A DNA stretch of 51,968 nucleotides from Candidatus Edwardsbacteria bacterium (lineage in GTDB: Bacteria; Edwardsbacteria; AC1; EtOH8), in assembly GCA_018821925.1 (NCBI GenBank), contig JAHJLF010000067.1, positions 1 to 51,968 on the forward strand, given 5' to 3'. Both the position numbers and the translations under genes were made by a program. Below, one piece after another: positions 1 to 51,968 of this stretch (position 1 is its first letter; every line of letters begins with the position of its first letter). The notes beneath the pieces are model-generated. The model ran no database searches and was not told the origin of the DNA. It worked only from the letters and a program-made list of their open reading frames with translations.

Positions 1-487
1 AATGAGTGAACCCCGAAAAAGCGGGGGTGCCTCCGTGTGAGTAAAAAAGCCTGGATTCCCGCCTACGCGGGAATGACAGTGGGATGTCATACCCGTGGAA
101 ACGGGTATCCAGAAAGCTCCCTGGATTCCTGCCTGCGCAGGAATGACATATAATCCATATAAAATCTCTGCGCCTCTGCGGCAAACCAGATTCTTCGGCT
201 TGGCAAGCAGGGTGCCCGGCTCAGAATGACGAAAGCAAAACCCTTTGTGTTCTTTGTGTGCTTTGTGGTTATGTAACCCTGGATTCCTGCTTTCGCAGGA
301 ATGACATAAAAGCCATATAAATCTCTGTGTCTCTGAGCCTCTGTGGCAAGAGAACCCTGGATTGCTTCACTTCGGTAGCCACACAAGATATCAGGCTCAG
401 TGCAGGCTATTTGCCGGCCTTCGATGCAATCTCGCAATGACAAAAGCAATGATATACATCTAGAAAAGATCCTTAAAGGAGAACGGT
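1..487. repeat. Intergenic repeat cluster upstream of hybrid kinase
   Basis: No gene is seen here. The stretch is a mosaic of dispersed palindromes. Three copies of a GGATTCC-loop-GGAATGACA hairpin lie at 51-78, 121-148 and 279-306. A related hairpin with stem CCCGT/ACGGG lies near 87-112. A TTCTTCGG...CAGAATGACGA element lies at about 187-237. A 'cctctgcggcaaa / ctttgtggttatg' type low-complexity repeat appears near 165-185 and 240-275. A CCCCG/CGGGG hairpin at 11-26 could be the end of an upstream transcript, but no T-run follows it. Confidence 0.8.
359..449. repeat. Dispersed 'GATTGCTTCACTTCG' element, copy 1
   Basis: An approximately 90 bp element begins GGATTGCTTCACTTCG and ends TCGCAATGACAAAAGCAATGA. 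Its ends are imperfect inverted repeats (ATTGCTT / AAGCAAT). A second copy is at 3715-3811. It ends just before the ribosome-binding site of the gene at 488. Confidence 0.7.
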
Positions 488-3238
488 ATGTCTAAATATC
501 GCATATTGGTGGTGGAGGACGAGGCCATTGTGGCCCGGGATATCTGCAAAAGATTGGATGATATGGGCTATCAGGTGGCGGCCAAGGCCGACAACGGCGA
601 AGCCGCCCTGGCCCAGGCCCGGGAGCTGAAGCCCGACCTGGTGCTGATGGATATCGTGATCAAGGGAAAGCAGAACGGGATTGACGTGGCCAATATCATA
701 AAAAGCGAGCTGGGCATACCGCTGATCTACCTGACCGCCTATGCCGACGATGACACCGTGGAACGGGCCAAGACTGCCGAGCCCTTCGGCTACATCATCA
801 AGCCCTTCAACGACCGGGATCTCAACGTGACCATCCAGATGGCACTGTACCGGAACAAAATGGAGAAAAAGCTGGCTGACCGCGAGGAGAGATACCGGGA
901 CCTGTTCGAAAACACCAGCGACATTATAATGCTGCTTGACGAGCAGGGATGTTTCAAATACGTGAACCAGCGATGGCATAGCGCTCTGGGCTACGGACCG
1001 GATGAGATCGGTTCCCTGAATATATTTGACATACTGGATCAGTCCTGTCTGGATCACTGCCGGTATAATTTCGGGCAGGTATTGTCCGGGAAAGAAGCCA
1101 CCGTCGAAGCCATATTCCGCACCAAAGATGGCAAGACGATCATAGTCGAGGGAAACTGCAACAGCTCCCATTCGCCCGGCAAGCCCACTTGGGTGCGGGG
1201 CATCTTCCGGGATATCACCGAAAAGAAAAGGTCCCGGCAGCTGCAGGAGGCCATGTACCAGATTGCCAACGAGACCGCCCTGTCCGGCAATCTGGATGAA
1301 TTGTACCGAAGCCTGCATAATATACTCGGCCGGTTGTTGGACACTAAGAATTTCTATATCTCCCTATACGATAGCGAGAATGACCTCCTGAGTTTTCCCT
1401 ATTTCATGGATGAGTACGACCTCGTGCCCCAGAACAGGCCGATGGGCACCGGCATCACCGAATACCTCATCCGGTCAAAAAAGCCCCTGCTGGCCACGCC
1501 GGAAGTGTACCAGAAACTGATTGATTCCGGACAGATCCGTTTGATTGGCAAACCGTCCGTGGACTGGCTGGGGGTGCCGCTGTTGGTTTCGGACCGGTAC
1601 ACCGGCACGCTGGTGATTCAGTCCTACGATCAGGGGATAAGGTTCGGGGAGCGGGAGCGGGATATCCTGACCTTTATCTCCGAGCAGGTGGCTTTCGCCA
1701 TCCATCGCAAGCTGGCCGAGGAAGCCCTTAAGCTGAGCGAGGAAAAATACCGGTCCCTGGTGGAGCAGATCAACGACGTGATCTTCCTGACGGACTCCTC
1801 GGGCATCATCCAGTATATCAGCCCGGCCATCGAAAGAATGACCCAATTTACCGTTGACGAGATCACCGGCCAGCCGTTCTTTAAATTCATCCACCCCGAT
1901 GACCTGCCGGGCCTTAAACAGTCGTTCCAAAGGAACCTTAAAGGGGTCGAGGAACCCTGGGAATATCGGCTGATAGACAAGAACGGCACAACCGTCTTTG
2001 TGCGTAGCTCCAGCCGCCTGTTAGCCGATGACAACGGAAATCCCACCGGAATAATGGGCACCCTGACTGACATCACCCAGGCCAAACAGATGGCCAGCCA
2101 GCTGCAGCAGGCCCAGAAGATGGAGGCCATCGGCCAGCTGGCCGGGGGCATAGCCCATGACTTCAACAACCTGCTGGCCGGGATCATCGGCCACGCCGAG
2201 ATGCTGCAGATCAAATTGATCAACCAACCGTCGCTGGCGGCGCTGGCCGAAAAGATACTGACCACCGGGGAGCATGCCGCCAACCTGACCAAACAGTTGC
2301 TGTCATTCGCCCGCAAGGGGAATTACCAGCAGGTTCCGGTAAGCATTCACCGCATCATCGCCGAGGTGGCCGGCATTCTGGGCAACACCGTGAACAAGAA
2401 TATCAATGTCAGGCAGTCGCTGAGCGCCAATCCCTGCACCGTGCTGGGCGATCCGGCCATGCTGGAGAATGCCCTGCTCAATCTTTGCCTTAATGCCCGG
2501 GATGCCATGGCTAAAGGAGGCAACCTGACCGTAACCACCCAAGTGGCCGAGCTGGACGAATCGTATGTCAAGAATCATTCCTACAAGATCCCGGTGGGCA
2601 GTTACATCAAGATATCGGTCAGCGACACCGGGCAGGGTATGTCCAAGGATGTCCAATCGCACATATATGAGCCGTTCTTCACCACCAAGGAACAGGGCAA
2701 GGGCACCGGCCTGGGGCTGGCCAGCGTTTACGGCTGTGTCAAGGCTCACAACGGCTCCATAGAGGTTTACAGCGAGGAAGGGCACGGCAGCACCTTTAAC
2801 ATTTACCTGCCGCTGGCGGAACCCGGTCCGGAAAAAACAGAGGAGGCCGCAAAAGCGCCGGCTCAAAAGGGAACCGGGCGCATCCTGCTGGTGGACGACG
2901 AGGAGACCATCCGGGACATCACCAGCCAGATGCTGGACGACCGGGGATATAAAGTAACAACGCTGTCCAACGGCCAGGAGGCGGTGGAGTATTACCGGGA
3001 ACATTTCCAGGAAATAGACCTGGTGATCCTGGACATGATCATGCCCAAGATGAACGGGCACGAAGCATTTATTAAAATGAAGGAGATAAATCCCGGCGTC
3101 AAAGTGCTGCTTTCCTCGGGCTACAGCATAGAGGAGGAGGCCCAGGATCTCATGAACAGCGGGGTCAAGGGCTTTCTGCAGAAGCCCTACCGGCTGGCGG
3201 AGCTGACCCAGAAGATAAACCAGGCGATGGCTAATTAA
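488..3238 (+). CDS. Hybrid sensor histidine kinase, REC-PAS-GAF-PAS-HisKA-HATPase-REC
   Basis: Cytoplasmic two-component hybrid kinase of 916 residues with no membrane segment. Domains in order: an N-terminal receiver (phospho-acceptor D55 in LVLMDIVIKG), PAS (about 130-245), a GAF-like domain (about 250-410), PAS (about 420-535), HisKA with H557 in GGIAHDFNNLL, an HATPase with DTGQGM and GTGLGL boxes, and a C-terminal receiver (D849 in LVILDMIMPKMNG). The architecture predicts phosphate flow from H557 to the C-terminal receiver, with the N-terminal receiver as an input from another kinase. The start is supported by AAAGGAG 7 nt upstream of the ATG. No DNA-binding output is present. The ligand is not recognisable from the sequence. 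Confidence 0.95.
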   Translation: MSKYRILVVEDEAIVARDICKRLDDMGYQVAAKADNGEAALAQARELKPDLVLMDIVIKGKQNGIDVANIIKSELGIPLIYLTAYADDDTVERAKTAEPFGYIIKPFNDRDLNVTIQMALYRNKMEKKLADREERYRDLFENTSDIIMLLDEQGCFKYVNQRWHSALGYGPDEIGSLNIFDILDQSCLDHCRYNFGQVLSGKEATVEAIFRTKDGKTIIVEGNCNSSHSPGKPTWVRGIFRDITEKKRSRQLQEAMYQIANETALSGNLDELYRSLHNILGRLLDTKNFYISLYDSENDLLSFPYFMDEYDLVPQNRPMGTGITEYLIRSKKPLLATPEVYQKLIDSGQIRLIGKPSVDWLGVPLLVSDRYTGTLVIQSYDQGIRFGERERDILTFISEQVAFAIHRKLAEEALKLSEEKYRSLVEQINDVIFLTDSSGIIQYISPAIERMTQFTVDEITGQPFFKFIHPDDLPGLKQSFQRNLKGVEEPWEYRLIDKNGTTVFVRSSSRLLADDNGNPTGIMGTLTDITQAKQMASQLQQAQKMEAIGQLAGGIAHDFNNLLAGIIGHAEMLQIKLINQPSLAALAEKILTTGEHAANLTKQLLSFARKGNYQQVPVSIHRIIAEVAGILGNTVNKNINVRQSLSANPCTVLGDPAMLENALLNLCLNARDAMAKGGNLTVTTQVAELDESYVKNHSYKIPVGSYIKISVSDTGQGMSKDVQSHIYEPFFTTKEQGKGTGLGLASVYGCVKAHNGSIEVYSEEGHGSTFNIYLPLAEPGPEKTEEAAKAPAQKGTGRILLVDDEETIRDITSQMLDDRGYKVTTLSNGQEAVEYYREHFQEIDLVILDMIMPKMNGHEAFIKMKEINPGVKVLLSSGYSIEEEAQDLMNSGVKGFLQKPYRLAELTQKINQAMAN

Positions 3239-3255
3239 GTTTACAGTTTGCAGTG

Positions 3256-3358
3256 TGTCACCCTGAGGATGGCAGACAGTGGGGCAAGCCGAATGGGTGA
3301 ATACAGAAAGTGTGTCACCCGTTCAACCTGTTGGGCAGAAAGAGGTCTCAGGGTGACA
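3256..3358. repeat. MITE-like element, TIR TGTCACCCTGAG, copy 1
   Basis: The ends TGTCACCCTGAG (3256-3267) and CTCAGGGTGACA (3347-3358) are perfect 12 bp inverted repeats enclosing a 103 bp unit. Two related units lie in tandem at 11726-11822 and 11829-11926. The unit has no coding capacity. Confidence 0.75.
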
Positions 3359-3452
3359 GAGTTCAAAGAATAAAAGGTCTGTCACACTGAGAAGACATCG
3401 TTGCCTCGCAGATTGAATGTGTGAAGATAATAGATCGTCACCCGTTCGGCTT

Positions 3453-3554
3453 GCCGTTGGCCGAGTAGCCGTTGTCTCGATATGCATAAATGCTACTCGA
3501 CAAACGGCAGTACCTGTGCTGAGTATATCGAAGCATCGAGGCCAGGCAGGCACG
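3453..3554 (-). repeat. Dispersed element 'CGTGCCTGCCTGGCCTCGAT', minus orientation
   Basis: On the minus strand this reads CGTGCCTGCCTGGCCTCGAT, then TTGTCGAGTAGCATT, then ATCGAGACAACGGC. It therefore folds through TTGTCGA/ATCGAGACAA-type arms. A shorter copy in the opposite orientation lies at 22775-22856 and lacks about 20 bp of the interior. Confidence 0.7.
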
Positions 3555-3714
3555 ACAATCCTAGAATAAAAACCCCTTTGTGTGAGTAAAGAAGCCTGGA
3601 TTCCCGCCTGCGCGGGAATGACACGATGGTCTTACCCCACCAAACACACAAAATGACGCTAAAATATTTAAAAAAACCCCCTTTGTGTCTCAGTGTCTCA
3701 GTGGTTAAAAAGCC

Positions 3715-3811
3715 GGGATTGCTTCACTTCGAAAGCAGCATAAGGTGCCGTCCTCAGTGCAGGCTCTTGTAAGCATCCAATGTCTCCTCGCAATGACGAA
3801 AGCAATGATAG
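3715..3811. repeat. Dispersed 'GATTGCTTCACTTCG' element, copy 2
   Basis: Same ends as the copy at 359-449 (GGATTGCTTCACTTCG ... TCGCAATGACGAAAGCAATGA). It shares the internal block CTCAGTGCAGGCT. The interiors differ, so the copies are old or diverged. Confidence 0.7.
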
Positions 3812-3930
3812 AGTCTTGAAAATCCGTGTCCTCGTAAGTCCCTGGATTCCCGCCTGCGCGGGAATGACACCCAGAAAGAAAACCATTTGTGCCTTTGTGT
3901 CTTAGTGGTTAAAAAACAGGAGGAACCAAG

Positions 3931-5961
3931 ATGAACAAACGTCAGGTCATGGAGAAGATCCCCTTTAAACTGCTGGCGGTGTTCGGGCTGCTGCTGGCGG
4001 CCATACTGGCCGGGGGATATCTTTATTACAAACAACAGAACGCCCAAACGGTCGAATACATAAAGAACGAACTGCAGACCATATCCGAATACAAAGTCAA
4101 CCAGATATACGACTGGCGCAAAGAACGTTTCGGCGATGCATTTGTATTAACCTCCAGTGAAATACTCATCTTCTCGGTGCGGCGCTGGCTTAAGGATCCA
4201 ACCGATAAAACCCTGTACAATTATATATACACCCGTCTGGACGCGTTCCGGATATACGATACTTACAAGGATGTGATCTTAGTGGACCCCGCCGGAAAGA
4301 TCAGATTTTTCATGAATCAGAAAACCAACGAGAACATCAGCCCGTCAACGTTGTCCATAGTCAAAGAGGCGGTCCGGAAAAGGGAGATATTGTTCAGCGA
4401 TTTTTATTACTGCGATAATTGCCAGGAGGTTAATTTGGACGTGGTGGCGCCGCTGTTCGACCAGAACGGCCTGGCGGCTACGGTCATCCTGAGGATAGAT
4501 CCCAGTAAATTCCTGTACCCTTTCGTCCAAAGCTGGCCGAGACCCAGCCGGACCGGGGAAACAGTGCTGGTCCGCCGGGACGGCGATGAGGTTCTTTTCC
4601 TGAACGACTTGCGCCACCAGAAAAATGCGGCCTTAACCTTCCGCCTGCCGCTATCGGACACGCTTCTTCCGGCAACCATGGCGGTCCTGGGCCAGGAGGG
4701 CCTGGTGGAAGGCCTGGATTACAGGAAGGTTCCGGTGCTGGCTTCGATCAGACAGATCAAGGGCTCGTCTTGGTATATGGTGGTCAAAATAAACAAGGAA
4801 GAGATATATACCCCGCTTTATAGACAGAAGAGGAATATTGCCATCGCTGTCGTTGCATTGCTGGCGGCAACCTTTTTGGCTTTGGGTTTCCTATGGCAGT
4901 CCGACCGCAGGGGCTTTTACAAAAAACAGTATAAACAGGAGCTTGAGCGCCAGGCCCTGATCAAGCATTACGACTACCTGGCCAAGTACGCCAACGATAT
5001 CATCCTGCTTTCCAACGACAAATACCAGCTGGTGGAGGTCAACGACCGGGCGGTGGAGGCCTACGGCTACAGCCGGGAGGAACTGATTGGGAAGAGCGCG
5101 GAAATATTCCGAAGCGAAGAAAGCAAGCCGCTGTTCAAACGGCAGATGGAGGAGATGCAAAAGAAAGGCGGGATGATCTTCGAAACGGTGCAACGGCGCA
5201 AGGACGGCTCCACCTTTCCGGTGGAGATCAGCGCCCGGCCCATGGAGATAGAGGGCAAAAGATACATGCAGGCCATAGTCCGGGACATTACCGAACGCAA
5301 GCAGTACGAATTGGCTATTAAAGAACGCAACCAAGAACTGAAGGCGGCCAACGAGGAGCTGCAGGTTGGCGAAGAGGAATTGCGGCATACCAATGAAGAA
5401 TTGGAGAAGAATTATTGCGAGTTGGAGGCGGCCAACCAGCAGTTAACGGCCTCGGAGGAGGAGATAAAACAGTCGGCCGTCAAGTGGGCCATCACCTTTG
5501 ACGCCATCATGGACGGGGTGTCTTTGCTCGATGCCGAGCAGAACATCCTACAGGCAAACAAGGCCTTTGCCGATTATCTGGGCCTGTCGTACGCCGACAT
5601 CATCGGGCGCAAATGCTATGAACTGATCCATAGCGACGGCCGACCTGATGAGAACTGCCCCTTTGCCAGGATGATGCAAAGCAAGAAGCGGGAGACCATG
5701 GAGCTTTCCATTGGCGACCGGATATTTGACGTGCTGGTGGATCCGATCATCGGTCCAAGCGGGGCGATCACCAGTGCGGTCCACATTATAAGCGATATCA
5801 CCGAGAGAAAGAAGGCCCAGGCTAAATTGCAGGAACAACTGTCCGAGCTGCAGCGCTGGCAGAACACCATGCTGGACCGGGAGGACCGGGTGATGGAGTT
5901 GAAGAAAGAGATCAACGAATTGTTGGCCAAGCTGGGTCAGCCCAAAAAATACGGGGAATGA
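3931..5961 (+). CDS. Membrane PAS sensor protein with Cache-like extracytoplasmic domain and conserved C-terminal tail; no kinase domain
   Basis: This 676-residue protein has a membrane helix at about 11-31 (LLAVFGLLLAAILAGGYLYY), an extracytoplasmic Cache/CHASE-like region (about 35-295), and a second helix at about 300-322. Next come PAS (about 350-450), a long Glu-rich coiled coil built on repeated NEEL motifs (about 455-515) and a second PAS (about 520-625). It then ends in a 40-residue tail, LQRWQNTMLDREDRV...KLGQPKKYG. No histidine kinase, GGDEF, EAL or HTH domain follows, and the stop is natural. The tail is almost identical in the protein at 7284, so it is probably a functional module rather than a truncation. 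The strong site CAGGAGGAACC precedes the ATG. It probably senses an external ligand and signals through a partner protein. Confidence 0.9.
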   Translation: MNKRQVMEKIPFKLLAVFGLLLAAILAGGYLYYKQQNAQTVEYIKNELQTISEYKVNQIYDWRKERFGDAFVLTSSEILIFSVRRWLKDPTDKTLYNYIYTRLDAFRIYDTYKDVILVDPAGKIRFFMNQKTNENISPSTLSIVKEAVRKREILFSDFYYCDNCQEVNLDVVAPLFDQNGLAATVILRIDPSKFLYPFVQSWPRPSRTGETVLVRRDGDEVLFLNDLRHQKNAALTFRLPLSDTLLPATMAVLGQEGLVEGLDYRKVPVLASIRQIKGSSWYMVVKINKEEIYTPLYRQKRNIAIAVVALLAATFLALGFLWQSDRRGFYKKQYKQELERQALIKHYDYLAKYANDIILLSNDKYQLVEVNDRAVEAYGYSREELIGKSAEIFRSEESKPLFKRQMEEMQKKGGMIFETVQRRKDGSTFPVEISARPMEIEGKRYMQAIVRDITERKQYELAIKERNQELKAANEELQVGEEELRHTNEELEKNYCELEAANQQLTASEEEIKQSAVKWAITFDAIMDGVSLLDAEQNILQANKAFADYLGLSYADIIGRKCYELIHSDGRPDENCPFARMMQSKKRETMELSIGDRIFDVLVDPIIGPSGAITSAVHIISDITERKKAQAKLQEQLSELQRWQNTMLDREDRVMELKKEINELLAKLGQPKKYGE

Positions 5962-5968
5962 TACGTCA

Positions 5969-6492
5969 TGCCGCCCCTACGGGGCTACCGACATGACGGC
6001 TTTACGAGCCTACATACATTGCGCTCCTACGGAGCTACGGAGTTGCATGGAGCATCATAGATGCGACATGGTTGTAACCCCCAAAGACCCGGCATACACG
6101 CCCAGCGTCGTAGACGCGAAATGGAAAACACCAACGGTTAGCATCATAGATGCGCCATGATTGTAACCCCAAAGATCCGGCATACACATCCCAGCGTCGT
6201 AGACGCGGAATGGAAAGACCAACTGGTAGCATCATAGATGCGCCATGATTGTAACCCCAAAGATCCGGCATACACGTCCTAGCGTCGTAGACGCGAAACG
6301 GAAAGATCAACGGGTAGCATCGTAGATGCGACATGGTTGTAACCCCAAAGACCCGGCATGCACGCCCAGCGTCGTAGACGCGGAATGGAAAGACCAACGT
6401 GTCCACATAACACCCCTACAGGTAGCATCATAGATGCGACATGGTTGTAACCCCAAAGATCCGACATGCACACCTAGCGCCGTAGGTGCGGA
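5969..6492. repeat. REP-like hairpin array upstream of Y1 transposase, with about 88 bp tandem units
   Basis: The palindrome GCATC-RTA-GATGC recurs at 6052, 6141, 6229, 6317 and 6425 (periods 89, 88, 88 and 108 bp). Each unit also carries a second palindrome, GCGTC-GTA-GACGC (for example 6105-6117 and 6194-6206), and the linker GGTTGTAACCCCAAAGA. Most GCATC palindromes are preceded by GTA, giving GTAG at the foot. Other 5-3-5 hairpins (GCCCC-TAC-GGGGC, GCTCC-TAC-GGAGC) occupy 5969-6040. No gene is present. Confidence 0.85.
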
Positions 6493-6521
6493 ATGGAAGA
6501 AACCACAAGAAGGAAAGATAC

Positions 6522-6983
6522 ATGGCCAACACCTACACCCAGATATACATCCACACCGTCTTCGCCGTCCGCCACAGGCTGAACCTGATCCTGCCAGCCC
6601 ACAGCGAGGAGATCCGGAAATACATGACCGGGGTGGTCACCAACCTGGGATCGAAACTCATTGCCATCAATAATATGCCCGATCATTTTCATCTGCTGAT
6701 CGGCCTGCAGCCCGAGATATCGCTTTCCGAACTGATCGGCAAGGTTAAATCCGGCTCCTCGGGGTTTATCAACCAGCAACGGCTGGCGCCCGGCCGTTTT
6801 GAATGGCAGAAGGGTTTTGGGGCATTCTCCTATGCACGCTCGCAATTGGACACGGTGATCGGTTATGTAGATCGGCAGCAGGAGCATCACCGCAAAAAGA
6901 CATTCATGGAAGAATATTTGGCCTTGCTGGCTGAATACGGGATAGATTACGACCAAAGGTATATTTTGAAGGAACCGGAATAA
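6522..6983 (+). CDS. IS200/RAYT-type Y1 (HUH) transposase
   Basis: A 153-residue single-domain transposase of the IS200/IS605 TnpA or REP-associated tyrosine transposase (RAYT) superfamily. These enzymes nick and join single-stranded DNA at hairpins. The HUH metal-binding motif is H55-F-H57 in MPDHFHLLI, and the likely catalytic tyrosine is Y115 in VIGYVDRQ, followed by the family's QEHH. Length matches the family. The ATG at 6522 is preceded by AGAAGGA, which favours it over an in-frame start at 6486. There is no TnpB or second gene. It sits between two arrays of REP-like hairpins, the arrangement expected of a RAYT with its substrate repeats. A plain IS200 copy is the alternative. It appears intact. 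Confidence 0.9.
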   Translation: MANTYTQIYIHTVFAVRHRLNLILPAHSEEIRKYMTGVVTNLGSKLIAINNMPDHFHLLIGLQPEISLSELIGKVKSGSSGFINQQRLAPGRFEWQKGFGAFSYARSQLDTVIGYVDRQQEHHRKKTFMEEYLALLAEYGIDYDQRYILKEPE

Positions 6984-6990
6984 TGTTGGG

Positions 6991-7251
6991 ATTCGCCATG
7001 CCGCCCCTACGGGGCTACATACGTTACGCGCCGATGGTGCTACCGACATATCGGCTCTACGAGCCTACAAACATTTCGCGCCGATGGCGCTACCGACATA
7101 CCGGCTCTACGAGCCTACAGGCAAATGGAGCATCGTAGATGCGACACGGTTGTAACCCCCAAAGACCCGGCATACATGCCCAGCGTCGTAGACGCGGCAT
7201 GGAAAGGTCAACGGGCCCACATAACACCCCTACAAGTAGCATCATAGATGC
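6991..7251. repeat. REP-like hairpin array downstream of Y1 transposase
   Basis: A succession of 13-nt hairpins with a 5-3-5 plan: GCCCC-TAC-GGGGC, GCGCC-GAT-GGTGC, GGCTC-TAC-GAGCC, GCGCC-GAT-GGCGC, then GCATC-GTA-GATGC (7130-7142) and GCATC-ATA-GATGC (7239-7251). The last one lies about 20 nt upstream of the ribosome-binding site of the gene at 7284, so it may be part of that gene's leader. No gene is present in this 300 bp gap. Confidence 0.8.
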
Positions 7252-7283
7252 GGAATGGTTGTCCCGAACCAAGGAGGAACCAA

Positions 7284-9212
7284 ATGAGTAATCAGCAAAA
7301 TAATCAAAAGGTCTCCGTTATACTGCTGGCAGTTGCAGCGCTTCTTTTCTCCATTAACCTCGCCGGCGCAGTGACCAACGATTTGCCCGCCAAGACCGCC
7401 GTTCCGGCAAGGCCAATATTGGTCTTCGGTAGCGACCAAGATTACCCGCCTTACGAATGGCTGGATAAAAACGGCCAGCCGCAGGGATTCAATGTCGACC
7501 TGATCCGCGCCATCGGCCAGGCGATGGGCTACGAGGTCACGGTCCGCTTGGGCCCCTGGGCCCGGATCCGCGAAGATCTGGAGATTCACGGCACCGTGGA
7601 TGTGGCGGACATGTTTTTTACCGAACAACGGGCCAAAAGGGTGGATTTTGCAGAACCTTTCTGGGTGGTTCACGACGAGATCTTCGTACGGCAGGGTGAA
7701 AAAGAGATTAAGTCACTAGATGATCTGGCCGGACGGGAGGTTCTCTGCCAGGAGGGTGGTTCAATATATGACCTGTTGCGGGAGGATGTCCCGGCCGCCA
7801 AGCTGATACTGGTGGGTAGCGACCCGGAGGCTCTGCGCCGACTGGCCTCGGGCCGGCACGATTGCGCCGTGGTGGGCAGCGTGGTTGGGCGATACACGAT
7901 TAATAGAAGCGGCTTGAGCAACCTGACTGCAACCAGCCAGCCGCTGTGGCCTAGGGATTACTGCTTTGTGACGGCCAAAGGCCGACCCCAACTGCTGGCC
8001 GATCTCAACCTGGGGCTGGCGATCCTTAAAGAGACCGGCCGCTTTGACGAAATTTACGACAAATGGTTCAAGGAATATCTTCCCCGCAAACCCTGGCTGG
8101 ATAAATTCCTGAAATATCTGCCGTTACTGGCGTTCGGTTTGGCGGCGCTGGCCATCGCGGTGGCGGCTTGGATTTTAACCCTGCGGCACCAGGTTCGCGG
8201 ACGAACCCAGAAATTGCAGAGAACCCTGCTACTGTTGAACGAGGCCCAGAGTATAACTAAATTGGGCGGCTGGGAATACGATGCGGCAACCCGGCGCGTC
8301 ACCTGGACCGACGAGGTTTATCGCATTTACGGGGTGCCAAAAAATTACGACCCCGCCCAACCAGAACAGAACATACAATTTTACGCCCCCGAGGACCGGG
8401 CCCGGGTCACCGACGCATTCCGCCGGGCGGTGGAGCAGGGCGAATCCTATGATCTGGACCTGAGGCTTATCACCGCCCAAGGCGTTAAAAAGTGGGTTCG
8501 CACAATTGGACGGGCCGAGCGCCGTGGGGAAAAAATTGTACGGGTGTCCGGAAATATAATGGACATCACTGACCGCAAGCAGGCCAGTGAAGATCTGAAA
8601 GCCAGTAACCTGGAATTGATCTCAGCCAGAAATCAGACAGAAGAAGCCCTGCGGACCAGCGAACGCTCCCGGCTGGCGCTGTTGAGCGTGCTGGAGGACG
8701 AAAAGCAAACCGAGCAGGAACTGCGCGAAAGCGAAGAGCGATTCAGGGCCCTGCATAACGCCTCTTTCGGCGGAATAGCGATCCACGACAAAGGGAAGAT
8801 ACTGGAATGCAACCAGGGGCTCTCCGAAATCACCGGGTATTCCATGGAAGAACTGATCGGGATGGACGGAATGCTGCTTATCAACAAGGATTCCCGGGAT
8901 CTGGTAATGGAGAACATTCTGGCCGGCTATGAAAAGCCCTATGAAGCTTTGGGTTTGCGCAAGAACGGAGAAACATACCCGATCCGACTGGAAGCCCGGA
9001 ACATACCGTATAAAGGGAAAAGTGTCAGGACGGTGGAATTTCGGGACATCACCGAGCGTAATCGGGCGGAAGAAAAAATGAAGGGACAGCTGGCCGAGCT
9101 ACAGCGCTGGCAGAACACCATGCTGGACCGGGAGGACCGGGTGATGGAGTTGAAAAAGGAAATAAACGAATTGCTGGAAAAATTGGGCCAGCCCAAAAAG
9201 TACGGGAAATGA
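7284..9212 (+). CDS. Periplasmic-binding-protein (SBP_bac_3) membrane PAS sensor with conserved C-terminal tail; no kinase domain
   Basis: A 642-residue protein. The signal or anchor segment is VSVILLAVAALLFSINLAGA (about 10-29). A family-3 solute-binding domain follows (about 40-270; typical features are the YPPYEW start, GFNVDL and RVDFAEPF), as in BvgS/EvgS-type sensors. A membrane helix (about 275-297), two PAS domains (about 320-430 and 485-595) and a linker containing [15 protein letters not shown] separate it from the C-terminal tail LQRWQNTMLDREDRV...KLGQPKKYG. The tail matches the protein at 3931. No catalytic output domain is present. It probably senses a small molecule such as an amino acid. 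The start at 7284 has AAGGAGG upstream and gives the signal segment at the correct place. Confidence 0.9.
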   Translation: MSNQQNNQKVSVILLAVAALLFSINLAGAVTNDLPAKTAVPARPILVFGSDQDYPPYEWLDKNGQPQGFNVDLIRAIGQAMGYEVTVRLGPWARIREDLEIHGTVDVADMFFTEQRAKRVDFAEPFWVVHDEIFVRQGEKEIKSLDDLAGREVLCQEGGSIYDLLREDVPAAKLILVGSDPEALRRLASGRHDCAVVGSVVGRYTINRSGLSNLTATSQPLWPRDYCFVTAKGRPQLLADLNLGLAILKETGRFDEIYDKWFKEYLPRKPWLDKFLKYLPLLAFGLAALAIAVAAWILTLRHQVRGRTQKLQRTLLLLNEAQSITKLGGWEYDAATRRVTWTDEVYRIYGVPKNYDPAQPEQNIQFYAPEDRARVTDAFRRAVEQGESYDLDLRLITAQGVKKWVRTIGRAERRGEKIVRVSGNIMDITDRKQASEDLKASNLELISARNQTEEALRTSERSRLALLSVLEDEKQTEQELRESEERFRALHNASFGGIAIHDKGKILECNQGLSEITGYSMEELIGMDGMLLINKDSRDLVMENILAGYEKPYEALGLRKNGETYPIRLEARNIPYKGKSVRTVEFRDITERNRAEEKMKGQLAELQRWQNTMLDREDRVMELKKEINELLEKLGQPKKYGK

Positions 9213-9218
9213 TACGCC

Positions 9219-9440
9219 ATGCCGCCCCTACGGGGCTACAACCGTGGCGGCTCTACGAGCCTACAAACATGGCGCGCCGATGGCGCTACCGACGGGCGGT
9301 CCTACGGACCTTTGCAGCATCGTAGATGCGAAACGGTTGTAACCCCAGAGCCGGGCAGGCAGGTCTCAGCGTCGTAGACGCGACATGAAAACGTTCCAAT
9401 GGACATTCACCAGGGAAACCATGGAGCATTATAGATGCGG
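9219..9440. repeat. REP-like hairpin array between sensor genes
   Basis: Contains GCCCC-TAC-GGGGC, GGCTC-TAC-GAGCC, GCGCC-GAT-GGCGC, GGTCC-TAC-GGACC, GCATC-GTA-GATGC (9318-9330), GCGTC-GTA-GACGC (9369-9381) and GCATT-ATA-GATGC (9426-9438). The beginning matches the sequence just after the gene at 3931, including the stop codon context. No gene lies in the 269 bp gap. Confidence 0.8.
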
Positions 9441-9481
9441 GATACTTGCAACCTAGCAAAAAGAAAAGAGGCGAACGAACT

Positions 9482-11215
9482 ATGTTGAAAAAAAAGAAAG
9501 CCCCGAAGCAGACGGCAGCGCAGGTGGCATCAACGCAGAAAACAACCGAACGCAAGGAGTTGGTGGATGAACTATGGCTGAAAAACATCGTGTTCGAGAC
9601 CTCAGCCGCGGCCAACAGCATGGCCGACAACCAGGGGAACATCAACCATGTCAACGCCGCATTCCTGCGCCTGTGGGGTTACCGGACTGAGGAAGAGGCC
9701 ATGGGGAAATCGGTGGCCAGCTTCTTCTCAAATGTAAAGGATGCCGAGCCGGTAATGGAGTCCCTGAGCACCACCGGGCGATGGGAGGGGGAATTCCTGG
9801 CCAAACGCACCGATGGCTCTACCTTCATCACCCGGGGGGCGGCCATCGTCATCCGGGACGAAAGCGGGAAGCAGATCGGGTATCACTCGTCGAACATCGA
9901 CGTCACCGGGGAACGGCGGGCGCAAGAGGAACTGAAGGAGAAGAATGAAGAGATGGAGGCCGCCAATCAGGAATTATCGGCTGCCAACGAAGAGCTGATC
10001 GCCTCGGAGGAGGAGCTAAAAGCTAATGAGGAGGAGCTGCAGCGCCAGAATGAAGAGCTGGTGAGAAGCCAGGCTGAGCTAAAGGATAGCGAGTCCCGAT
10101 TGCATCTGCTGATAGACGGCGTGAAAGACTACGGGCTATATATGTTGGACACGGGGGGCACTGTGGTTAGCTGGAATGAGGGAGCTGAGCGGATGAAAGG
10201 CTACCGGTCCGAAGAGATCATCGGTCAATCCTTCTCGAAATTCTTTACTCCGGAGGATCAGCAGAACAATACATCGCAACGCCTGATAGACGCTGCCACG
10301 ACGCAGGGACGTGTTGAGGACGAAGGTTGGCGGGTACGAAAGGATGGCTCGCGTTTCTGGGCTGATGCAATTATTACGGCACTTTATGCCCCGGATGGCT
10401 CACTGCAAGGTTTTGCCAAGATTACCCGGGATCTCACGGAAAACAAGCGGGCTGAAGACCAGCTCAAGCAGCTAAACGAGGAACTGGAATTACGGGTACA
10501 GCAGCGCACCATCCAGCTGGAGGCCAGCAACAATGAGCTGGAATCCTTTGCCTATTCGGTGTCCCACGACCTGCGGGTGCCGTTGCGGGCCATTGACGGG
10601 TTCACCAAGATCATAACCGAAGATTATAAGGAAATATTCGACGAAGAGGGCAAGAGGCTGCTGGGGGTGATACGCACCAACACCCGGAAGATGGGCCAAC
10701 TGATTGAAGACCTTCTTTTATTCTCCAAGGTGGGCCGTCAGGAGCTGGCCGGGATTGAAATTGACATGAGATCCTTGGCCGAAACGGTATCTAAAGAGTT
10801 CAAAGTCCAGAATGAAGGCCGGAATATAATTTTCAAGACAGGCTCTCTTCCCTCTTCAAAAGGCGATCCGGCCATGCTGCGGCAAGTGCTGGCCAACCTG
10901 GTAGGCAATGCGGTAAAATTCACCCGGCCCCGGGAAGAAGCGCTGGTGGAGATCGCGGGGACGACACAGGGCAGCGAAAACATCTACTCGGTGAAGGATA
11001 ACGGGGTGGGTTTCGACATGCAGTATGTGTCAAAACTATTCGGGGTCTTTCAGCGCCTGCACAGCCAGGTGGAATTCGAGGGCACCGGGGTGGGGCTGGC
11101 CATCGTTCAAAGGATAATCCTTAAGCACGGCGGGCGGGTTTGGGCCGAGGGCAAGGTGGGGGAGGGGGCTACGCTATTTTTTGCCCTGCCCAATACCGCA
11201 CAGCAACAGGGATAA
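9482..11215 (+). CDS. PAS-PAS sensor histidine kinase (phytochrome-type HisKA/HATPase)
   Basis: A 577-residue soluble kinase. The N-terminus is Lys-rich. PAS domains lie at about 35-145 and 205-325. Between them is a coiled coil of NEEL/SEEEL repeats like that in the protein at 3931. HisKA carries H362 in [16 protein letters not shown], the signature of the bacteriophytochrome/Cph1-like kinase group, and HATPase has DNGVGFDM and [10 protein letters not shown]. The next gene (11277) is an Rcp1-like receiver, the usual partner of this kinase type. The start at 9482 is chosen over 9446 because AGAGG lies upstream and the extra codons fall in repeat DNA. No bilin-binding GAF domain is present, so light sensing is not supported. 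Confidence 0.93.
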
Positions 11216-11276
11216 TGAAGTAAACCTTCTGTGTAACGCATATGGCGCTCCGCAGATAAAAAGAAAGGAAATCAAC

Positions 11277-11717
11277 ATGGAAACCAAACAGGTGGAAATT
11301 CTGCTGGTCGAGGACAACCAGACCGACGCCGAACTGACCATGAGGGCGCTCAAGAAAAACAATCTGGCCAATTTGGTCAAATGGGTTAAGGACGGGGCCG
11401 AAGCCCTGGACTACCTGTTCGCCCAGGGCCAATATTCGGATAATAAAGTGAATAACCCTCCCAAAGTGATACTGTTGGATCTGAGGCTGCCCAAGGTTGA
11501 CGGCCTGGAGGTGCTTAAAAAGGTCAAGGGCGACGAACGCACCAGATTGATCCCGGTGGTGGTGCTTACTTCCTCCAAAGAGGAGCGGGACATCGTGGAG
11601 AGCTACAAGCTGGGGGTCAACAGTTATATCAGCAAGCCGGTGGAGTTTGAGGAATTCGTGAAAAAGGTGGGAGAACTGGGGTTGTATTGGGTGCTGTTGA
11701 ACCAACCGCCGCAGTGA
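11277..11717 (+). CDS. Single-domain response regulator, Rcp1-like
   Basis: A 146-residue stand-alone receiver. The acidic pair is in [13 protein letters not shown], the phospho-acceptor is D68 in [12 protein letters not shown], the switch threonine/serine is in VVVLTSS and the lysine in YISKPVEF. The insertion after the second helix ([17 protein letters not shown]) is typical of Rcp1-type regulators paired with phytochrome-like kinases. It follows the kinase at 9482 by 61 bp, so it is its probable phosphorylation target. The ATG at 11277 has AGAAAGGA upstream. There is no output domain, so the signal must pass to a further partner. Confidence 0.93.
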
Positions 11718-11725
11718 CCAGTTGT

Positions 11726-11822
11726 TGTCACCCTGAGGATGGCAAGCATGCCTGATAAACCGAACGGGCGACAATGGTATGATCTTTCATTCTGTCGGGC
11801 GTGATGCAATCTCAGGATGACA
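11726..11822. repeat. MITE-like element, TIR TGTCACCCTGAG, copy 2
   Basis: A 97 bp unit bounded by TGTCACCCTGAG and CTCAGGATGACA, with internal GCCGAACGGGCGACAAT-like sequence (here accgaacgggcgacaat). It lies in direct tandem with copy 3, separated by 6 bp. Confidence 0.75.
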
Positions 11823-11828
11823 GGACAT

Positions 11829-11926
11829 TATCACCCTGAGTATGGCAAGCATTCCTTACAAGCCGAACGGGCGACAATGCGGCCATCCTTCATCCAGCCA
11901 GGCACGGTGCATTGCTCAGGATGACA
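11829..11926. repeat. MITE-like element, TIR TATCACCCTGAG, copy 3
   Basis: A 98 bp unit bounded by TATCACCCTGAG and CTCAGGATGACA. It shares the interior aagccgaacgggcgacaatg with copy 2. Together the two copies fill most of the 255 bp gap before the gene at 11973. Confidence 0.75.
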
Positions 11927-11972
11927 TTTATCAGTGATACGAGTCAGATGGTTAAAAACTGGAGAAACGAAG

Positions 11973-13514
11973 ATGAGCGAGCCGATAAAAATACTAATTT
12001 TGGAAGATGTGCCCAGCGACGCCGAGCTGGTGCAGCATGAACTGCGGAGGGCCGGCCTGCTGTTCAATGCCGTTCGGACGGACACCAAGGAAGGTTTTGT
12101 CGATCAGTTGGAACGCTATCGGCCGGATATCATCCTCTCTGACTGGCGCCTGCCATCGTTCGACGGTCTGTCTGCGCTGGAGGTTGTCAAGAAACTTTCC
12201 CCCGACACGCCATTCATCATCGTCTCAGGTTCCATCGGCGAGGAGCAGGCGGTGGAGGCCATCAAGAGGGGCGCCAGCGATTACATCATAAAAGATCGTA
12301 TGCCCAAGCTGGGTTCGGCAATTGAACGGGCGCTGCAGGAGGCCAGTGAACGTAAGCAATTGAAACAAGGCAGGGATTTATTGACTGCCAAAAACTTGGA
12401 GTTGGAAACTGCCCGAAGCCAGATAGATGATGCCCTGCAAACCAGCGAGCGCTCCCGCATGGCGCTGCTCAGCGTGCTGGAGGACCAGAAGCAGACTGAA
12501 GAAACCCTCAGGCACAGCCAGGATCGCTATCGGACTCTGATAGAATCTCAGCGGGACCTGATCACCCGCTGGCTGCCTGACACCACCCTGACCTTCGTCA
12601 ACCAGAATTACTGCGACTTCATAGGCAAGGGGCAGGAGGAGTTGCTGGGAAAGTCCTGGATATTTCTTCTGCCGGTGGAAGAACGAGATAAGGTCAAAAT
12701 AGATTATCAGGAGCTGGCCCAGAATCCCAGGATCAATGAATACGAGCATCAGACAACGGCGGCGGACGGCACACTGCGATGGACGGCATGGAGTGAGGTG
12801 CCGATCCTTGATAAATCGGGAAACCTTATGGAATTCCAATCGGTGGGGCGCGATATTACCAGGATCAAACAGTTCGAGATGCAGATCCGAGAATCTCTGA
12901 AGGAAAAAGAGGTGCTGCTCAAGGAGATCCATCACCGGGTGAAGAATAATCTGCAGATCATCGTCAGCCTACTGAACCTGCAGACCGGTTACGTGGATGA
13001 CCCGCGTTATAAGAAGATGTTCATGGAAAGCCAGAACCGGGTACGCTCCATGGCACTGGTTCACGAGAAACTGTATAAATCCAAGGATCTGGCCGGCATA
13101 GATTTTTCTGATTACGTCGGCGGGTTGATGAACGATCTTTATTCAACCTATGGATCCACCCAGGACCAGGTCGAACTGACCACCGATATTCTAAAAGAAA
13201 AACTCCCCATAGATATCGCCATTCCCTGCGGGCTGATCATCAACGAACTTGCTTCGAACAGCTTCAAGTACGCTTTTAAGAGCGGTAAGGGGAAAGGCAG
13301 GATAGGGATATCTTTAGTTAAAGATAAATCCGATATTTATACATTGGAGGTCAGCGACGACGGGCCGGGGATAAGCGCCGACCTGGACCTGAAAAACTCG
13401 CCTACCCTGGGGCTTCAATTGGTGGATTCTTTGGTGGGACAGTTAGACGCCAGCATCAAGATAACCGGGAAGGGCGGGACCAGGGTGACCATAAAGTTTA
13501 AGGCTCAAAGTTAA
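11973..13514 (+). CDS. REC-PAS-HisKA_2 histidine kinase
   Basis: A 513-residue soluble protein. The N-terminal receiver has D57 in [13 protein letters not shown] and K in [10 protein letters not shown] helical linker contains [15 protein letters not shown], shared with the sensor at 7284. A PAS domain (about 185-305) is followed by a HisKA_2 phosphotransfer domain with H320/H321 in [14 protein letters not shown], then an HATPase with [13 protein letters not shown] and DDGPGI. HisKA_2 kinases often phosphorylate stand-alone receivers. This one could also receive phosphate on D57 from another kinase of the island. The ATG at 11973 has GGAGAAACG upstream. It has no membrane segment. Confidence 0.93.
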
Positions 13515-14004
13515 AAGTTTAAAGAATAAAAGGCGATTTGCGTATTCAGTATACAGGAGACAGGAGTCAGTAGCTGAGGGCATACAAATCTTGTCACACT
13601 GAGAAGACCTGCTTGCCCGGCAGGTTGAATGTGTGCGCATAGAATCCAGAATATTGAATGTAGAAGATCGTCATCCTGAGGATGGTATTCATTCTGATTG
13701 ACGAAGGATCTGCGCCGGGTGATAGAGATTCTTCGGTTTGGCAGGCAGGGTGTGGGTCTCAGAATGACAATAACGTTAAATAAAACCCTTTGTGTCTTTG
13801 TGCCTTGGTGTGAGGTAAAGAAACCTGGATTCCCGGTCAAGCCGGTTGAGTACAATAGCCTGGATTCCCGCTTGCGCGGGAATGACAATATAGTCGAAAT
13901 GCGCCTATGGTGTGGAATGACGAAGAGTCCATAAATAAGACCGCGCTGTGTTCTCTGTGGCTCTGTGTGAGCAAAACCAATGAAAATATTTTGAGCAGGC
14001 TGAA
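13515..14004. repeat. 490 bp gap filled with dispersed repeats
   Basis: No gene is seen. It holds an ATCCTGAGGATGG palindrome region (about 13670-13715), a GATTCTTCGG...CAGAATGACA element (about 13726-13769), 'ctttgtgtctttgtgccttggtg' low-complexity sequence, a broken GGATTCCCGG copy (13826-13850), and a full GGATTCCCGCTTGCGCGGGAA hairpin (13860-13887). Confidence 0.8.
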
Positions 14005-15735
14005 ATGAAAAACATTTTCAAAAATGCATTAAGCCGGATAAAACCGGCCAAGATCAAGAAACGGGTCCAGTACATGGATCACAAGACCACCATCCTGATA
14101 ATGCGCTGGCTGATAGTCCTGCTGGTGATCCTGCTGGCCGGGTTCAGCGAGGGAGGCTTGAATTTCGGCAGCAAGAATTACCTGCTGGCCATATTCTTCT
14201 TCGTGTCAAACATGATCCTGACCTTTGTTCCGGCCCGGCTGTTCGAGAAGCAGTGGCTCAATTACGTGATATTCCTCTCCGATATATGCTTCGTCTCGGC
14301 CTCGGTCTATTTTGCCGAGGGCATCAACACCGATTTCTACCTGATCTATTTCTTAAGCATCTTCATGTCCAGCGTGGGACAGAACGTAAAGAGCACCATT
14401 CCGGTGGCTTTCGTGGCCTCAGTCTTTTACGGCTGGTTGGTGTACCACAACTCCGGGCCGGAGGTGTTCTCCACCCCGTCGTTCTGGATCCGCCTGCCGT
14501 TCTTCTTTCTGGTGGCCCTGTTCAGCAGTTATTGGGCCAGCCAGGCGGCGGTGGAGCGCAAGAAAAAGGAGGAGGAGGAGAGGGTCAATCAACGGTTAAA
14601 AAGGGAGATCGAGCTGGCCACCGATGAGATATTAAAATCCAACGAGAGCCTGAAATATTACAAGGAATACAACGACAACATTATGGCCAGCGTCAACAGC
14701 GGAGTGATAGTGGTGGATGTGGGCGGAGTCGTCACCACCTTCAACAAGGGGGCCAGCGATATCTTTCACATAGTTTCACATGCCGTGATCGGGAAAAAGC
14801 TGAACGAACACCCCCGGTTTAAGCCCATCAACGACCTGTTGATCAGAACCATGGAGACCGGGGAAAACGTCCACCGCAACGAGATCGGAGTGACCTCCTT
14901 CAGCGACAAGGAGGTTGCCGTAGGGATCTCCACCTCGCTGCTGCACAGCCAGACAGCAAGAACCAACGGCGCCATTGCCATCTTCAGCGACCTGACCAAG
15001 ACCAAATCGCTGGAGGAGAGGGTCAAGCACTCCGAGAAACTGGCCGTCCTGGGTGAGATGGCGGCGGTGATGGCCCACGAGATAAGGAACCCGCTTAACT
15101 CCATCGCCGGGTTCTCCCAGCTGCTGCAGTCCCGGGTGGGGGAAGCGGACAAAAACCGCAAATACGTGGACATCATAGTTCATGAGGCCTTCAGGGTGGA
15201 TACCCTGATATCCGACATCCTGGACTTTGCCCATCAGAAGAAGACCATCTGGTCGGAGTTGCGTCTGGATCTGCTGATAGATAAAGTGATCGACGCCAAA
15301 AAAGCCAGGGCGGCGGAAAAGAATATCCAGCTAGCGAAAAACATCCCCGCATCCCTGTCGGCCATTCATGGCGATGCGGTCAGGCTGGAGAGAGTCATTT
15401 TAAACCTGACCAATAACGCCATCGAGGCCATCAATGACGGCGGCCGGATTGAGATAGCGGCCATCGAGAAGACTGGCTCCGAGGGCCAGGGGGTTGAACT
15501 GACCGTATCCGATAACGGCTGCGGCATCCCGCCGGAGAATCTGGACTCCATCTTCAAACCGTTCTTTACCACCAAACAGGCCGGCACCGGGCTGGGGATG
15601 GCCATCATTCAGAAGATTATAGAAGAGCATCAGGGGCATATCAATGTGGAAAGCGAGATAGGCCGGGGGACAAAGTTCACGTTATTTTTGCCCCTGAACA
15701 AGCAGTTGGATACAGCCGAGGCAACACCAAAGTAA
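14005..15735 (+). CDS. Multi-pass membrane sensor histidine kinase, NtrB/ZraS-like
   Basis: A 576-residue protein. The N-terminal membrane domain has about five to six helices (about residues 29-180). A charged coiled coil (ERKKKEEEERVNQRLKRE), PAS (about 225-335), HisKA (H358 in AVMAHEIRNPLNSIAGF) and HATPase (NLTNNAIEAI, DNGCGIPP, GTGLGMAI) follow. The kinase core is of the NtrB/AtoS/ZraS type, whose usual partners are sigma54-dependent regulators. None is present here, but two single-domain receivers follow at 16066 and 16468. The ribosome-binding site is weak (GAGCAGG). The membrane domain has no signature that would name its ligand. Confidence 0.93.
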   Translation: MKNIFKNALSRIKPAKIKKRVQYMDHKTTILIMRWLIVLLVILLAGFSEGGLNFGSKNYLLAIFFFVSNMILTFVPARLFEKQWLNYVIFLSDICFVSASVYFAEGINTDFYLIYFLSIFMSSVGQNVKSTIPVAFVASVFYGWLVYHNSGPEVFSTPSFWIRLPFFFLVALFSSYWASQAAVERKKKEEEERVNQRLKREIELATDEILKSNESLKYYKEYNDNIMASVNSGVIVVDVGGVVTTFNKGASDIFHIVSHAVIGKKLNEHPRFKPINDLLIRTMETGENVHRNEIGVTSFSDKEVAVGISTSLLHSQTARTNGAIAIFSDLTKTKSLEERVKHSEKLAVLGEMAAVMAHEIRNPLNSIAGFSQLLQSRVGEADKNRKYVDIIVHEAFRVDTLISDILDFAHQKKTIWSELRLDLLIDKVIDAKKARAAEKNIQLAKNIPASLSAIHGDAVRLERVILNLTNNAIEAINDGGRIEIAAIEKTGSEGQGVELTVSDNGCGIPPENLDSIFKPFFTTKQAGTGLGMAIIQKIIEEHQGHINVESEIGRGTKFTLFLPLNKQLDTAEATPK

Positions 15736-16040
15736 TAATTACTTCGGCGTTCAAATTGGCCAATAACCCATGTTGTCATGCCCATGAATATGGGCATCCA
15801 GAAAAGGTCTGGATTCCTGCTTTCGCAGGAATGACCAGCCTCCGCCAAGGCTCCGACTGGCAGGCACTAAAAAGTATATTATAAATCTCAGCGCCTCTGC
15901 GGCAAAACAACCCCCTGGATTCCCGGTCAAGCCGGGAATGACACGTAGTCCATATAAAATCTCCGCGCCTCTGCGGTGAAAAACCCTGGATTCCCGCCGG
16001 TGCGGGAATGACATATTGCTGTATTTAGTCGCTGGAGGAA
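15736..16040. repeat. Expanded copy of a composite palindromic element
   Basis: The gap has no gene. It starts TTACTTCGGCG, carries the CCCAT/ATGGG hairpin (15776-15799), then three GGATTCC...GGAAT hairpins (15809-15836, 15915-15943, 15986-16013) separated by 'cctctgcgg' repeats. It closes with 'atattgctgtatttagtcg', which resembles the right end of the elements at 36243 and 41413. It therefore looks like one such element enlarged by extra hairpin modules. Confidence 0.6.
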
Positions 16041-16065
16041 CAAAATAAATCATAAAGGAGAGGAC

Positions 16066-16446
16066 ATGAAAAAGATCTTAGTGGCGGACGACGAGGCCAA
16101 CATCCGGCTGCTGTTGGAGGAGGTGCTGGGCGAAGAGGGCTACCAGGTTACCACCGCAGCCACCGGCCGGGAGGCTCTCCGGAAAATATTAAAAGAAGAA
16201 TTCGACCTGCTGATATTCGACATCAAGATGCCGGAGATGAACGGCCTGGAGGTGGTGGAGAAGATCCGGGAGCTTAAAAAGAACACGCCGGTGATAATCT
16301 GCTCGGCCTACAAACATCTGCAGGACGATTACGTGGTGGGCACCTCCGGTATCACCGCCTATATCACCAAGCCGGTGAATCTGGCCGAACTGAAGGAGAA
16401 GGTCAAGGCCGCCCTGGAATGCGGCAACCCGGCTGATGGAATTTAA
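16066..16446 (+). CDS. Single-domain response regulator
   Basis: A 126-residue CheY-like receiver. The acidic pair is in MKKILVADDEANI, the phospho-acceptor is D52 in LLIFDIKMPEMNG, the switch serine is in VIICSAYK and the conserved lysine in YITKPVNL. It is similar to Spo0F-type receivers and probably takes phosphate from the kinase at 14005. A strong AAAGGAGAGG site precedes the ATG. The next receiver starts only 21 bp after its stop, so the two are likely co-transcribed. Confidence 0.93.
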   Translation: MKKILVADDEANIRLLLEEVLGEEGYQVTTAATGREALRKILKEEFDLLIFDIKMPEMNGLEVVEKIRELKKNTPVIICSAYKHLQDDYVVGTSGITAYITKPVNLAELKEKVKAALECGNPADGI

Positions 16447-16467
16447 AATCATTTTTTGGGGTAAGCT

Positions 16468-16839
16468 ATGGAGGCAATGAAAAAAATACTGGTGGCCGAT
16501 GACGACAACAACGTCCTGTTCCTGATCACGGAACTGCTGACCCGCCAGAACTATCAGGTTTTTCAGGCAGTCAACGGCGACCAGGCCCTCCGGGAGGCCG
16601 GGTCGCTGCATCCCGATTTGATGGTGCTGGATATAATGATGCCGGGGATAGATGGCATAGAGGTCTGCCGCCGGATCAAAGCCTCGCCGGACACCAGGGA
16701 CATCAGGGTCATAATGCTGACCGCCAAGACCAGCGGCCGGGACATCGAAGCCGGAATGGCGGCCGGCGCCGACTATTACCTTACCAAGCCGTTCCGGATA
16801 AACGAACTGACTGAAAAGATAAAGGAGCTTATCGGTTAA
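16468..16839 (+). CDS. Single-domain response regulator
   Basis: A 123-residue CheY-like receiver. The phospho-acceptor is in LMVLDIMMPGIDG (D55 from this start). The switch threonine is in VIMLTAKTSG and the lysine in YLTKPFRI. It begins MEAMKKILVADDD. The internal ATG at 16477 would align exactly with the paralogue at 16066, but the GGAGG before it is only 2 nt away, while GGGG lies 6 nt upstream of 16468. I keep 16468 and regard the start as uncertain. It is the last gene of the signalling island and has no output domain. Confidence 0.92.
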   Translation: MEAMKKILVADDDNNVLFLITELLTRQNYQVFQAVNGDQALREAGSLHPDLMVLDIMMPGIDGIEVCRRIKASPDTRDIRVIMLTAKTSGRDIEAGMAAGADYYLTKPFRINELTEKIKELIG

Positions 16840-16927
16840 ACCGGATATTCTGGAGCTTCGCTCTAAATACTGGATGTCACCATTGATGGAAGGGCAAATA
16901 CAGGGTCGGGCCGTCCCTTTTTCAGGC

Positions 16928-16956
16928 TTGAAATATGGCAGTGGTTTTGCTATAAT
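16928..16956 (+). promoter_or_regulatory. Sigma70-like promoter for tRNA-Arg
   Basis: A -35 TTGAAA (16928-16933) and a -10 TATAAT (16951-16956) are separated by 17 bp. The mature tRNA begins 35 nt after the -10 box. Confidence 0.75.
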
Positions 16957-16991
16957 ATGACAAAATTTGAAAACATAGACGGATATTACGT

Positions 16992-17068
16992 GCCCCTGTA
17001 GCTCAGATGGATAGAGCAACGGTTTCCTAAACCGTGTGTCGGCCGTTCGAATCGGCCCAGGGGTACCA
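16992..17068 (+). tRNA. tRNA-Arg (anticodon CCU)
   Basis: A 77-nt cloverleaf. The acceptor is GCCCCTG/CAGGGGT (a G-T first pair), the D-arm is GCTC...GAGC, the anticodon arm is ACGGT-TTCCTAA-ACCGT with anticodon CCT, and the T-arm is GGCCG-TTCGAAT-CGGCC. Discriminator A and an encoded CCA end the gene. It reads AGG codons. It has its own sigma70-like promoter. A degraded copy lies immediately downstream. Confidence 0.97.
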
Positions 17069-17095
17069 TTTATTACCCGTTGCTCTTTATATTGA

Positions 17096-17282
17096 AGATG
17101 GATAGAGCACCCCGATAAATCGGTGGTGTCGGCGTTCTCCTCCTGCTGTCATGAAATATGCCAAGCGGCGGCGGCCCCGCCGTCGCACGACTGAAAAGTA
17201 ATACAGCCCTCCTGCGGCGGACTATTGTCAGGCACTGGGGTATTTATGCTGCCAGCGGGGAATCGGCCCAGGGGTACCATTT
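17096..17282 (+). pseudogene. Broken tRNA-Arg-like copy interrupted in the T-loop
   Basis: The block 17096-17137 matches the tRNA from the D-loop (AGATGGATAGAGCA) through GTGTCGG to the GTTC of the T-loop, with a changed anticodon arm. The block 17260-17282 then continues exactly from the next tRNA base (GAATCGGCCCAGGGGTACCA). The two blocks are separated by 122 bp (17138-17259). The 5' acceptor half is missing, so no functional tRNA is expected. The 23 bp shared with the intact gene (17049-17071) forms a direct repeat. Confidence 0.65.
17138..17259. other. 122 bp insert between two halves of a tRNA-like remnant
   Basis: The sequence lies between the GTTC and GAAT of the tRNA-like copy. It is GC-rich and includes a GGCGGCGG...CCGCCGTC inverted pair. 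No gene is supported. The remaining part of the 466 bp gap (17283-17450) shows no convincing gene or family. Confidence 0.4.
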
Positions 17283-17454
17283 TATTTACGGGGTTATTGC
17301 CCACGCTTGTCCGCCTCTGGTGGGAAACACCCGGAAAACGGGCAAATCTGCCCGCTCGCAGCAACATACCGCATACGGTATTCTTTGCCGCACTGACCAC
17401 AACATTCTGTATCCCTCACAGGTATCGGGGTATAAAATTTTATCAATTCTTAAC

Positions 17455-17483
17455 TTGACAAACCAAAATAAAAGTGGCATAAT
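17455..17483 (+). promoter_or_regulatory. Sigma70-like promoter for the LTD protein gene
   Basis: A -35 TTGACA (17455-17460) and a -10 CATAAT (17478-17483) are separated by 17 bp, 52 bp upstream of the ATG at 17535. Confidence 0.7.
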
Positions 17484-17534
17484 GAACCCTTGGATGGTAA
17501 CTAAATAATTCAATAATAAACGGGGAGTTTGGAA

Positions 17535-19052
17535 ATGAAAAAAACAGTGTTTGCTTTGATTCTGGTGCTGGCGGCAGCCTCGGTCAACGCCCAGATCCTG
17601 ATCAACGAAGTGCAGTATGACCCTACTTCTGGGGGAACTGATAGTTTGTGCGAATGGATAGAGCTGTACAACCCCACCGGCGATGATGTTGACCTGACGG
17701 GTTGGGTGCTGTGTGACAACGGTGATAGCATTGGCGAAACTTTTCCATCAGTAGTTATCGCCGCTGGTGAATATATTGCCTTTGTCTGCAATGTGGACAG
17801 TTTTCTAACTTACTTCCCATCAGCAACAAATTATTATGCCTGGACCTCCGGTAGTTTTGGCGACACCCGTTCGGGCAGTACTGGCTACGGCCTGGGCAAT
17901 AGTGCCGATATCCTGGTAATGGTAAACTCAATCGGAACAGTAATTGATGAAGTAAATTGGGGGACGGTGTCAACATCATGGCCGACATGGATAAAATACG
18001 GCGCTTACGGCTGGAGTCCGGGAGTTAGCGATGCACCTGCCGGCCATTCCATTGGGAGGTCCCCCAACGGATTCGACAGTGACCAGGTTACTGACTGGGC
18101 CGATATGGCCACACCCACCCCGGGTGCCACCAACGGCGGGGCGGTGGTTTACACCCCGCACACCATTTATGAAATTCAGAACGGCGGGGCTCTGACCGAT
18201 TCTAATATTATCACCGTCGGTATTGTCACCTCCGCCAAATGGGTTGAATTCACCGGATTCGCCATGGCCGATGCGGCCGGCGCCTGGCATGGCATCACCG
18301 TCAGTTCGAACACCCCCGTCAACCGGGGGGATTCGGTTTCGGTCAGCGGCACAGTCCAGGAATACAACGACCGCACTCAGATCAGCGCCTCGCTGGTGAC
18401 CGTTCTGGGCACAGGCACCGTCCCGGCAGTCACCGATGTTCAGCTGTCCGATGTCAAGACCGGGGCAGCCAATGCTGAATCCTTTGAGGGTGTATTGGTC
18501 AGGGTTCCCAAGGCCCTGAGCACCGATACCACCTGGATGAGTCCGACCTTCGGCGAATGGGCGGTCTGCCGGGGAATCGATACCCTTATGATTGACAATT
18601 CCAGCAATAGCAACGGAATCTATTATGCTAAGCCCGTCTTCGGAGTCGACAGCGTGACAGTGACCGGCATTCTAAACTATACATACTCTAATTTCAAAAT
18701 AATGCCGCGGGATTCGGCCGATGTGATCAACCATGGTCCGACCGGGGTGACCGGACAGCCGCTGCCCGGCAAGGCTGTTTTCAGCCTGCTGCCCTGCTCG
18801 CCTAACCCGGCCAGCCGCGATGCCCGGTTCTCTTTCAGTCTGGCCAATCAGAGCAAGGTTGACCTGTCGGTGTTCAACGTGCTGGGCCAGAAGGTGGCCA
18901 CCGTCTACAGCGGACAGATGTCGGCCGGACAGCACAGCATCAGCTGGAACCTGAAAGGGCAAAGGGGCGAAGCGCTTCCCAACGGGGTTTATTTCTACAA
19001 TCTGACTGACGGAAGCCGCAGTTCCACCCGCAGAATGCTCATTCTAAAATAA
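17535..19052 (+). CDS. Secreted lamin-tail-domain / OB-fold protein with FlgD-like C-terminal domain
   Basis: A 505-residue exported protein. The signal peptide is MKKTVFALILVLAAASVNA. A lamin-tail domain follows (about 20-175; ILINEVQYDP, EWIELYNPT, VDLTGWVL). Then come one or two OB-fold-like domains of the type found in extracellular nucleases (about 200-395; GDSVSVSGTVQEYNDRTQI). A C-terminal FlgD-like/Por-type domain completes it (about 415-505; LFNVLGQKVATVY-like core, NGVYFYNL). No nuclease catalytic motif is visible. LTD and OB domains commonly accompany secreted nucleases and phosphatases, so DNA or surface binding is plausible. The ATG at 17535 has GGGGAG upstream. A strong terminator follows, so it is monocistronic. 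Confidence 0.88.
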   Translation: MKKTVFALILVLAAASVNAQILINEVQYDPTSGGTDSLCEWIELYNPTGDDVDLTGWVLCDNGDSIGETFPSVVIAAGEYIAFVCNVDSFLTYFPSATNYYAWTSGSFGDTRSGSTGYGLGNSADILVMVNSIGTVIDEVNWGTVSTSWPTWIKYGAYGWSPGVSDAPAGHSIGRSPNGFDSDQVTDWADMATPTPGATNGGAVVYTPHTIYEIQNGGALTDSNIITVGIVTSAKWVEFTGFAMADAAGAWHGITVSSNTPVNRGDSVSVSGTVQEYNDRTQISASLVTVLGTGTVPAVTDVQLSDVKTGAANAESFEGVLVRVPKALSTDTTWMSPTFGEWAVCRGIDTLMIDNSSNSNGIYYAKPVFGVDSVTVTGILNYTYSNFKIMPRDSADVINHGPTGVTGQPLPGKAVFSLLPCSPNPASRDARFSFSLANQSKVDLSVFNVLGQKVATVYSGQMSAGQHSISWNLKGQRGEALPNGVYFYNLTDGSRSSTRRMLILK

Positions 19053-19066
19053 GATATATTGCATAG

Positions 19067-19105
19067 AAAAGAGGAGAGAAATTATTATACTCTCCTCTTT
19101 TTTAT
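19067..19105 (+). terminator. Rho-independent terminator
   Basis: An 11 bp stem AAAAGAGGAGA (19067-19077) / TCTCCTCTTTT (19091-19101) with a 13-nt loop runs into a T-rich tail. It ends transcription of the gene at 17535. Confidence 0.9.
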
Positions 19106-19110
19106 GTATA

Positions 19111-19139
19111 TTGACACTGATGCTTTTATAGGTTATTAT
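19111..19139 (+). promoter_or_regulatory. Sigma70-like promoter for ABC permease; nearly leaderless
   Basis: A -35 TTGACA (19111-19116) and a -10 TATTAT (19134-19139) are 17 bp apart. The predicted transcription start (about 19146) is only some 7 nt before the ATG at 19153, and no ribosome-binding site is visible. Confidence 0.65.
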
Positions 19140-19152
19140 CTATAAAATATAT

Positions 19153-20109
19153 ATGAATAAAGCCTTTAAGAAAATATCCCGTCTCTCTCCTTGGCTGTTC
19201 CTGCTGCCTACTCTGGTGATCGTCCTGACATTCCGGATGACCCCCATGTTGTACGCTCTATGGATGAGCCTGTTCGACTGGGGATTGGCCGGGGCCAGGA
19301 AATTTCTGGGGCTGGGAAATTATATCTACCTGTTCAGCGACAGCCGTTTCGGGCAAAGCCTTTTAAATACCGTTTACTTTGTGCTGGGAGTGGTCCCGGC
19401 CAGTCTGTTCATAGCCCTTTTTATTGCCGTTCTGATAAATCAAAAGATAAAAGCCACTGCCTTGTACCGGACGGCTCTTTTCCTGCCGGTGATAACCTCC
19501 ACCGTGGCCATCTCCCTGGTCTGGAAATGGATATTCAATCCCAGATTGGGTCTGGCCAACCAGGCGCTATCCTTCATAGGCGTCAAACCTTCGCTGTGGC
19601 TGGAGGAGCCGGCTGGAATAATGAATATTCTGCTGGGCCCCCTGGGTGTCAACCTGCCGGGGGTCATGGCCGGTCCCAGCCTGGCCCTGTGCGCCATAAT
19701 AATAATGAGCATCTGGCACTCATTGGGATACAATATCATCATCTTTCTGGCCGGCCTGCAGTCCATTCCCGAGCATTACTACGAGGCGGCCTCGTTAGAC
19801 GGGGCGGGGAAGTGGGCCTCCTTCCGGCATGTTACTTGGCCGATGCTTTCGCCCATCACTTTCTATGTGCTGCTGATGAGCACTATCACCTCATTTCAGG
19901 TCTTCATCCAGATATATGCCATGCAGGGTCCGGTGGGAGGCAATCCGCTGGGCACCACCCGCACTTTGGTCTATTACCTCTATGAAAAGGGTTTCTCCGA
20001 CTGGCAGATGGGCTATGCCAACGCGGTGGCCTTCGTGCTGTTCCTGATCATCCTGGCCCTGACCATAGTTCAGCGAAAGGTGCTGGAATCAAAGGTGCAT
20101 TATCAATGA
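19153..20109 (+). CDS. ABC sugar / glycerophosphate transporter permease (MalF/UgpA family)
   Basis: A 318-residue inner-membrane permease with six predicted helices, beginning at WLFLLPTLVIVLTF. The EAA loop that contacts the ATPase is YYEAASLDGAGKWASFRHVTWP, near residue 212. It forms the channel with the permease at 20325. The binding protein is at 21307 and the probable ATPase is the UgpC-type gene at 36845. The start lacks a ribosome-binding site and the mRNA may be almost leaderless. Substrate cannot be told from the permease alone. The UgpB-like binding protein suggests a polyol phosphate or oligosaccharide. Confidence 0.93.
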   Translation: MNKAFKKISRLSPWLFLLPTLVIVLTFRMTPMLYALWMSLFDWGLAGARKFLGLGNYIYLFSDSRFGQSLLNTVYFVLGVVPASLFIALFIAVLINQKIKATALYRTALFLPVITSTVAISLVWKWIFNPRLGLANQALSFIGVKPSLWLEEPAGIMNILLGPLGVNLPGVMAGPSLALCAIIIMSIWHSLGYNIIIFLAGLQSIPEHYYEAASLDGAGKWASFRHVTWPMLSPITFYVLLMSTITSFQVFIQIYAMQGPVGGNPLGTTRTLVYYLYEKGFSDWQMGYANAVAFVLFLIILALTIVQRKVLESKVHYQ

Positions 20110-20324
20110 TTAAACAGCATGGTAGTCGTATGGGTATATGGTATACAGTAGACAGAAGAGAGTATATGAGGCGCGTCATCCTGAGAAGACAGTCACTTCA
20201 GGCATATGAAGGATCTGCGCCAACTGATTTGAGATTCTTCGGACAGCTCGGCAGGCTGCCGGGCTCAGAATGACGATGCTTGTCAGATTTAATTCATAAA
20301 ATATAAAGTTGGAAACATATAAAA
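20110..20324. repeat. Dispersed repeats separating the two permease genes
   Basis: The gap holds a GTCATCCTGAG...GAAGGATCTGCGCC element (about 20176-20220) and a GAGATTCTTCGG...CAGAATGACGA element (about 20231-20276). Both recur in other gaps. Their insertion splits what is normally a directly coupled permease pair. Confidence 0.7.
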
Positions 20325-21146
20325 GTGAAGAGAACCGAAACTAAATTAATCGTCTATATCCTGCTGACAGCGATCTCGCTGGTGATGATCTTCCCGTTCG
20401 TCTGGATGATCCTGACCTCGCTCAAGACCCAGCCGGAATCCCTGCTGATACCACCGCGGATATTCCCGGCCCGGCTCCAACTGGTGAATTACCTGGAGGT
20501 CTGGCGCCAGATACCGCTGTTGAGGTATTTCCTGAACACCATCATCATGACGGTGCTGACCCTGGCCGGGGTGCTGGCCACATCCACCCTGGCGGCCTTC
20601 TCCTTCTCATTCAAGAATTTCAAGGGGCGGGACCTGACCTTTCTGGCCATGCTGGGGATGATGATGATCCCCCAGCCGGTGTACCTGGTGCCGGCCTACG
20701 TGATCCTGGCCAAGCTGAGATGGCTGGACACTTTTTATGCCCTGATCGTCCCCTGGACGGTGAACATCTTCTCCATCTTTCTGGTGCGGCAGCATTTCAA
20801 GAGCGTGCCCTGGAGCCTCTACGAAGCCTCCAAGATGGACGGGGCCAACGATCTTAAATTCATCTGGCATATCCTGTTGCCGATCTCCAAGCCGGTGCTG
20901 GTGACCATCAGCCTGTTCTCCATCATCGGCAGTTGGAACAGCTTTTTATGGCCGCTGATCGTGACCAACAGCGAAAGCATGCGCCCACTTCAGGTGGGGC
21001 TGGCCTATTTCTCCCAGGAGCAGGGATCCATGTGGCCCCTGCTGATGGCCGCCTCCACCATGATAATCCTGCCGTTGGTGATCTTCTATATATTTGCCCA
21101 GAAACAGATCAACCAGAGCTTCGTCTCCAGCGGGCTGAAGGAATAG
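20325..21146 (+). CDS. ABC sugar / glycerophosphate transporter permease (MalG/UgpE family)
   Basis: A 273-residue inner-membrane permease, the second half of the importer channel. Membrane helices begin at VYILLTAISLVMIFPFVWMI. The EAA loop is LYEASKMDGANDLKFIWHILLP near residue 165. Length and the PxxLxxxF-type N-terminus match the family. The start is GTG at 20325 with only a weak upstream site (AAGTTGGA), so translation may be modest. It is separated from its partner permease by a 215 bp repeat insertion and from the binding-protein gene by 160 bp. Confidence 0.93.
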   Translation: MKRTETKLIVYILLTAISLVMIFPFVWMILTSLKTQPESLLIPPRIFPARLQLVNYLEVWRQIPLLRYFLNTIIMTVLTLAGVLATSTLAAFSFSFKNFKGRDLTFLAMLGMMMIPQPVYLVPAYVILAKLRWLDTFYALIVPWTVNIFSIFLVRQHFKSVPWSLYEASKMDGANDLKFIWHILLPISKPVLVTISLFSIIGSWNSFLWPLIVTNSESMRPLQVGLAYFSQEQGSMWPLLMAASTMIILPLVIFYIFAQKQINQSFVSSGLKE

Positions 21147-21242
21147 GACGTTACCCGCGAAATACACGAAAATATATTTTACATGCTTCCGAAACTCATC
21201 TTGCGCCTGCATTACCAGTGAAGATACGGCCTTCAGACAATT

Positions 21243-21263
21243 CCTTCTCTTACCAAGAGAAGG
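21243..21263. repeat. Short inverted repeat upstream of binding-protein gene
   Basis: CCTTCTCTT-ACC-AAGAGAAGG is a perfect 9 bp stem with a 3-nt loop. There is no T-run, so a terminator is unlikely. It resembles other dispersed palindromes of this genome. Confidence 0.5.
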
Positions 21264-21306
21264 GCAGGGTTGAGTTATAAATTATAGGTCACTAACTACC
21301 GACAAT

Positions 21307-22674
21307 ATGAAAAAATATATAATCCCGATATTGCTGCTGATCCTGGCGCTGGGAGGTTGCCAATCGCAATCACATGACCAAGTGGTGTTGTGGCATGTGA
21401 TGGGAGGGCCTCTGGGCAAAACGTTGGACTCGATGGTGGCCGATTTCACCCGGGCCAATCCCGGAAAGAAGATTGATCCCATCAGCATGGGCAGTTATAC
21501 GGCTCTGTCCCAGAAGCTGATGGCCTCGGTGGCGGCCGGCAACGAGCCCCTGCTGGCCCAGTCGTACGAGGCCTGGACCAGCCAGTTGCTGGAGAAGGAT
21601 GCGGTAAAGCCTTTCGGCGATTACATTGCCGAAATGGGAGATACCAGTTATCTGTCGGATTTCTTCCCGGTGATGCTGGCCGAATGCTCCCGGAACGGAA
21701 AACTTACCAGTATGCCGTTCAACAAAAGCGTTCCGGTGTATTATTACAACAAGGATCTGTTTGCCAAAGCCGGACTGGATCCGGAGAAATTTCCGGCCAC
21801 CTGGGACCAATTCATAGCAGCCGCCAAAAAGCTCACCCTGGATACCAACAATGACGGCACCCCGGAACAGTGGGGCACTGCTTTCCCAACCGGTGCGGCC
21901 TGGATGTTCCAGTGTCTGGTGCTGCAGAACGGCGGGGAGATATTCTCTCCGGATGGGAAAAAAGTAGTGTTCGACAGCCCGGAGGGGATCGAGGCCCTGC
22001 AATATTTGGTGGACCTGATCTACAAACATAAAGTGGCCTTTCTAACCACCGGGTTTGAACACCAAAACGACTTCCTGTCAGGGCGAGTGGCCATGATTCA
22101 AAGCTCTTCGGCCTCTTTGGCTTATATGGCATTGCAGAATATTCCCTTTAATATGGGAATAGCACCCTTGCCGATGAAAAAGAGGCGGGCAGTAGTGCTG
22201 TCAGGCACCAATATAATCATGTTTCGTAAGCCCCAAGAGGAGTTGATGGCCCGCGGTTGGGAACTGGTCCGGTGGATGATGGAGCCAAAAAATACCGCCC
22301 GCTGGTCGGCCGAGACCAGCTACCTGCCGGTCAGAAGATCCGCCCTGAATGAGAAAAGTTTAAAAGAGAAATTTGCCAGATACCCCGGATTAGAGAGCGC
22401 CTACCAGCAATTGAACTATGCCCACCCCGAGCCCAACGAGGTGGTCTGGAACATCGGCCGCTCCATAATGGATGAGGATGGATTACAGCCGGCTCTGAAA
22501 GGATTCAAAACTCCGGCCGAGGCTCTGCACAAGGCTACCAAAAAGATAAACCAGCAGCAGGGAGTGGAGGGCGGCACCCCTTGGGTGATGCTGATCGTGC
22601 TGGTCGTCATTTTGGCATTATCATCGCTGGGTTTGGTTTGGAAATTACGCAAGCCCCGGATGCCAGTAGGATAG
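21307..22674 (+). CDS. ABC transporter extracellular solute-binding lipoprotein, UgpB-like, with C-terminal membrane helix
   Basis: A 455-residue family-1 solute-binding protein. The lipoprotein signal is MKKYIIPILLLILALGGC, with lipid attachment expected at C18. The ligand-binding core is UgpB-like (MPFNKSVPVYYYNKDLF, PATWDQFIAAAKKL). The protein continues beyond the usual end into GTPWVMLIVLVVILALSSLGLVW (about 424-446) and a Lys/Arg-rich tail, a second membrane anchor that most binding proteins lack. It follows the permeases rather than preceding them. It probably delivers an oligosaccharide or glycerophosphodiester. Confidence 0.92.
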   Translation: MKKYIIPILLLILALGGCQSQSHDQVVLWHVMGGPLGKTLDSMVADFTRANPGKKIDPISMGSYTALSQKLMASVAAGNEPLLAQSYEAWTSQLLEKDAVKPFGDYIAEMGDTSYLSDFFPVMLAECSRNGKLTSMPFNKSVPVYYYNKDLFAKAGLDPEKFPATWDQFIAAAKKLTLDTNNDGTPEQWGTAFPTGAAWMFQCLVLQNGGEIFSPDGKKVVFDSPEGIEALQYLVDLIYKHKVAFLTTGFEHQNDFLSGRVAMIQSSSASLAYMALQNIPFNMGIAPLPMKKRRAVVLSGTNIIMFRKPQEELMARGWELVRWMMEPKNTARWSAETSYLPVRRSALNEKSLKEKFARYPGLESAYQQLNYAHPEPNEVVWNIGRSIMDEDGLQPALKGFKTPAEALHKATKKINQQQGVEGGTPWVMLIVLVVILALSSLGLVWKLRKPRMPVG

Positions 22675-22693
22675 AAACCTCTTCTAAATTAAC

Positions 22694-22778
22694 CACGGAA
22701 ACACTGAAAATATAAAGGGAAGAACCCTGAAACTGATCTTTTACAGGGATATTGTTTCAAAAATTCAGTGTTTTCGTG
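22694..22778. repeat. Long inverted repeat CACGGAAACACTGAA
   Basis: CACGGAAACACTGAA (22694-22708) pairs with TTCAGTGTTTTCGTG (22764-22778), 14 of 15 positions. It is a half-palindromic form of the 'accgcnaagacgcnaag' repeat that recurs across the window. It lies in the 257 bp gap before the big surface-protein operon. Confidence 0.65.
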
Positions 22779-22856
22779 CCTGCCTGGCCTCGATACTGCC
22801 GGTTGTCGAGTAGCATTAAAGCGTATCGAGACAACGGCCACTCGGCCAACGGCAGG
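22775..22856 (+). repeat. Dispersed element 'CGTGCCTGCCTGGCCTCGAT', plus orientation
   Basis: Same sequence as the minus-strand element at 3453-3554, with about 20 bp of the interior missing. It abuts the inverted repeat at 22694-22778. It lies about 75 bp upstream of the ATG at 22932. Confidence 0.7.
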
Positions 22857-22931
22857 CGCGCAAGCGCGGCAAAAAATATATTTTTCAGAAGCCTCATATA
22901 GAAAATTTTATAAATCAGGAAGGGAAACAAC

Positions 22932-25900
22932 ATGTCCTTAACTAAGACCTGGCAAAGGGTGCTGCTGACCGTACCGCTGCTGTTTTTGATGGCCGCCGGA
23001 TCGGGAGCCACTCTACTGATGGAGGAGAACTTCGATTACGCCGTCGGGCAGCTGACCGACAACGGAGGGGGGGCCAACGTCAGCGGCGGAAATTGGGTCG
23101 ATTTCTCCGGGACCGGCAACTATGTTTCGGTAACCGCCGGCAGCCTCAGCTACACCGATTACCTGTCATCCGGAACCGGCAATAAGATCGCCGTCGTCAG
23201 CGCGACCACCTCGGCAGAGGATGTCTACCGCCAGTTCGCCACCCAGGGAGCCAGCAGCACCACTCATATCGGCTTCCTGCTGAATCTGGCCAACACCACC
23301 GGACTGACGGCCAACAGCAGCACCACCGGGGATTATTTTGTTTCCCTGCTGCCCAGCGCCTCCATTACCTCCTATGTCGGCCGGATCACCATCCGGCTGG
23401 GAAGCGCCGCCGGCACTTACCAGCTGGGCATCCGGGCCACCTCCAGCAACACCGAAGCTGTCTGGCTGACCAACAATCTTACCCCCGGAGTGACCTATTT
23501 GGTTGTCATGGCCTACCAACTGAATCCCGATCATTGCTGGCTGTGGATCAACCCGACATTAAGCGGCTCCCAGCCGGTGGCCGACATTGAGCAGGCCGCC
23601 GCCGCCACCGTGACCGACATCGGCCGGGTGGCTATCAGGCAGGGATATACCGCCGGCCCGCCGGCCCTGGCCACCCCCAATGCCGATATCGACGGATTCC
23701 GGGTGGGCACTTCATGGGCCGACATCTCCGGAACAAATCCTACCGGACCTAATGTCCTCAGCACCACACCGGCCAACGGGGCCTCCGGTGTTCTGCCGCA
23801 GGCCATGGTCTCGGTAACCTTCGATCGGCCCCTGAACTGGACTACTATGGACACCTCCAGCTTTATGGTAAACGGAAAACGGCAGGCCTACTATCCGGCC
23901 GATTCTATCCGGCCGGCGGCCAACAGCACCACCTACACCTATTATGTTCGGGACAGTCTGCTTTTGGCGGATACCGTTACCGTTACCCTGACTACCGCCA
24001 TCGTCGACACGGCCGGGGAGAACCTGGCGGTCCCCTACGTTTGGCAGTTCCAGACCTTTGTGCCGGACACCACGCCGCCCCTGGTGCTTTCGACGGTGCC
24101 AACCGACGGTCAGATCAATGTTCAGGTCTCATCTTCGGTGACGGTCAATTTCAGCGAAGCGCTGCTGCCGTCAACGGTGGATACCGCGGCATTCTTCCTG
24201 ACCGGGCGCCGCGCCGCCCGTTACCGGATAAAAACCCCGGTGTTATCCAACGGCAACACCAGGGTGACCATTCAGCCCCTGGACAGTTTTTTGCTGCGGG
24301 ACACGGTGACGGTCGGCATTCTGCCGTCCCTGACCGATTCCTCCGGCAATGCCCTCAGGGACACCTCATTTTCCTTCAGCACCCGGAACAACCCCAACCT
24401 GACTGTTTTCGATATCCAGTACACCACCGACCCCTCGGGCAATTCGCCCTACAGCGGACAGAATGTCACCGTCAGCGGAGTGGTCACCGGAGTGGTGCGG
24501 GTGGGCAACAGCAAGGGCATGTACTTTATCCAGGACGGCACCGGCCCCTGGAACGGGGTCTACTGTTACGACCGCGACCGTTTCCCCGAGGAGGGAGATT
24601 CGGTGAAGGTCAGCGGAACGGTCATCGAATATTTTGGGCTGACCGAGATCTCCCCGGTCAGCGGCTTCCAGCTGCTCAAGAAAGGCACCCTGGTGCCGGA
24701 TCCGGTGGTCCTGCCCACCGACAGCTTATCCAGCAACAATCCCAATGCCGAAGCCTACGAGGGGGTGCTGGTGGCCACCAACCGGGTGAATGTGACCAGT
24801 CTGCCCAACAGCTATTATGAATGGGATGTTAACGACGGCAGCGGCCCCTGCATCATGGACGACTTTCTTGATTCGCTTTCGCACATGGGCTATACCCCGG
24901 TCATCGGCGACAGTCTGATACGGGTCCAGGGCATTTTCCATTCGTCATTCGGCTGGAAGATCGAGCATCGCTTCCCCCGGGACATAGTCCAGTTCAAACC
25001 GGTAAAGATGCTTTCCTCGCTGCCGGCCCAAGGCAACATCAATGTTCCCACTCAGGTGGGCATCCGGCTGAATTTTGACAAACCACTGGATCAGGCCACC
25101 ATAATTGTCGCAAATTTTTCGGTTAACGGCAGCAGTTCAGCGGCCCATGATCTCTCCCTAAGTTACAACAGCGCTGATTACTCGATCAGGCTAATCCCCA
25201 CGGCCGCCTTCTCCGCGGGAGAGACTGTATCGGTCTGGATATCGCATTCCCTGCGCGACACTCTGGGTTTCTATCTGGACGGCAACCAGAACGGGACGGC
25301 CTCCAATGACAGCCTGGACGATATTAGCTTCAGCTTTGTCACTCTTCTTAATCCCACCAGGATTGCCGAGGTGCAAAAGCCGGGCTCTGATGGGTTCACC
25401 CCGCTGTTGGTGGGGCAGACGGTGACAGTGGAGGGGATAGTCAGCGGTCCGGACATGTATTTTACCAGCTCCACCGCCAGCACTGCCAGCTGGTATCTGG
25501 ACGACGGCACCGGAGGAGTAAATGTTTACGGCGGCACCAAGGGCCAGTTCGTGCTGGGCCGCCGGGCGGTGGTGACAGGAAAGGTAACTGAATACAACGG
25601 GGTCACCGAGGTGGCCAGCACGGCAGCCCAGATCGCCCTGTGGGACTGGGCCGACCAGCCGGTCAGCCCCAGAATGATGATCTACAACCAACTGCTGGGC
25701 GAAACCATCGAGGGCCAATTGGCCTCGGTGGAGGGGACCATCAGCAGTATTCCGGCCTATGCCGGCGGCGGATACAACATGGAGATGCGAAACGGAAACG
25801 CCCCTATCGCGGTCAGGATAGTCGAGATCAGCGGATTTGACATGAGTCCGATGACCTACGGCGCCAAGGTCAGGGTCACTGGGATAGTCTCGCAATACGA

Positions 25901-26333
25901 CAAGGAGTTCCCTTATAACAGCGGCTACCAGCTGGTTCCCAGGTTCGCCCAGGATTATTTTTACAACGGGGTGCTGTATCCGCCCGATATCGAGGTCTTG
26001 TTTGATTCCACCGCTGCTTCGGCTTCCTCCCAGATCGTTTCGGTTAAGCCAAATCCATTCTCACCGGAATGGGGCGAGGTGGGCATTATAGAGATCAACG
26101 CTCCGGATACCGATCATCTGACCCTGCGGATATACGATCTGAAGGGACGGCTGGTAAAGACCTGCCTGAACAATGTGCCTGGCGGGCATCAATACTATTA
26201 CTGGAATGGAACCGATAATTCCAACCGCCGGACCAATATCGGAATGTATATCGCCCACCTGAGAAGCGTCACCGCCGAAGGGGGCATCTCCGATAAAACC
26301 AAGATAATCGTGCTGGGCACGCCATTGAAATGA
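22932..26333 (+). CDS. Large secreted OB-fold / Ig-like (Big_5) surface protein with FlgD-like C-terminus
   Basis: A 1133-residue exported protein. The signal peptide is near residues 8-26. The N-terminal beta-sandwich (about 27-265) begins LLMEENFDYAVGQL. Ig-like Big_5 domains start at about 275, 384 and 693 (each with a PANGASGV-like start and NFDKPL/TFDRPL core). OB-fold-like domains start near 489, 600, 809 and 926 (core VSGVVTGV, VSGTVIEYFGLTEI). A FlgD-like domain with KPNPFSPE begins near 1034. The OB modules resemble those beside secreted nucleases and match the protein at 17535. No catalytic site is visible, so it is probably a binding or scaffold protein. AGGAAGGG precedes the ATG. 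It starts an eight-gene run and overlaps the next gene region. Confidence 0.88.
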   Translation: MSLTKTWQRVLLTVPLLFLMAAGSGATLLMEENFDYAVGQLTDNGGGANVSGGNWVDFSGTGNYVSVTAGSLSYTDYLSSGTGNKIAVVSATTSAEDVYRQFATQGASSTTHIGFLLNLANTTGLTANSSTTGDYFVSLLPSASITSYVGRITIRLGSAAGTYQLGIRATSSNTEAVWLTNNLTPGVTYLVVMAYQLNPDHCWLWINPTLSGSQPVADIEQAAAATVTDIGRVAIRQGYTAGPPALATPNADIDGFRVGTSWADISGTNPTGPNVLSTTPANGASGVLPQAMVSVTFDRPLNWTTMDTSSFMVNGKRQAYYPADSIRPAANSTTYTYYVRDSLLLADTVTVTLTTAIVDTAGENLAVPYVWQFQTFVPDTTPPLVLSTVPTDGQINVQVSSSVTVNFSEALLPSTVDTAAFFLTGRRAARYRIKTPVLSNGNTRVTIQPLDSFLLRDTVTVGILPSLTDSSGNALRDTSFSFSTRNNPNLTVFDIQYTTDPSGNSPYSGQNVTVSGVVTGVVRVGNSKGMYFIQDGTGPWNGVYCYDRDRFPEEGDSVKVSGTVIEYFGLTEISPVSGFQLLKKGTLVPDPVVLPTDSLSSNNPNAEAYEGVLVATNRVNVTSLPNSYYEWDVNDGSGPCIMDDFLDSLSHMGYTPVIGDSLIRVQGIFHSSFGWKIEHRFPRDIVQFKPVKMLSSLPAQGNINVPTQVGIRLNFDKPLDQATIIVANFSVNGSSSAAHDLSLSYNSADYSIRLIPTAAFSAGETVSVWISHSLRDTLGFYLDGNQNGTASNDSLDDISFSFVTLLNPTRIAEVQKPGSDGFTPLLVGQTVTVEGIVSGPDMYFTSSTASTASWYLDDGTGGVNVYGGTKGQFVLGRRAVVTGKVTEYNGVTEVASTAAQIALWDWADQPVSPRMMIYNQLLGETIEGQLASVEGTISSIPAYAGGGYNMEMRNGNAPIAVRIVEISGFDMSPMTYGAKVRVTGIVSQYDKEFPYNSGYQLVPRFAQDYFYNGVLYPPDIEVLFDSTAASASSQIVSVKPNPFSPEWGEVGIIEINAPDTDHLTLRIYDLKGRLVKTCLNNVPGGHQYYYWNGTDNSNRRTNIGMYIAHLRSVTAEGGISDKTKIIVLGTPLK

Positions 26334-26344
26334 AGGATGCAGAT

Positions 26345-27175
26345 ATGAAAAAGATTTTAGCCATCATATTTATTCTGGCCCTGGCCCTGGGAACGGCCCG
26401 GGCGGCTTTCGAGGACTGGCAGGTGGGCATCCGGCCCAGCGGCATGTCCGGGGCCTATACTGCAGTGGCCGATGACATAGACGCCGTCAGGTGGAACCCG
26501 GCCGGGCTGTCCAGCCTGGACTCCTGGCAGGCTTCGGTCTACGCCAAGCGGCTGTGGGGGGTGGCCGGCCTCACCAACCAGACGGCCACCATCGGCCGCA
26601 GCTTCGGCAAATGGGGCGGGGCGGCGATATCGGCCCAGCAGGTGGGATGCGACCTGGAGACCGACCAGACGGTGACCCTGTCCCACGGGTTCGACCTCAA
26701 CCGCCAGCTGGCCTTCGGTTATAATTTTAATTTCTACCGGCTGTGGCAGGAGCGCTTCGGCTCGGCCATGACCATGGGGGTTGATATCGGCCTGCTGGCC
26801 AAAGTATACCGCAGCTGGAGGATCGGCTGCTTTGGGCATAACCTGAACCATCCCAGCCTGGGAAAATTATATCAATACGACCTTCCCAGCGGAGTGAGCA
26901 TCGGCCTTTCCTATGCTCCGTTGAGCGGGGTGCTGGCCTCGATAGAGGCCGGGAAGGATGCCGGCCGGATAACCCGCTATAAGGTGGGCTCCGAATATGA
27001 ACTGTGGCAGGATAAGCTGGCCCTACGGGCCGGCATCCTGAACGAAGGCCAGTTGACCCTATATTCCATGGGCCTGGGCGTGAAGGCCAGGGGGATACTG
27101 GTGGGCTATGCCTTCGAGGGCGGGCACCAGGCCCTGCCCGGGACCCATCAGTTCGCCCTGGGCTATAAGTGGTGA
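26345..27175 (+). CDS. PorV/PorQ-like outer-membrane beta-barrel protein
   Basis: A 276-residue protein with signal peptide MKKILAIIFILALALGTARA. It continues with the family hallmark SGAYTAVADDIDAVRWNPAGL, then alternating-hydrophobicity strands to the C-terminus. PorV/PorQ proteins are FadL-like barrels. Some act as shuttles for type IX secretion cargo. The preferred start at 26345 has GAAGGA 7 nt upstream; an earlier ATG at 26330 would overlap the previous stop but adds a charged stretch before the signal peptide. It follows a protein with a sorting-type C-terminus, which fits a role in its surface display. Confidence 0.82.
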   Translation: MKKILAIIFILALALGTARAAFEDWQVGIRPSGMSGAYTAVADDIDAVRWNPAGLSSLDSWQASVYAKRLWGVAGLTNQTATIGRSFGKWGGAAISAQQVGCDLETDQTVTLSHGFDLNRQLAFGYNFNFYRLWQERFGSAMTMGVDIGLLAKVYRSWRIGCFGHNLNHPSLGKLYQYDLPSGVSIGLSYAPLSGVLASIEAGKDAGRITRYKVGSEYELWQDKLALRAGILNEGQLTLYSMGLGVKARGILVGYAFEGGHQALPGTHQFALGYKW

Positions 27176-29715
27176 TGCCAATGAAGTTAAATTATAAAAT
27201 GATAATTTTCATTTTGCTGGCGGCGCCCATTCTGGTTTGTCCGGCCTCCGCCCAGCAGGTGGATTTTTATCAGGAAACGCAGGCCAATATTTTACCGGAC
27301 GACACCCTGACGGTGGGCTCCGGCATACAGCTTGACCTGAACCGGGCCACCCGGGAGGAGATATTCGGCCTGCAAGGCATTCCGGCAAAACTGGCCGAGA
27401 ATATTTATACCTACCGTTTTGAGCGCGGGGCATTCACCAGTTTCTACCAGTTGATGGAGGTTCCCGGGATGACCCCGGCCCAGCTTAAAAAACTGCGCCA
27501 ACAGGTGGCCGTATTCCCCTCCTCGGATACCTCCACGGTCACCAGATATATCGCCAAACTGCAGGACAGGCTGGCCTCCGAGGAATCCCCGGGCTACGGG
27601 GCAGTCAACGAGTGGGAGGAGTTGCTGCTCCACCCCATGGACATCAACCGGGCTTCCATCGACCAGTTGCTGACCCTTCAGAATGTATCCCCCATAGATG
27701 CGGCCGCCGTGGCCCGGCACATAAAATATTCCGGCCGGATCAAGGACTGGCGGACGTTACAGCGCAACATAGACGGCCTGTCCCGGTACGGCTTTACCAA
27801 TATGAGGAACTATGTGACCGTCTCCCCCAAGGAGGAAAAATTTTATTTTGACGGCAATTATCGGGTCCGGCTGACCTCGGATGACCGGCTCGACCCGGGC
27901 GACGAGGATGATTTCAGGTATCAGGCGGCCTCGTTGAATTCCGCACTGCTGGCCTTCGTACCCGGCGCCGCCAGTTATGATACCGTGACCACCGATAAGA
28001 TACTGGGCCAGCACGGCTGGACCGAGCCGGAAATAGCCCAGCTGAAAAGCCGCCTGCAATCCGAGTACGACCAACTGAAATATGCCCGGAATAATCTGGC
28101 AGTTCAGAACCGCTTGAGGATGGACCTGGGCGGGGATTTCAAGCTGGGGTATTATCATCAGAAGGAGCCCTATGAGACCGAGGGCTTTACCAAGGCCTAT
28201 GTTGCCCTGTATGACATGGCGCCCATAGACAAGCTTTTCATCGGCAACTACCGCCTGACCTTCGGGCAGGGTCTGGCCATGGATAACCGCTGGTCGGCCG
28301 ACGAATCCATGGTAAGGCGTTTCTCCCGCGGGGCCGGGGTTTTCGGAGACATCACTTCAAATGAGGAATTCGCCCTGCGGGGCGCCGCGGTTCAGTCCAG
28401 CATCTGGAACATCAAGCCGACCTTTTTCTTTTCATCCGATCAGAAGGACGGGATACTGAACCGGGACGGCACGGTCAATGTGTATTTTACTCCGTCCCCC
28501 AGATACCCCTGGTACCGGGATGTGTTCAACGAAAAGACCTACGGGATGAACCTGAACTGGGACCTCTCCGGCACCATGTCTCTGCCGGTGGGCACCAGCC
28601 TGGGCTTTACCGCCTTTGAATGCAAGTACGACAAGACCTTCCGGCCCGACCCCTATGAGCTGGACCTGCCGGGAGACAAGAACGACCTGTCTGATCCCAA
28701 TTTCACCCAGCTGTGGTCGGGGAATGTCCGGGGTATAAAATCCGGCAATTTCAGGACGGTGGTGGACAACCTGTCGGTGGAGGGGGAGCTGGCCCACCTT
28801 AACAGCGGCGGCTGGGCCTATCTGTGGAAGACCCACCTGCAATACGAGACCCTGTATCTGCTGCTGCTGCGCCGCCATTACGATGTGGACTACGATAATC
28901 CCTATTCCCGCGGCTTCTCAGAGCAGACCAAGTTCGATGATACCATTCTGGAGAAGGAATACCGCCTGATCGACCCGGTCTACAAACAGCTGGTCAATTA
29001 TCCGGCGCCCAAGGCCGAGGACGGCACCTATATCGAGACCCGGTGGCAGATCAATCGCCAGTTTACCATAACCCGGGCCTATATAGACTTCTGGAGAAAC
29101 CTGGCCTACGGGCTGGACAATGTCCGGTTCCAGGGCGAGCTGGAGTACCGTCCGGTGTTTCCCCTGCGCTTCAGGCTGAAACAGAAGTACCAGACCAAAT
29201 ACCTGCCCAAGAGCGCCGAGGCCACCAAATCCAACACCCGGGAAACCACCTTAAGGACCTTCTGCACCCTGACGGATCGTGATTATTTCAATGTGGAACT
29301 GCGCTACGGCGAGGTCCGGCTGACCCCTTCGACATTGTACGGCAGCAACACCCTGATGAGCGGTGTCTATGTGGCCTCGAACTGGCAGCATAATTTCTCC
29401 CCCAACTGGGACATCAAGGCCGGTATCGCCAGCTGGAGGACCGATGCCATGTCCCAGTGGATATTCGAGGACGCCGGGATAGACTTTCTGGACGGCGACG
29501 GCATGAAATATTTCATATCGGTGTCCGACCGCCTGTCCGACAATCTCCAGGCCAGGCTCAGATTGCGGGGTAAGGATAGCAGGTATAACTTCAACAACAT
29601 CTACGGCCCGGATTATGTCTATTATTACACCGCACTGCCGGCCGAGGTGGTGCAGGATTTCACCGACCGGCGCGACCTGTGGAAGGTGGACCTGCAACTG
29701 GATTTCAGATGGTAA
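27175..29715 (+). CDS. Exported double helix-hairpin-helix (ComEA-like) protein with barrel-like C-terminal region
   Basis: About 846 residues. The signal peptide is near MIIFILLAAPILVCPASA. Two HhH units follow, both with the ComEA-type 'D-(L/I)-N-R-A' start: LDLNRATREEIFGLQGI (about residue 54) and MDINRASIDQLLTLQNV (about 156). The remaining 600 residues are rich in aromatic, alternating strands ending in a charged-aromatic motif (DLQLDFRW), as in outer-membrane barrels. HhH motifs bind DNA backbone non-specifically. In ComEA they bind incoming DNA. A barrel carrying them suggests surface or periplasmic DNA contact, but no function is proven. The ATG at 27175 overlaps the previous stop by 1 nt; GTG 27169 or ATG 27181 are alternatives. 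Confidence 0.8.
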   Translation: MPMKLNYKMIIFILLAAPILVCPASAQQVDFYQETQANILPDDTLTVGSGIQLDLNRATREEIFGLQGIPAKLAENIYTYRFERGAFTSFYQLMEVPGMTPAQLKKLRQQVAVFPSSDTSTVTRYIAKLQDRLASEESPGYGAVNEWEELLLHPMDINRASIDQLLTLQNVSPIDAAAVARHIKYSGRIKDWRTLQRNIDGLSRYGFTNMRNYVTVSPKEEKFYFDGNYRVRLTSDDRLDPGDEDDFRYQAASLNSALLAFVPGAASYDTVTTDKILGQHGWTEPEIAQLKSRLQSEYDQLKYARNNLAVQNRLRMDLGGDFKLGYYHQKEPYETEGFTKAYVALYDMAPIDKLFIGNYRLTFGQGLAMDNRWSADESMVRRFSRGAGVFGDITSNEEFALRGAAVQSSIWNIKPTFFFSSDQKDGILNRDGTVNVYFTPSPRYPWYRDVFNEKTYGMNLNWDLSGTMSLPVGTSLGFTAFECKYDKTFRPDPYELDLPGDKNDLSDPNFTQLWSGNVRGIKSGNFRTVVDNLSVEGELAHLNSGGWAYLWKTHLQYETLYLLLLRRHYDVDYDNPYSRGFSEQTKFDDTILEKEYRLIDPVYKQLVNYPAPKAEDGTYIETRWQINRQFTITRAYIDFWRNLAYGLDNVRFQGELEYRPVFPLRFRLKQKYQTKYLPKSAEATKSNTRETTLRTFCTLTDRDYFNVELRYGEVRLTPSTLYGSNTLMSGVYVASNWQHNFSPNWDIKAGIASWRTDAMSQWIFEDAGIDFLDGDGMKYFISVSDRLSDNLQARLRLRGKDSRYNFNNIYGPDYVYYYTALPAEVVQDFTDRRDLWKVDLQLDFRW

Positions 29716-29753
29716 CCGGAAAATATAAAAGAAATCATCCAAAGGAGATATAG

Positions 29754-30971
29754 ATGAAAACAACAGGAAAAATAACATTGCTGGTGGCGTTAAGTTTTTT
29801 TACAGCATTCGGTAGCGCCCGGGCCGGATTGTTGGAATACACCCCCTATGGGTCGCCGGCATCCAGCTATAACGCCATCGGAATGGCCATGAACCTAAAG
29901 GGGGTAGCCCTTCCCGGACAGGGATTGCTGGTCAATCCGGCGCTGATAGCCGAGACCGACGGCCTGGAGGCCCAGCTTACCGCCGGCGTCAACTGGCGTC
30001 GGGAATATCGTTCCATCGAGGTGTTTGATTCCTACGCCAATTCGGTCGGCCTCAGAACCACGGCCATCAACGATCAGACCGATTACAACCTCCACGGCGC
30101 CGAGGTATCGTATGCCTCCAGCTTCCGGGGTTTACCCAAGATGGCTTTGGGTTTCGGCCTCAGCCGGGAATACGATTTCAACTACCGATTAAAGGCGGAG
30201 GAGCGTGATGCCTTTTATTATCTGACCAGCCTGTATGAGCAGATTCAGGAGGGAGCCGTTTACGGATACAGCGGAGCCCTGGCGGTGAAGCCGCTTTCCT
30301 TTTTTTCAGCCGGACTGGGATTGACCAGGCTATCGGGTGACCCCAGGCTTACCATCACCGAAAATTTTGAAGACCCGACATACACCGACATCAGCATTGG
30401 GTATCAGCACAATTACAAGGGCTACCGTTTTTCGGCCGGGGCTTTTGGACAGCTGACCTCACGAATCAATCTGGGGATAAGCTGGAAAAGCAGCGCCCGG
30501 GTGGAGGGCCTATTATCCTATAGCGATAACGATACTTCCATCAGCCAGAACCAGAAGGTGGGGCTGCCCAGCAGCTTTACCCTGGGAGCAACCTACCGGC
30601 CATCCAATGAATTTCCGGCCACCGTCTGCCTGGAATACGAGCATACCCCCTGGCAGAATCTGGAGGACAACCTGTTCTCCTACGAACCGCTGGTCCCGGT
30701 GAATAAGTACAGCTTTGGAATATCCCACCGTATGAAAAACAATCTGCCCCTTTATTTTGGAGTGTCCTTTACCAATTCCTACCGTTCATCGTCCATCGGG
30801 CTGGCCCGGGCCGGATTCGGCACCGAGATCTTGGTTTCCAATCTTAGGAGCGGTATCTCCGCCGGGGTGGGGCGCCGGACCTATAATTACGGACAGGCCT
30901 TCGGCACCTCCAGCGGAACCACGGTGTCCGAGACCATGGCCGACCTGATGTTAACCTTTTCGCTGAAGTAA
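29754..30971 (+). CDS. Outer-membrane beta-barrel protein, FadL/PorV-like
   Basis: A 405-residue exported protein with signal peptide ending FGSARA (about residue 24). Repeated amphipathic strands with Gly/Tyr turns follow (for example ALGFGLSREYDFNYR, FSAGLGLTRL), and the end is LMLTFSLK. The pattern suits a FadL- or PorV-type barrel. I see no enzymatic motif. A strong AAAGGAGAT site precedes the ATG, 38 bp after the HhH gene, and the next gene starts 4 bp after its stop. It probably works with the other surface proteins of this run. Confidence 0.78.
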   Translation: MKTTGKITLLVALSFFTAFGSARAGLLEYTPYGSPASSYNAIGMAMNLKGVALPGQGLLVNPALIAETDGLEAQLTAGVNWRREYRSIEVFDSYANSVGLRTTAINDQTDYNLHGAEVSYASSFRGLPKMALGFGLSREYDFNYRLKAEERDAFYYLTSLYEQIQEGAVYGYSGALAVKPLSFFSAGLGLTRLSGDPRLTITENFEDPTYTDISIGYQHNYKGYRFSAGAFGQLTSRINLGISWKSSARVEGLLSYSDNDTSISQNQKVGLPSSFTLGATYRPSNEFPATVCLEYEHTPWQNLEDNLFSYEPLVPVNKYSFGISHRMKNNLPLYFGVSFTNSYRSSSIGLARAGFGTEILVSNLRSGISAGVGRRTYNYGQAFGTSSGTTVSETMADLMLTFSLK

Positions 30972-30975
30972 GATT

Positions 30976-32526
30976 ATGTTCAAGAGTATAAATATCATTA
31001 TTGCGTCCCTGATCCTTTTGATAGGTGGGACCGCGCTGGCCAAAGAGTGGCAGCGCCTGGTCATTCTGCATACCAACGACATTCACGGCCACCTGCCCCA
31101 GGAGGAAGCCTGGTGGATCAATCCCAATTTCCCGCCCCCCATAGGCAACGCGGCGGCGGTGGCCACCATCATCAAAGAGGAACGCCAGAGGGCCGAGCAG
31201 AACGGATGGGGCTTTCTGCTGGTGGAGGGCGGCGATATCTTCCAGGGGACGCCGCTGGGCGAATTTACCAAGGGGCAGGCGGTAATAGATTTTATGAATC
31301 TGATGGGCTACGATGTTATGACGGTGGGCAACCACGATTACGACAAGGGCCAGGAGGTGTTGCTGGACCTGATCTCGGCGGCCAAATTCCCGATGCTGGG
31401 GGCCAACCTGCTGGATTCCGCCACTGGGAGAACGGTTGACTATCTCAAACCTTACATCATCCTGGAACGGGCCGGCCTGAAGATCGGCATCTTCGGCCTG
31501 ATCACCCATTACCTGCGGGGCATGTCCACCCCCGAGCATATCCAGGGGCTGGAAATCGCCAAGGAGTCGGCCACTGCCAAACAAATGGTGGATTCCCTTA
31601 AAGCTCAAAAAGTCGATATGATCATCGGCCTGCTGCATACCGGCTTCCGCCACGACAAGGCCATCGCCGACACCGTGCCGGGCATCGATGTGATCATCGG
31701 ATCCCACAGCCATACCGGCCTGCGCCAGGCTTACGAGGATCCCAAGCATCACACCATCATCGTCCAGACCTTCGGGAATTTGACTAGCATCGGGAAATTG
31801 GAACTGTTGATAGACCCTGAGACCAAGCAGATCGTGGGGTACAACAGCGAATTGAAGGAATTGTTTACCGAAGCGGTGCCCCGTGACACCACGGTGGACA
31901 GGATAGTGTCCCAAGGCGCGGCCCGGGCCGAAAAGGGATTTGACGAGCCGGTGGGCCAGGCCCTGGCCGACATCAAACGCGGCGGGGGCGACAAGGAGAG
32001 CGCCATCGGCAACTTCGTCTGCAATGCCATGATGGATGCCACCGGGGCCGACATCGCTTTCCAGAACTCGGCCGGCATCAAGGCGGACATCATAAAAGGC
32101 GAGATAACCTACCGCAGCATCTATAAGGTGGACGCCTTCGGCAACTATCTGGTGACCATGGACCTGACCGGCAGTCAGGTGATAAAGGTATGTGAGACCA
32201 GCGTGCTAGGCTATCACGCCATCTTCCAGGTGGGAGGTCTGCAGATGACCTACGACACCAAAAAACCGGTCTGGAAAAGGGTGGTCAGTGTTACCATAAA
32301 CGGCCAGCCCATCGATACTGCCAAGGTCTACAAAGTGGTCACCAATAATTTCCTGGGAGCCGGCGGCGGCAATTACAAGATCTTTCAGGAAGGGACTAAC
32401 CGGGAGGATACCTATATTCAGATGAGACAGGCCATGGTTGACTTTGTCAAGAAAAGATCGCCCGTAGATGCCAGGATCGAGGGCCGGATAAGAAAATCGG
32501 AAGGAGGGGAAGCACTGCTGAAATGA
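30976..32526 (+). CDS. 5'-nucleotidase / UshA-type metallophosphoesterase
   Basis: A 516-residue exported enzyme with an N-terminal signal (IIASLILLIGGTALA). The metallophosphoesterase motifs are HTNDIHGH (about 32-39), GGDIFQGTPLG, GNHDYDKG (near 118) and GSHSHTGL, which together bind two metal ions. The C-terminal 5'-nucleotidase domain has NFVCNAMMDATGADIAFQNS and the substrate loop VTNNFLGAGGGNY. Members remove phosphate from nucleotides in the periplasm or at the surface so the nucleoside can be imported. Length is normal for UshA/YfkN-type proteins. Its stop overlaps the start of the next gene by 4 nt (ATGA), so the two are translationally coupled. Confidence 0.94.
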   Translation: MFKSINIIIASLILLIGGTALAKEWQRLVILHTNDIHGHLPQEEAWWINPNFPPPIGNAAAVATIIKEERQRAEQNGWGFLLVEGGDIFQGTPLGEFTKGQAVIDFMNLMGYDVMTVGNHDYDKGQEVLLDLISAAKFPMLGANLLDSATGRTVDYLKPYIILERAGLKIGIFGLITHYLRGMSTPEHIQGLEIAKESATAKQMVDSLKAQKVDMIIGLLHTGFRHDKAIADTVPGIDVIIGSHSHTGLRQAYEDPKHHTIIVQTFGNLTSIGKLELLIDPETKQIVGYNSELKELFTEAVPRDTTVDRIVSQGAARAEKGFDEPVGQALADIKRGGGDKESAIGNFVCNAMMDATGADIAFQNSAGIKADIIKGEITYRSIYKVDAFGNYLVTMDLTGSQVIKVCETSVLGYHAIFQVGGLQMTYDTKKPVWKRVVSVTINGQPIDTAKVYKVVTNNFLGAGGGNYKIFQEGTNREDTYIQMRQAMVDFVKKRSPVDARIEGRIRKSEGGEALLK

Positions 32527-33857
32527 ACCATATTTTTTCTGTATCACTGCTGATGTCGGTGCTGGCCTTAAATGCCACCGCCCGGGCCGAGTATAAGTGC
32601 TTTTATGGCAACCTGCACGCCCACACCAGCTATTCCGACGGCGAAAGCACCCCGGATACCGCTTACGCCTATGCCCGGGATGTGGCCCAGGTGGATATTC
32701 AGGCCCTGACCGAACATAATAACGGGGGAGCGGGCTACACCATCACCCCGGAGCATTACCAGAACCTCAGGTTGATCGCCGATACCATGACCACGCCGGG
32801 CCGGTTCGTGGCCCTGGCCGGACAGGAGGTGGGCAGCATCGGCAGCTCCGGGTTCGGGCATATCAATATCTGGGAGGCTCCCGGGTTGTGGCCCTACAAC
32901 AATACCGACCTGCTGGGATGTTATTCCTGGATATTGGAACAAGGTTACCCGGCCATGTATTGCCATCCCGATTCGTCATGGAACAGCAACTTCAACGACC
33001 TTTATTATTATCAGGATTATGACCGGGCCATGGACCTGATCGAAGTCATCAACAGCAGCTCGCTCTACGAGGATGCCTATTTCCGGACGCTGCAGAAGGG
33101 CTGGCACGTGGGAGCCTCGGCCAACCAGGACAATCATCGCCGGGACTGGGGAAACCGGGTAAATTACTACGGCAATATTCCCTTGACCGGCGTCTGGGCC
33201 GATACCCTTACCAAGCCGGCCATCCTGGAGGCCCTGCAGGCCCGGCGCACCACCGCCATGGAGGTCAGCCCGGCCGATGACCGGATAGCCCTGCTGCTGA
33301 CCATCGACGGCCGCTGCCAGGGCCAGCATTTCATACGGCAGGAGGGCAAGGTGAAAATAACGATCGAAGCCTCGGCCTCCACCAGCTTCAAAAGCCTGTA
33401 TCTTTATACCAACGGCATCCCGGCCGATACCTTCAATTTGATCCCGGCCTCCAACCAAACCGTCTGGGAGCTGGATAAGAATATTGGATTAGGCACGGTG
33501 TATTATTTTGTCAAGGCCCTGCAGATCGACGGCGACCGGGCCTGGACCAGCCCGATCCATATAGATGGAGTTTCCGAAAAAAGCCCGGTGGTCACCTGGC
33601 CCACTCCTATCAAGAACTATGCCCGTATTGTTTTCACACCGATGCCGGCCGCCACTTCGGTTAAAGCTGTTATCTACGATCTTTCCGGCGGGAAAATAAA
33701 AGAGATAACCGGAAGCCAGCCGGACCAGCCCATCAACTGGGACGGTAAGGATACCAAGGGCCGCCAGGTCATGAACGGCGTTTACTTCATCCGGCTGGAA
33801 CAGAAATCCGCAACCGAAACCAGGACCTCCCTGGGGAAAACGATGGTGTCCCGATGA
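32523..33857 (+). CDS. Secreted PHP-domain (CehA/McbA-like) hydrolase with FlgD-like C-terminal domain
   Basis: A 444-residue exported protein. The signal is MNHIFSVSLLMSVLALNATARA. The PHP catalytic region has metal ligands in FYGNLHAHTSYSDG (about 27-40), ALTEHN, GQEV and YCHPDSSW, with SANQDNH later. The PHP fold hydrolyses phosphoesters in many relatives. CehA/McbA members hydrolyse carbamates or esters. A beta domain follows, then a C-terminal FlgD-like region (about 365-444; ATSVKAVIYDLSGGKIKEI, NGVYFIRLEQK) of the surface-display type. It overlaps both neighbours by ATGA. Coupling to a 5'-nucleotidase suggests a phosphodiester or nucleotide-related substrate, which is inference. Confidence 0.88.
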   Translation: MNHIFSVSLLMSVLALNATARAEYKCFYGNLHAHTSYSDGESTPDTAYAYARDVAQVDIQALTEHNNGGAGYTITPEHYQNLRLIADTMTTPGRFVALAGQEVGSIGSSGFGHINIWEAPGLWPYNNTDLLGCYSWILEQGYPAMYCHPDSSWNSNFNDLYYYQDYDRAMDLIEVINSSSLYEDAYFRTLQKGWHVGASANQDNHRRDWGNRVNYYGNIPLTGVWADTLTKPAILEALQARRTTAMEVSPADDRIALLLTIDGRCQGQHFIRQEGKVKITIEASASTSFKSLYLYTNGIPADTFNLIPASNQTVWELDKNIGLGTVYYFVKALQIDGDRAWTSPIHIDGVSEKSPVVTWPTPIKNYARIVFTPMPAATSVKAVIYDLSGGKIKEITGSQPDQPINWDGKDTKGRQVMNGVYFIRLEQKSATETRTSLGKTMVSR

Positions 33858-34738
33858 AAAGATTTGTTATAATAGCCTGGGCCATCATGCTGGCCCAGAC
33901 AGCCCAAGCCCAGTTGCTTTACTGGAACCTGCCCACCACTGCGGAACAGGTGGTGTTCGGCCAGGGATGTTTCCTGCAATCCCGGGAACCCCAGGGGTTG
34001 ATGCAGAACCCGTCATCCCTGGGCTTCATCAAATACCGGACGCTTTCGGCATCGGGGATCCAATGGTGGCTGGATGTATACGGAGGCTCGGCCAGCGCCG
34101 TGCTGCCGGTCAGAAGGTACGGCACGGTCTCCTTCAGCCTGGGCTACTGGTCCCTGGGGACCATGGCCGGGTATTCGGAGGACGGCCGGCCGGTGGGCAC
34201 CGTCCAGTCGCAGGCCAGTAACCTGGGGTTGGGCTACGGGCTGGTAATGGCCGATGCCTGGGGACTGGGCCTGGCCTTGAAATCTTCCCGGTTGAACCTG
34301 CCGGACCGCTACGACTGGGGCTGGAGCTCGGATATCGCCCTGACCTATAAAAGGGGCCTGATCACCGGCAGTTTGATGGTCAAGGATCTGGGGCCGAATT
34401 ATCCCAAGAACAACGATATTCGCTATCCCCAGAACACGGTATATATGGCCGGAGCCGGGGCGGCCTATCTTGACGGCAAGGTCAGCGGCTCGGTGCAGTA
34501 TAATATCAGGAAAGAAGAGGGCGGCTATCCCAGCCTTTCGCTGGAGATCGCACCGCTGTCCAGCCTAAATTTGAAAATAGGATACGAAAAAGTTCCCGAA
34601 CTGACCGACCGATCTCCCCTGGGCTTTGGGATTGAGATAAACAAACTGGGCCGCCGGGATCTCAGCGTGGCTTACGGCTATCGTTCATACGGCGATCTGG
34701 GCAACATCCAGGCCTTGACCATGGGGATCAGCTTCTAG
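33854..34738 (+). CDS. PorV/PorQ-like outer-membrane protein
   Basis: A 294-residue protein with signal peptide MKRFVIIAWAIMLAQTAQA. It continues with PQGLMQNPSSLGFIKYRTLS, the 'NP..L' feature of PorV/PorQ-type barrels, and ends in alternating strands (IQALTMGISF). It overlaps the sorting-domain hydrolase by 4 nt, repeating the pattern seen at 22932/26345 of a cargo-like protein followed by a PorV-like protein. It is probably an outer-membrane shuttle or barrel partner. The next gene begins 1 nt after its stop. Confidence 0.8.
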   Translation: MKRFVIIAWAIMLAQTAQAQLLYWNLPTTAEQVVFGQGCFLQSREPQGLMQNPSSLGFIKYRTLSASGIQWWLDVYGGSASAVLPVRRYGTVSFSLGYWSLGTMAGYSEDGRPVGTVQSQASNLGLGYGLVMADAWGLGLALKSSRLNLPDRYDWGWSSDIALTYKRGLITGSLMVKDLGPNYPKNNDIRYPQNTVYMAGAGAAYLDGKVSGSVQYNIRKEEGGYPSLSLEIAPLSSLNLKIGYEKVPELTDRSPLGFGIEINKLGRRDLSVAYGYRSYGDLGNIQALTMGISF

Positions 34739-34739
34739 A

Positions 34740-36233
34740 ATGCCGGAGTCCGATATCATACCTAAAGCGATGAACCCCTCCGGCTGGGCTTCGCTGCAGA
34801 AAGCTGCCCAGGTCATAAACCAGGCCTGCCGGGATAACCGGGGCATCGCCGTTTGGGGTCATGACGATATTGATGGCATTGCCAGCACCGCCATCATGCT
34901 GGATGCGCTGCGGGGCAAGGCGGAGGTAATTTATTATATCCCCCCCAAGTCCGTCACGCATTACGGCCTGGACCGGGAGGTGATCGACCAGCTGCTGGCT
35001 AAGGGGGTGTCGCTTTTGATAACCGTGGACTCCGGCATTTCCAGCCTTGATGAGGCGGAGTATGCCGCATCAAAAGGGCTGGAGCTTATTATAACCGACC
35101 ATCACGAACTGCCTCCCCAGCTGCCAAGGGCTCTTTGCCTGCTCAACCCCAAGATCCCGGAGGACCTTCGGCCCAGTCCGGACCTGGCCGGAGCCGGAGT
35201 GGCTCTGTACCTGGCGGCAGCGGTGGACGGGGAATCGTCGGATGATTGGCTGGAAAAATACCCCAACCGGACCGCCTGGGCCGCCCTGGCCACCATTACC
35301 GACCGGGTGCCGATGACGTCTGAGAACTGGCACATCGTCCGGAACGGGCTGGAATTCATCGACGGCAACGAAGTTATCGGCAAACTGAACGATCTGCTGG
35401 GAATATCCAGTGATCAGGGTCTGTCGCCCAGGATAATTTCCCAGACCTATGTGGGGCTGCTGTCCTCCTGCATTTCCCTGGGGTTCCGCCATGAAACCCT
35501 GGAACTGCTACAGGGTGATTTTGATTCCCGGCATTGGGAGGAGTTGTACTCGGAGGAACAGCTGTGGCTGAACCGGATGGAGGACCAGGTGGCGGCCAAG
35601 ACCGAAAAGGCTCTGGCCGACCCCAATCCCCTTAAAGTGTTGGCTGATGATCAAATCCCCTGGAGCCTGGTGGGGCCGGTGGCCGGCGGAGTCAGGGACC
35701 GGACCGGGCACCCGGTAATCATCCTGGGCCGCAAGAACGGCCTGACCGCCGGGGAATGCCGGGGATTCGAGCCGTTCGATTTCGTGGCCATGCTTAACGA
35801 CCTGAAAAGATTTTTCCTCCAACATGGCGGCCACAAGCCGGCCGCCGGCTTCACGGTCATCGAGGGCCGGGAGAAGGAGCTGATCGAGGCCCTGAGAAAG
35901 TATGGAATCAACAATCAAGGCCTGATACTAAAATCAAAGCCGTCGGAGAAAATAGATCATAGACTTACCCGGCTGGATGAGATTGATCCGGTCCTGCCGG
36001 AGATACTTTCACGGGCGCCGTACGGCCCGGTCAACCAGCCGCCGGTCTGCGAGTTTGAAAATTTACTTTTGCCCAAATACAGCCAGCCAGGTGACCGCTA
36101 TTGGTTAAAATATCTTACAGCCAGCCAGAAAAATCAGGATTTTGTAAGCTGTACGTGCCGTTGCACCTTAGATGTGACCCATAAGAACAATTTCTATTTG
36201 GATGTTTTGAGCGTCAAAGTAAACAATTATTAA
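34740..36233 (+). CDS. DHH/DHHA1-family phosphoesterase, RecJ-like exonuclease
   Basis: A 497-residue cytoplasmic protein with no signal peptide. DHH motifs: GHDDIDGIAST (about 40-50, in place of the RecJ DxDxDG), LLITVDSGISS, and TDHHELPPQLP (DHH at about 120-122). The DHHA1 domain carries GGHKPAAGFTV (about 362-372). This is the RecJ arrangement: single-strand 5'-3' exonuclease or oligonucleotide phosphodiesterase. It is shorter than typical RecJ (about 570) and the first motif is unusual, so another DHH activity is possible. It starts 1 nt after the preceding outer-membrane gene, so it is the last gene of the surface run. A cytoplasmic nuclease there is odd and informative. Confidence 0.87.
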   Translation: MPESDIIPKAMNPSGWASLQKAAQVINQACRDNRGIAVWGHDDIDGIASTAIMLDALRGKAEVIYYIPPKSVTHYGLDREVIDQLLAKGVSLLITVDSGISSLDEAEYAASKGLELIITDHHELPPQLPRALCLLNPKIPEDLRPSPDLAGAGVALYLAAAVDGESSDDWLEKYPNRTAWAALATITDRVPMTSENWHIVRNGLEFIDGNEVIGKLNDLLGISSDQGLSPRIISQTYVGLLSSCISLGFRHETLELLQGDFDSRHWEELYSEEQLWLNRMEDQVAAKTEKALADPNPLKVLADDQIPWSLVGPVAGGVRDRTGHPVIILGRKNGLTAGECRGFEPFDFVAMLNDLKRFFLQHGGHKPAAGFTVIEGREKELIEALRKYGINNQGLILKSKPSEKIDHRLTRLDEIDPVLPEILSRAPYGPVNQPPVCEFENLLLPKYSQPGDRYWLKYLTASQKNQDFVSCTCRCTLDVTHKNNFYLDVLSVKVNNY

Positions 36234-36844
36234 TCCGAGCGATTAATACACCGGCAATAAAATAGATCACTAAACCTTACCCGTTTTTTGAACGTCCTTG
36301 TTGTCATGCCCGTGAAAACGGGCATCCACGTCTGGATTCCCGCTGGAGTTTATGCTGAATGCAATGAAGTGCGGGAATGACACATTGCGCTATTTATCCG
36401 CCGAAGTAATAATTGAGGTCAGTGGGAATTCAATCACCGCTAAGACGCTAAGGTCGCAAGAACTTTTCCTTTCGTCATTCTGAGCTCGGCGGCGTGCCAT
36501 GCAAACCGAAGAATCTATATCGGCGCAGATCCTTCAAAGGTTGTGCCAGATGCCGCCCCCAGGATGACGCGCCGCAAATTGTCACCACTTCGAAAGTTTT
36601 ATTTTTGCCAACCTCAGTGCAGGCTCTGAGATCACTACACGCCTTGCAGGCTGGACGGGCGACAATTGTCATCCAACAAACTGTTATGCCTCGAAGTGTA
36701 CTCAGGATGACAAGATATTTTAAACCTCAAAGAACACCAAGGGATAGATCGGTTATAGAGAATCACATAATCTCTTTGCGCCTTTGCGGTAAAAAAGGCC
36801 ACCATTAACGGCTTTCCTTAAAAATACATAGAGAGATAAAGAAT
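36234..36844. repeat. 611 bp gap filled with nested dispersed repeats
   Basis: I see no gene here. It contains the composite element at 36243-36412 and a pair of 'caccgctaagacgctaag' / 'ctttgcgcctttgcggta' inverted ends (36433 and 36799). Inside the pair are a TCATTCTGAGC...GAAGAATCT element, a GGATGACGC element and a CAGTGCAGGCTC block. No promoter stands out before the gene at 36845. Confidence 0.75.
36243..36412. repeat. Composite TIR element, copy 1
   Basis: The left end TTAATACACCGGCAATAAAAT and the right end (minus strand) TTATTACTTCGGCGGATAAAT are imperfect inverted repeats. Inside are the CCCGT-gaaa-ACGGG hairpin and a GGATTCCCGC...GCGGGAATGACA hairpin with an enlarged loop. The copy at 41413-41559 shares more than 50 bp of left-half sequence, including CCGTTTTTTGAACGTCCTTG. 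Confidence 0.75.
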
Positions 36845-37924
36845 ATGGCTGAAGTATTGCTTGAAAACCTGACCAAGGTATATGACAAAAAGGTCACAGC
36901 AGTAAGCCGGGTTAATCTGAAAATCAAGAACGGTGAATTCCTGGTTCTGGTAGGTCCGTCCGGTTGCGGCAAGACCACCATTTTAAGGATGATCGCCGGG
37001 CTGGAGGAGATCACCGAGGGCAGTGTTTACATCGACAACAATATCGTCAACGATGTCGCTCCCAAGGACCGTAACGTGGCCATGGTCTTTCAGAACTACG
37101 CCCTGTACCCCCATATGACGGTGTTTGATAACATCGCCTTTGGGCTCAAGATGGCCAAGATGGATAAGGCCCTGATCAAGGAAAGGGTGGCCCGGACCGC
37201 CGAGATGCTGGACATGCAAAAATACCTGGACCGCAAACCCAAGGCCCTCTCCGGCGGCCAGCGGCAGAGGGTGGCCCTGGCCCGGGCCATCGTCAAATCG
37301 CCCAAGGTCTTTTTGTTCGACGAGCCGCTTTCCAACCTGGATGCCCAGCTCAGGACCCAGACCCGGGCCGAACTGAAAAGGCTCCAGCAGCAGCTCAACA
37401 CCACCGCCATCTACGTCACCCACGACCGGACCGAGGCCATGACCCTGGGCGACCGAATAGCAGTCATCAAGGACGGCCTACTGCATCAGGTGGGCGAGCC
37501 CCTGGCCATTTACAACGACCCGGCCAACCTGTTCGTGGCCAATTTCATCGGCACCCCGGGGATAAATCTGATCCCGGGGAGTTTGATATCCAAGGCAGGG
37601 AAGTTCACTTTTAAAAACAAGCAGATGGAGAAGGAACTGCCGCATATCTCCGCCGGGGCGGAGAACGGCACTCCGGTGCTCCTGGGCATCAGGCCGGAGA
37701 ATATCTCCCTGGCCGGGGAAGGCCAGGGGTTGAGGACGACGGTGGATCTGGTGGAGCAGTTGGGCGGGGAGTCCCTGATCTATACCAAAGCCGAGGACGG
37801 ATCCAAGGTGATCGCCCGGACCTTCGGCAATATTAAGCTGGAGCAGAATAGTTTTATCAATCTTGATTTCAAACCTTCCGAGGCCCATCTCTTCAGGGAG
37901 TCCGACGGGCAGAGGATCAGATAG
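36845..37924 (+). CDS. ugpC: ABC transporter ATP-binding protein, UgpC/MalK/MsmX family
   Basis: A 359-residue ATPase for carbohydrate or glycerophosphate import. Walker A is GPSGCGKTT (about 37-45), the Q-loop is FQNYALYPHM, the signature is LSGGQRQRVALARA (about 135), Walker B is VFLFDEPLSNLD (about 156) and the H-loop is YVTHDRTEAM, where the common Gln after THD is Arg. A C-terminal MOBE/TOBE region follows (about 235-355; LGIRPENISL). It is encoded alone, 14 kb from the permeases at 19153 and 20325. MsmX-type ATPases often serve several importers, so this is their probable energiser. A terminator-like hairpin follows at 37948-37995. Confidence 0.94.
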   Translation: MAEVLLENLTKVYDKKVTAVSRVNLKIKNGEFLVLVGPSGCGKTTILRMIAGLEEITEGSVYIDNNIVNDVAPKDRNVAMVFQNYALYPHMTVFDNIAFGLKMAKMDKALIKERVARTAEMLDMQKYLDRKPKALSGGQRQRVALARAIVKSPKVFLFDEPLSNLDAQLRTQTRAELKRLQQQLNTTAIYVTHDRTEAMTLGDRIAVIKDGLLHQVGEPLAIYNDPANLFVANFIGTPGINLIPGSLISKAGKFTFKNKQMEKELPHISAGAENGTPVLLGIRPENISLAGEGQGLRTTVDLVEQLGGESLIYTKAEDGSKVIARTFGNIKLEQNSFINLDFKPSEAHLFRESDGQRIR

Positions 37925-37947
37925 ATTGCGGTATGATACACAAGAAT

Positions 37948-37999
37948 CAAAAAGCCTTTGTTCGTAGTTTAATGATTACGAGTAATGGCTTTTTGTGTT
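37948..37999 (+). terminator. Terminator-like hairpin after ABC ATPase gene
   Basis: CAAAAAGCC (37948-37956) pairs with GGCTTTTTG (37987-37995), with an inner TTCGTA/TACGAG stem. The 3' arm itself supplies the T-run. Confidence 0.7.
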
Positions 38000-38018
38000 T
38001 TAAGGGGAGGTCGTAACA

Positions 38019-38366
38019 ATGAAAAAGATAGATACATTCGTTATTGTATCAATAATTTTAGCAATTATTTCTATTTCTGGTTTTTTTATTTTCGCTCATG
38101 AGGGTTCTTTGTGGAGTTCCCCGATGTCATTATCAAAGATAATATATAAAGTATATACTTGGTCAGCAGTATCTTTAATATCTTTGATAATGATGACTAT
38201 CGGAATAATTAAAAGCAAAGTAACTAAAAAAACCAGGCATTTGGGTTTTGCCTTAACATTACCTATTGTTATGATAGAATCATTTTTTGCTTTTGCTGGT
38301 ATAGCTGCTTTTGCCCTTGTTGTGGTAATTGCCTACATCGCAACGTATAAATTATGGAAAATTTGA
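38019..38366 (+). CDS. Small AT-rich integral membrane protein, unknown function
   Basis: A 115-residue protein I do not recognise. About four hydrophobic segments are visible: FVIVSIILAIISISGFFIFA, AVSLISLIMMTIGII, FALTLPIVMIESFFAFAG and AALVVVIAYIA-like sequence at the end, separated by short Lys-rich loops. The ribosome-binding site GGGGAGG is strong. Base and codon use are clearly more AT-rich than in the neighbours, with ATA, TTA and AAA codons, which suggests recent acquisition. It lies between a terminator and a new promoter, so it is an isolated unit. Confidence 0.75.
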   Translation: MKKIDTFVIVSIILAIISISGFFIFAHEGSLWSSPMSLSKIIYKVYTWSAVSLISLIMMTIGIIKSKVTKKTRHLGFALTLPIVMIESFFAFAGIAAFALVVVIAYIATYKLWKI

Positions 38367-38455
38367 AAACCTTGTAAGTCTGTAAAACAAAGATAGTCCC
38401 GTTTTTTGGAGGGGCCTCGACATCTAATCGCAATGGACATTTCCACTTATTCGGC

Positions 38456-38485
38456 TTGACAGTCCCCGGTCAATTCATATATAAT
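38456..38485 (+). promoter_or_regulatory. Sigma70-like promoter for the TPR / GH57 pair
   Basis: A -35 TTGACA (38456-38461) and a -10 TATAAT (38480-38485) are separated by 18 bp, 50 nt upstream of the GTG start at 38536. Confidence 0.75.
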
Positions 38486-38535
38486 TGTCATCTGACAGAA
38501 TAAAACAGTCATGAACATTAAGGAGATTTCATAAA

Positions 38536-39210
38536 GTGTCGCACAATATCAGTAAACACCGGATGAAACACGATGAGTTCGCCGAAGATATGATGAAGAC
38601 CATCAATCTGTTCCGGCGCTACAGCACCGAGATACTGGCCGTCCTGGTGGGGGCCCTGATCATAGTGATCGGGCTGTTCTTCGTTGCCCAGAACCGGACC
38701 AAGAACGAGCGGCAGGCCAACCTGCTGCTGGGGTCGGCCCATGCCGCCATGTTCAGCGGCGACGCCCAGCAGTCCCGCCAGGGATACGAGGACATCATCA
38801 AACGTTTCGGTAGCACCGAATCGGCCAAGGAGGCCATGGTGAACCTGGGCAACCTGAACTTCCAGATGCGGAACCAGGAGGAGGCCCTGAAAAATTACCA
38901 GCGGGCGGTCAAGGCCAAGCCCAAAAGCTATCTGTTGATGTCGGCCGCCATCGGCGGGGTGGCAGCCTGTTACGAACAGTCGGGCGATTTCAATAAAGCC
39001 GCCGATGAATACATGCAGATCGTCCTGCGCTATCCCAAGCAGAGCTATATTTCGCTTAACGCCATGCTGTCAGCCGGACGATGCTACCGGGAGGCCGGCA
39101 ATCATATAAAGGCCCGCGAGGTTTATCAGGGGATCGTCAGCAAATATCCCGATGATCAGAACGCCCAAAAGGCCAAGTCTGCCTTGGCCATGCTTCCACC
39201 GGCGGAATGA
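38536..39210 (+). CDS. Membrane-anchored tetratricopeptide-repeat protein
   Basis: A 224-residue protein. A single N-terminal membrane helix is at about 32-54 (EILAVLVGALIIVIGLFFVA), followed by TPR-type helical repeats (LLLGSAHAAMFSGDAQQSRQGY, AMVNLGNLNFQMRNQEEAL, AAIGGVAACYEQSGDFNKAADEY, MLSAGRCYREAGNHIKAREVY). The layout resembles YfgM/BamD-like envelope scaffolds. The start is GTG with AAGGAG upstream, and a sigma70-like promoter precedes it. The GH57 gene follows after 10 bp. Its partner is not evident. Confidence 0.85.
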   Translation: MSHNISKHRMKHDEFAEDMMKTINLFRRYSTEILAVLVGALIIVIGLFFVAQNRTKNERQANLLLGSAHAAMFSGDAQQSRQGYEDIIKRFGSTESAKEAMVNLGNLNFQMRNQEEALKNYQRAVKAKPKSYLLMSAAIGGVAACYEQSGDFNKAADEYMQIVLRYPKQSYISLNAMLSAGRCYREAGNHIKAREVYQGIVSKYPDDQNAQKAKSALAMLPPAE

Positions 39211-39220
39211 GAAAGCAACG

Positions 39221-41356
39221 ATGCCTGCCCTAAACGTCGCGTTTCTGTGGCACATGCACCAACCCTGTTACCGGGAGCCGGATAACAGGGTTTTTCGCCT
39301 ACCGTGGGTAAGGCTGCATGCCCTGAAGGATTATTACGACATGGTCTCCATTGTCCAGCAGTATCCGGACATAAAGCTAAGTTTCAATCTGGTGCCGGTA
39401 TTGCTGGAACAGCTGCAGGATTATGTCTCGGGGAATTGCAGCGATCTGCATCTGGAGGTCAGTAAAAAGTCAGCCGCCGATCTGACCAACGAGGAGAAGG
39501 TCTTCGTGCTGCGGGATTTTTTCATGGCCAACTGGGCCAACATGGTGGAGGTCCATCCCCGATACAGCGAATTGCTTAACAAGCGGGGCCGGAACCCGAA
39601 ACCCGGGGACCTGACCGATATTGCCAAACGGTTCAGCGTCCAGGATATCCGCGATCTGCAGGTCTGGTTCAATCTGTGCTGGACGGATCCGGTTCATTTT
39701 CAAAACGACCCCGGGCTGGCCCGGCTGAAGGCCAAAGGCAGCAATTTTACCGAAGAAGACAAAGGGCTGTTGTGGAACAGCCAGCAGGCCATCCTGGCCT
39801 CGATCATCCCCCTCTATAAAAAGGCTTGGGATTCGGGGCAGATAGAGATATCCACCACCCCGTATTACCACCCCATCCTGCCGTTGCTGTGCGACAGCAA
39901 TATCGCCCGGGAATCAATGCCGGGAGCTCCCCTGCCGACAGCCTTTGTCTTTCCGGAGGACGCAGCCGCCCAGATCACCAAGGGATTGGATTACATGGAG
40001 AAAAATTTTGGCCGGAGACCGGCCGGGATGTGGCCCTCCGAAGGCAGCGTCAGCCGGGAGGCGGTGGAGCAGATGGAGCGGGCCGGGGTCCGCTGGATAG
40101 CCAGCGACGAGGGCATCCTGGAACGGTCGTTGGGTAGGCATCTCCGCAAGGGGCACGAGCTGGCCCACCCTGAGATTTTATATCGTCCTTATCGTCTGGG
40201 CAACTGCAGCCTGTTCTTCCGGGACCGGGTGATCTCTGATAAGCTGGGTTTCGATTATTACAACTGGAACCCGGCCGAGGCGGCCCGGGATCTGGTGGCC
40301 CGACTGGAGCACTCGGCAGAAAAACTGGGGGCTGAGGCCGGCAGGCATATCGCCCCGATAATACTGGACGGCGAGAATGTCTGGGAATTCTTTCCGGATG
40401 ACGGACATGAATTCCTGAACCAATTATACGGCCGCCTGTCTTCAAGCCAAAAGCTGAGATGCTGCACCTTCAGCCAGTATCTGGATGAACAGCAGGATCT
40501 GCCGAGCCTGACAAAACTGTTTCCCGGCTCCTGGATAAACAGCGATTTTCGGATATGGATCGGGGCCGAGGAGGACAATGCCGCCTGGGAACAGCTGCTT
40601 AAAGCCCGGCAGGCCGTCCAGCAGAAAAAACAATTACTGGAGGGCGATCCCGAAAGATATGACAGAGTGATGGAACAGATCTACACCGCCGAGGGCAGCG
40701 ACTGGTGTTGGTGGTATGGCGATAATTTCTCCAGCGAGAATCTGGCCGAATTCGACGAGCTTTTCCGGGGACATCTCCGGGCGGTGTATAAACTGCTGGA
40801 GATGGAGGCGCCGGAACGGCTGTTCCGGCCGATCGCCAAAGAGAGGGCCGGGCGGCAGTTGGTATCCCAGCCCATTGCCTTTATAACTCCGGCCATCGAC
40901 GGCCGGGTCACCGAGTTCTACGAGTGGTCGGGCAGCGGCATCTATGATGTCCATCTCAACGGCGGGGCCATGCGCCGCAGCCAGAGTTATTTTCAGTCGG
41001 TCCACTTCGGTTTCGATGCCGGGAACCTGTACCTGCGACTGGACCCTTCTCCCGGATCCTCTCTGGAATCGCTGGGGGATGTCCAACTTAAGGTGGAACT
41101 GCTCAGCCCGGTCCGCATGGCCCTAACTTTCGACATCAAGAAACAGCAGGGGCCGGGGGGCTGCCTGATAGCGGCGGACCGGATCGTGGAGATGAAGATA
41201 CCCTTTGAACTGACCAGGGCTAATGCCGGAGAAAATATCAGCCTGCTGATAACCCTGGAGGAGGACGGCAACGAACTGGAGAAGCATCCCGACGGGCCGC
41301 CACTGACGATAAAGGTGCCGGGCCGGGATTTCGAGGACCACTTCTGGCAGGCTTGA
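39221..41356 (+). CDS. Glycoside hydrolase family 57 protein (amylase/amylopullulanase-like)
   Basis: A 711-residue cytoplasmic enzyme without a signal peptide. GH57 conserved regions are visible: LWHMHQPCYREP (about 10-21), MWPSEGSVS with the presumed nucleophile E274, and LDGENVWEFF with the presumed acid/base D383. After the catalytic barrel, an alpha-helical region and a beta-rich C-terminal domain (about 545-700) follow, as in larger GH57 members. The family acts on alpha-1,4 and alpha-1,6 glucans. It may process storage glucan or imported oligosaccharide. The ATG at 39221 is chosen because the family motif begins only 9 residues later, and the longer reading overlaps the TPR gene. Confidence 0.92.
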   Translation: MPALNVAFLWHMHQPCYREPDNRVFRLPWVRLHALKDYYDMVSIVQQYPDIKLSFNLVPVLLEQLQDYVSGNCSDLHLEVSKKSAADLTNEEKVFVLRDFFMANWANMVEVHPRYSELLNKRGRNPKPGDLTDIAKRFSVQDIRDLQVWFNLCWTDPVHFQNDPGLARLKAKGSNFTEEDKGLLWNSQQAILASIIPLYKKAWDSGQIEISTTPYYHPILPLLCDSNIARESMPGAPLPTAFVFPEDAAAQITKGLDYMEKNFGRRPAGMWPSEGSVSREAVEQMERAGVRWIASDEGILERSLGRHLRKGHELAHPEILYRPYRLGNCSLFFRDRVISDKLGFDYYNWNPAEAARDLVARLEHSAEKLGAEAGRHIAPIILDGENVWEFFPDDGHEFLNQLYGRLSSSQKLRCCTFSQYLDEQQDLPSLTKLFPGSWINSDFRIWIGAEEDNAAWEQLLKARQAVQQKKQLLEGDPERYDRVMEQIYTAEGSDWCWWYGDNFSSENLAEFDELFRGHLRAVYKLLEMEAPERLFRPIAKERAGRQLVSQPIAFITPAIDGRVTEFYEWSGSGIYDVHLNGGAMRRSQSYFQSVHFGFDAGNLYLRLDPSPGSSLESLGDVQLKVELLSPVRMALTFDIKKQQGPGGCLIAADRIVEMKIPFELTRANAGENISLLITLEEDGNELEKHPDGPPLTIKVPGRDFEDHFWQA

Positions 41357-41412
41357 GATAAGGCCGTGGGTTTACCACAAAGAGCACAAAGGGCACATAG
41401 AACAATCTGCTT

Positions 41413-41559
41413 TTATTACCCCGGCAATTAAATAGGTGAATAATCCTTATCCGTTTTTTGAACGTCCTTGTTGTCATGCCCGTGAAAACGGGCATCCATG
41501 CCGGGATTCCTGCTTTCGCAGGAATGACACATTGCGTTATTTATTTACCGAAGTAATAA
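41413..41559. repeat. Composite TIR element, copy 2
   Basis: The left end TTATTACCCCGGCAATTAAAT and the right end (minus strand) TTATTACTTCGGTAAATAAAT are imperfect inverted repeats of more than 20 bp. Inside are CCCGT-gaaa-ACGGG (41472-41498) and GGATTCCTGC-TTTC-GCAGGAATGACA hairpins (41503-41529). It is 147 bp long and non-coding, and fills the gap before 41588. Confidence 0.75.
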
Positions 41560-41587
41560 AGCCTAAAAAGCCTAGCAAATATAAAAT

Positions 41588-42595
41588 ATGACACAATCGA
41601 TGTATAGATTTGAAATTAGAATAATCTGTTTGCTGGCGTTGCTTGTCCTGTCAGCCGGACCTTTACGGGCCGTCACTCCGGTATTGCGGGGAGCGGGGAT
41701 CGGCCGGACCATTGTTCCTATCCCGGCCCAGAACGGCGATAGATACGGATTAGCCGCCATGGAAAGGCAGGCAATACTGGTTGATCTCTATCCCGGGCTG
41801 GCGGTGGTCAAAGCGGAGATCATCCTGGGGAACCGCAGTGAAAATAGTATTACAATATCTTTGGGCCTCCCCAAAAGCGGAAGCTTTTTCCATGACGAGA
41901 TCTCCATCATTAAGCTGGATTCTTTATTCGATCTGAAAATATCCTGGAAGGGAAAGAGGCTGGCAGTAACAAGTATTACTGCCGATCTCCGATCAAACGA
42001 GGCACACCTTTCTCTGCCCGAATCATATCGCGATTCGGTCAACCACTGGTATGGCTGGATTTTGGATATCCCTTCGCAAAGCCGGGACACCTTAAGGATA
42101 TCCTATGCGGTCAGGACCGGCCCGGCGGAACTGGCCCGGGGCGGCAATATCCGCCAATCTTTCTTTTGGGGGTTTCTGCTGGAGCAGGCCCGGGCCTGGG
42201 ACGGACAACTGCAGGAGACCGAATTGCAGGTCAGCCTCAAGGGTGGGCTTAAGTCGTCGCAAGTTTATGGGGTTTATCCCCGGGAAGTTTTTCAATGCGA
42301 TGATGGCGGAAATCTGTACTTTAATATCTCCGGCCGCAATCCCATCCGGCATGATGATGTTTTAATAGGCTATGATAGCAAAGGTAAGTTCGACTATTTT
42401 ACTGATTATCTGCAAAACAAAGATAAATATTATCAACCGGTAAACCATATTCCGCCCGATAGCTTGAAAATGAGCAAAATGCCGTCCGACAGATTCGATG
42501 TATACCCATCTAAGGAATATACCGTTCTGGGGGCGCTGGCGGCCTGTCTGGCCCTGGTGGCCTTGCTGGTAATATATCTGATAAGGAGGAGATAA
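41588..42595 (+). CDS. Exported type-I membrane protein, unknown function
   Basis: A 335-residue protein I do not recognise. The N-terminal signal is IICLLALLVLSAGPLRA. A long beta-rich extracytoplasmic region follows (IILGNRSENSITISLGLP, DTLRISYAVRTGPAEL). One C-terminal helix, VLGALAACLALVALLVIYLI, precedes an RRR stop-transfer end. The next gene begins 1 nt after the stop, with AAGGAGG inside this gene's end, so the two form a unit. No clear ribosome-binding site precedes its ATG; an in-frame ATG at 41600 is possible. Confidence 0.78.
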   Translation: MTQSMYRFEIRIICLLALLVLSAGPLRAVTPVLRGAGIGRTIVPIPAQNGDRYGLAAMERQAILVDLYPGLAVVKAEIILGNRSENSITISLGLPKSGSFFHDEISIIKLDSLFDLKISWKGKRLAVTSITADLRSNEAHLSLPESYRDSVNHWYGWILDIPSQSRDTLRISYAVRTGPAELARGGNIRQSFFWGFLLEQARAWDGQLQETELQVSLKGGLKSSQVYGVYPREVFQCDDGGNLYFNISGRNPIRHDDVLIGYDSKGKFDYFTDYLQNKDKYYQPVNHIPPDSLKMSKMPSDRFDVYPSKEYTVLGALAACLALVALLVIYLIRRR

Positions 42596-42596
42596 A

Positions 42597-43220
42597 ATGG
42601 ATAAGTTCGCCCTTTCTACCGGTTTGATCGGCCTGGCAATAGGCCTGGTGGCCCTGCTGGTGCTTGTCTATCTGATCAGCCGCCTGGCAAAGCGAAAGGC
42701 GAGAGCCGGACGGGCCTTCAACCTGCTGTTGAATTCGGCGGTGCTGGCCGTGCTCTCGGCGGCCTTCATATTTCTGTCGCTGTTTGTTCAGACCCTCAAC
42801 CGCTACCTGCACGACCAGCGGATCGGCACCATTACCGCCCGGCAGGAAGGCCAGGCCCTGGTCATGGAGTTTGCCGACCTTAAGACCGAGCGGCAGTTTG
42901 ATTTTGAACTGAACGGCGATCAGTGGATGATCGAGGGCTACATCGTCCGCTGGAACCCGCTGTTGAGATGGCTGGGGGCCGGGGCCTATTATAAGATAGA
43001 CCGTTTCTCAGGTCGCTACGAATCGGACACCTGTTCGCTCAGGCCCGGCAGATATTCTATCGACGATTCCCATCGCGGGCTTTGGAGATACCTGCTGAAA
43101 CATGGCAATAAACTACGGGTGATTGACGCCGCTTACGGGATCGCCGCCTTCCAGTATCCCGGCAGTGAACCATACGGGCTGTATATTAACGACAGCGGCT
43201 TTATAATCAAGAAGGATTGA
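42597..43220 (+). CDS. Two-helix membrane protein, unknown function
   Basis: A 207-residue protein not recognised by name. Two N-terminal helices (GLIGLAIGLVALLVLVYLI and LLNSAVLAVLSAAFIFLSLFV) are separated by a Lys/Arg-rich loop. An approximately 135-residue soluble domain follows (LVMEFADLKTERQFDFEL, WMIEGYIVRWNPLLRWLG, YKIDRF). It is coupled to the protein at 41588 and followed 2 nt later by the pseudopilin gene. The soluble domain is probably on the periplasmic side by the positive-inside rule. Confidence 0.78.
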   Translation: MDKFALSTGLIGLAIGLVALLVLVYLISRLAKRKARAGRAFNLLLNSAVLAVLSAAFIFLSLFVQTLNRYLHDQRIGTITARQEGQALVMEFADLKTERQFDFELNGDQWMIEGYIVRWNPLLRWLGAGAYYKIDRFSGRYESDTCSLRPGRYSIDDSHRGLWRYLLKHGNKLRVIDAAYGIAAFQYPGSEPYGLYINDSGFIIKKD

Positions 43221-43222
43221 AC

Positions 43223-43789
43223 ATGAGGAAAGGTCATTCCGGCTGGTCGCTTCTGGAGATGGTGGTTGCCTTGACCATATTCGGCATAGTGATGGCGGCC
43301 ATCTTCGGGGTGCTGATCCCGACACTCAGAGCTTTTGCCAAGAATCAGATCCGGCATGAACTTTATATGCAGACCGAGCAGACGCTGAATGGGCTGAACC
43401 AGAAGGTATCCGATTCCTTCGGCTGGGGGGAGGGGGATTCGTTGGGAGTGCTGCTGATAGCCCAAAGCGGCGATACCCTTTCGATATACCGCGATATCAA
43501 GGACAGTATTCTCTATATCAACAGCAAGCCGGTTCTGCCGGCCGGGTATAAAACAGTCGAATTCAATATCCGATACAAACCGATGTGCGACAGCGCCATG
43601 GCCATGACCCCCGCACAGTGTTTTACTGTAGCCGATGCCGACCAGAACGGCCTTATCCAGGGGGCGGAGATATCAAATGTGGTTTCCCTGGAATTAAAAT
43701 TGACGGTTAGCAAGGCCAGGGAAAATTATACCGGCTCGACCTTTCCCCGGATCCCGCAGGCCATCGTGGATATCGAGATCGGGGAGTGA
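43223..43789 (+). CDS. Type IV pilin-like / pseudopilin with calcium-loop-like motif
   Basis: A 188-residue protein. The prepilin leader is short (MRKGHSG), with the processing region GWSLLEMVVALTIFGIVMAA and the conserved Glu five residues after the cleavage Gly. The hydrophobic helix continues to about residue 33. The C-terminal part includes DADQNGLIQGAE (about 138-149), an EF-hand/dockerin-like calcium loop. GAAGGA precedes the ATG at 43223. No other pilus or type II secretion gene lies nearby. It may be a minor pilin used by a system encoded elsewhere. Confidence 0.88.
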   Translation: MRKGHSGWSLLEMVVALTIFGIVMAAIFGVLIPTLRAFAKNQIRHELYMQTEQTLNGLNQKVSDSFGWGEGDSLGVLLIAQSGDTLSIYRDIKDSILYINSKPVLPAGYKTVEFNIRYKPMCDSAMAMTPAQCFTVADADQNGLIQGAEISNVVSLELKLTVSKARENYTGSTFPRIPQAIVDIEIGE

Positions 43790-43803
43790 GGACTTTTGCT
43801 ACC

Positions 43804-43834
43804 AAAGGCGGTCTTAAATCGGCCGCCTTTTATT
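43804..43834 (+). terminator. Rho-independent terminator
   Basis: AAAGGCGG (43804-43811) pairs with CCGCCTTT (43823-43830), loop 11 nt, followed by TATTTT. It closes the transcript of the pseudopilin gene. Confidence 0.85.
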
Positions 43835-43839
43835 TTCCG

Positions 43840-43867
43840 TTGACATCACCCTAATTTATGTTATAAT
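43840..43867 (+). promoter_or_regulatory. Sigma70 promoter of the yicC-gmk-rpoZ-coaBC-dnaB run
   Basis: A consensus -35 TTGACA (43840-43845) and a consensus -10 TATAAT (43862-43867) are separated by 16 bp, 21 nt upstream of the yicC ATG. Confidence 0.85.
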
Positions 43868-43888
43868 AAGACTTTATATTGGGGTTTT

Positions 43889-44764
43889 ATGATAAAAAGC
43901 ATGACCGGATACGGCCGGGCGGAGTCCACCCTTAACGGCTCTCGCCTGTCCATAGAAATACGCTCGGTGAACCATCGTTTTACCGACTTCAGCATCAGGC
44001 TGCCCCGCGCCTTCTCTAATCTGGAACAGGAGGTCAAAAAACTCCTGCAGAAGCGCATCGCCCGCGGCTCGGTCAGCCTTAATGTCACCTATAACGGCGG
44101 CGAGGGACCGGAACTGCCGGAGATAGACCTTCGCAGCGCCGATCATTTTTACAAGCTGCTGAACACCCTGCGCAAGCGTTACCGCATCAAGGACCCGGTG
44201 GAGCTGGAGGACATCTATCATTTTTCCGAGATCTTCAAGAGCCGTCAGACCCCGCTGTCGCAGGGCAAGGCCTGGTCCGGCCTGCAGGTCTGCTTGAACA
44301 AGGCCCTGGGAGATTTCGACCGTATGAGGACCCGCGAGGGCTCGGCCCTGGCGGCCGATCTCCGGAAGAATATCGCCGAGCTGAAAAAGAGCATCGCCGC
44401 CATAGAGAAGTCGGCCCCCTTGAGGATAAAGCAGTTCCGCGATAAGTTTACCCAGCGCATCAAAAAAATATCCCAGGGAACGGCCCTGGATCCCCAGCGG
44501 CTGATGCAGGAGGCGGCGGCCTACGCTGACCGGTGCGACATCAGCGAGGAGTGCGTCCGCTTTGCCAGCCATATAAAGGCCTTTGAGGAATACCTGAACA
44601 CCGCCCAACCGGTGGGCCGGCGGCTGGATTTCCTATTACAGGAGATCAACCGCGAGGCCAACACCATCGGCTCCAAGGCCAACGACGACAAGATATCGCA
44701 ACTGGTGGTCCGGATAAAAGAGAACCTGGAGAAAATGAGGGAGCAGGCCCAGAACGTAGAATAA
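43889..44764 (+). CDS. yicC: YicC/YloC family endoribonuclease
   Basis: A 291-residue protein with the family start MIKSMTGYGRAE. The SIEIRSVNHRFTDFSIRLPR block follows, and the C-terminal signature is GRRLDFLLQEINREANTIGSKA. YicC proteins are cytoplasmic RNases implicated in small-RNA decay and stress adaptation. Length is typical. It begins a housekeeping transcript and is separated from gmk by an outer-membrane protein gene, whereas yicC and gmk are often adjacent in other genomes. Confidence 0.96.
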   Translation: MIKSMTGYGRAESTLNGSRLSIEIRSVNHRFTDFSIRLPRAFSNLEQEVKKLLQKRIARGSVSLNVTYNGGEGPELPEIDLRSADHFYKLLNTLRKRYRIKDPVELEDIYHFSEIFKSRQTPLSQGKAWSGLQVCLNKALGDFDRMRTREGSALAADLRKNIAELKKSIAAIEKSAPLRIKQFRDKFTQRIKKISQGTALDPQRLMQEAAAYADRCDISEECVRFASHIKAFEEYLNTAQPVGRRLDFLLQEINREANTIGSKANDDKISQLVVRIKENLEKMREQAQNVE

Positions 44765-44785
44765 TATTTACGGAAGGAATTTGCC

Positions 44786-46306
44786 ATGAAAAAGATCATC
44801 TTATCAATAGCCCTGTGTCTGGCACTGGCTGGCGGGCTGTCAGCTCAGACGCTCTCCACCCAGATGGAGGCCCATATCGCCATGTCCACCCCGGAACTTA
44901 ATTTATATTTTCTGGACCTGGGATTTCTGGACCTTAACCTGGCCCACGGCAGCGTGGGCATGATGAACAACCCCGGCGGGCTGGGGTTGACAGGGATCAT
45001 GGATGTTACCGTGGCCGGCAGCCTGTCCAAGGATGTCAGCATGAACACCGACATCAAGCTGATGGACAGCACCGAGGTTACCGGGGAGATCAAGATACCC
45101 ACCTACCTGACACTGACCGACCAGGGCGGGCTGGATTACGTGGGGGTGGCCGGCAAGATGGGGCCGTTCGGGGTGGGCATCGCCTATCAGCGAAGCTTTG
45201 CCGTGGAAGTCGGGCTGGACCAGGCCGACATTGATATCTCCCAAAAATTCAATTATGCCTACGACTATACCTTGACCAGCGATGCCAACGGTACTTTGCC
45301 CGGCGGACTGGCGGTTCCGGTAACCCTCAACGTCTCGGCCATTACCAACGTGCGGTTAAAGGGCAGCGGCGAGGCCCGGATCTCCAATCAGCCGATCTTC
45401 GTCGGCGCCGGCACCAAATACGGTCCCTTCAACATGGGCATGGGCGTCAAGGTGACCAGGATTGACGCCATCGCCAATACTAGTCTCAAACTGTCCGGAA
45501 GTCTTGACAGCTTAAGGGGAGAACTGGATTCGACCAATACCGGAGGCCCTAGCGTCACCTTCAACAATGTGGACGTCTACGCCCCGTTTGGGGATTCCAT
45601 ATTCTACAATAAGTTCTCCAGCGATCTGCAAGGAACCCAGTACAGCTTGATCATCGGCGGAAACATGGAACTTCCCATCGTCAAGCTGGGGATGTCCATA
45701 GAAATGGGAATGCCGTATAAATTATCCGGCTTCTATTTCAACAACTCAGGACTGCCCGAGGGCCAGCCGGTGCTGGACAGCATCAGCGTCAACAACCTGT
45801 ATTTTAACAATACCGACAGTACCTTTACCGGGGATGTCAAGTTGAACTTGGGCGGTGTCGAATACAATCGGAAAACCGCCGCCGACAGCGGTGAAATAGA
45901 ACTCCCAGGAGTGACCAGCCTGAAAGCCTCGCTAGGTTTGAAGCTGTGGGGCCTGCGGGTGGGGGTAAACGGCGGCATGGACATGATGACCGGGGAATGG
46001 CCCATGATCGGCAACGCCTACGCCTCGGTGGGCACCTCGTTATCTATTAAGCGCACTACTTTGAGACTGGGGCTGGCCAGCCGCTGGCAATACCTGGCCC
46101 TGGAGGATGACAAGCTTTACAGCTCGGCCCCCATGGTGATCCTGGGCGCTGGGGTGGGCATTCCCTTCCCTAAGGGAGAACTGATGCTGGGCTCCCGGAT
46201 CAACCTGGCCAACGGCATCTTAAGCACCTCCAACCTGGAGAAGATGGAGGACTTCAAGCCTTGGGAGACCATCGCCCTCAACGCCGGAATTAGGATTTCA
46301 ATCTAA
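44786..46306 (+). CDS. Exported outer-membrane beta-barrel-like protein, unknown function
   Basis: A 506-residue protein with signal peptide MKKIILSIALCLALAGGLSA. The 'MMNNPGGLGLTG' stretch (about 50-65) resembles the NP-containing plug/turn of PorV- and FadL-like barrels. Many alternating strands follow (for example GPFGVGIAYQRSFAVEV, LSIKRTTLRLGLASRW) and the end is LNAGIRISI. No enzyme motif is seen. GGAAGG precedes the ATG. Its place between yicC and gmk implies constitutive expression. Confidence 0.8.
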   Translation: MKKIILSIALCLALAGGLSAQTLSTQMEAHIAMSTPELNLYFLDLGFLDLNLAHGSVGMMNNPGGLGLTGIMDVTVAGSLSKDVSMNTDIKLMDSTEVTGEIKIPTYLTLTDQGGLDYVGVAGKMGPFGVGIAYQRSFAVEVGLDQADIDISQKFNYAYDYTLTSDANGTLPGGLAVPVTLNVSAITNVRLKGSGEARISNQPIFVGAGTKYGPFNMGMGVKVTRIDAIANTSLKLSGSLDSLRGELDSTNTGGPSVTFNNVDVYAPFGDSIFYNKFSSDLQGTQYSLIIGGNMELPIVKLGMSIEMGMPYKLSGFYFNNSGLPEGQPVLDSISVNNLYFNNTDSTFTGDVKLNLGGVEYNRKTAADSGEIELPGVTSLKASLGLKLWGLRVGVNGGMDMMTGEWPMIGNAYASVGTSLSIKRTTLRLGLASRWQYLALEDDKLYSSAPMVILGAGVGIPFPKGELMLGSRINLANGILSTSNLEKMEDFKPWETIALNAGIRISI

Positions 46307-46324
46307 AATTCAAGATAGACAGCT

Positions 46325-46939
46325 ATGCAGAATCTGCCACGCCAGGGTTTCCCCATAATACTTTCCGCCCCGTCCGGGGCGGGCAAGACCAGCCTGTGTC
46401 GCAAGGTGGTGGAGAGGCACCCCGAGATCGTTTACTCCATATCGGTGACCTCCCGGCCGCCCCGGCCCAACGAGAAACACGGGCAGGACTACCATTTCGT
46501 GTCGGCGGCCGATTTCGAGAAAATGCTGGAGAGCGACGCATTGGTGGAGTGGGCCATGGTCCACGACAACTACTACGGCACTCCCCGCAAGGATATTTCG
46601 GGTCAGCTGGAACAGGGACGTGACGTGATAATGGACATTGATACCGTGGGAGCCCGGTCGGTCAAGAAGACCTATCCCCAGGCGGTCAGCATCTTCGTGA
46701 TCCCGCCATCCATCGAGGCCCTGAAACAGAGGCTGATGAGCCGGGCCACCGACAGCGACGAGGTGATCAGCAAGCGGCTGAATAAGGCCCGGCTGGAGAT
46801 GGAGCAGATCGGCGATTTCGACTACTGGCTGGTCAACGACGACCTGAACCAGGCCATTGATGCGGTGGTGGCCATCATCCAGGCCGAACGCCGCCGCCTT
46901 TCCCGCTACAACAAGGACGAGATCATAAAAATAATATAA
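46325..46939 (+). CDS. gmk: Guanylate kinase
   Basis: A 204-residue kinase converting GMP and ATP to GDP and ADP in purine nucleotide synthesis. The P-loop is LSAPSGAGKTSL (about 13-24). The GMP-binding block is SVTSRPPRPNEKHGQDYHFV, where the common 'TTR.PR.GE.dG..Y.F' is visible with Lys-His for Val-Asp. YYGTPRKDI and DIDTVGA complete the site, where Asp replaces the Glu or Asp variants seen in the family. Length is normal. No strong ribosome-binding site precedes the ATG. It is followed by rpoZ after 20 bp. Confidence 0.96.
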   Translation: MQNLPRQGFPIILSAPSGAGKTSLCRKVVERHPEIVYSISVTSRPPRPNEKHGQDYHFVSAADFEKMLESDALVEWAMVHDNYYGTPRKDISGQLEQGRDVIMDIDTVGARSVKKTYPQAVSIFVIPPSIEALKQRLMSRATDSDEVISKRLNKARLEMEQIGDFDYWLVNDDLNQAIDAVVAIIQAERRRLSRYNKDEIIKII

Positions 46940-46959
46940 AATCATTAAGGAGACTTACA

Positions 46960-47154
46960 ATGGCGTTCATCCCCATCGAAGAACTGAGTGAGGGCATGGA
47001 GAACAAGTACATGGCTGTCCTGGTGGCTGCCAAGGAGGCCCGGCGCCTCAATGACAAACGGAGGCTGGGCCGGATGGATATGGCCTTGAAGCCCATCTCG
47101 CTGGCCCTGGAGCGACTGCGGGATCACAAGGTGGAATTCCACGGCCATGACTAA
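46960..47154 (+). CDS. rpoZ: DNA-directed RNA polymerase omega subunit
   Basis: A 64-residue omega subunit. The core NKYMAVLVAAKEARRLN matches the RpoZ/RPB6 helix, and KPISLALERL is a conserved second block. It helps assemble and stabilise beta-prime. The position directly after gmk is the standard arrangement in bacteria. A strong AAGGAGA site precedes the ATG. Its end overlaps coaBC by 8 bp. Confidence 0.93.
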   Translation: MAFIPIEELSEGMENKYMAVLVAAKEARRLNDKRRLGRMDMALKPISLALERLRDHKVEFHGHD

Positions 47155-48343
47155 AACCCCCAACATCGTGTTGGGAGTGACCGGCAGCATCGCTGCCTAC
47201 AAGGCCCTGGACCTGGTCAGCCGTCTGAGGAAGAAAGGCTGCCAGGTGACGGTAATCATGACCGGTAATGCCTGCCAGCTGGTGGGCCCGGCCTCATTCG
47301 AGGCTCTGTCGGGCAATCCGGTGGCCCTGGAACTTTTTCCGGATTCCAAGCCGCAGAATATCGAACACATCTCTCTGGCCCAGCTGGCCGATGTCCTGGT
47401 GATAGTGCCGGCCTCGGCTAATTTCATCGGCAAGGCCGCCGCCGGCATCGCCGATGATCTGCTGACCACGGTGGCCCTGGCCGTCAAGACCCCGGTGCTG
47501 TTCGCCCCGGCCATGAACGTTGACATGTGGGAGAACCCGGTCGTCCGGCAGAACGTCAAACGCCTGATCGGGAACGGCTGGCATCTGATCCCCCCGGAAT
47601 CCGGACCGCTGGCCTGCGGAACCGTCGGCAGCGGCCGGCTGGCTTCGTTGGATAAGATCGAGAACGAAATTCTTTCCCTGCTGGGCTGGAAGGATGATTA
47701 CCAGGACATCCCGCTGATCATCACCGTCGGGCGGACAGAGGAGCCCTGGGACCCGGTGAGATTCATCTCCAATCATTCATCCGGCAGAATGGGCATGGCT
47801 CTGGCCGAACAGGCCGCCCGCCGGGGAGCCAAAGTGACCCTGATCACCGGGCCGGCCGATGTTCCGGCTCCGGCGGTATTCAAACACATCGTGGTAAATA
47901 CCGCCGCTCAGATGAGCCGGGCGGTGCTTAAGGAACTGCCGCATAACCGGGCTTTGATCATGGCCGCGGCGGTGGCGGATTACGCCCCCCAGAATGTCTC
48001 CTCCTGCAAGATCAAGAAAAAAAATGACGGTGATATAACTTTGACCCTCAAAAAGAATCCCGATATCATCCAGTTGGCCGCTGTTAAAAGAAAACCGGGG
48101 ACGGTGCTGGTGGGCTTTGCCCTGGAGACGGATAACCTGATAGCCAACGCCAGGAAAAAGTTGGCCGCCAAAAAATTAGACCTGATCGTGGCCAACCCGG
48201 CAAAAACGCTGTCCAGCGAAAACATCCAGGCCGTGATCATCGACAAAAAAGGGAAGACAACCAAATTCCCCCAGATGGCAAAATCCCAGCTGGCGGGGCT
48301 GATCCTGGATCGGGCCATCAAATTGATAGGAGCCGCTAAATGA
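47147..48343 (+). CDS. coaBC: Bifunctional phosphopantothenoylcysteine decarboxylase / phosphopantothenate-cysteine ligase
   Basis: A 398-residue coenzyme A biosynthesis enzyme. The flavin-binding CoaC half starts LGVTGSIAAYKALDLVSRLR. It has the PAMNVDMWENP motif and the active-site Cys157 in GPLACGTVGSGRL, equivalent to Cys158 of E. coli. The CoaB half begins near residue 185 with TVGRTEEPWDPVRFI and SNHSSGRMG. The family usually has TxGGTxEPID; here GR replaces GG. The start overlaps rpoZ and the stop overlaps the glycosylase gene (ATGA). Confidence 0.96.
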   Translation: MTKTPNIVLGVTGSIAAYKALDLVSRLRKKGCQVTVIMTGNACQLVGPASFEALSGNPVALELFPDSKPQNIEHISLAQLADVLVIVPASANFIGKAAAGIADDLLTTVALAVKTPVLFAPAMNVDMWENPVVRQNVKRLIGNGWHLIPPESGPLACGTVGSGRLASLDKIENEILSLLGWKDDYQDIPLIITVGRTEEPWDPVRFISNHSSGRMGMALAEQAARRGAKVTLITGPADVPAPAVFKHIVVNTAAQMSRAVLKELPHNRALIMAAAVADYAPQNVSSCKIKKKNDGDITLTLKKNPDIIQLAAVKRKPGTVLVGFALETDNLIANARKKLAAKKLDLIVANPAKTLSSENIQAVIIDKKGKTTKFPQMAKSQLAGLILDRAIKLIGAAK

Positions 48344-49020
48344 CATCAACCGTGGCCATCAGCCGGCTCAGGAAATATCTTCTTCAGGAACAGGAGCAGG
48401 GCGTCAGCGAACTGGTGCTCAGCAAAAAGCCGGTGCTGGCCAGCTCCGGCCATTCCGGAGCGCTGGCGAAATTCCAAAAACAGATCTCCGGCTGCACCAA
48501 ATGTCCGTTGTCCAAAACCCGCACCAACTTCGTGTTCGGCGACGGGGACCCCAAAGCCGATATGGTCTTCGTGGGAGAGGCCCCGGGCCATGATGAGGAC
48601 CTGCAGGGCAAGCCCTTTGTGGGGGCCGCCGGCCAGCTGCTGACCAAGATCATCGAGGCCATCAAGCTGGACCGCTCCCAGGTGTATATCTGCAACATCC
48701 TCAAGTGCCGCCCGCCGGGCAACCGCAATCCGGAGCCCCGGGAGATAGAGCTGTGCGAGCCATATCTGATCAGACAGCTGGAATTGATAAAACCCAAGGT
48801 GATCTGCGCCCTGGGGACCTTTGCCGCCCAGACCCTGCTAAAAAGCACCACCCCGATCTCAAAGATGCGGGGCCAGATCCACTACTACCACAATATAAAA
48901 CTGGTGCCAACCTTCCATCCGGCGGCCCTGTTGCGGAACCCGGCCTGGAAGAGGCAGACCTGGGAGGACGTCCAATTGGTAAGAAAGATATACGATCAGG
49001 AAAGGGCCGATGGCCGATAG
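48340..49020 (+). CDS. Uracil-DNA glycosylase, family 4 (iron-sulfur type)
   Basis: A 226-residue DNA repair enzyme that removes uracil. Motif A is GEAPGHDEDLQGKPFVG and the catalytic-side motif is HPAALLRNP. Four cysteines (C52 and C55 in CTKC, C123 and C139 in the C-x15-C segment) are spaced for a 4Fe-4S cluster, which defines family 4. About 45 residues before the first cysteine are not part of the core. It overlaps coaBC by 4 nt and dnaB by 11 nt, so it is translationally coupled to the replicative helicase gene. Confidence 0.95.
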   Translation: MTSTVAISRLRKYLLQEQEQGVSELVLSKKPVLASSGHSGALAKFQKQISGCTKCPLSKTRTNFVFGDGDPKADMVFVGEAPGHDEDLQGKPFVGAAGQLLTKIIEAIKLDRSQVYICNILKCRPPGNRNPEPREIELCEPYLIRQLELIKPKVICALGTFAAQTLLKSTTPISKMRGQIHYYHNIKLVPTFHPAALLRNPAWKRQTWEDVQLVRKIYDQERADGR

Positions 49021-50392
49021 CAATAACATGATAGAGAGACTGCCGCCCCAGTCGCAGGACGCCGAGATGGCGGTGCTGGGCTCGATGCTGTTGTCCCCGG
49101 AGGCGGTATCCCGGGCGGTGGAGATCATCAGCGACGAGGAGAATTTCTACTCCTCGGCCCATCGCAAGATATTCCGGGGCATCATCAACCTCTACGAGAA
49201 GAACCAGCCGGCCGACCTGGTGACGGTGGCCGACGAACTGCGGCGCCTGAAGTGGCTGGACGACGCCGGAGGACCGGTGTATCTCACCCGGCTGGTGGAG
49301 AGCGTGGCCACCGCCGCCAATGTCGATTATTACGCCCGGATCGTGCTGGAGAAGGCGGTGGTGCGCCGGCTGATCAACTCCGCCACCCAGATCGTTTCCT
49401 CCTGCTACGAGGCCAGCGAGACCGCCGAGGAACTGCTGGACCGCGCCGAACAGCTGATATTCTCCATCAAAGAGAAACGCCTTCGAAAGCATCTGATGCC
49501 GCTGGGTTCCTTCATCAAGGACAGCTTCGAGATGGTGGAGAAGATGTACAAGGAGAAGCGGCACATCACCGGAGTGGAGACCGGTTTTGTCGACCTGGAC
49601 GAGATGACCTCCGGCATGCAGAAGGGGGATCTGATCATCGTCGGGGCCAGGCCCTCGGTGGGAAAGACCGCTTTTGCCCTGAACATCGCCCAGCAGGCGG
49701 CCATCGTCAACAAGGTCCCGGTGGCGGTATTCAGCCTGGAGATGTCCAAGGAACAGTTGGTCATCCGCCTGCTGTGTTCCGAGGCCCGGGTGCCGGGACA
49801 CAAGGTGCGCAGCGGCTATCTCTCCCAGCAGGATTTTTCCAAGCTGGTATCGGCCGCCGGTTTATTGCATGAGGCTCCGGTCTATATAGACGACAGCTCC
49901 AGCTCCAGCCCGTTGGAGATCAGGGCCAAGGCCCGAAGGCTGAAATCCGAGGTGGACCTGGGGCTGATCATCGTGGATTACCTCCAGTTGATGCGGGGTT
50001 CCAATTACCGCTCCGAGAACCGCCAGCAGGAGATCTCCGAGATATCCCGTTCCCTCAAGGCCCTGGCCAAGGAGCTGGATGTTCCGGTGATGGCCCTTTC
50101 CCAGCTGTCCCGCATCTCCGAACAGCGGGGGCAGGATTCCCGCCCCATCCTGTCCGATCTGCGGGAATCGGGGGCCCTCGAACAGGATGCCGATGTGGTG
50201 CTGTTCCTACACCGCCAGAAAGGCGTCTACAAGGACAAGGAGGAGTGGAGCCAGTCCGAGCAGATGGATGCCGACACCGCCGAGCTGATAATCGCCAAAC
50301 AGCGGAACGGCCCCACCGGGAAGTTCAACCTGACCTTCCTCAAGGAATACACCCGGTTCGAAAACCAGACCCAGGAGCAGAGGACCGAATAG
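49010..50392 (+). CDS. dnaB: Replicative DNA helicase DnaB
   Basis: A 460-residue hexameric helicase. The N-terminal domain (about 10-115) begins PPQSQDAEMAVLGSMLLS, the usual family start. The RecA-like domain has Walker A GARPSVGKTAFAL (about 212-224), Walker B LGLIIVDYLQLM, and the DnaB motifs ALSQLSR and LRESGALEQDADVV. Length is normal and no intein is present. It overlaps the glycosylase gene, and is the last gene of the run from 43889. No terminator is visible after it. Confidence 0.97.
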   Translation: MADSNNMIERLPPQSQDAEMAVLGSMLLSPEAVSRAVEIISDEENFYSSAHRKIFRGIINLYEKNQPADLVTVADELRRLKWLDDAGGPVYLTRLVESVATAANVDYYARIVLEKAVVRRLINSATQIVSSCYEASETAEELLDRAEQLIFSIKEKRLRKHLMPLGSFIKDSFEMVEKMYKEKRHITGVETGFVDLDEMTSGMQKGDLIIVGARPSVGKTAFALNIAQQAAIVNKVPVAVFSLEMSKEQLVIRLLCSEARVPGHKVRSGYLSQQDFSKLVSAAGLLHEAPVYIDDSSSSSPLEIRAKARRLKSEVDLGLIIVDYLQLMRGSNYRSENRQQEISEISRSLKALAKELDVPVMALSQLSRISEQRGQDSRPILSDLRESGALEQDADVVLFLHRQKGVYKDKEEWSQSEQMDADTAELIIAKQRNGPTGKFNLTFLKEYTRFENQTQEQRTE

Positions 50393-50443
50393 TTCTAAAC
50401 CGACTTGCGCCAATAATAGACCACCAATGATCAGTATATTTCA

Positions 50444-50515
50444 CCGTAAAGACGCTGAGTACACTAAGCTTGGGTTAATGTATTTCCGGAACATCTCTGC
50501 GTCTCAGCGGTTTGC
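50444..50515. repeat. Inverted pair of 'accgtaaagacgctgag' repeats
   Basis: CACCGTAAAGACGCTGAG (about 50445-50460) and ATCTCTGCGTCTCAGCGGT (about 50495-50512) are imperfect inverted copies about 35 bp apart, in the 148 bp gap between dnaB and mlaE. The same family appears at 36433/36799 and at 22694/22778. Confidence 0.6.
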
Positions 50516-50540
50516 CGTCTCAAACTATTAATCCTTTATT

Positions 50541-51341
50541 ATGCCTTTCAAACTGAACATCCTTTCCCAGCGAAGTATTTTCGAAAACATCGGCCGCTCG
50601 ACCATAGACCTTTTTCAGGAATGGGGAGCGGCTTTCATCCTATTGGGGAAGATCGCCCTGTCGCTGAGGTATCTCTTCAGGAATTTCTCCCAGGTGATCA
50701 TGCAGATGATGTTCTTCGGGGTGAGTTCCCTGCCGGTGGTGCTGTTCTCGGCCATCTTTACCGGGATGGTGGCCGGGGTGCAGGCCGCCTACCAGATGCA
50801 GGGATTGGTGCCTCCCATCTGGCTGGGGGCCGGGATCTCCCGGGCGGTGCTGATGGAGCTGGGGCCGGTGCTGACCGCCCTGGTGGTGGCCGGGCGGGTG
50901 GGGGCCGGGATTGCCGCCGAACTGGGCACCATGAAAGTCACCGAACAGATTGACGCCCTGGAGACCATGGCCATCGACCCGGTGGCTTATCTCTATATGC
51001 CGCGCTTCGTGGCCGGGGCAGTGATGGCCCCGGTGCTGACTGTGTTTGCCAATTTCGTGGCCCTGGTGGGCGGCGGGCTGGTGGCGGTGCTTTCGGTGGG
51101 CATCTCCAGCCAGATGTACCTGGACGGTCTGCGTTTTCACTTTCATACCCGTGACCTGGTGGGGGGGATAGTGAAATCAGTATTCTTCGGGATCATCATC
51201 GCCACCTCGGGGTGTTTTCACGGCTCGGCCACCGAGGGCGGGGCCGAGGGGGTGGGCAAGGCCACCACCAATTCGGTGGTCACCTCGGCGGTGCTGATAC
51301 TGATATTCGATTACATTATCTCGGCCTGGATATTCAGGTGA
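50541..51341 (+). CDS. mlaE: MlaE-family lipid ABC transporter permease
   Basis: A 266-residue inner-membrane permease of the Mla/Mce phospholipid transport family. Five to six helices are visible. The conserved MlaE features are ELGPVLTALVVAGRVGAGIAAELGTMKVTEQIDALETM and DPVAYLYMPRFVAG, here quoted in parts: LGPVLTALVVAGRVGAG, TEQIDALETM and FHGSATEGGAEGVG. It keeps lipid asymmetry of the outer membrane with an ATPase (MlaF) and an MCE protein (MlaD). Neither follows here within the window, although they usually do. The ATG has no clear ribosome-binding site. The C-terminus looks complete. Confidence 0.95.
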   Translation: MPFKLNILSQRSIFENIGRSTIDLFQEWGAAFILLGKIALSLRYLFRNFSQVIMQMMFFGVSSLPVVLFSAIFTGMVAGVQAAYQMQGLVPPIWLGAGISRAVLMELGPVLTALVVAGRVGAGIAAELGTMKVTEQIDALETMAIDPVAYLYMPRFVAGAVMAPVLTVFANFVALVGGGLVAVLSVGISSQMYLDGLRFHFHTRDLVGGIVKSVFFGIIIATSGCFHGSATEGGAEGVGKATTNSVVTSAVLILIFDYIISAWIFR

Positions 51342-51343
51342 AA

Positions 51344-51968
51344 ATGATAAATTCTGTAATAAAAAAAGGTTCTCGATATGAACCTGGAGAAATACGTTTA
51401 GATGGAGGTACTGGCCCTTTAACCTATATGTGTATTGTTGACGATGTTATGGAAATATATAAAGTAGATAAGACTTTTCAAATAATTGCTCCGGAAAAAT
51501 CAGATCCAACAGAATCAAATCCCGATATGCCATTCATGGCTACTGTTGTTTCGGATGAAGGTTCTGGCAGTGACATCAACGCAAGGGTTTTTATCCAAGC
51601 ACATGAATCATATAAAAACCTTATTCAGCAAGATGAAAAGTTTAATGATATTGTAAAGGCTTTACATAATACTAAAAAATATTTATTGGATGCGAATAAA
51701 ATAAAAAGGAAAATTGAAGCGGATATTATTATAGAATATGGGAAGCTGCCTATTAAAAACAAACATGCTTACACTTTTGTGCCATACGTTTGCGATTTAG
51801 AAAAAGATATTAATATATTTCTTATGAACGCAAAATTATCTATACAAAATGTAGTTTTATTATTTAATTCGTTTTTTAATGCAAACATTAGTGGCCCAAG
51901 ATTTGATAAAGTAATGAAATATTTAATAAATAACAGCAAGGACAACACAGATCTTTATAAAATTGCAA
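51344..51968 (+). CDS. AT-rich protein, unknown function (runs off the window end)
   Basis: An open frame of 208 codons without a stop to the window edge, beginning 2 nt after the mlaE stop with MINSVIKKGSRYEPGEI. I recognise no domain. It is soluble, rich in Lys, Asn, Ile and Asp, with predicted helices near residues 90-140 and a hydrophobic strand FVPYVCDLEKDINIFLMN. Base use is strikingly AT-rich, with many ATA, TTA and AAT codons, unlike the GC-rich mlaE, which indicates horizontal acquisition. No ribosome-binding site is obvious apart from the mlaE end (TCAGGTG). Other in-frame ATGs occur later, so the start is uncertain. Confidence 0.7.
   Translation, partial: MINSVIKKGSRYEPGEIRLDGGTGPLTYMCIVDDVMEIYKVDKTFQIIAPEKSDPTESNPDMPFMATVVSDEGSGSDINARVFIQAHESYKNLIQQDEKFNDIVKALHNTKKYLLDANKIKRKIEADIIIEYGKLPIKNKHAYTFVPYVCDLEKDINIFLMNAKLSIQNVVLLFNSFFNANISGPRFDKVMKYLINNSKDNTDLYKIA

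Follow-up and report, generated by a model that had tools for sequence, protein, structure and literature searches.

What kind of element occupies positions 41413-41559, and how is it related to the solitary hairpins that recur in other intergenic gaps? The window (the whole stretch of 51,968 nucleotides that was analysed) is contig C67 of genome G000, an assembly of 2.44 Mb in 95 contigs and 99.4% complete. The original prediction had described a composite miniature element (MITE) with copies at 36243-36412 and 41413-41559, imperfect terminal inverted repeats and two inner hairpins. Both copies are present at these coordinates and align over their whole length with 76% identity (BLAST, E=1.6e-32). 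Their terminal repeats read TTATTACCCCGGCAATTAAATA and TTATTACTTCGGTAAATAAATA, and each copy contains the hairpins GTCAT-GCCCG..CGGGC-ATCCA and GGAT-TCCTGC..GCAGGA-ATGAC. The borders given for 41413-41559 hold for the element as such, its core narrowing to 41416-41556 if the flanking TA is the target. The second copy is the longer one because its REP 2 tip is long. The features of the two copies are as follows.

41413-41559, plus strand: the MITE copy of this study, 147 bp, with the core given above
41414-41415, plus strand: left TA, presumed target-site duplication, read from the sequence (30 of 33 copies have TA on both sides)
41416-41436, plus strand: left terminal inverted repeat TTACCCCGGCAATTAAATAGG, from copy comparison; the G000 form with TTACTCC agrees with an Azotobacter IS630 end at 21/23 positions
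41473-41497, minus strand: REP 1 of the head-to-head pair, GTCAT-GCCCGTGAAAACGGGC-ATCC (hairpin scan and copy comparison)
41504-41528, plus strand: REP 2, GGAT-TCCTGCTTTCGCAGGA-ATGAC (hairpin scan and copy comparison)
41536-41556, minus strand: right terminal inverted repeat (sequence and copy comparison)
41557-41558, plus strand: right TA, read from the sequence
36243-36412, plus strand: second MITE copy of the window, 170 bp (BLAST and copy comparison)
36303-36327, minus strand: REP 1 of the second copy, with the standard tip (hairpin scan)
36334-36381, plus strand: REP 2 of the second copy (hairpin scan)
36344-36370, plus strand: tip cassette TGGAGTTTATGCTGAATGCAATGAAGT of the second copy; the same tip occurs in MITE copies L015 and L023, with backbones 80-84% alike

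Folded as DNA, the 41413 copy gave z=-4.4 (0 of 200 shuffles as good) and the 36243 copy, taken over 36243-36381 only, z=-2.6 (2 of 200). A search of Rfam with the MITE returned 0 matches.

The 147-bp query matched 44 places in its own genome (BLAST), with 7 whole-length places among the top-ranking matches and many matches that cover the hairpin part only. Eighty stretches were read from G000-G004, G008 and G009, the share of G000 being 20 of the 44 places and a few more. After 16 truncated, contig-end or REP-only entries had been dropped from the 49 of the orthology screen, 33 copies with both ends remained in four congeneric genomes (G000, 14; G003, 10; G001, 6; G002, 3), so the genome-wide search for further full copies had found many. 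These copies are 126-347 bp long and all 33 share one plan: terminal repeat, left block with TTGTCAT at its end, hairpin 1 (mostly GCC..GGC), ATCCAGGCCTGGAT, hairpin 2 (TCC..GGA), ATGACACATTGCG and terminal repeat. Both window copies are absent from the orthologous place in 3/3 congeners and other copies are common to two or three species, which suggests that the family moved both before and after the species split. At three loci (L013, L017 and L020) the MITE immediately follows a stem that resembles a terminator and has a run of T at its end; the AT-rich tail of a terminator may be a favoured target of the MITE.

The TA dinucleotides at the two ends are mostly preceded by T on the left and followed by A on the right. 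Elements of the IS630 family, as described for ISY100, insert into TA and duplicate it (PMC2170065). No base-exact empty site was found at the orthologous places in the congeners, because the intergenic DNA has diverged too far, and an exact empty site sought via a flanking repeat was found in 0 of 10 genomes; the TA could therefore belong to the element itself. An empty site suggested by three copies with a common flanking repeat was rejected, as these copies are orthologues.

The partner of the MITE was sought through its ends. In the congener G003, 13 contig ends, identical over 94-98 bases, lead into the terminal repeat of the MITE, with 93% identity over the 28 shared bases. We read these identical ends as marking a multicopy element at which the assembly broke off; only its last 94-98 bases were seen in G003, with no complete element. 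Just inside the repeat there is an open frame, the peptide of which ends in LQKRPHHVRSYFKHPKASYAA-stop. Searched against 72,556 plasmid records, this peptide matched eight, all annotated as IS630 family transposase (8/8); with 21 residues the match is weak alone (best E 0.05), and in the one record inspected in full, from Azotobacter, it runs to the stop codon. Terminal repeats around the Azotobacter gene were then sought de novo, without use of the MITE. The repeat obtained, TATTAATCCGGCAATAAAATAGG, is identical to the MITE end at 21/23 positions, the next best place in 3.7 kb reaching 14/23. The IS630 ends of Roseomonas agreed with the MITE end at 18/23 and 17/23 positions and those of Acidithiobacillus at 16/23 and 16/23; six other IS630 elements inspected (L171 and L173-L177, including IS1471) have other ends, the best at 13/23. 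The search for a transposase with matching ends thus led, through the G003 peptide and the Azotobacter end, to the IS630 family.

Among the G003 contig ends L100-L109, L097 and L098, at least 13 ends with one identical element end were counted, which suggests that an IS630-type element recently underwent a burst in that species. A search for the right end of the insertion sequence in viral contigs gave 0 matches. Two IS630 matches in G009 were considered as the partner and rejected, since they belong to another element, the ends of the one that was read, L157, being CAGTCCATAATAGTATAGAC. L157 (contig C19 of G009) is a different IS630-type element with a similar C-terminus, ending in SYAA, and a frame apparently broken into two ORFs.

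No IS630 transposase was detected in the host genome by a DDE_3 domain search, which found the domain in 1 of the 10 genomes searched and in none of G000-G003. Therefore, nothing shows that the MITE moves today, and the mobiliser of the window copies either has been lost or lies in the unassembled part. The ends and the partner element of the congener suggest mobilisation in trans, in which an IS630-family transposase would bind the TTACTYCGGCAAWTAAATAG ends, excise the MITE and insert it at TA. The element resembles the IS630/Tc1-mariner elements and their MITEs, as described for ISY100 (PMC2170065), in its matching ends, the TA on both sides, the apparent lack of coding capacity and the high copy number; it differs in carrying a REP pair as cargo and in having a partner known from one end. 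The original reading of the element as a composite MITE is supported. As far as it can be read from sequence, the element at 41413-41559 is a MITE of the IS630/Tc1-mariner type with a head-to-head pair of CGTC-type REPs as cargo.

The cargo also occurs alone. In the window the hairpin pattern GGAT-[stem of at least 5]-ATGAC is found 16 times; across 60 dinucleotide shuffles the average was 0.28 and the highest count 2. The window has lone REPs, as had been claimed for other gaps, and the element at 15736-16040, which had been thought to be of this type with extra hairpins and does contain the REP pair, with further REPs on its right.

53-77, 86-110, 123-147 and 281-305 (region 53-305), no strand assigned: lone REPs without MITE ends (hairpin scan)
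3598-3622 and 3844-3868 (region 3598-3868), plus strand: lone REPs (hairpin scan)
13827-13886, plus strand: lone REP region (hairpin scan); in G001 and G002 the corresponding gap between genes has REPs with other tips
15736-16040, plus strand: older, diverged element of this type, with the REP pair at 15775-15799 and 15811-15835 and further REPs at 15917-15942 and 15988-16012

Since the counterpart gaps of 13827-13886, matched by the neighbouring gene only, hold other tips, a change of tip may not need the MITE. The left end and first hairpin pair of the 15736 element are found at the orthologous place in 2/3 congeners (G002 and G003) and are absent in G001. Between its extra REPs (window 15880-15985) a short repeat, ATCTCMGCGCCTCTGCGG, occurs at about 15886 and about 15960.

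CGTC REPs are recognised by a CGTC tag (TGTC or CCTC allowed), an 8-bp stem from AT, a loop of 4-5 and a CCA tail, and the neisserial dRS3 is listed among them as CGTC-1 (Di Nocera 2013, PMC3733652). In our copies TGTCAT or a similar tag stands at both outer feet in the copies listed (L132 has GTCAA at one foot), the stem consists of AT and 6 further pairs, with standard pairing in 26-32 of 33 copies per position plus G-T, and a CCA tail is present in the mid segments. The short forms have a four-base loop (REP 1, 19/33; REP 2, 17/33), which the long-tip forms lack, and the two REPs are head-to-head, with the tag ends outward, in 33/33 copies. The earlier suggestion that the lone hairpin follows the dRS3 pattern holds at the level of the superfamily, to which dRS3 belongs as CGTC-1 and whose type the inner hairpins fit (PMC3733652). 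The TGTC/CGTC tag, the 8-bp AT stem, the four-base loop of the short forms, the CCA tail and the head-to-head dimers are common to both; the hairpin bodies of up to 164 nt and the enclosure of the dimer in IS630-type ends set our element apart, and its host taxon is apparently outside that survey (PMC3733652). Since REP dimers inside longer palindromes were reported for two species, namely CGTC-1 dimers inside 41-bp palindromes of Halothiobacillus neapolitanus and GTAG-15 dimers inside TATAGGA..TCCTATA palindromes of Anabaena variabilis (PMC3733652), the composite is not without precedent. These are direct counterparts in which a REP dimer is nested in a longer inverted repeat; the survey, as far as its text was available to us, describes for them neither a partner transposase family nor tip exchange, whereas here the outer repeats match IS630 ends.

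The hairpin bodies are far more variable than the rest of the element. REP 1 has a body of 16 nt in 19/33 copies and of 39-164 nt in 14/33, and REP 2 one of 16 nt in 17/33 and of 39-81 nt in 16/33. Several tips recur, among them TGGAGTTTA, after which comes one of various small hairpins; ACTTGTCCTCGACATAGATCGGGG; and GACCTCTCCC..GGGAGCGGTC. The backbones of L083 and L093, and likewise those of L080 and L086, are 100% identical and carry different tips, and an identical 27-base tip is found on backbones 69% alike. In 37 of the 44 pairs whose backbones agree at 92% or more, a hairpin differs in length by at least 8 bases. Changes in the stems affect both partners of a pair (REP 2 pair 5: G-C 20, T-A 6; REP 1 pair 4: C-G 24, A-T 8).

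Comparison of the flanks of the 49 entries yielded five orthologous sets, to which the 15736 element added a sixth (F): set A from G000, G001 and G003, set B from G000 and G001, sets C, D and E from G000 and G002, and set F from G000, G002 and G003. At least one tip differs between species in 6/6 sets. Gaps of at least 6 bases fell inside the REP pair in 15/16 cases and in the flank in one, counted over 10 pairwise alignments that are not independent (three each in A and F). In set D, CTTCATTGCATTCAGCATAAACT in REP 2 is present or absent and the other tip is kept; the same 23-base tip is also present or absent in set A, an unlinked locus. In both sets the short state has bases of its own, GCGAAGGC, where the long state has other sequence, with no visible target duplication. 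In set A each of the three species has its own sequence in tip 2. Set B shows a change of the REP 1 tip together with the adjoining stem bases (GCCATT..AATGGC versus GCCCGT..ACGGGC), the 68-nt REP 2 being kept. In set F, 64 bases have been gained or lost between G002 and G003; between G000 and G003 the stem and tip differ without any gap, their length being the same. Both hairpins differ in sets C and E; because both tips differ, the two gaps of set C could be placed only roughly.

Orientation changes at orthologous sites as well as tips. In sets A and C the interior is inverted between conserved terminal repeats: the interior alignments, reversed versus direct, scored 56.2 versus 15.4 (G000 with G001) and 72.6 versus 13.4 (G000 with G003) in set A, and 59.2 versus 14.6 in set C. 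Variants specific to one of the two terminal repeats have not changed ends (GGTAATAG for set A, CTTCGGGAAATAAATA for set C), and what happened in these two sets is an in-place inversion between the terminal repeats, not a reinsertion. An in-place inversion has reportedly been described for Correia repeat enclosed elements of Neisseria (Elbeyioglu 2017), which are likewise MITEs with TA-type ends. The terminal repeats of Correia elements, TATAG, differ from those of this MITE, and we know of no REP pair with exchangeable tips in them.

Our main reading, to which we assign a probability of about 0.72, is that an IS630-type MITE with a REP pair as cargo changes in place after insertion, by exchange or resizing of tips and by flips of the interior. 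The orthologous sites show that REP tips are swapped or resized with the neighbouring stem bases still pairing, and that the interior flips between the terminal repeats. As the cause of the tip changes we infer template switching during replication or short-tract gene conversion between stems dispersed in the genome, where a nascent strand halted at one stem may anneal to the same stem elsewhere, copy the tip and return via the other arm. Whether REPs evolve by gene conversion was reportedly raised as a question in the review of Higgins et al. 1988, and a process of that kind is suggested by the tip changes at orthologous sites. Template switching in replication is described as creating and maintaining hairpins (PMC8794818). 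It is about an even bet, in our judgement, that REP hairpins act as exchange sites, with the stems as short homology arms, the tips copied in place between dispersed hairpins, a genome-wide pool of tip cassettes, and the interior flip as the same process on the outer arms.

The main rival explanation is that tips grow by insertion, small mobile hairpin elements targeting the loops of REPs and absence being the older state. This would fit the whole REPs nested in REP tips (L113, L118, L091 and L092) and the several tips that are themselves hairpins, and IS elements known to target REPs have reportedly been published. However, insertion alone would not replace a tip together with its adjoining stem bases, as seen in set B; the second tip of set A differs in sequence among its three species; and the short state of sets A and D has its own bases and no visible target duplication. 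We therefore consider this explanation unlikely, with a chance large enough to be kept in view.

A different matter is where the lone hairpins come from. The original prediction saw the MITE as their source and the lone hairpins as remains of decayed MITEs. Lone hairpins do share sequence with those of the MITE, truncated copies exist (L016, L020 and L021), and in Coxiella truncated MITEs of the QMITE2 family are described as coming to resemble REPs, that is, as decaying to REP-like pieces (PMC10969869). The distribution argues otherwise. The MITE query matched 19 of 61 genomes: four belong to the genus, six to the family and nine lie outside it, and in these nine the matches cover the REP part alone, with no MITE ends, among the matches listed. 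A pattern of the 18-base REP arm and tip linker GATTCCNGCTGGAGTTTA was found in 13/386 genomes, of which 6 lie outside the family and 7 belong to it, and the reversed control in 0; in the loci read, GATTCCNGCTGGAGTTTA is followed by different small hairpins. Since REPs exist without the MITE in unrelated genomes, the MITE is an improbable source of the hairpins and this claim did not survive, its chance being very small; single local cases in which a MITE decayed to a REP-like hairpin may nonetheless have occurred. Most simply, the REP pair existed first and was then acquired by a MITE of the IS630 type.

Artefacts of assembly or strain mixing are a slightly poorer explanation still, and one that we regard as highly improbable for the tip differences. 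The genomes are metagenome-derived and partly fragmented, several G003 contigs end within these repeats, and a misassembly between repeats could mimic a tip swap; yet the differences in sets A to F are also seen between assemblies of 9-10 contigs (G001 and G002) and G000, they lie at the tip, with stems that still pair, and the same tips recur in unrelated genomes.

Just as improbable is a reading of the whole element as a REPIN that a RAYT (Y1 transposase) mobilises, with the outer terminal repeats as passengers. In its favour, the two REPs are arranged head-to-head as they are in a REPIN, and the window contains a Y1 gene (6486-6983). Against it, the unit shared by the copies reaches the outer repeats and their TA, CGTC REPs are reported, as far as the survey goes, without a dedicated transposase (PMC3733652), and RAYT was rejected as the mover because neither of the two Y1 genes of the genome has GTCAT hairpins at its flanks, which carry other repeats. 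REPINs are likewise two inverted REPs with compensatory changes, as far as the description in PMC3116915 goes; here no associated RAYT was found and the pair is enclosed in MITE ends.

The two Y1 genes have repeats of their own kind around them. The window gene (165 aa) is flanked by GCATCGTAGATGC-type repeats over 6035-7260, its flanks at 6035-6500 and 6985-7260 being rich in GCATC(A/G)TAGATGC / GCGTCGTAGACGC palindromes, which are probably its own REP family, and it has a 78% identical relative in an Edwardsbacteria MAG. The second gene (L139, 3664-4221, contig C50 of G000) is flanked by GGCACAAATTCTATTTGTGCC palindromes, which are not of the GTCAT type.

REP dimers within larger palindromes were already known; what came as a surprise here is that the tips behave like cassettes at orthologous sites. 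Our search, made at the level of titles and opening parts of abstracts and with subscription journals largely outside it, found no publication on Edwardsbacteria repeats or on REP-tip exchange at orthologous sites. How REP hairpins spread and vary, above all those of the CGTC type, for which no transposase is known, is a long-standing question, and the present family bears on both of its parts. With respect to spread, the IS630 family is a probable mobiliser for REP pairs that have none of their own, which gives them a hitch-hiking route. With respect to variation, if tip exchange is true, the MITE fixes the surroundings and each exchange can be read at orthologous sites. Orthologous MITE copies provide a fixed backbone on which tip changes and inversions can be dated and counted, so the question of REP evolution becomes testable by comparison of genomes at the level of the genus.
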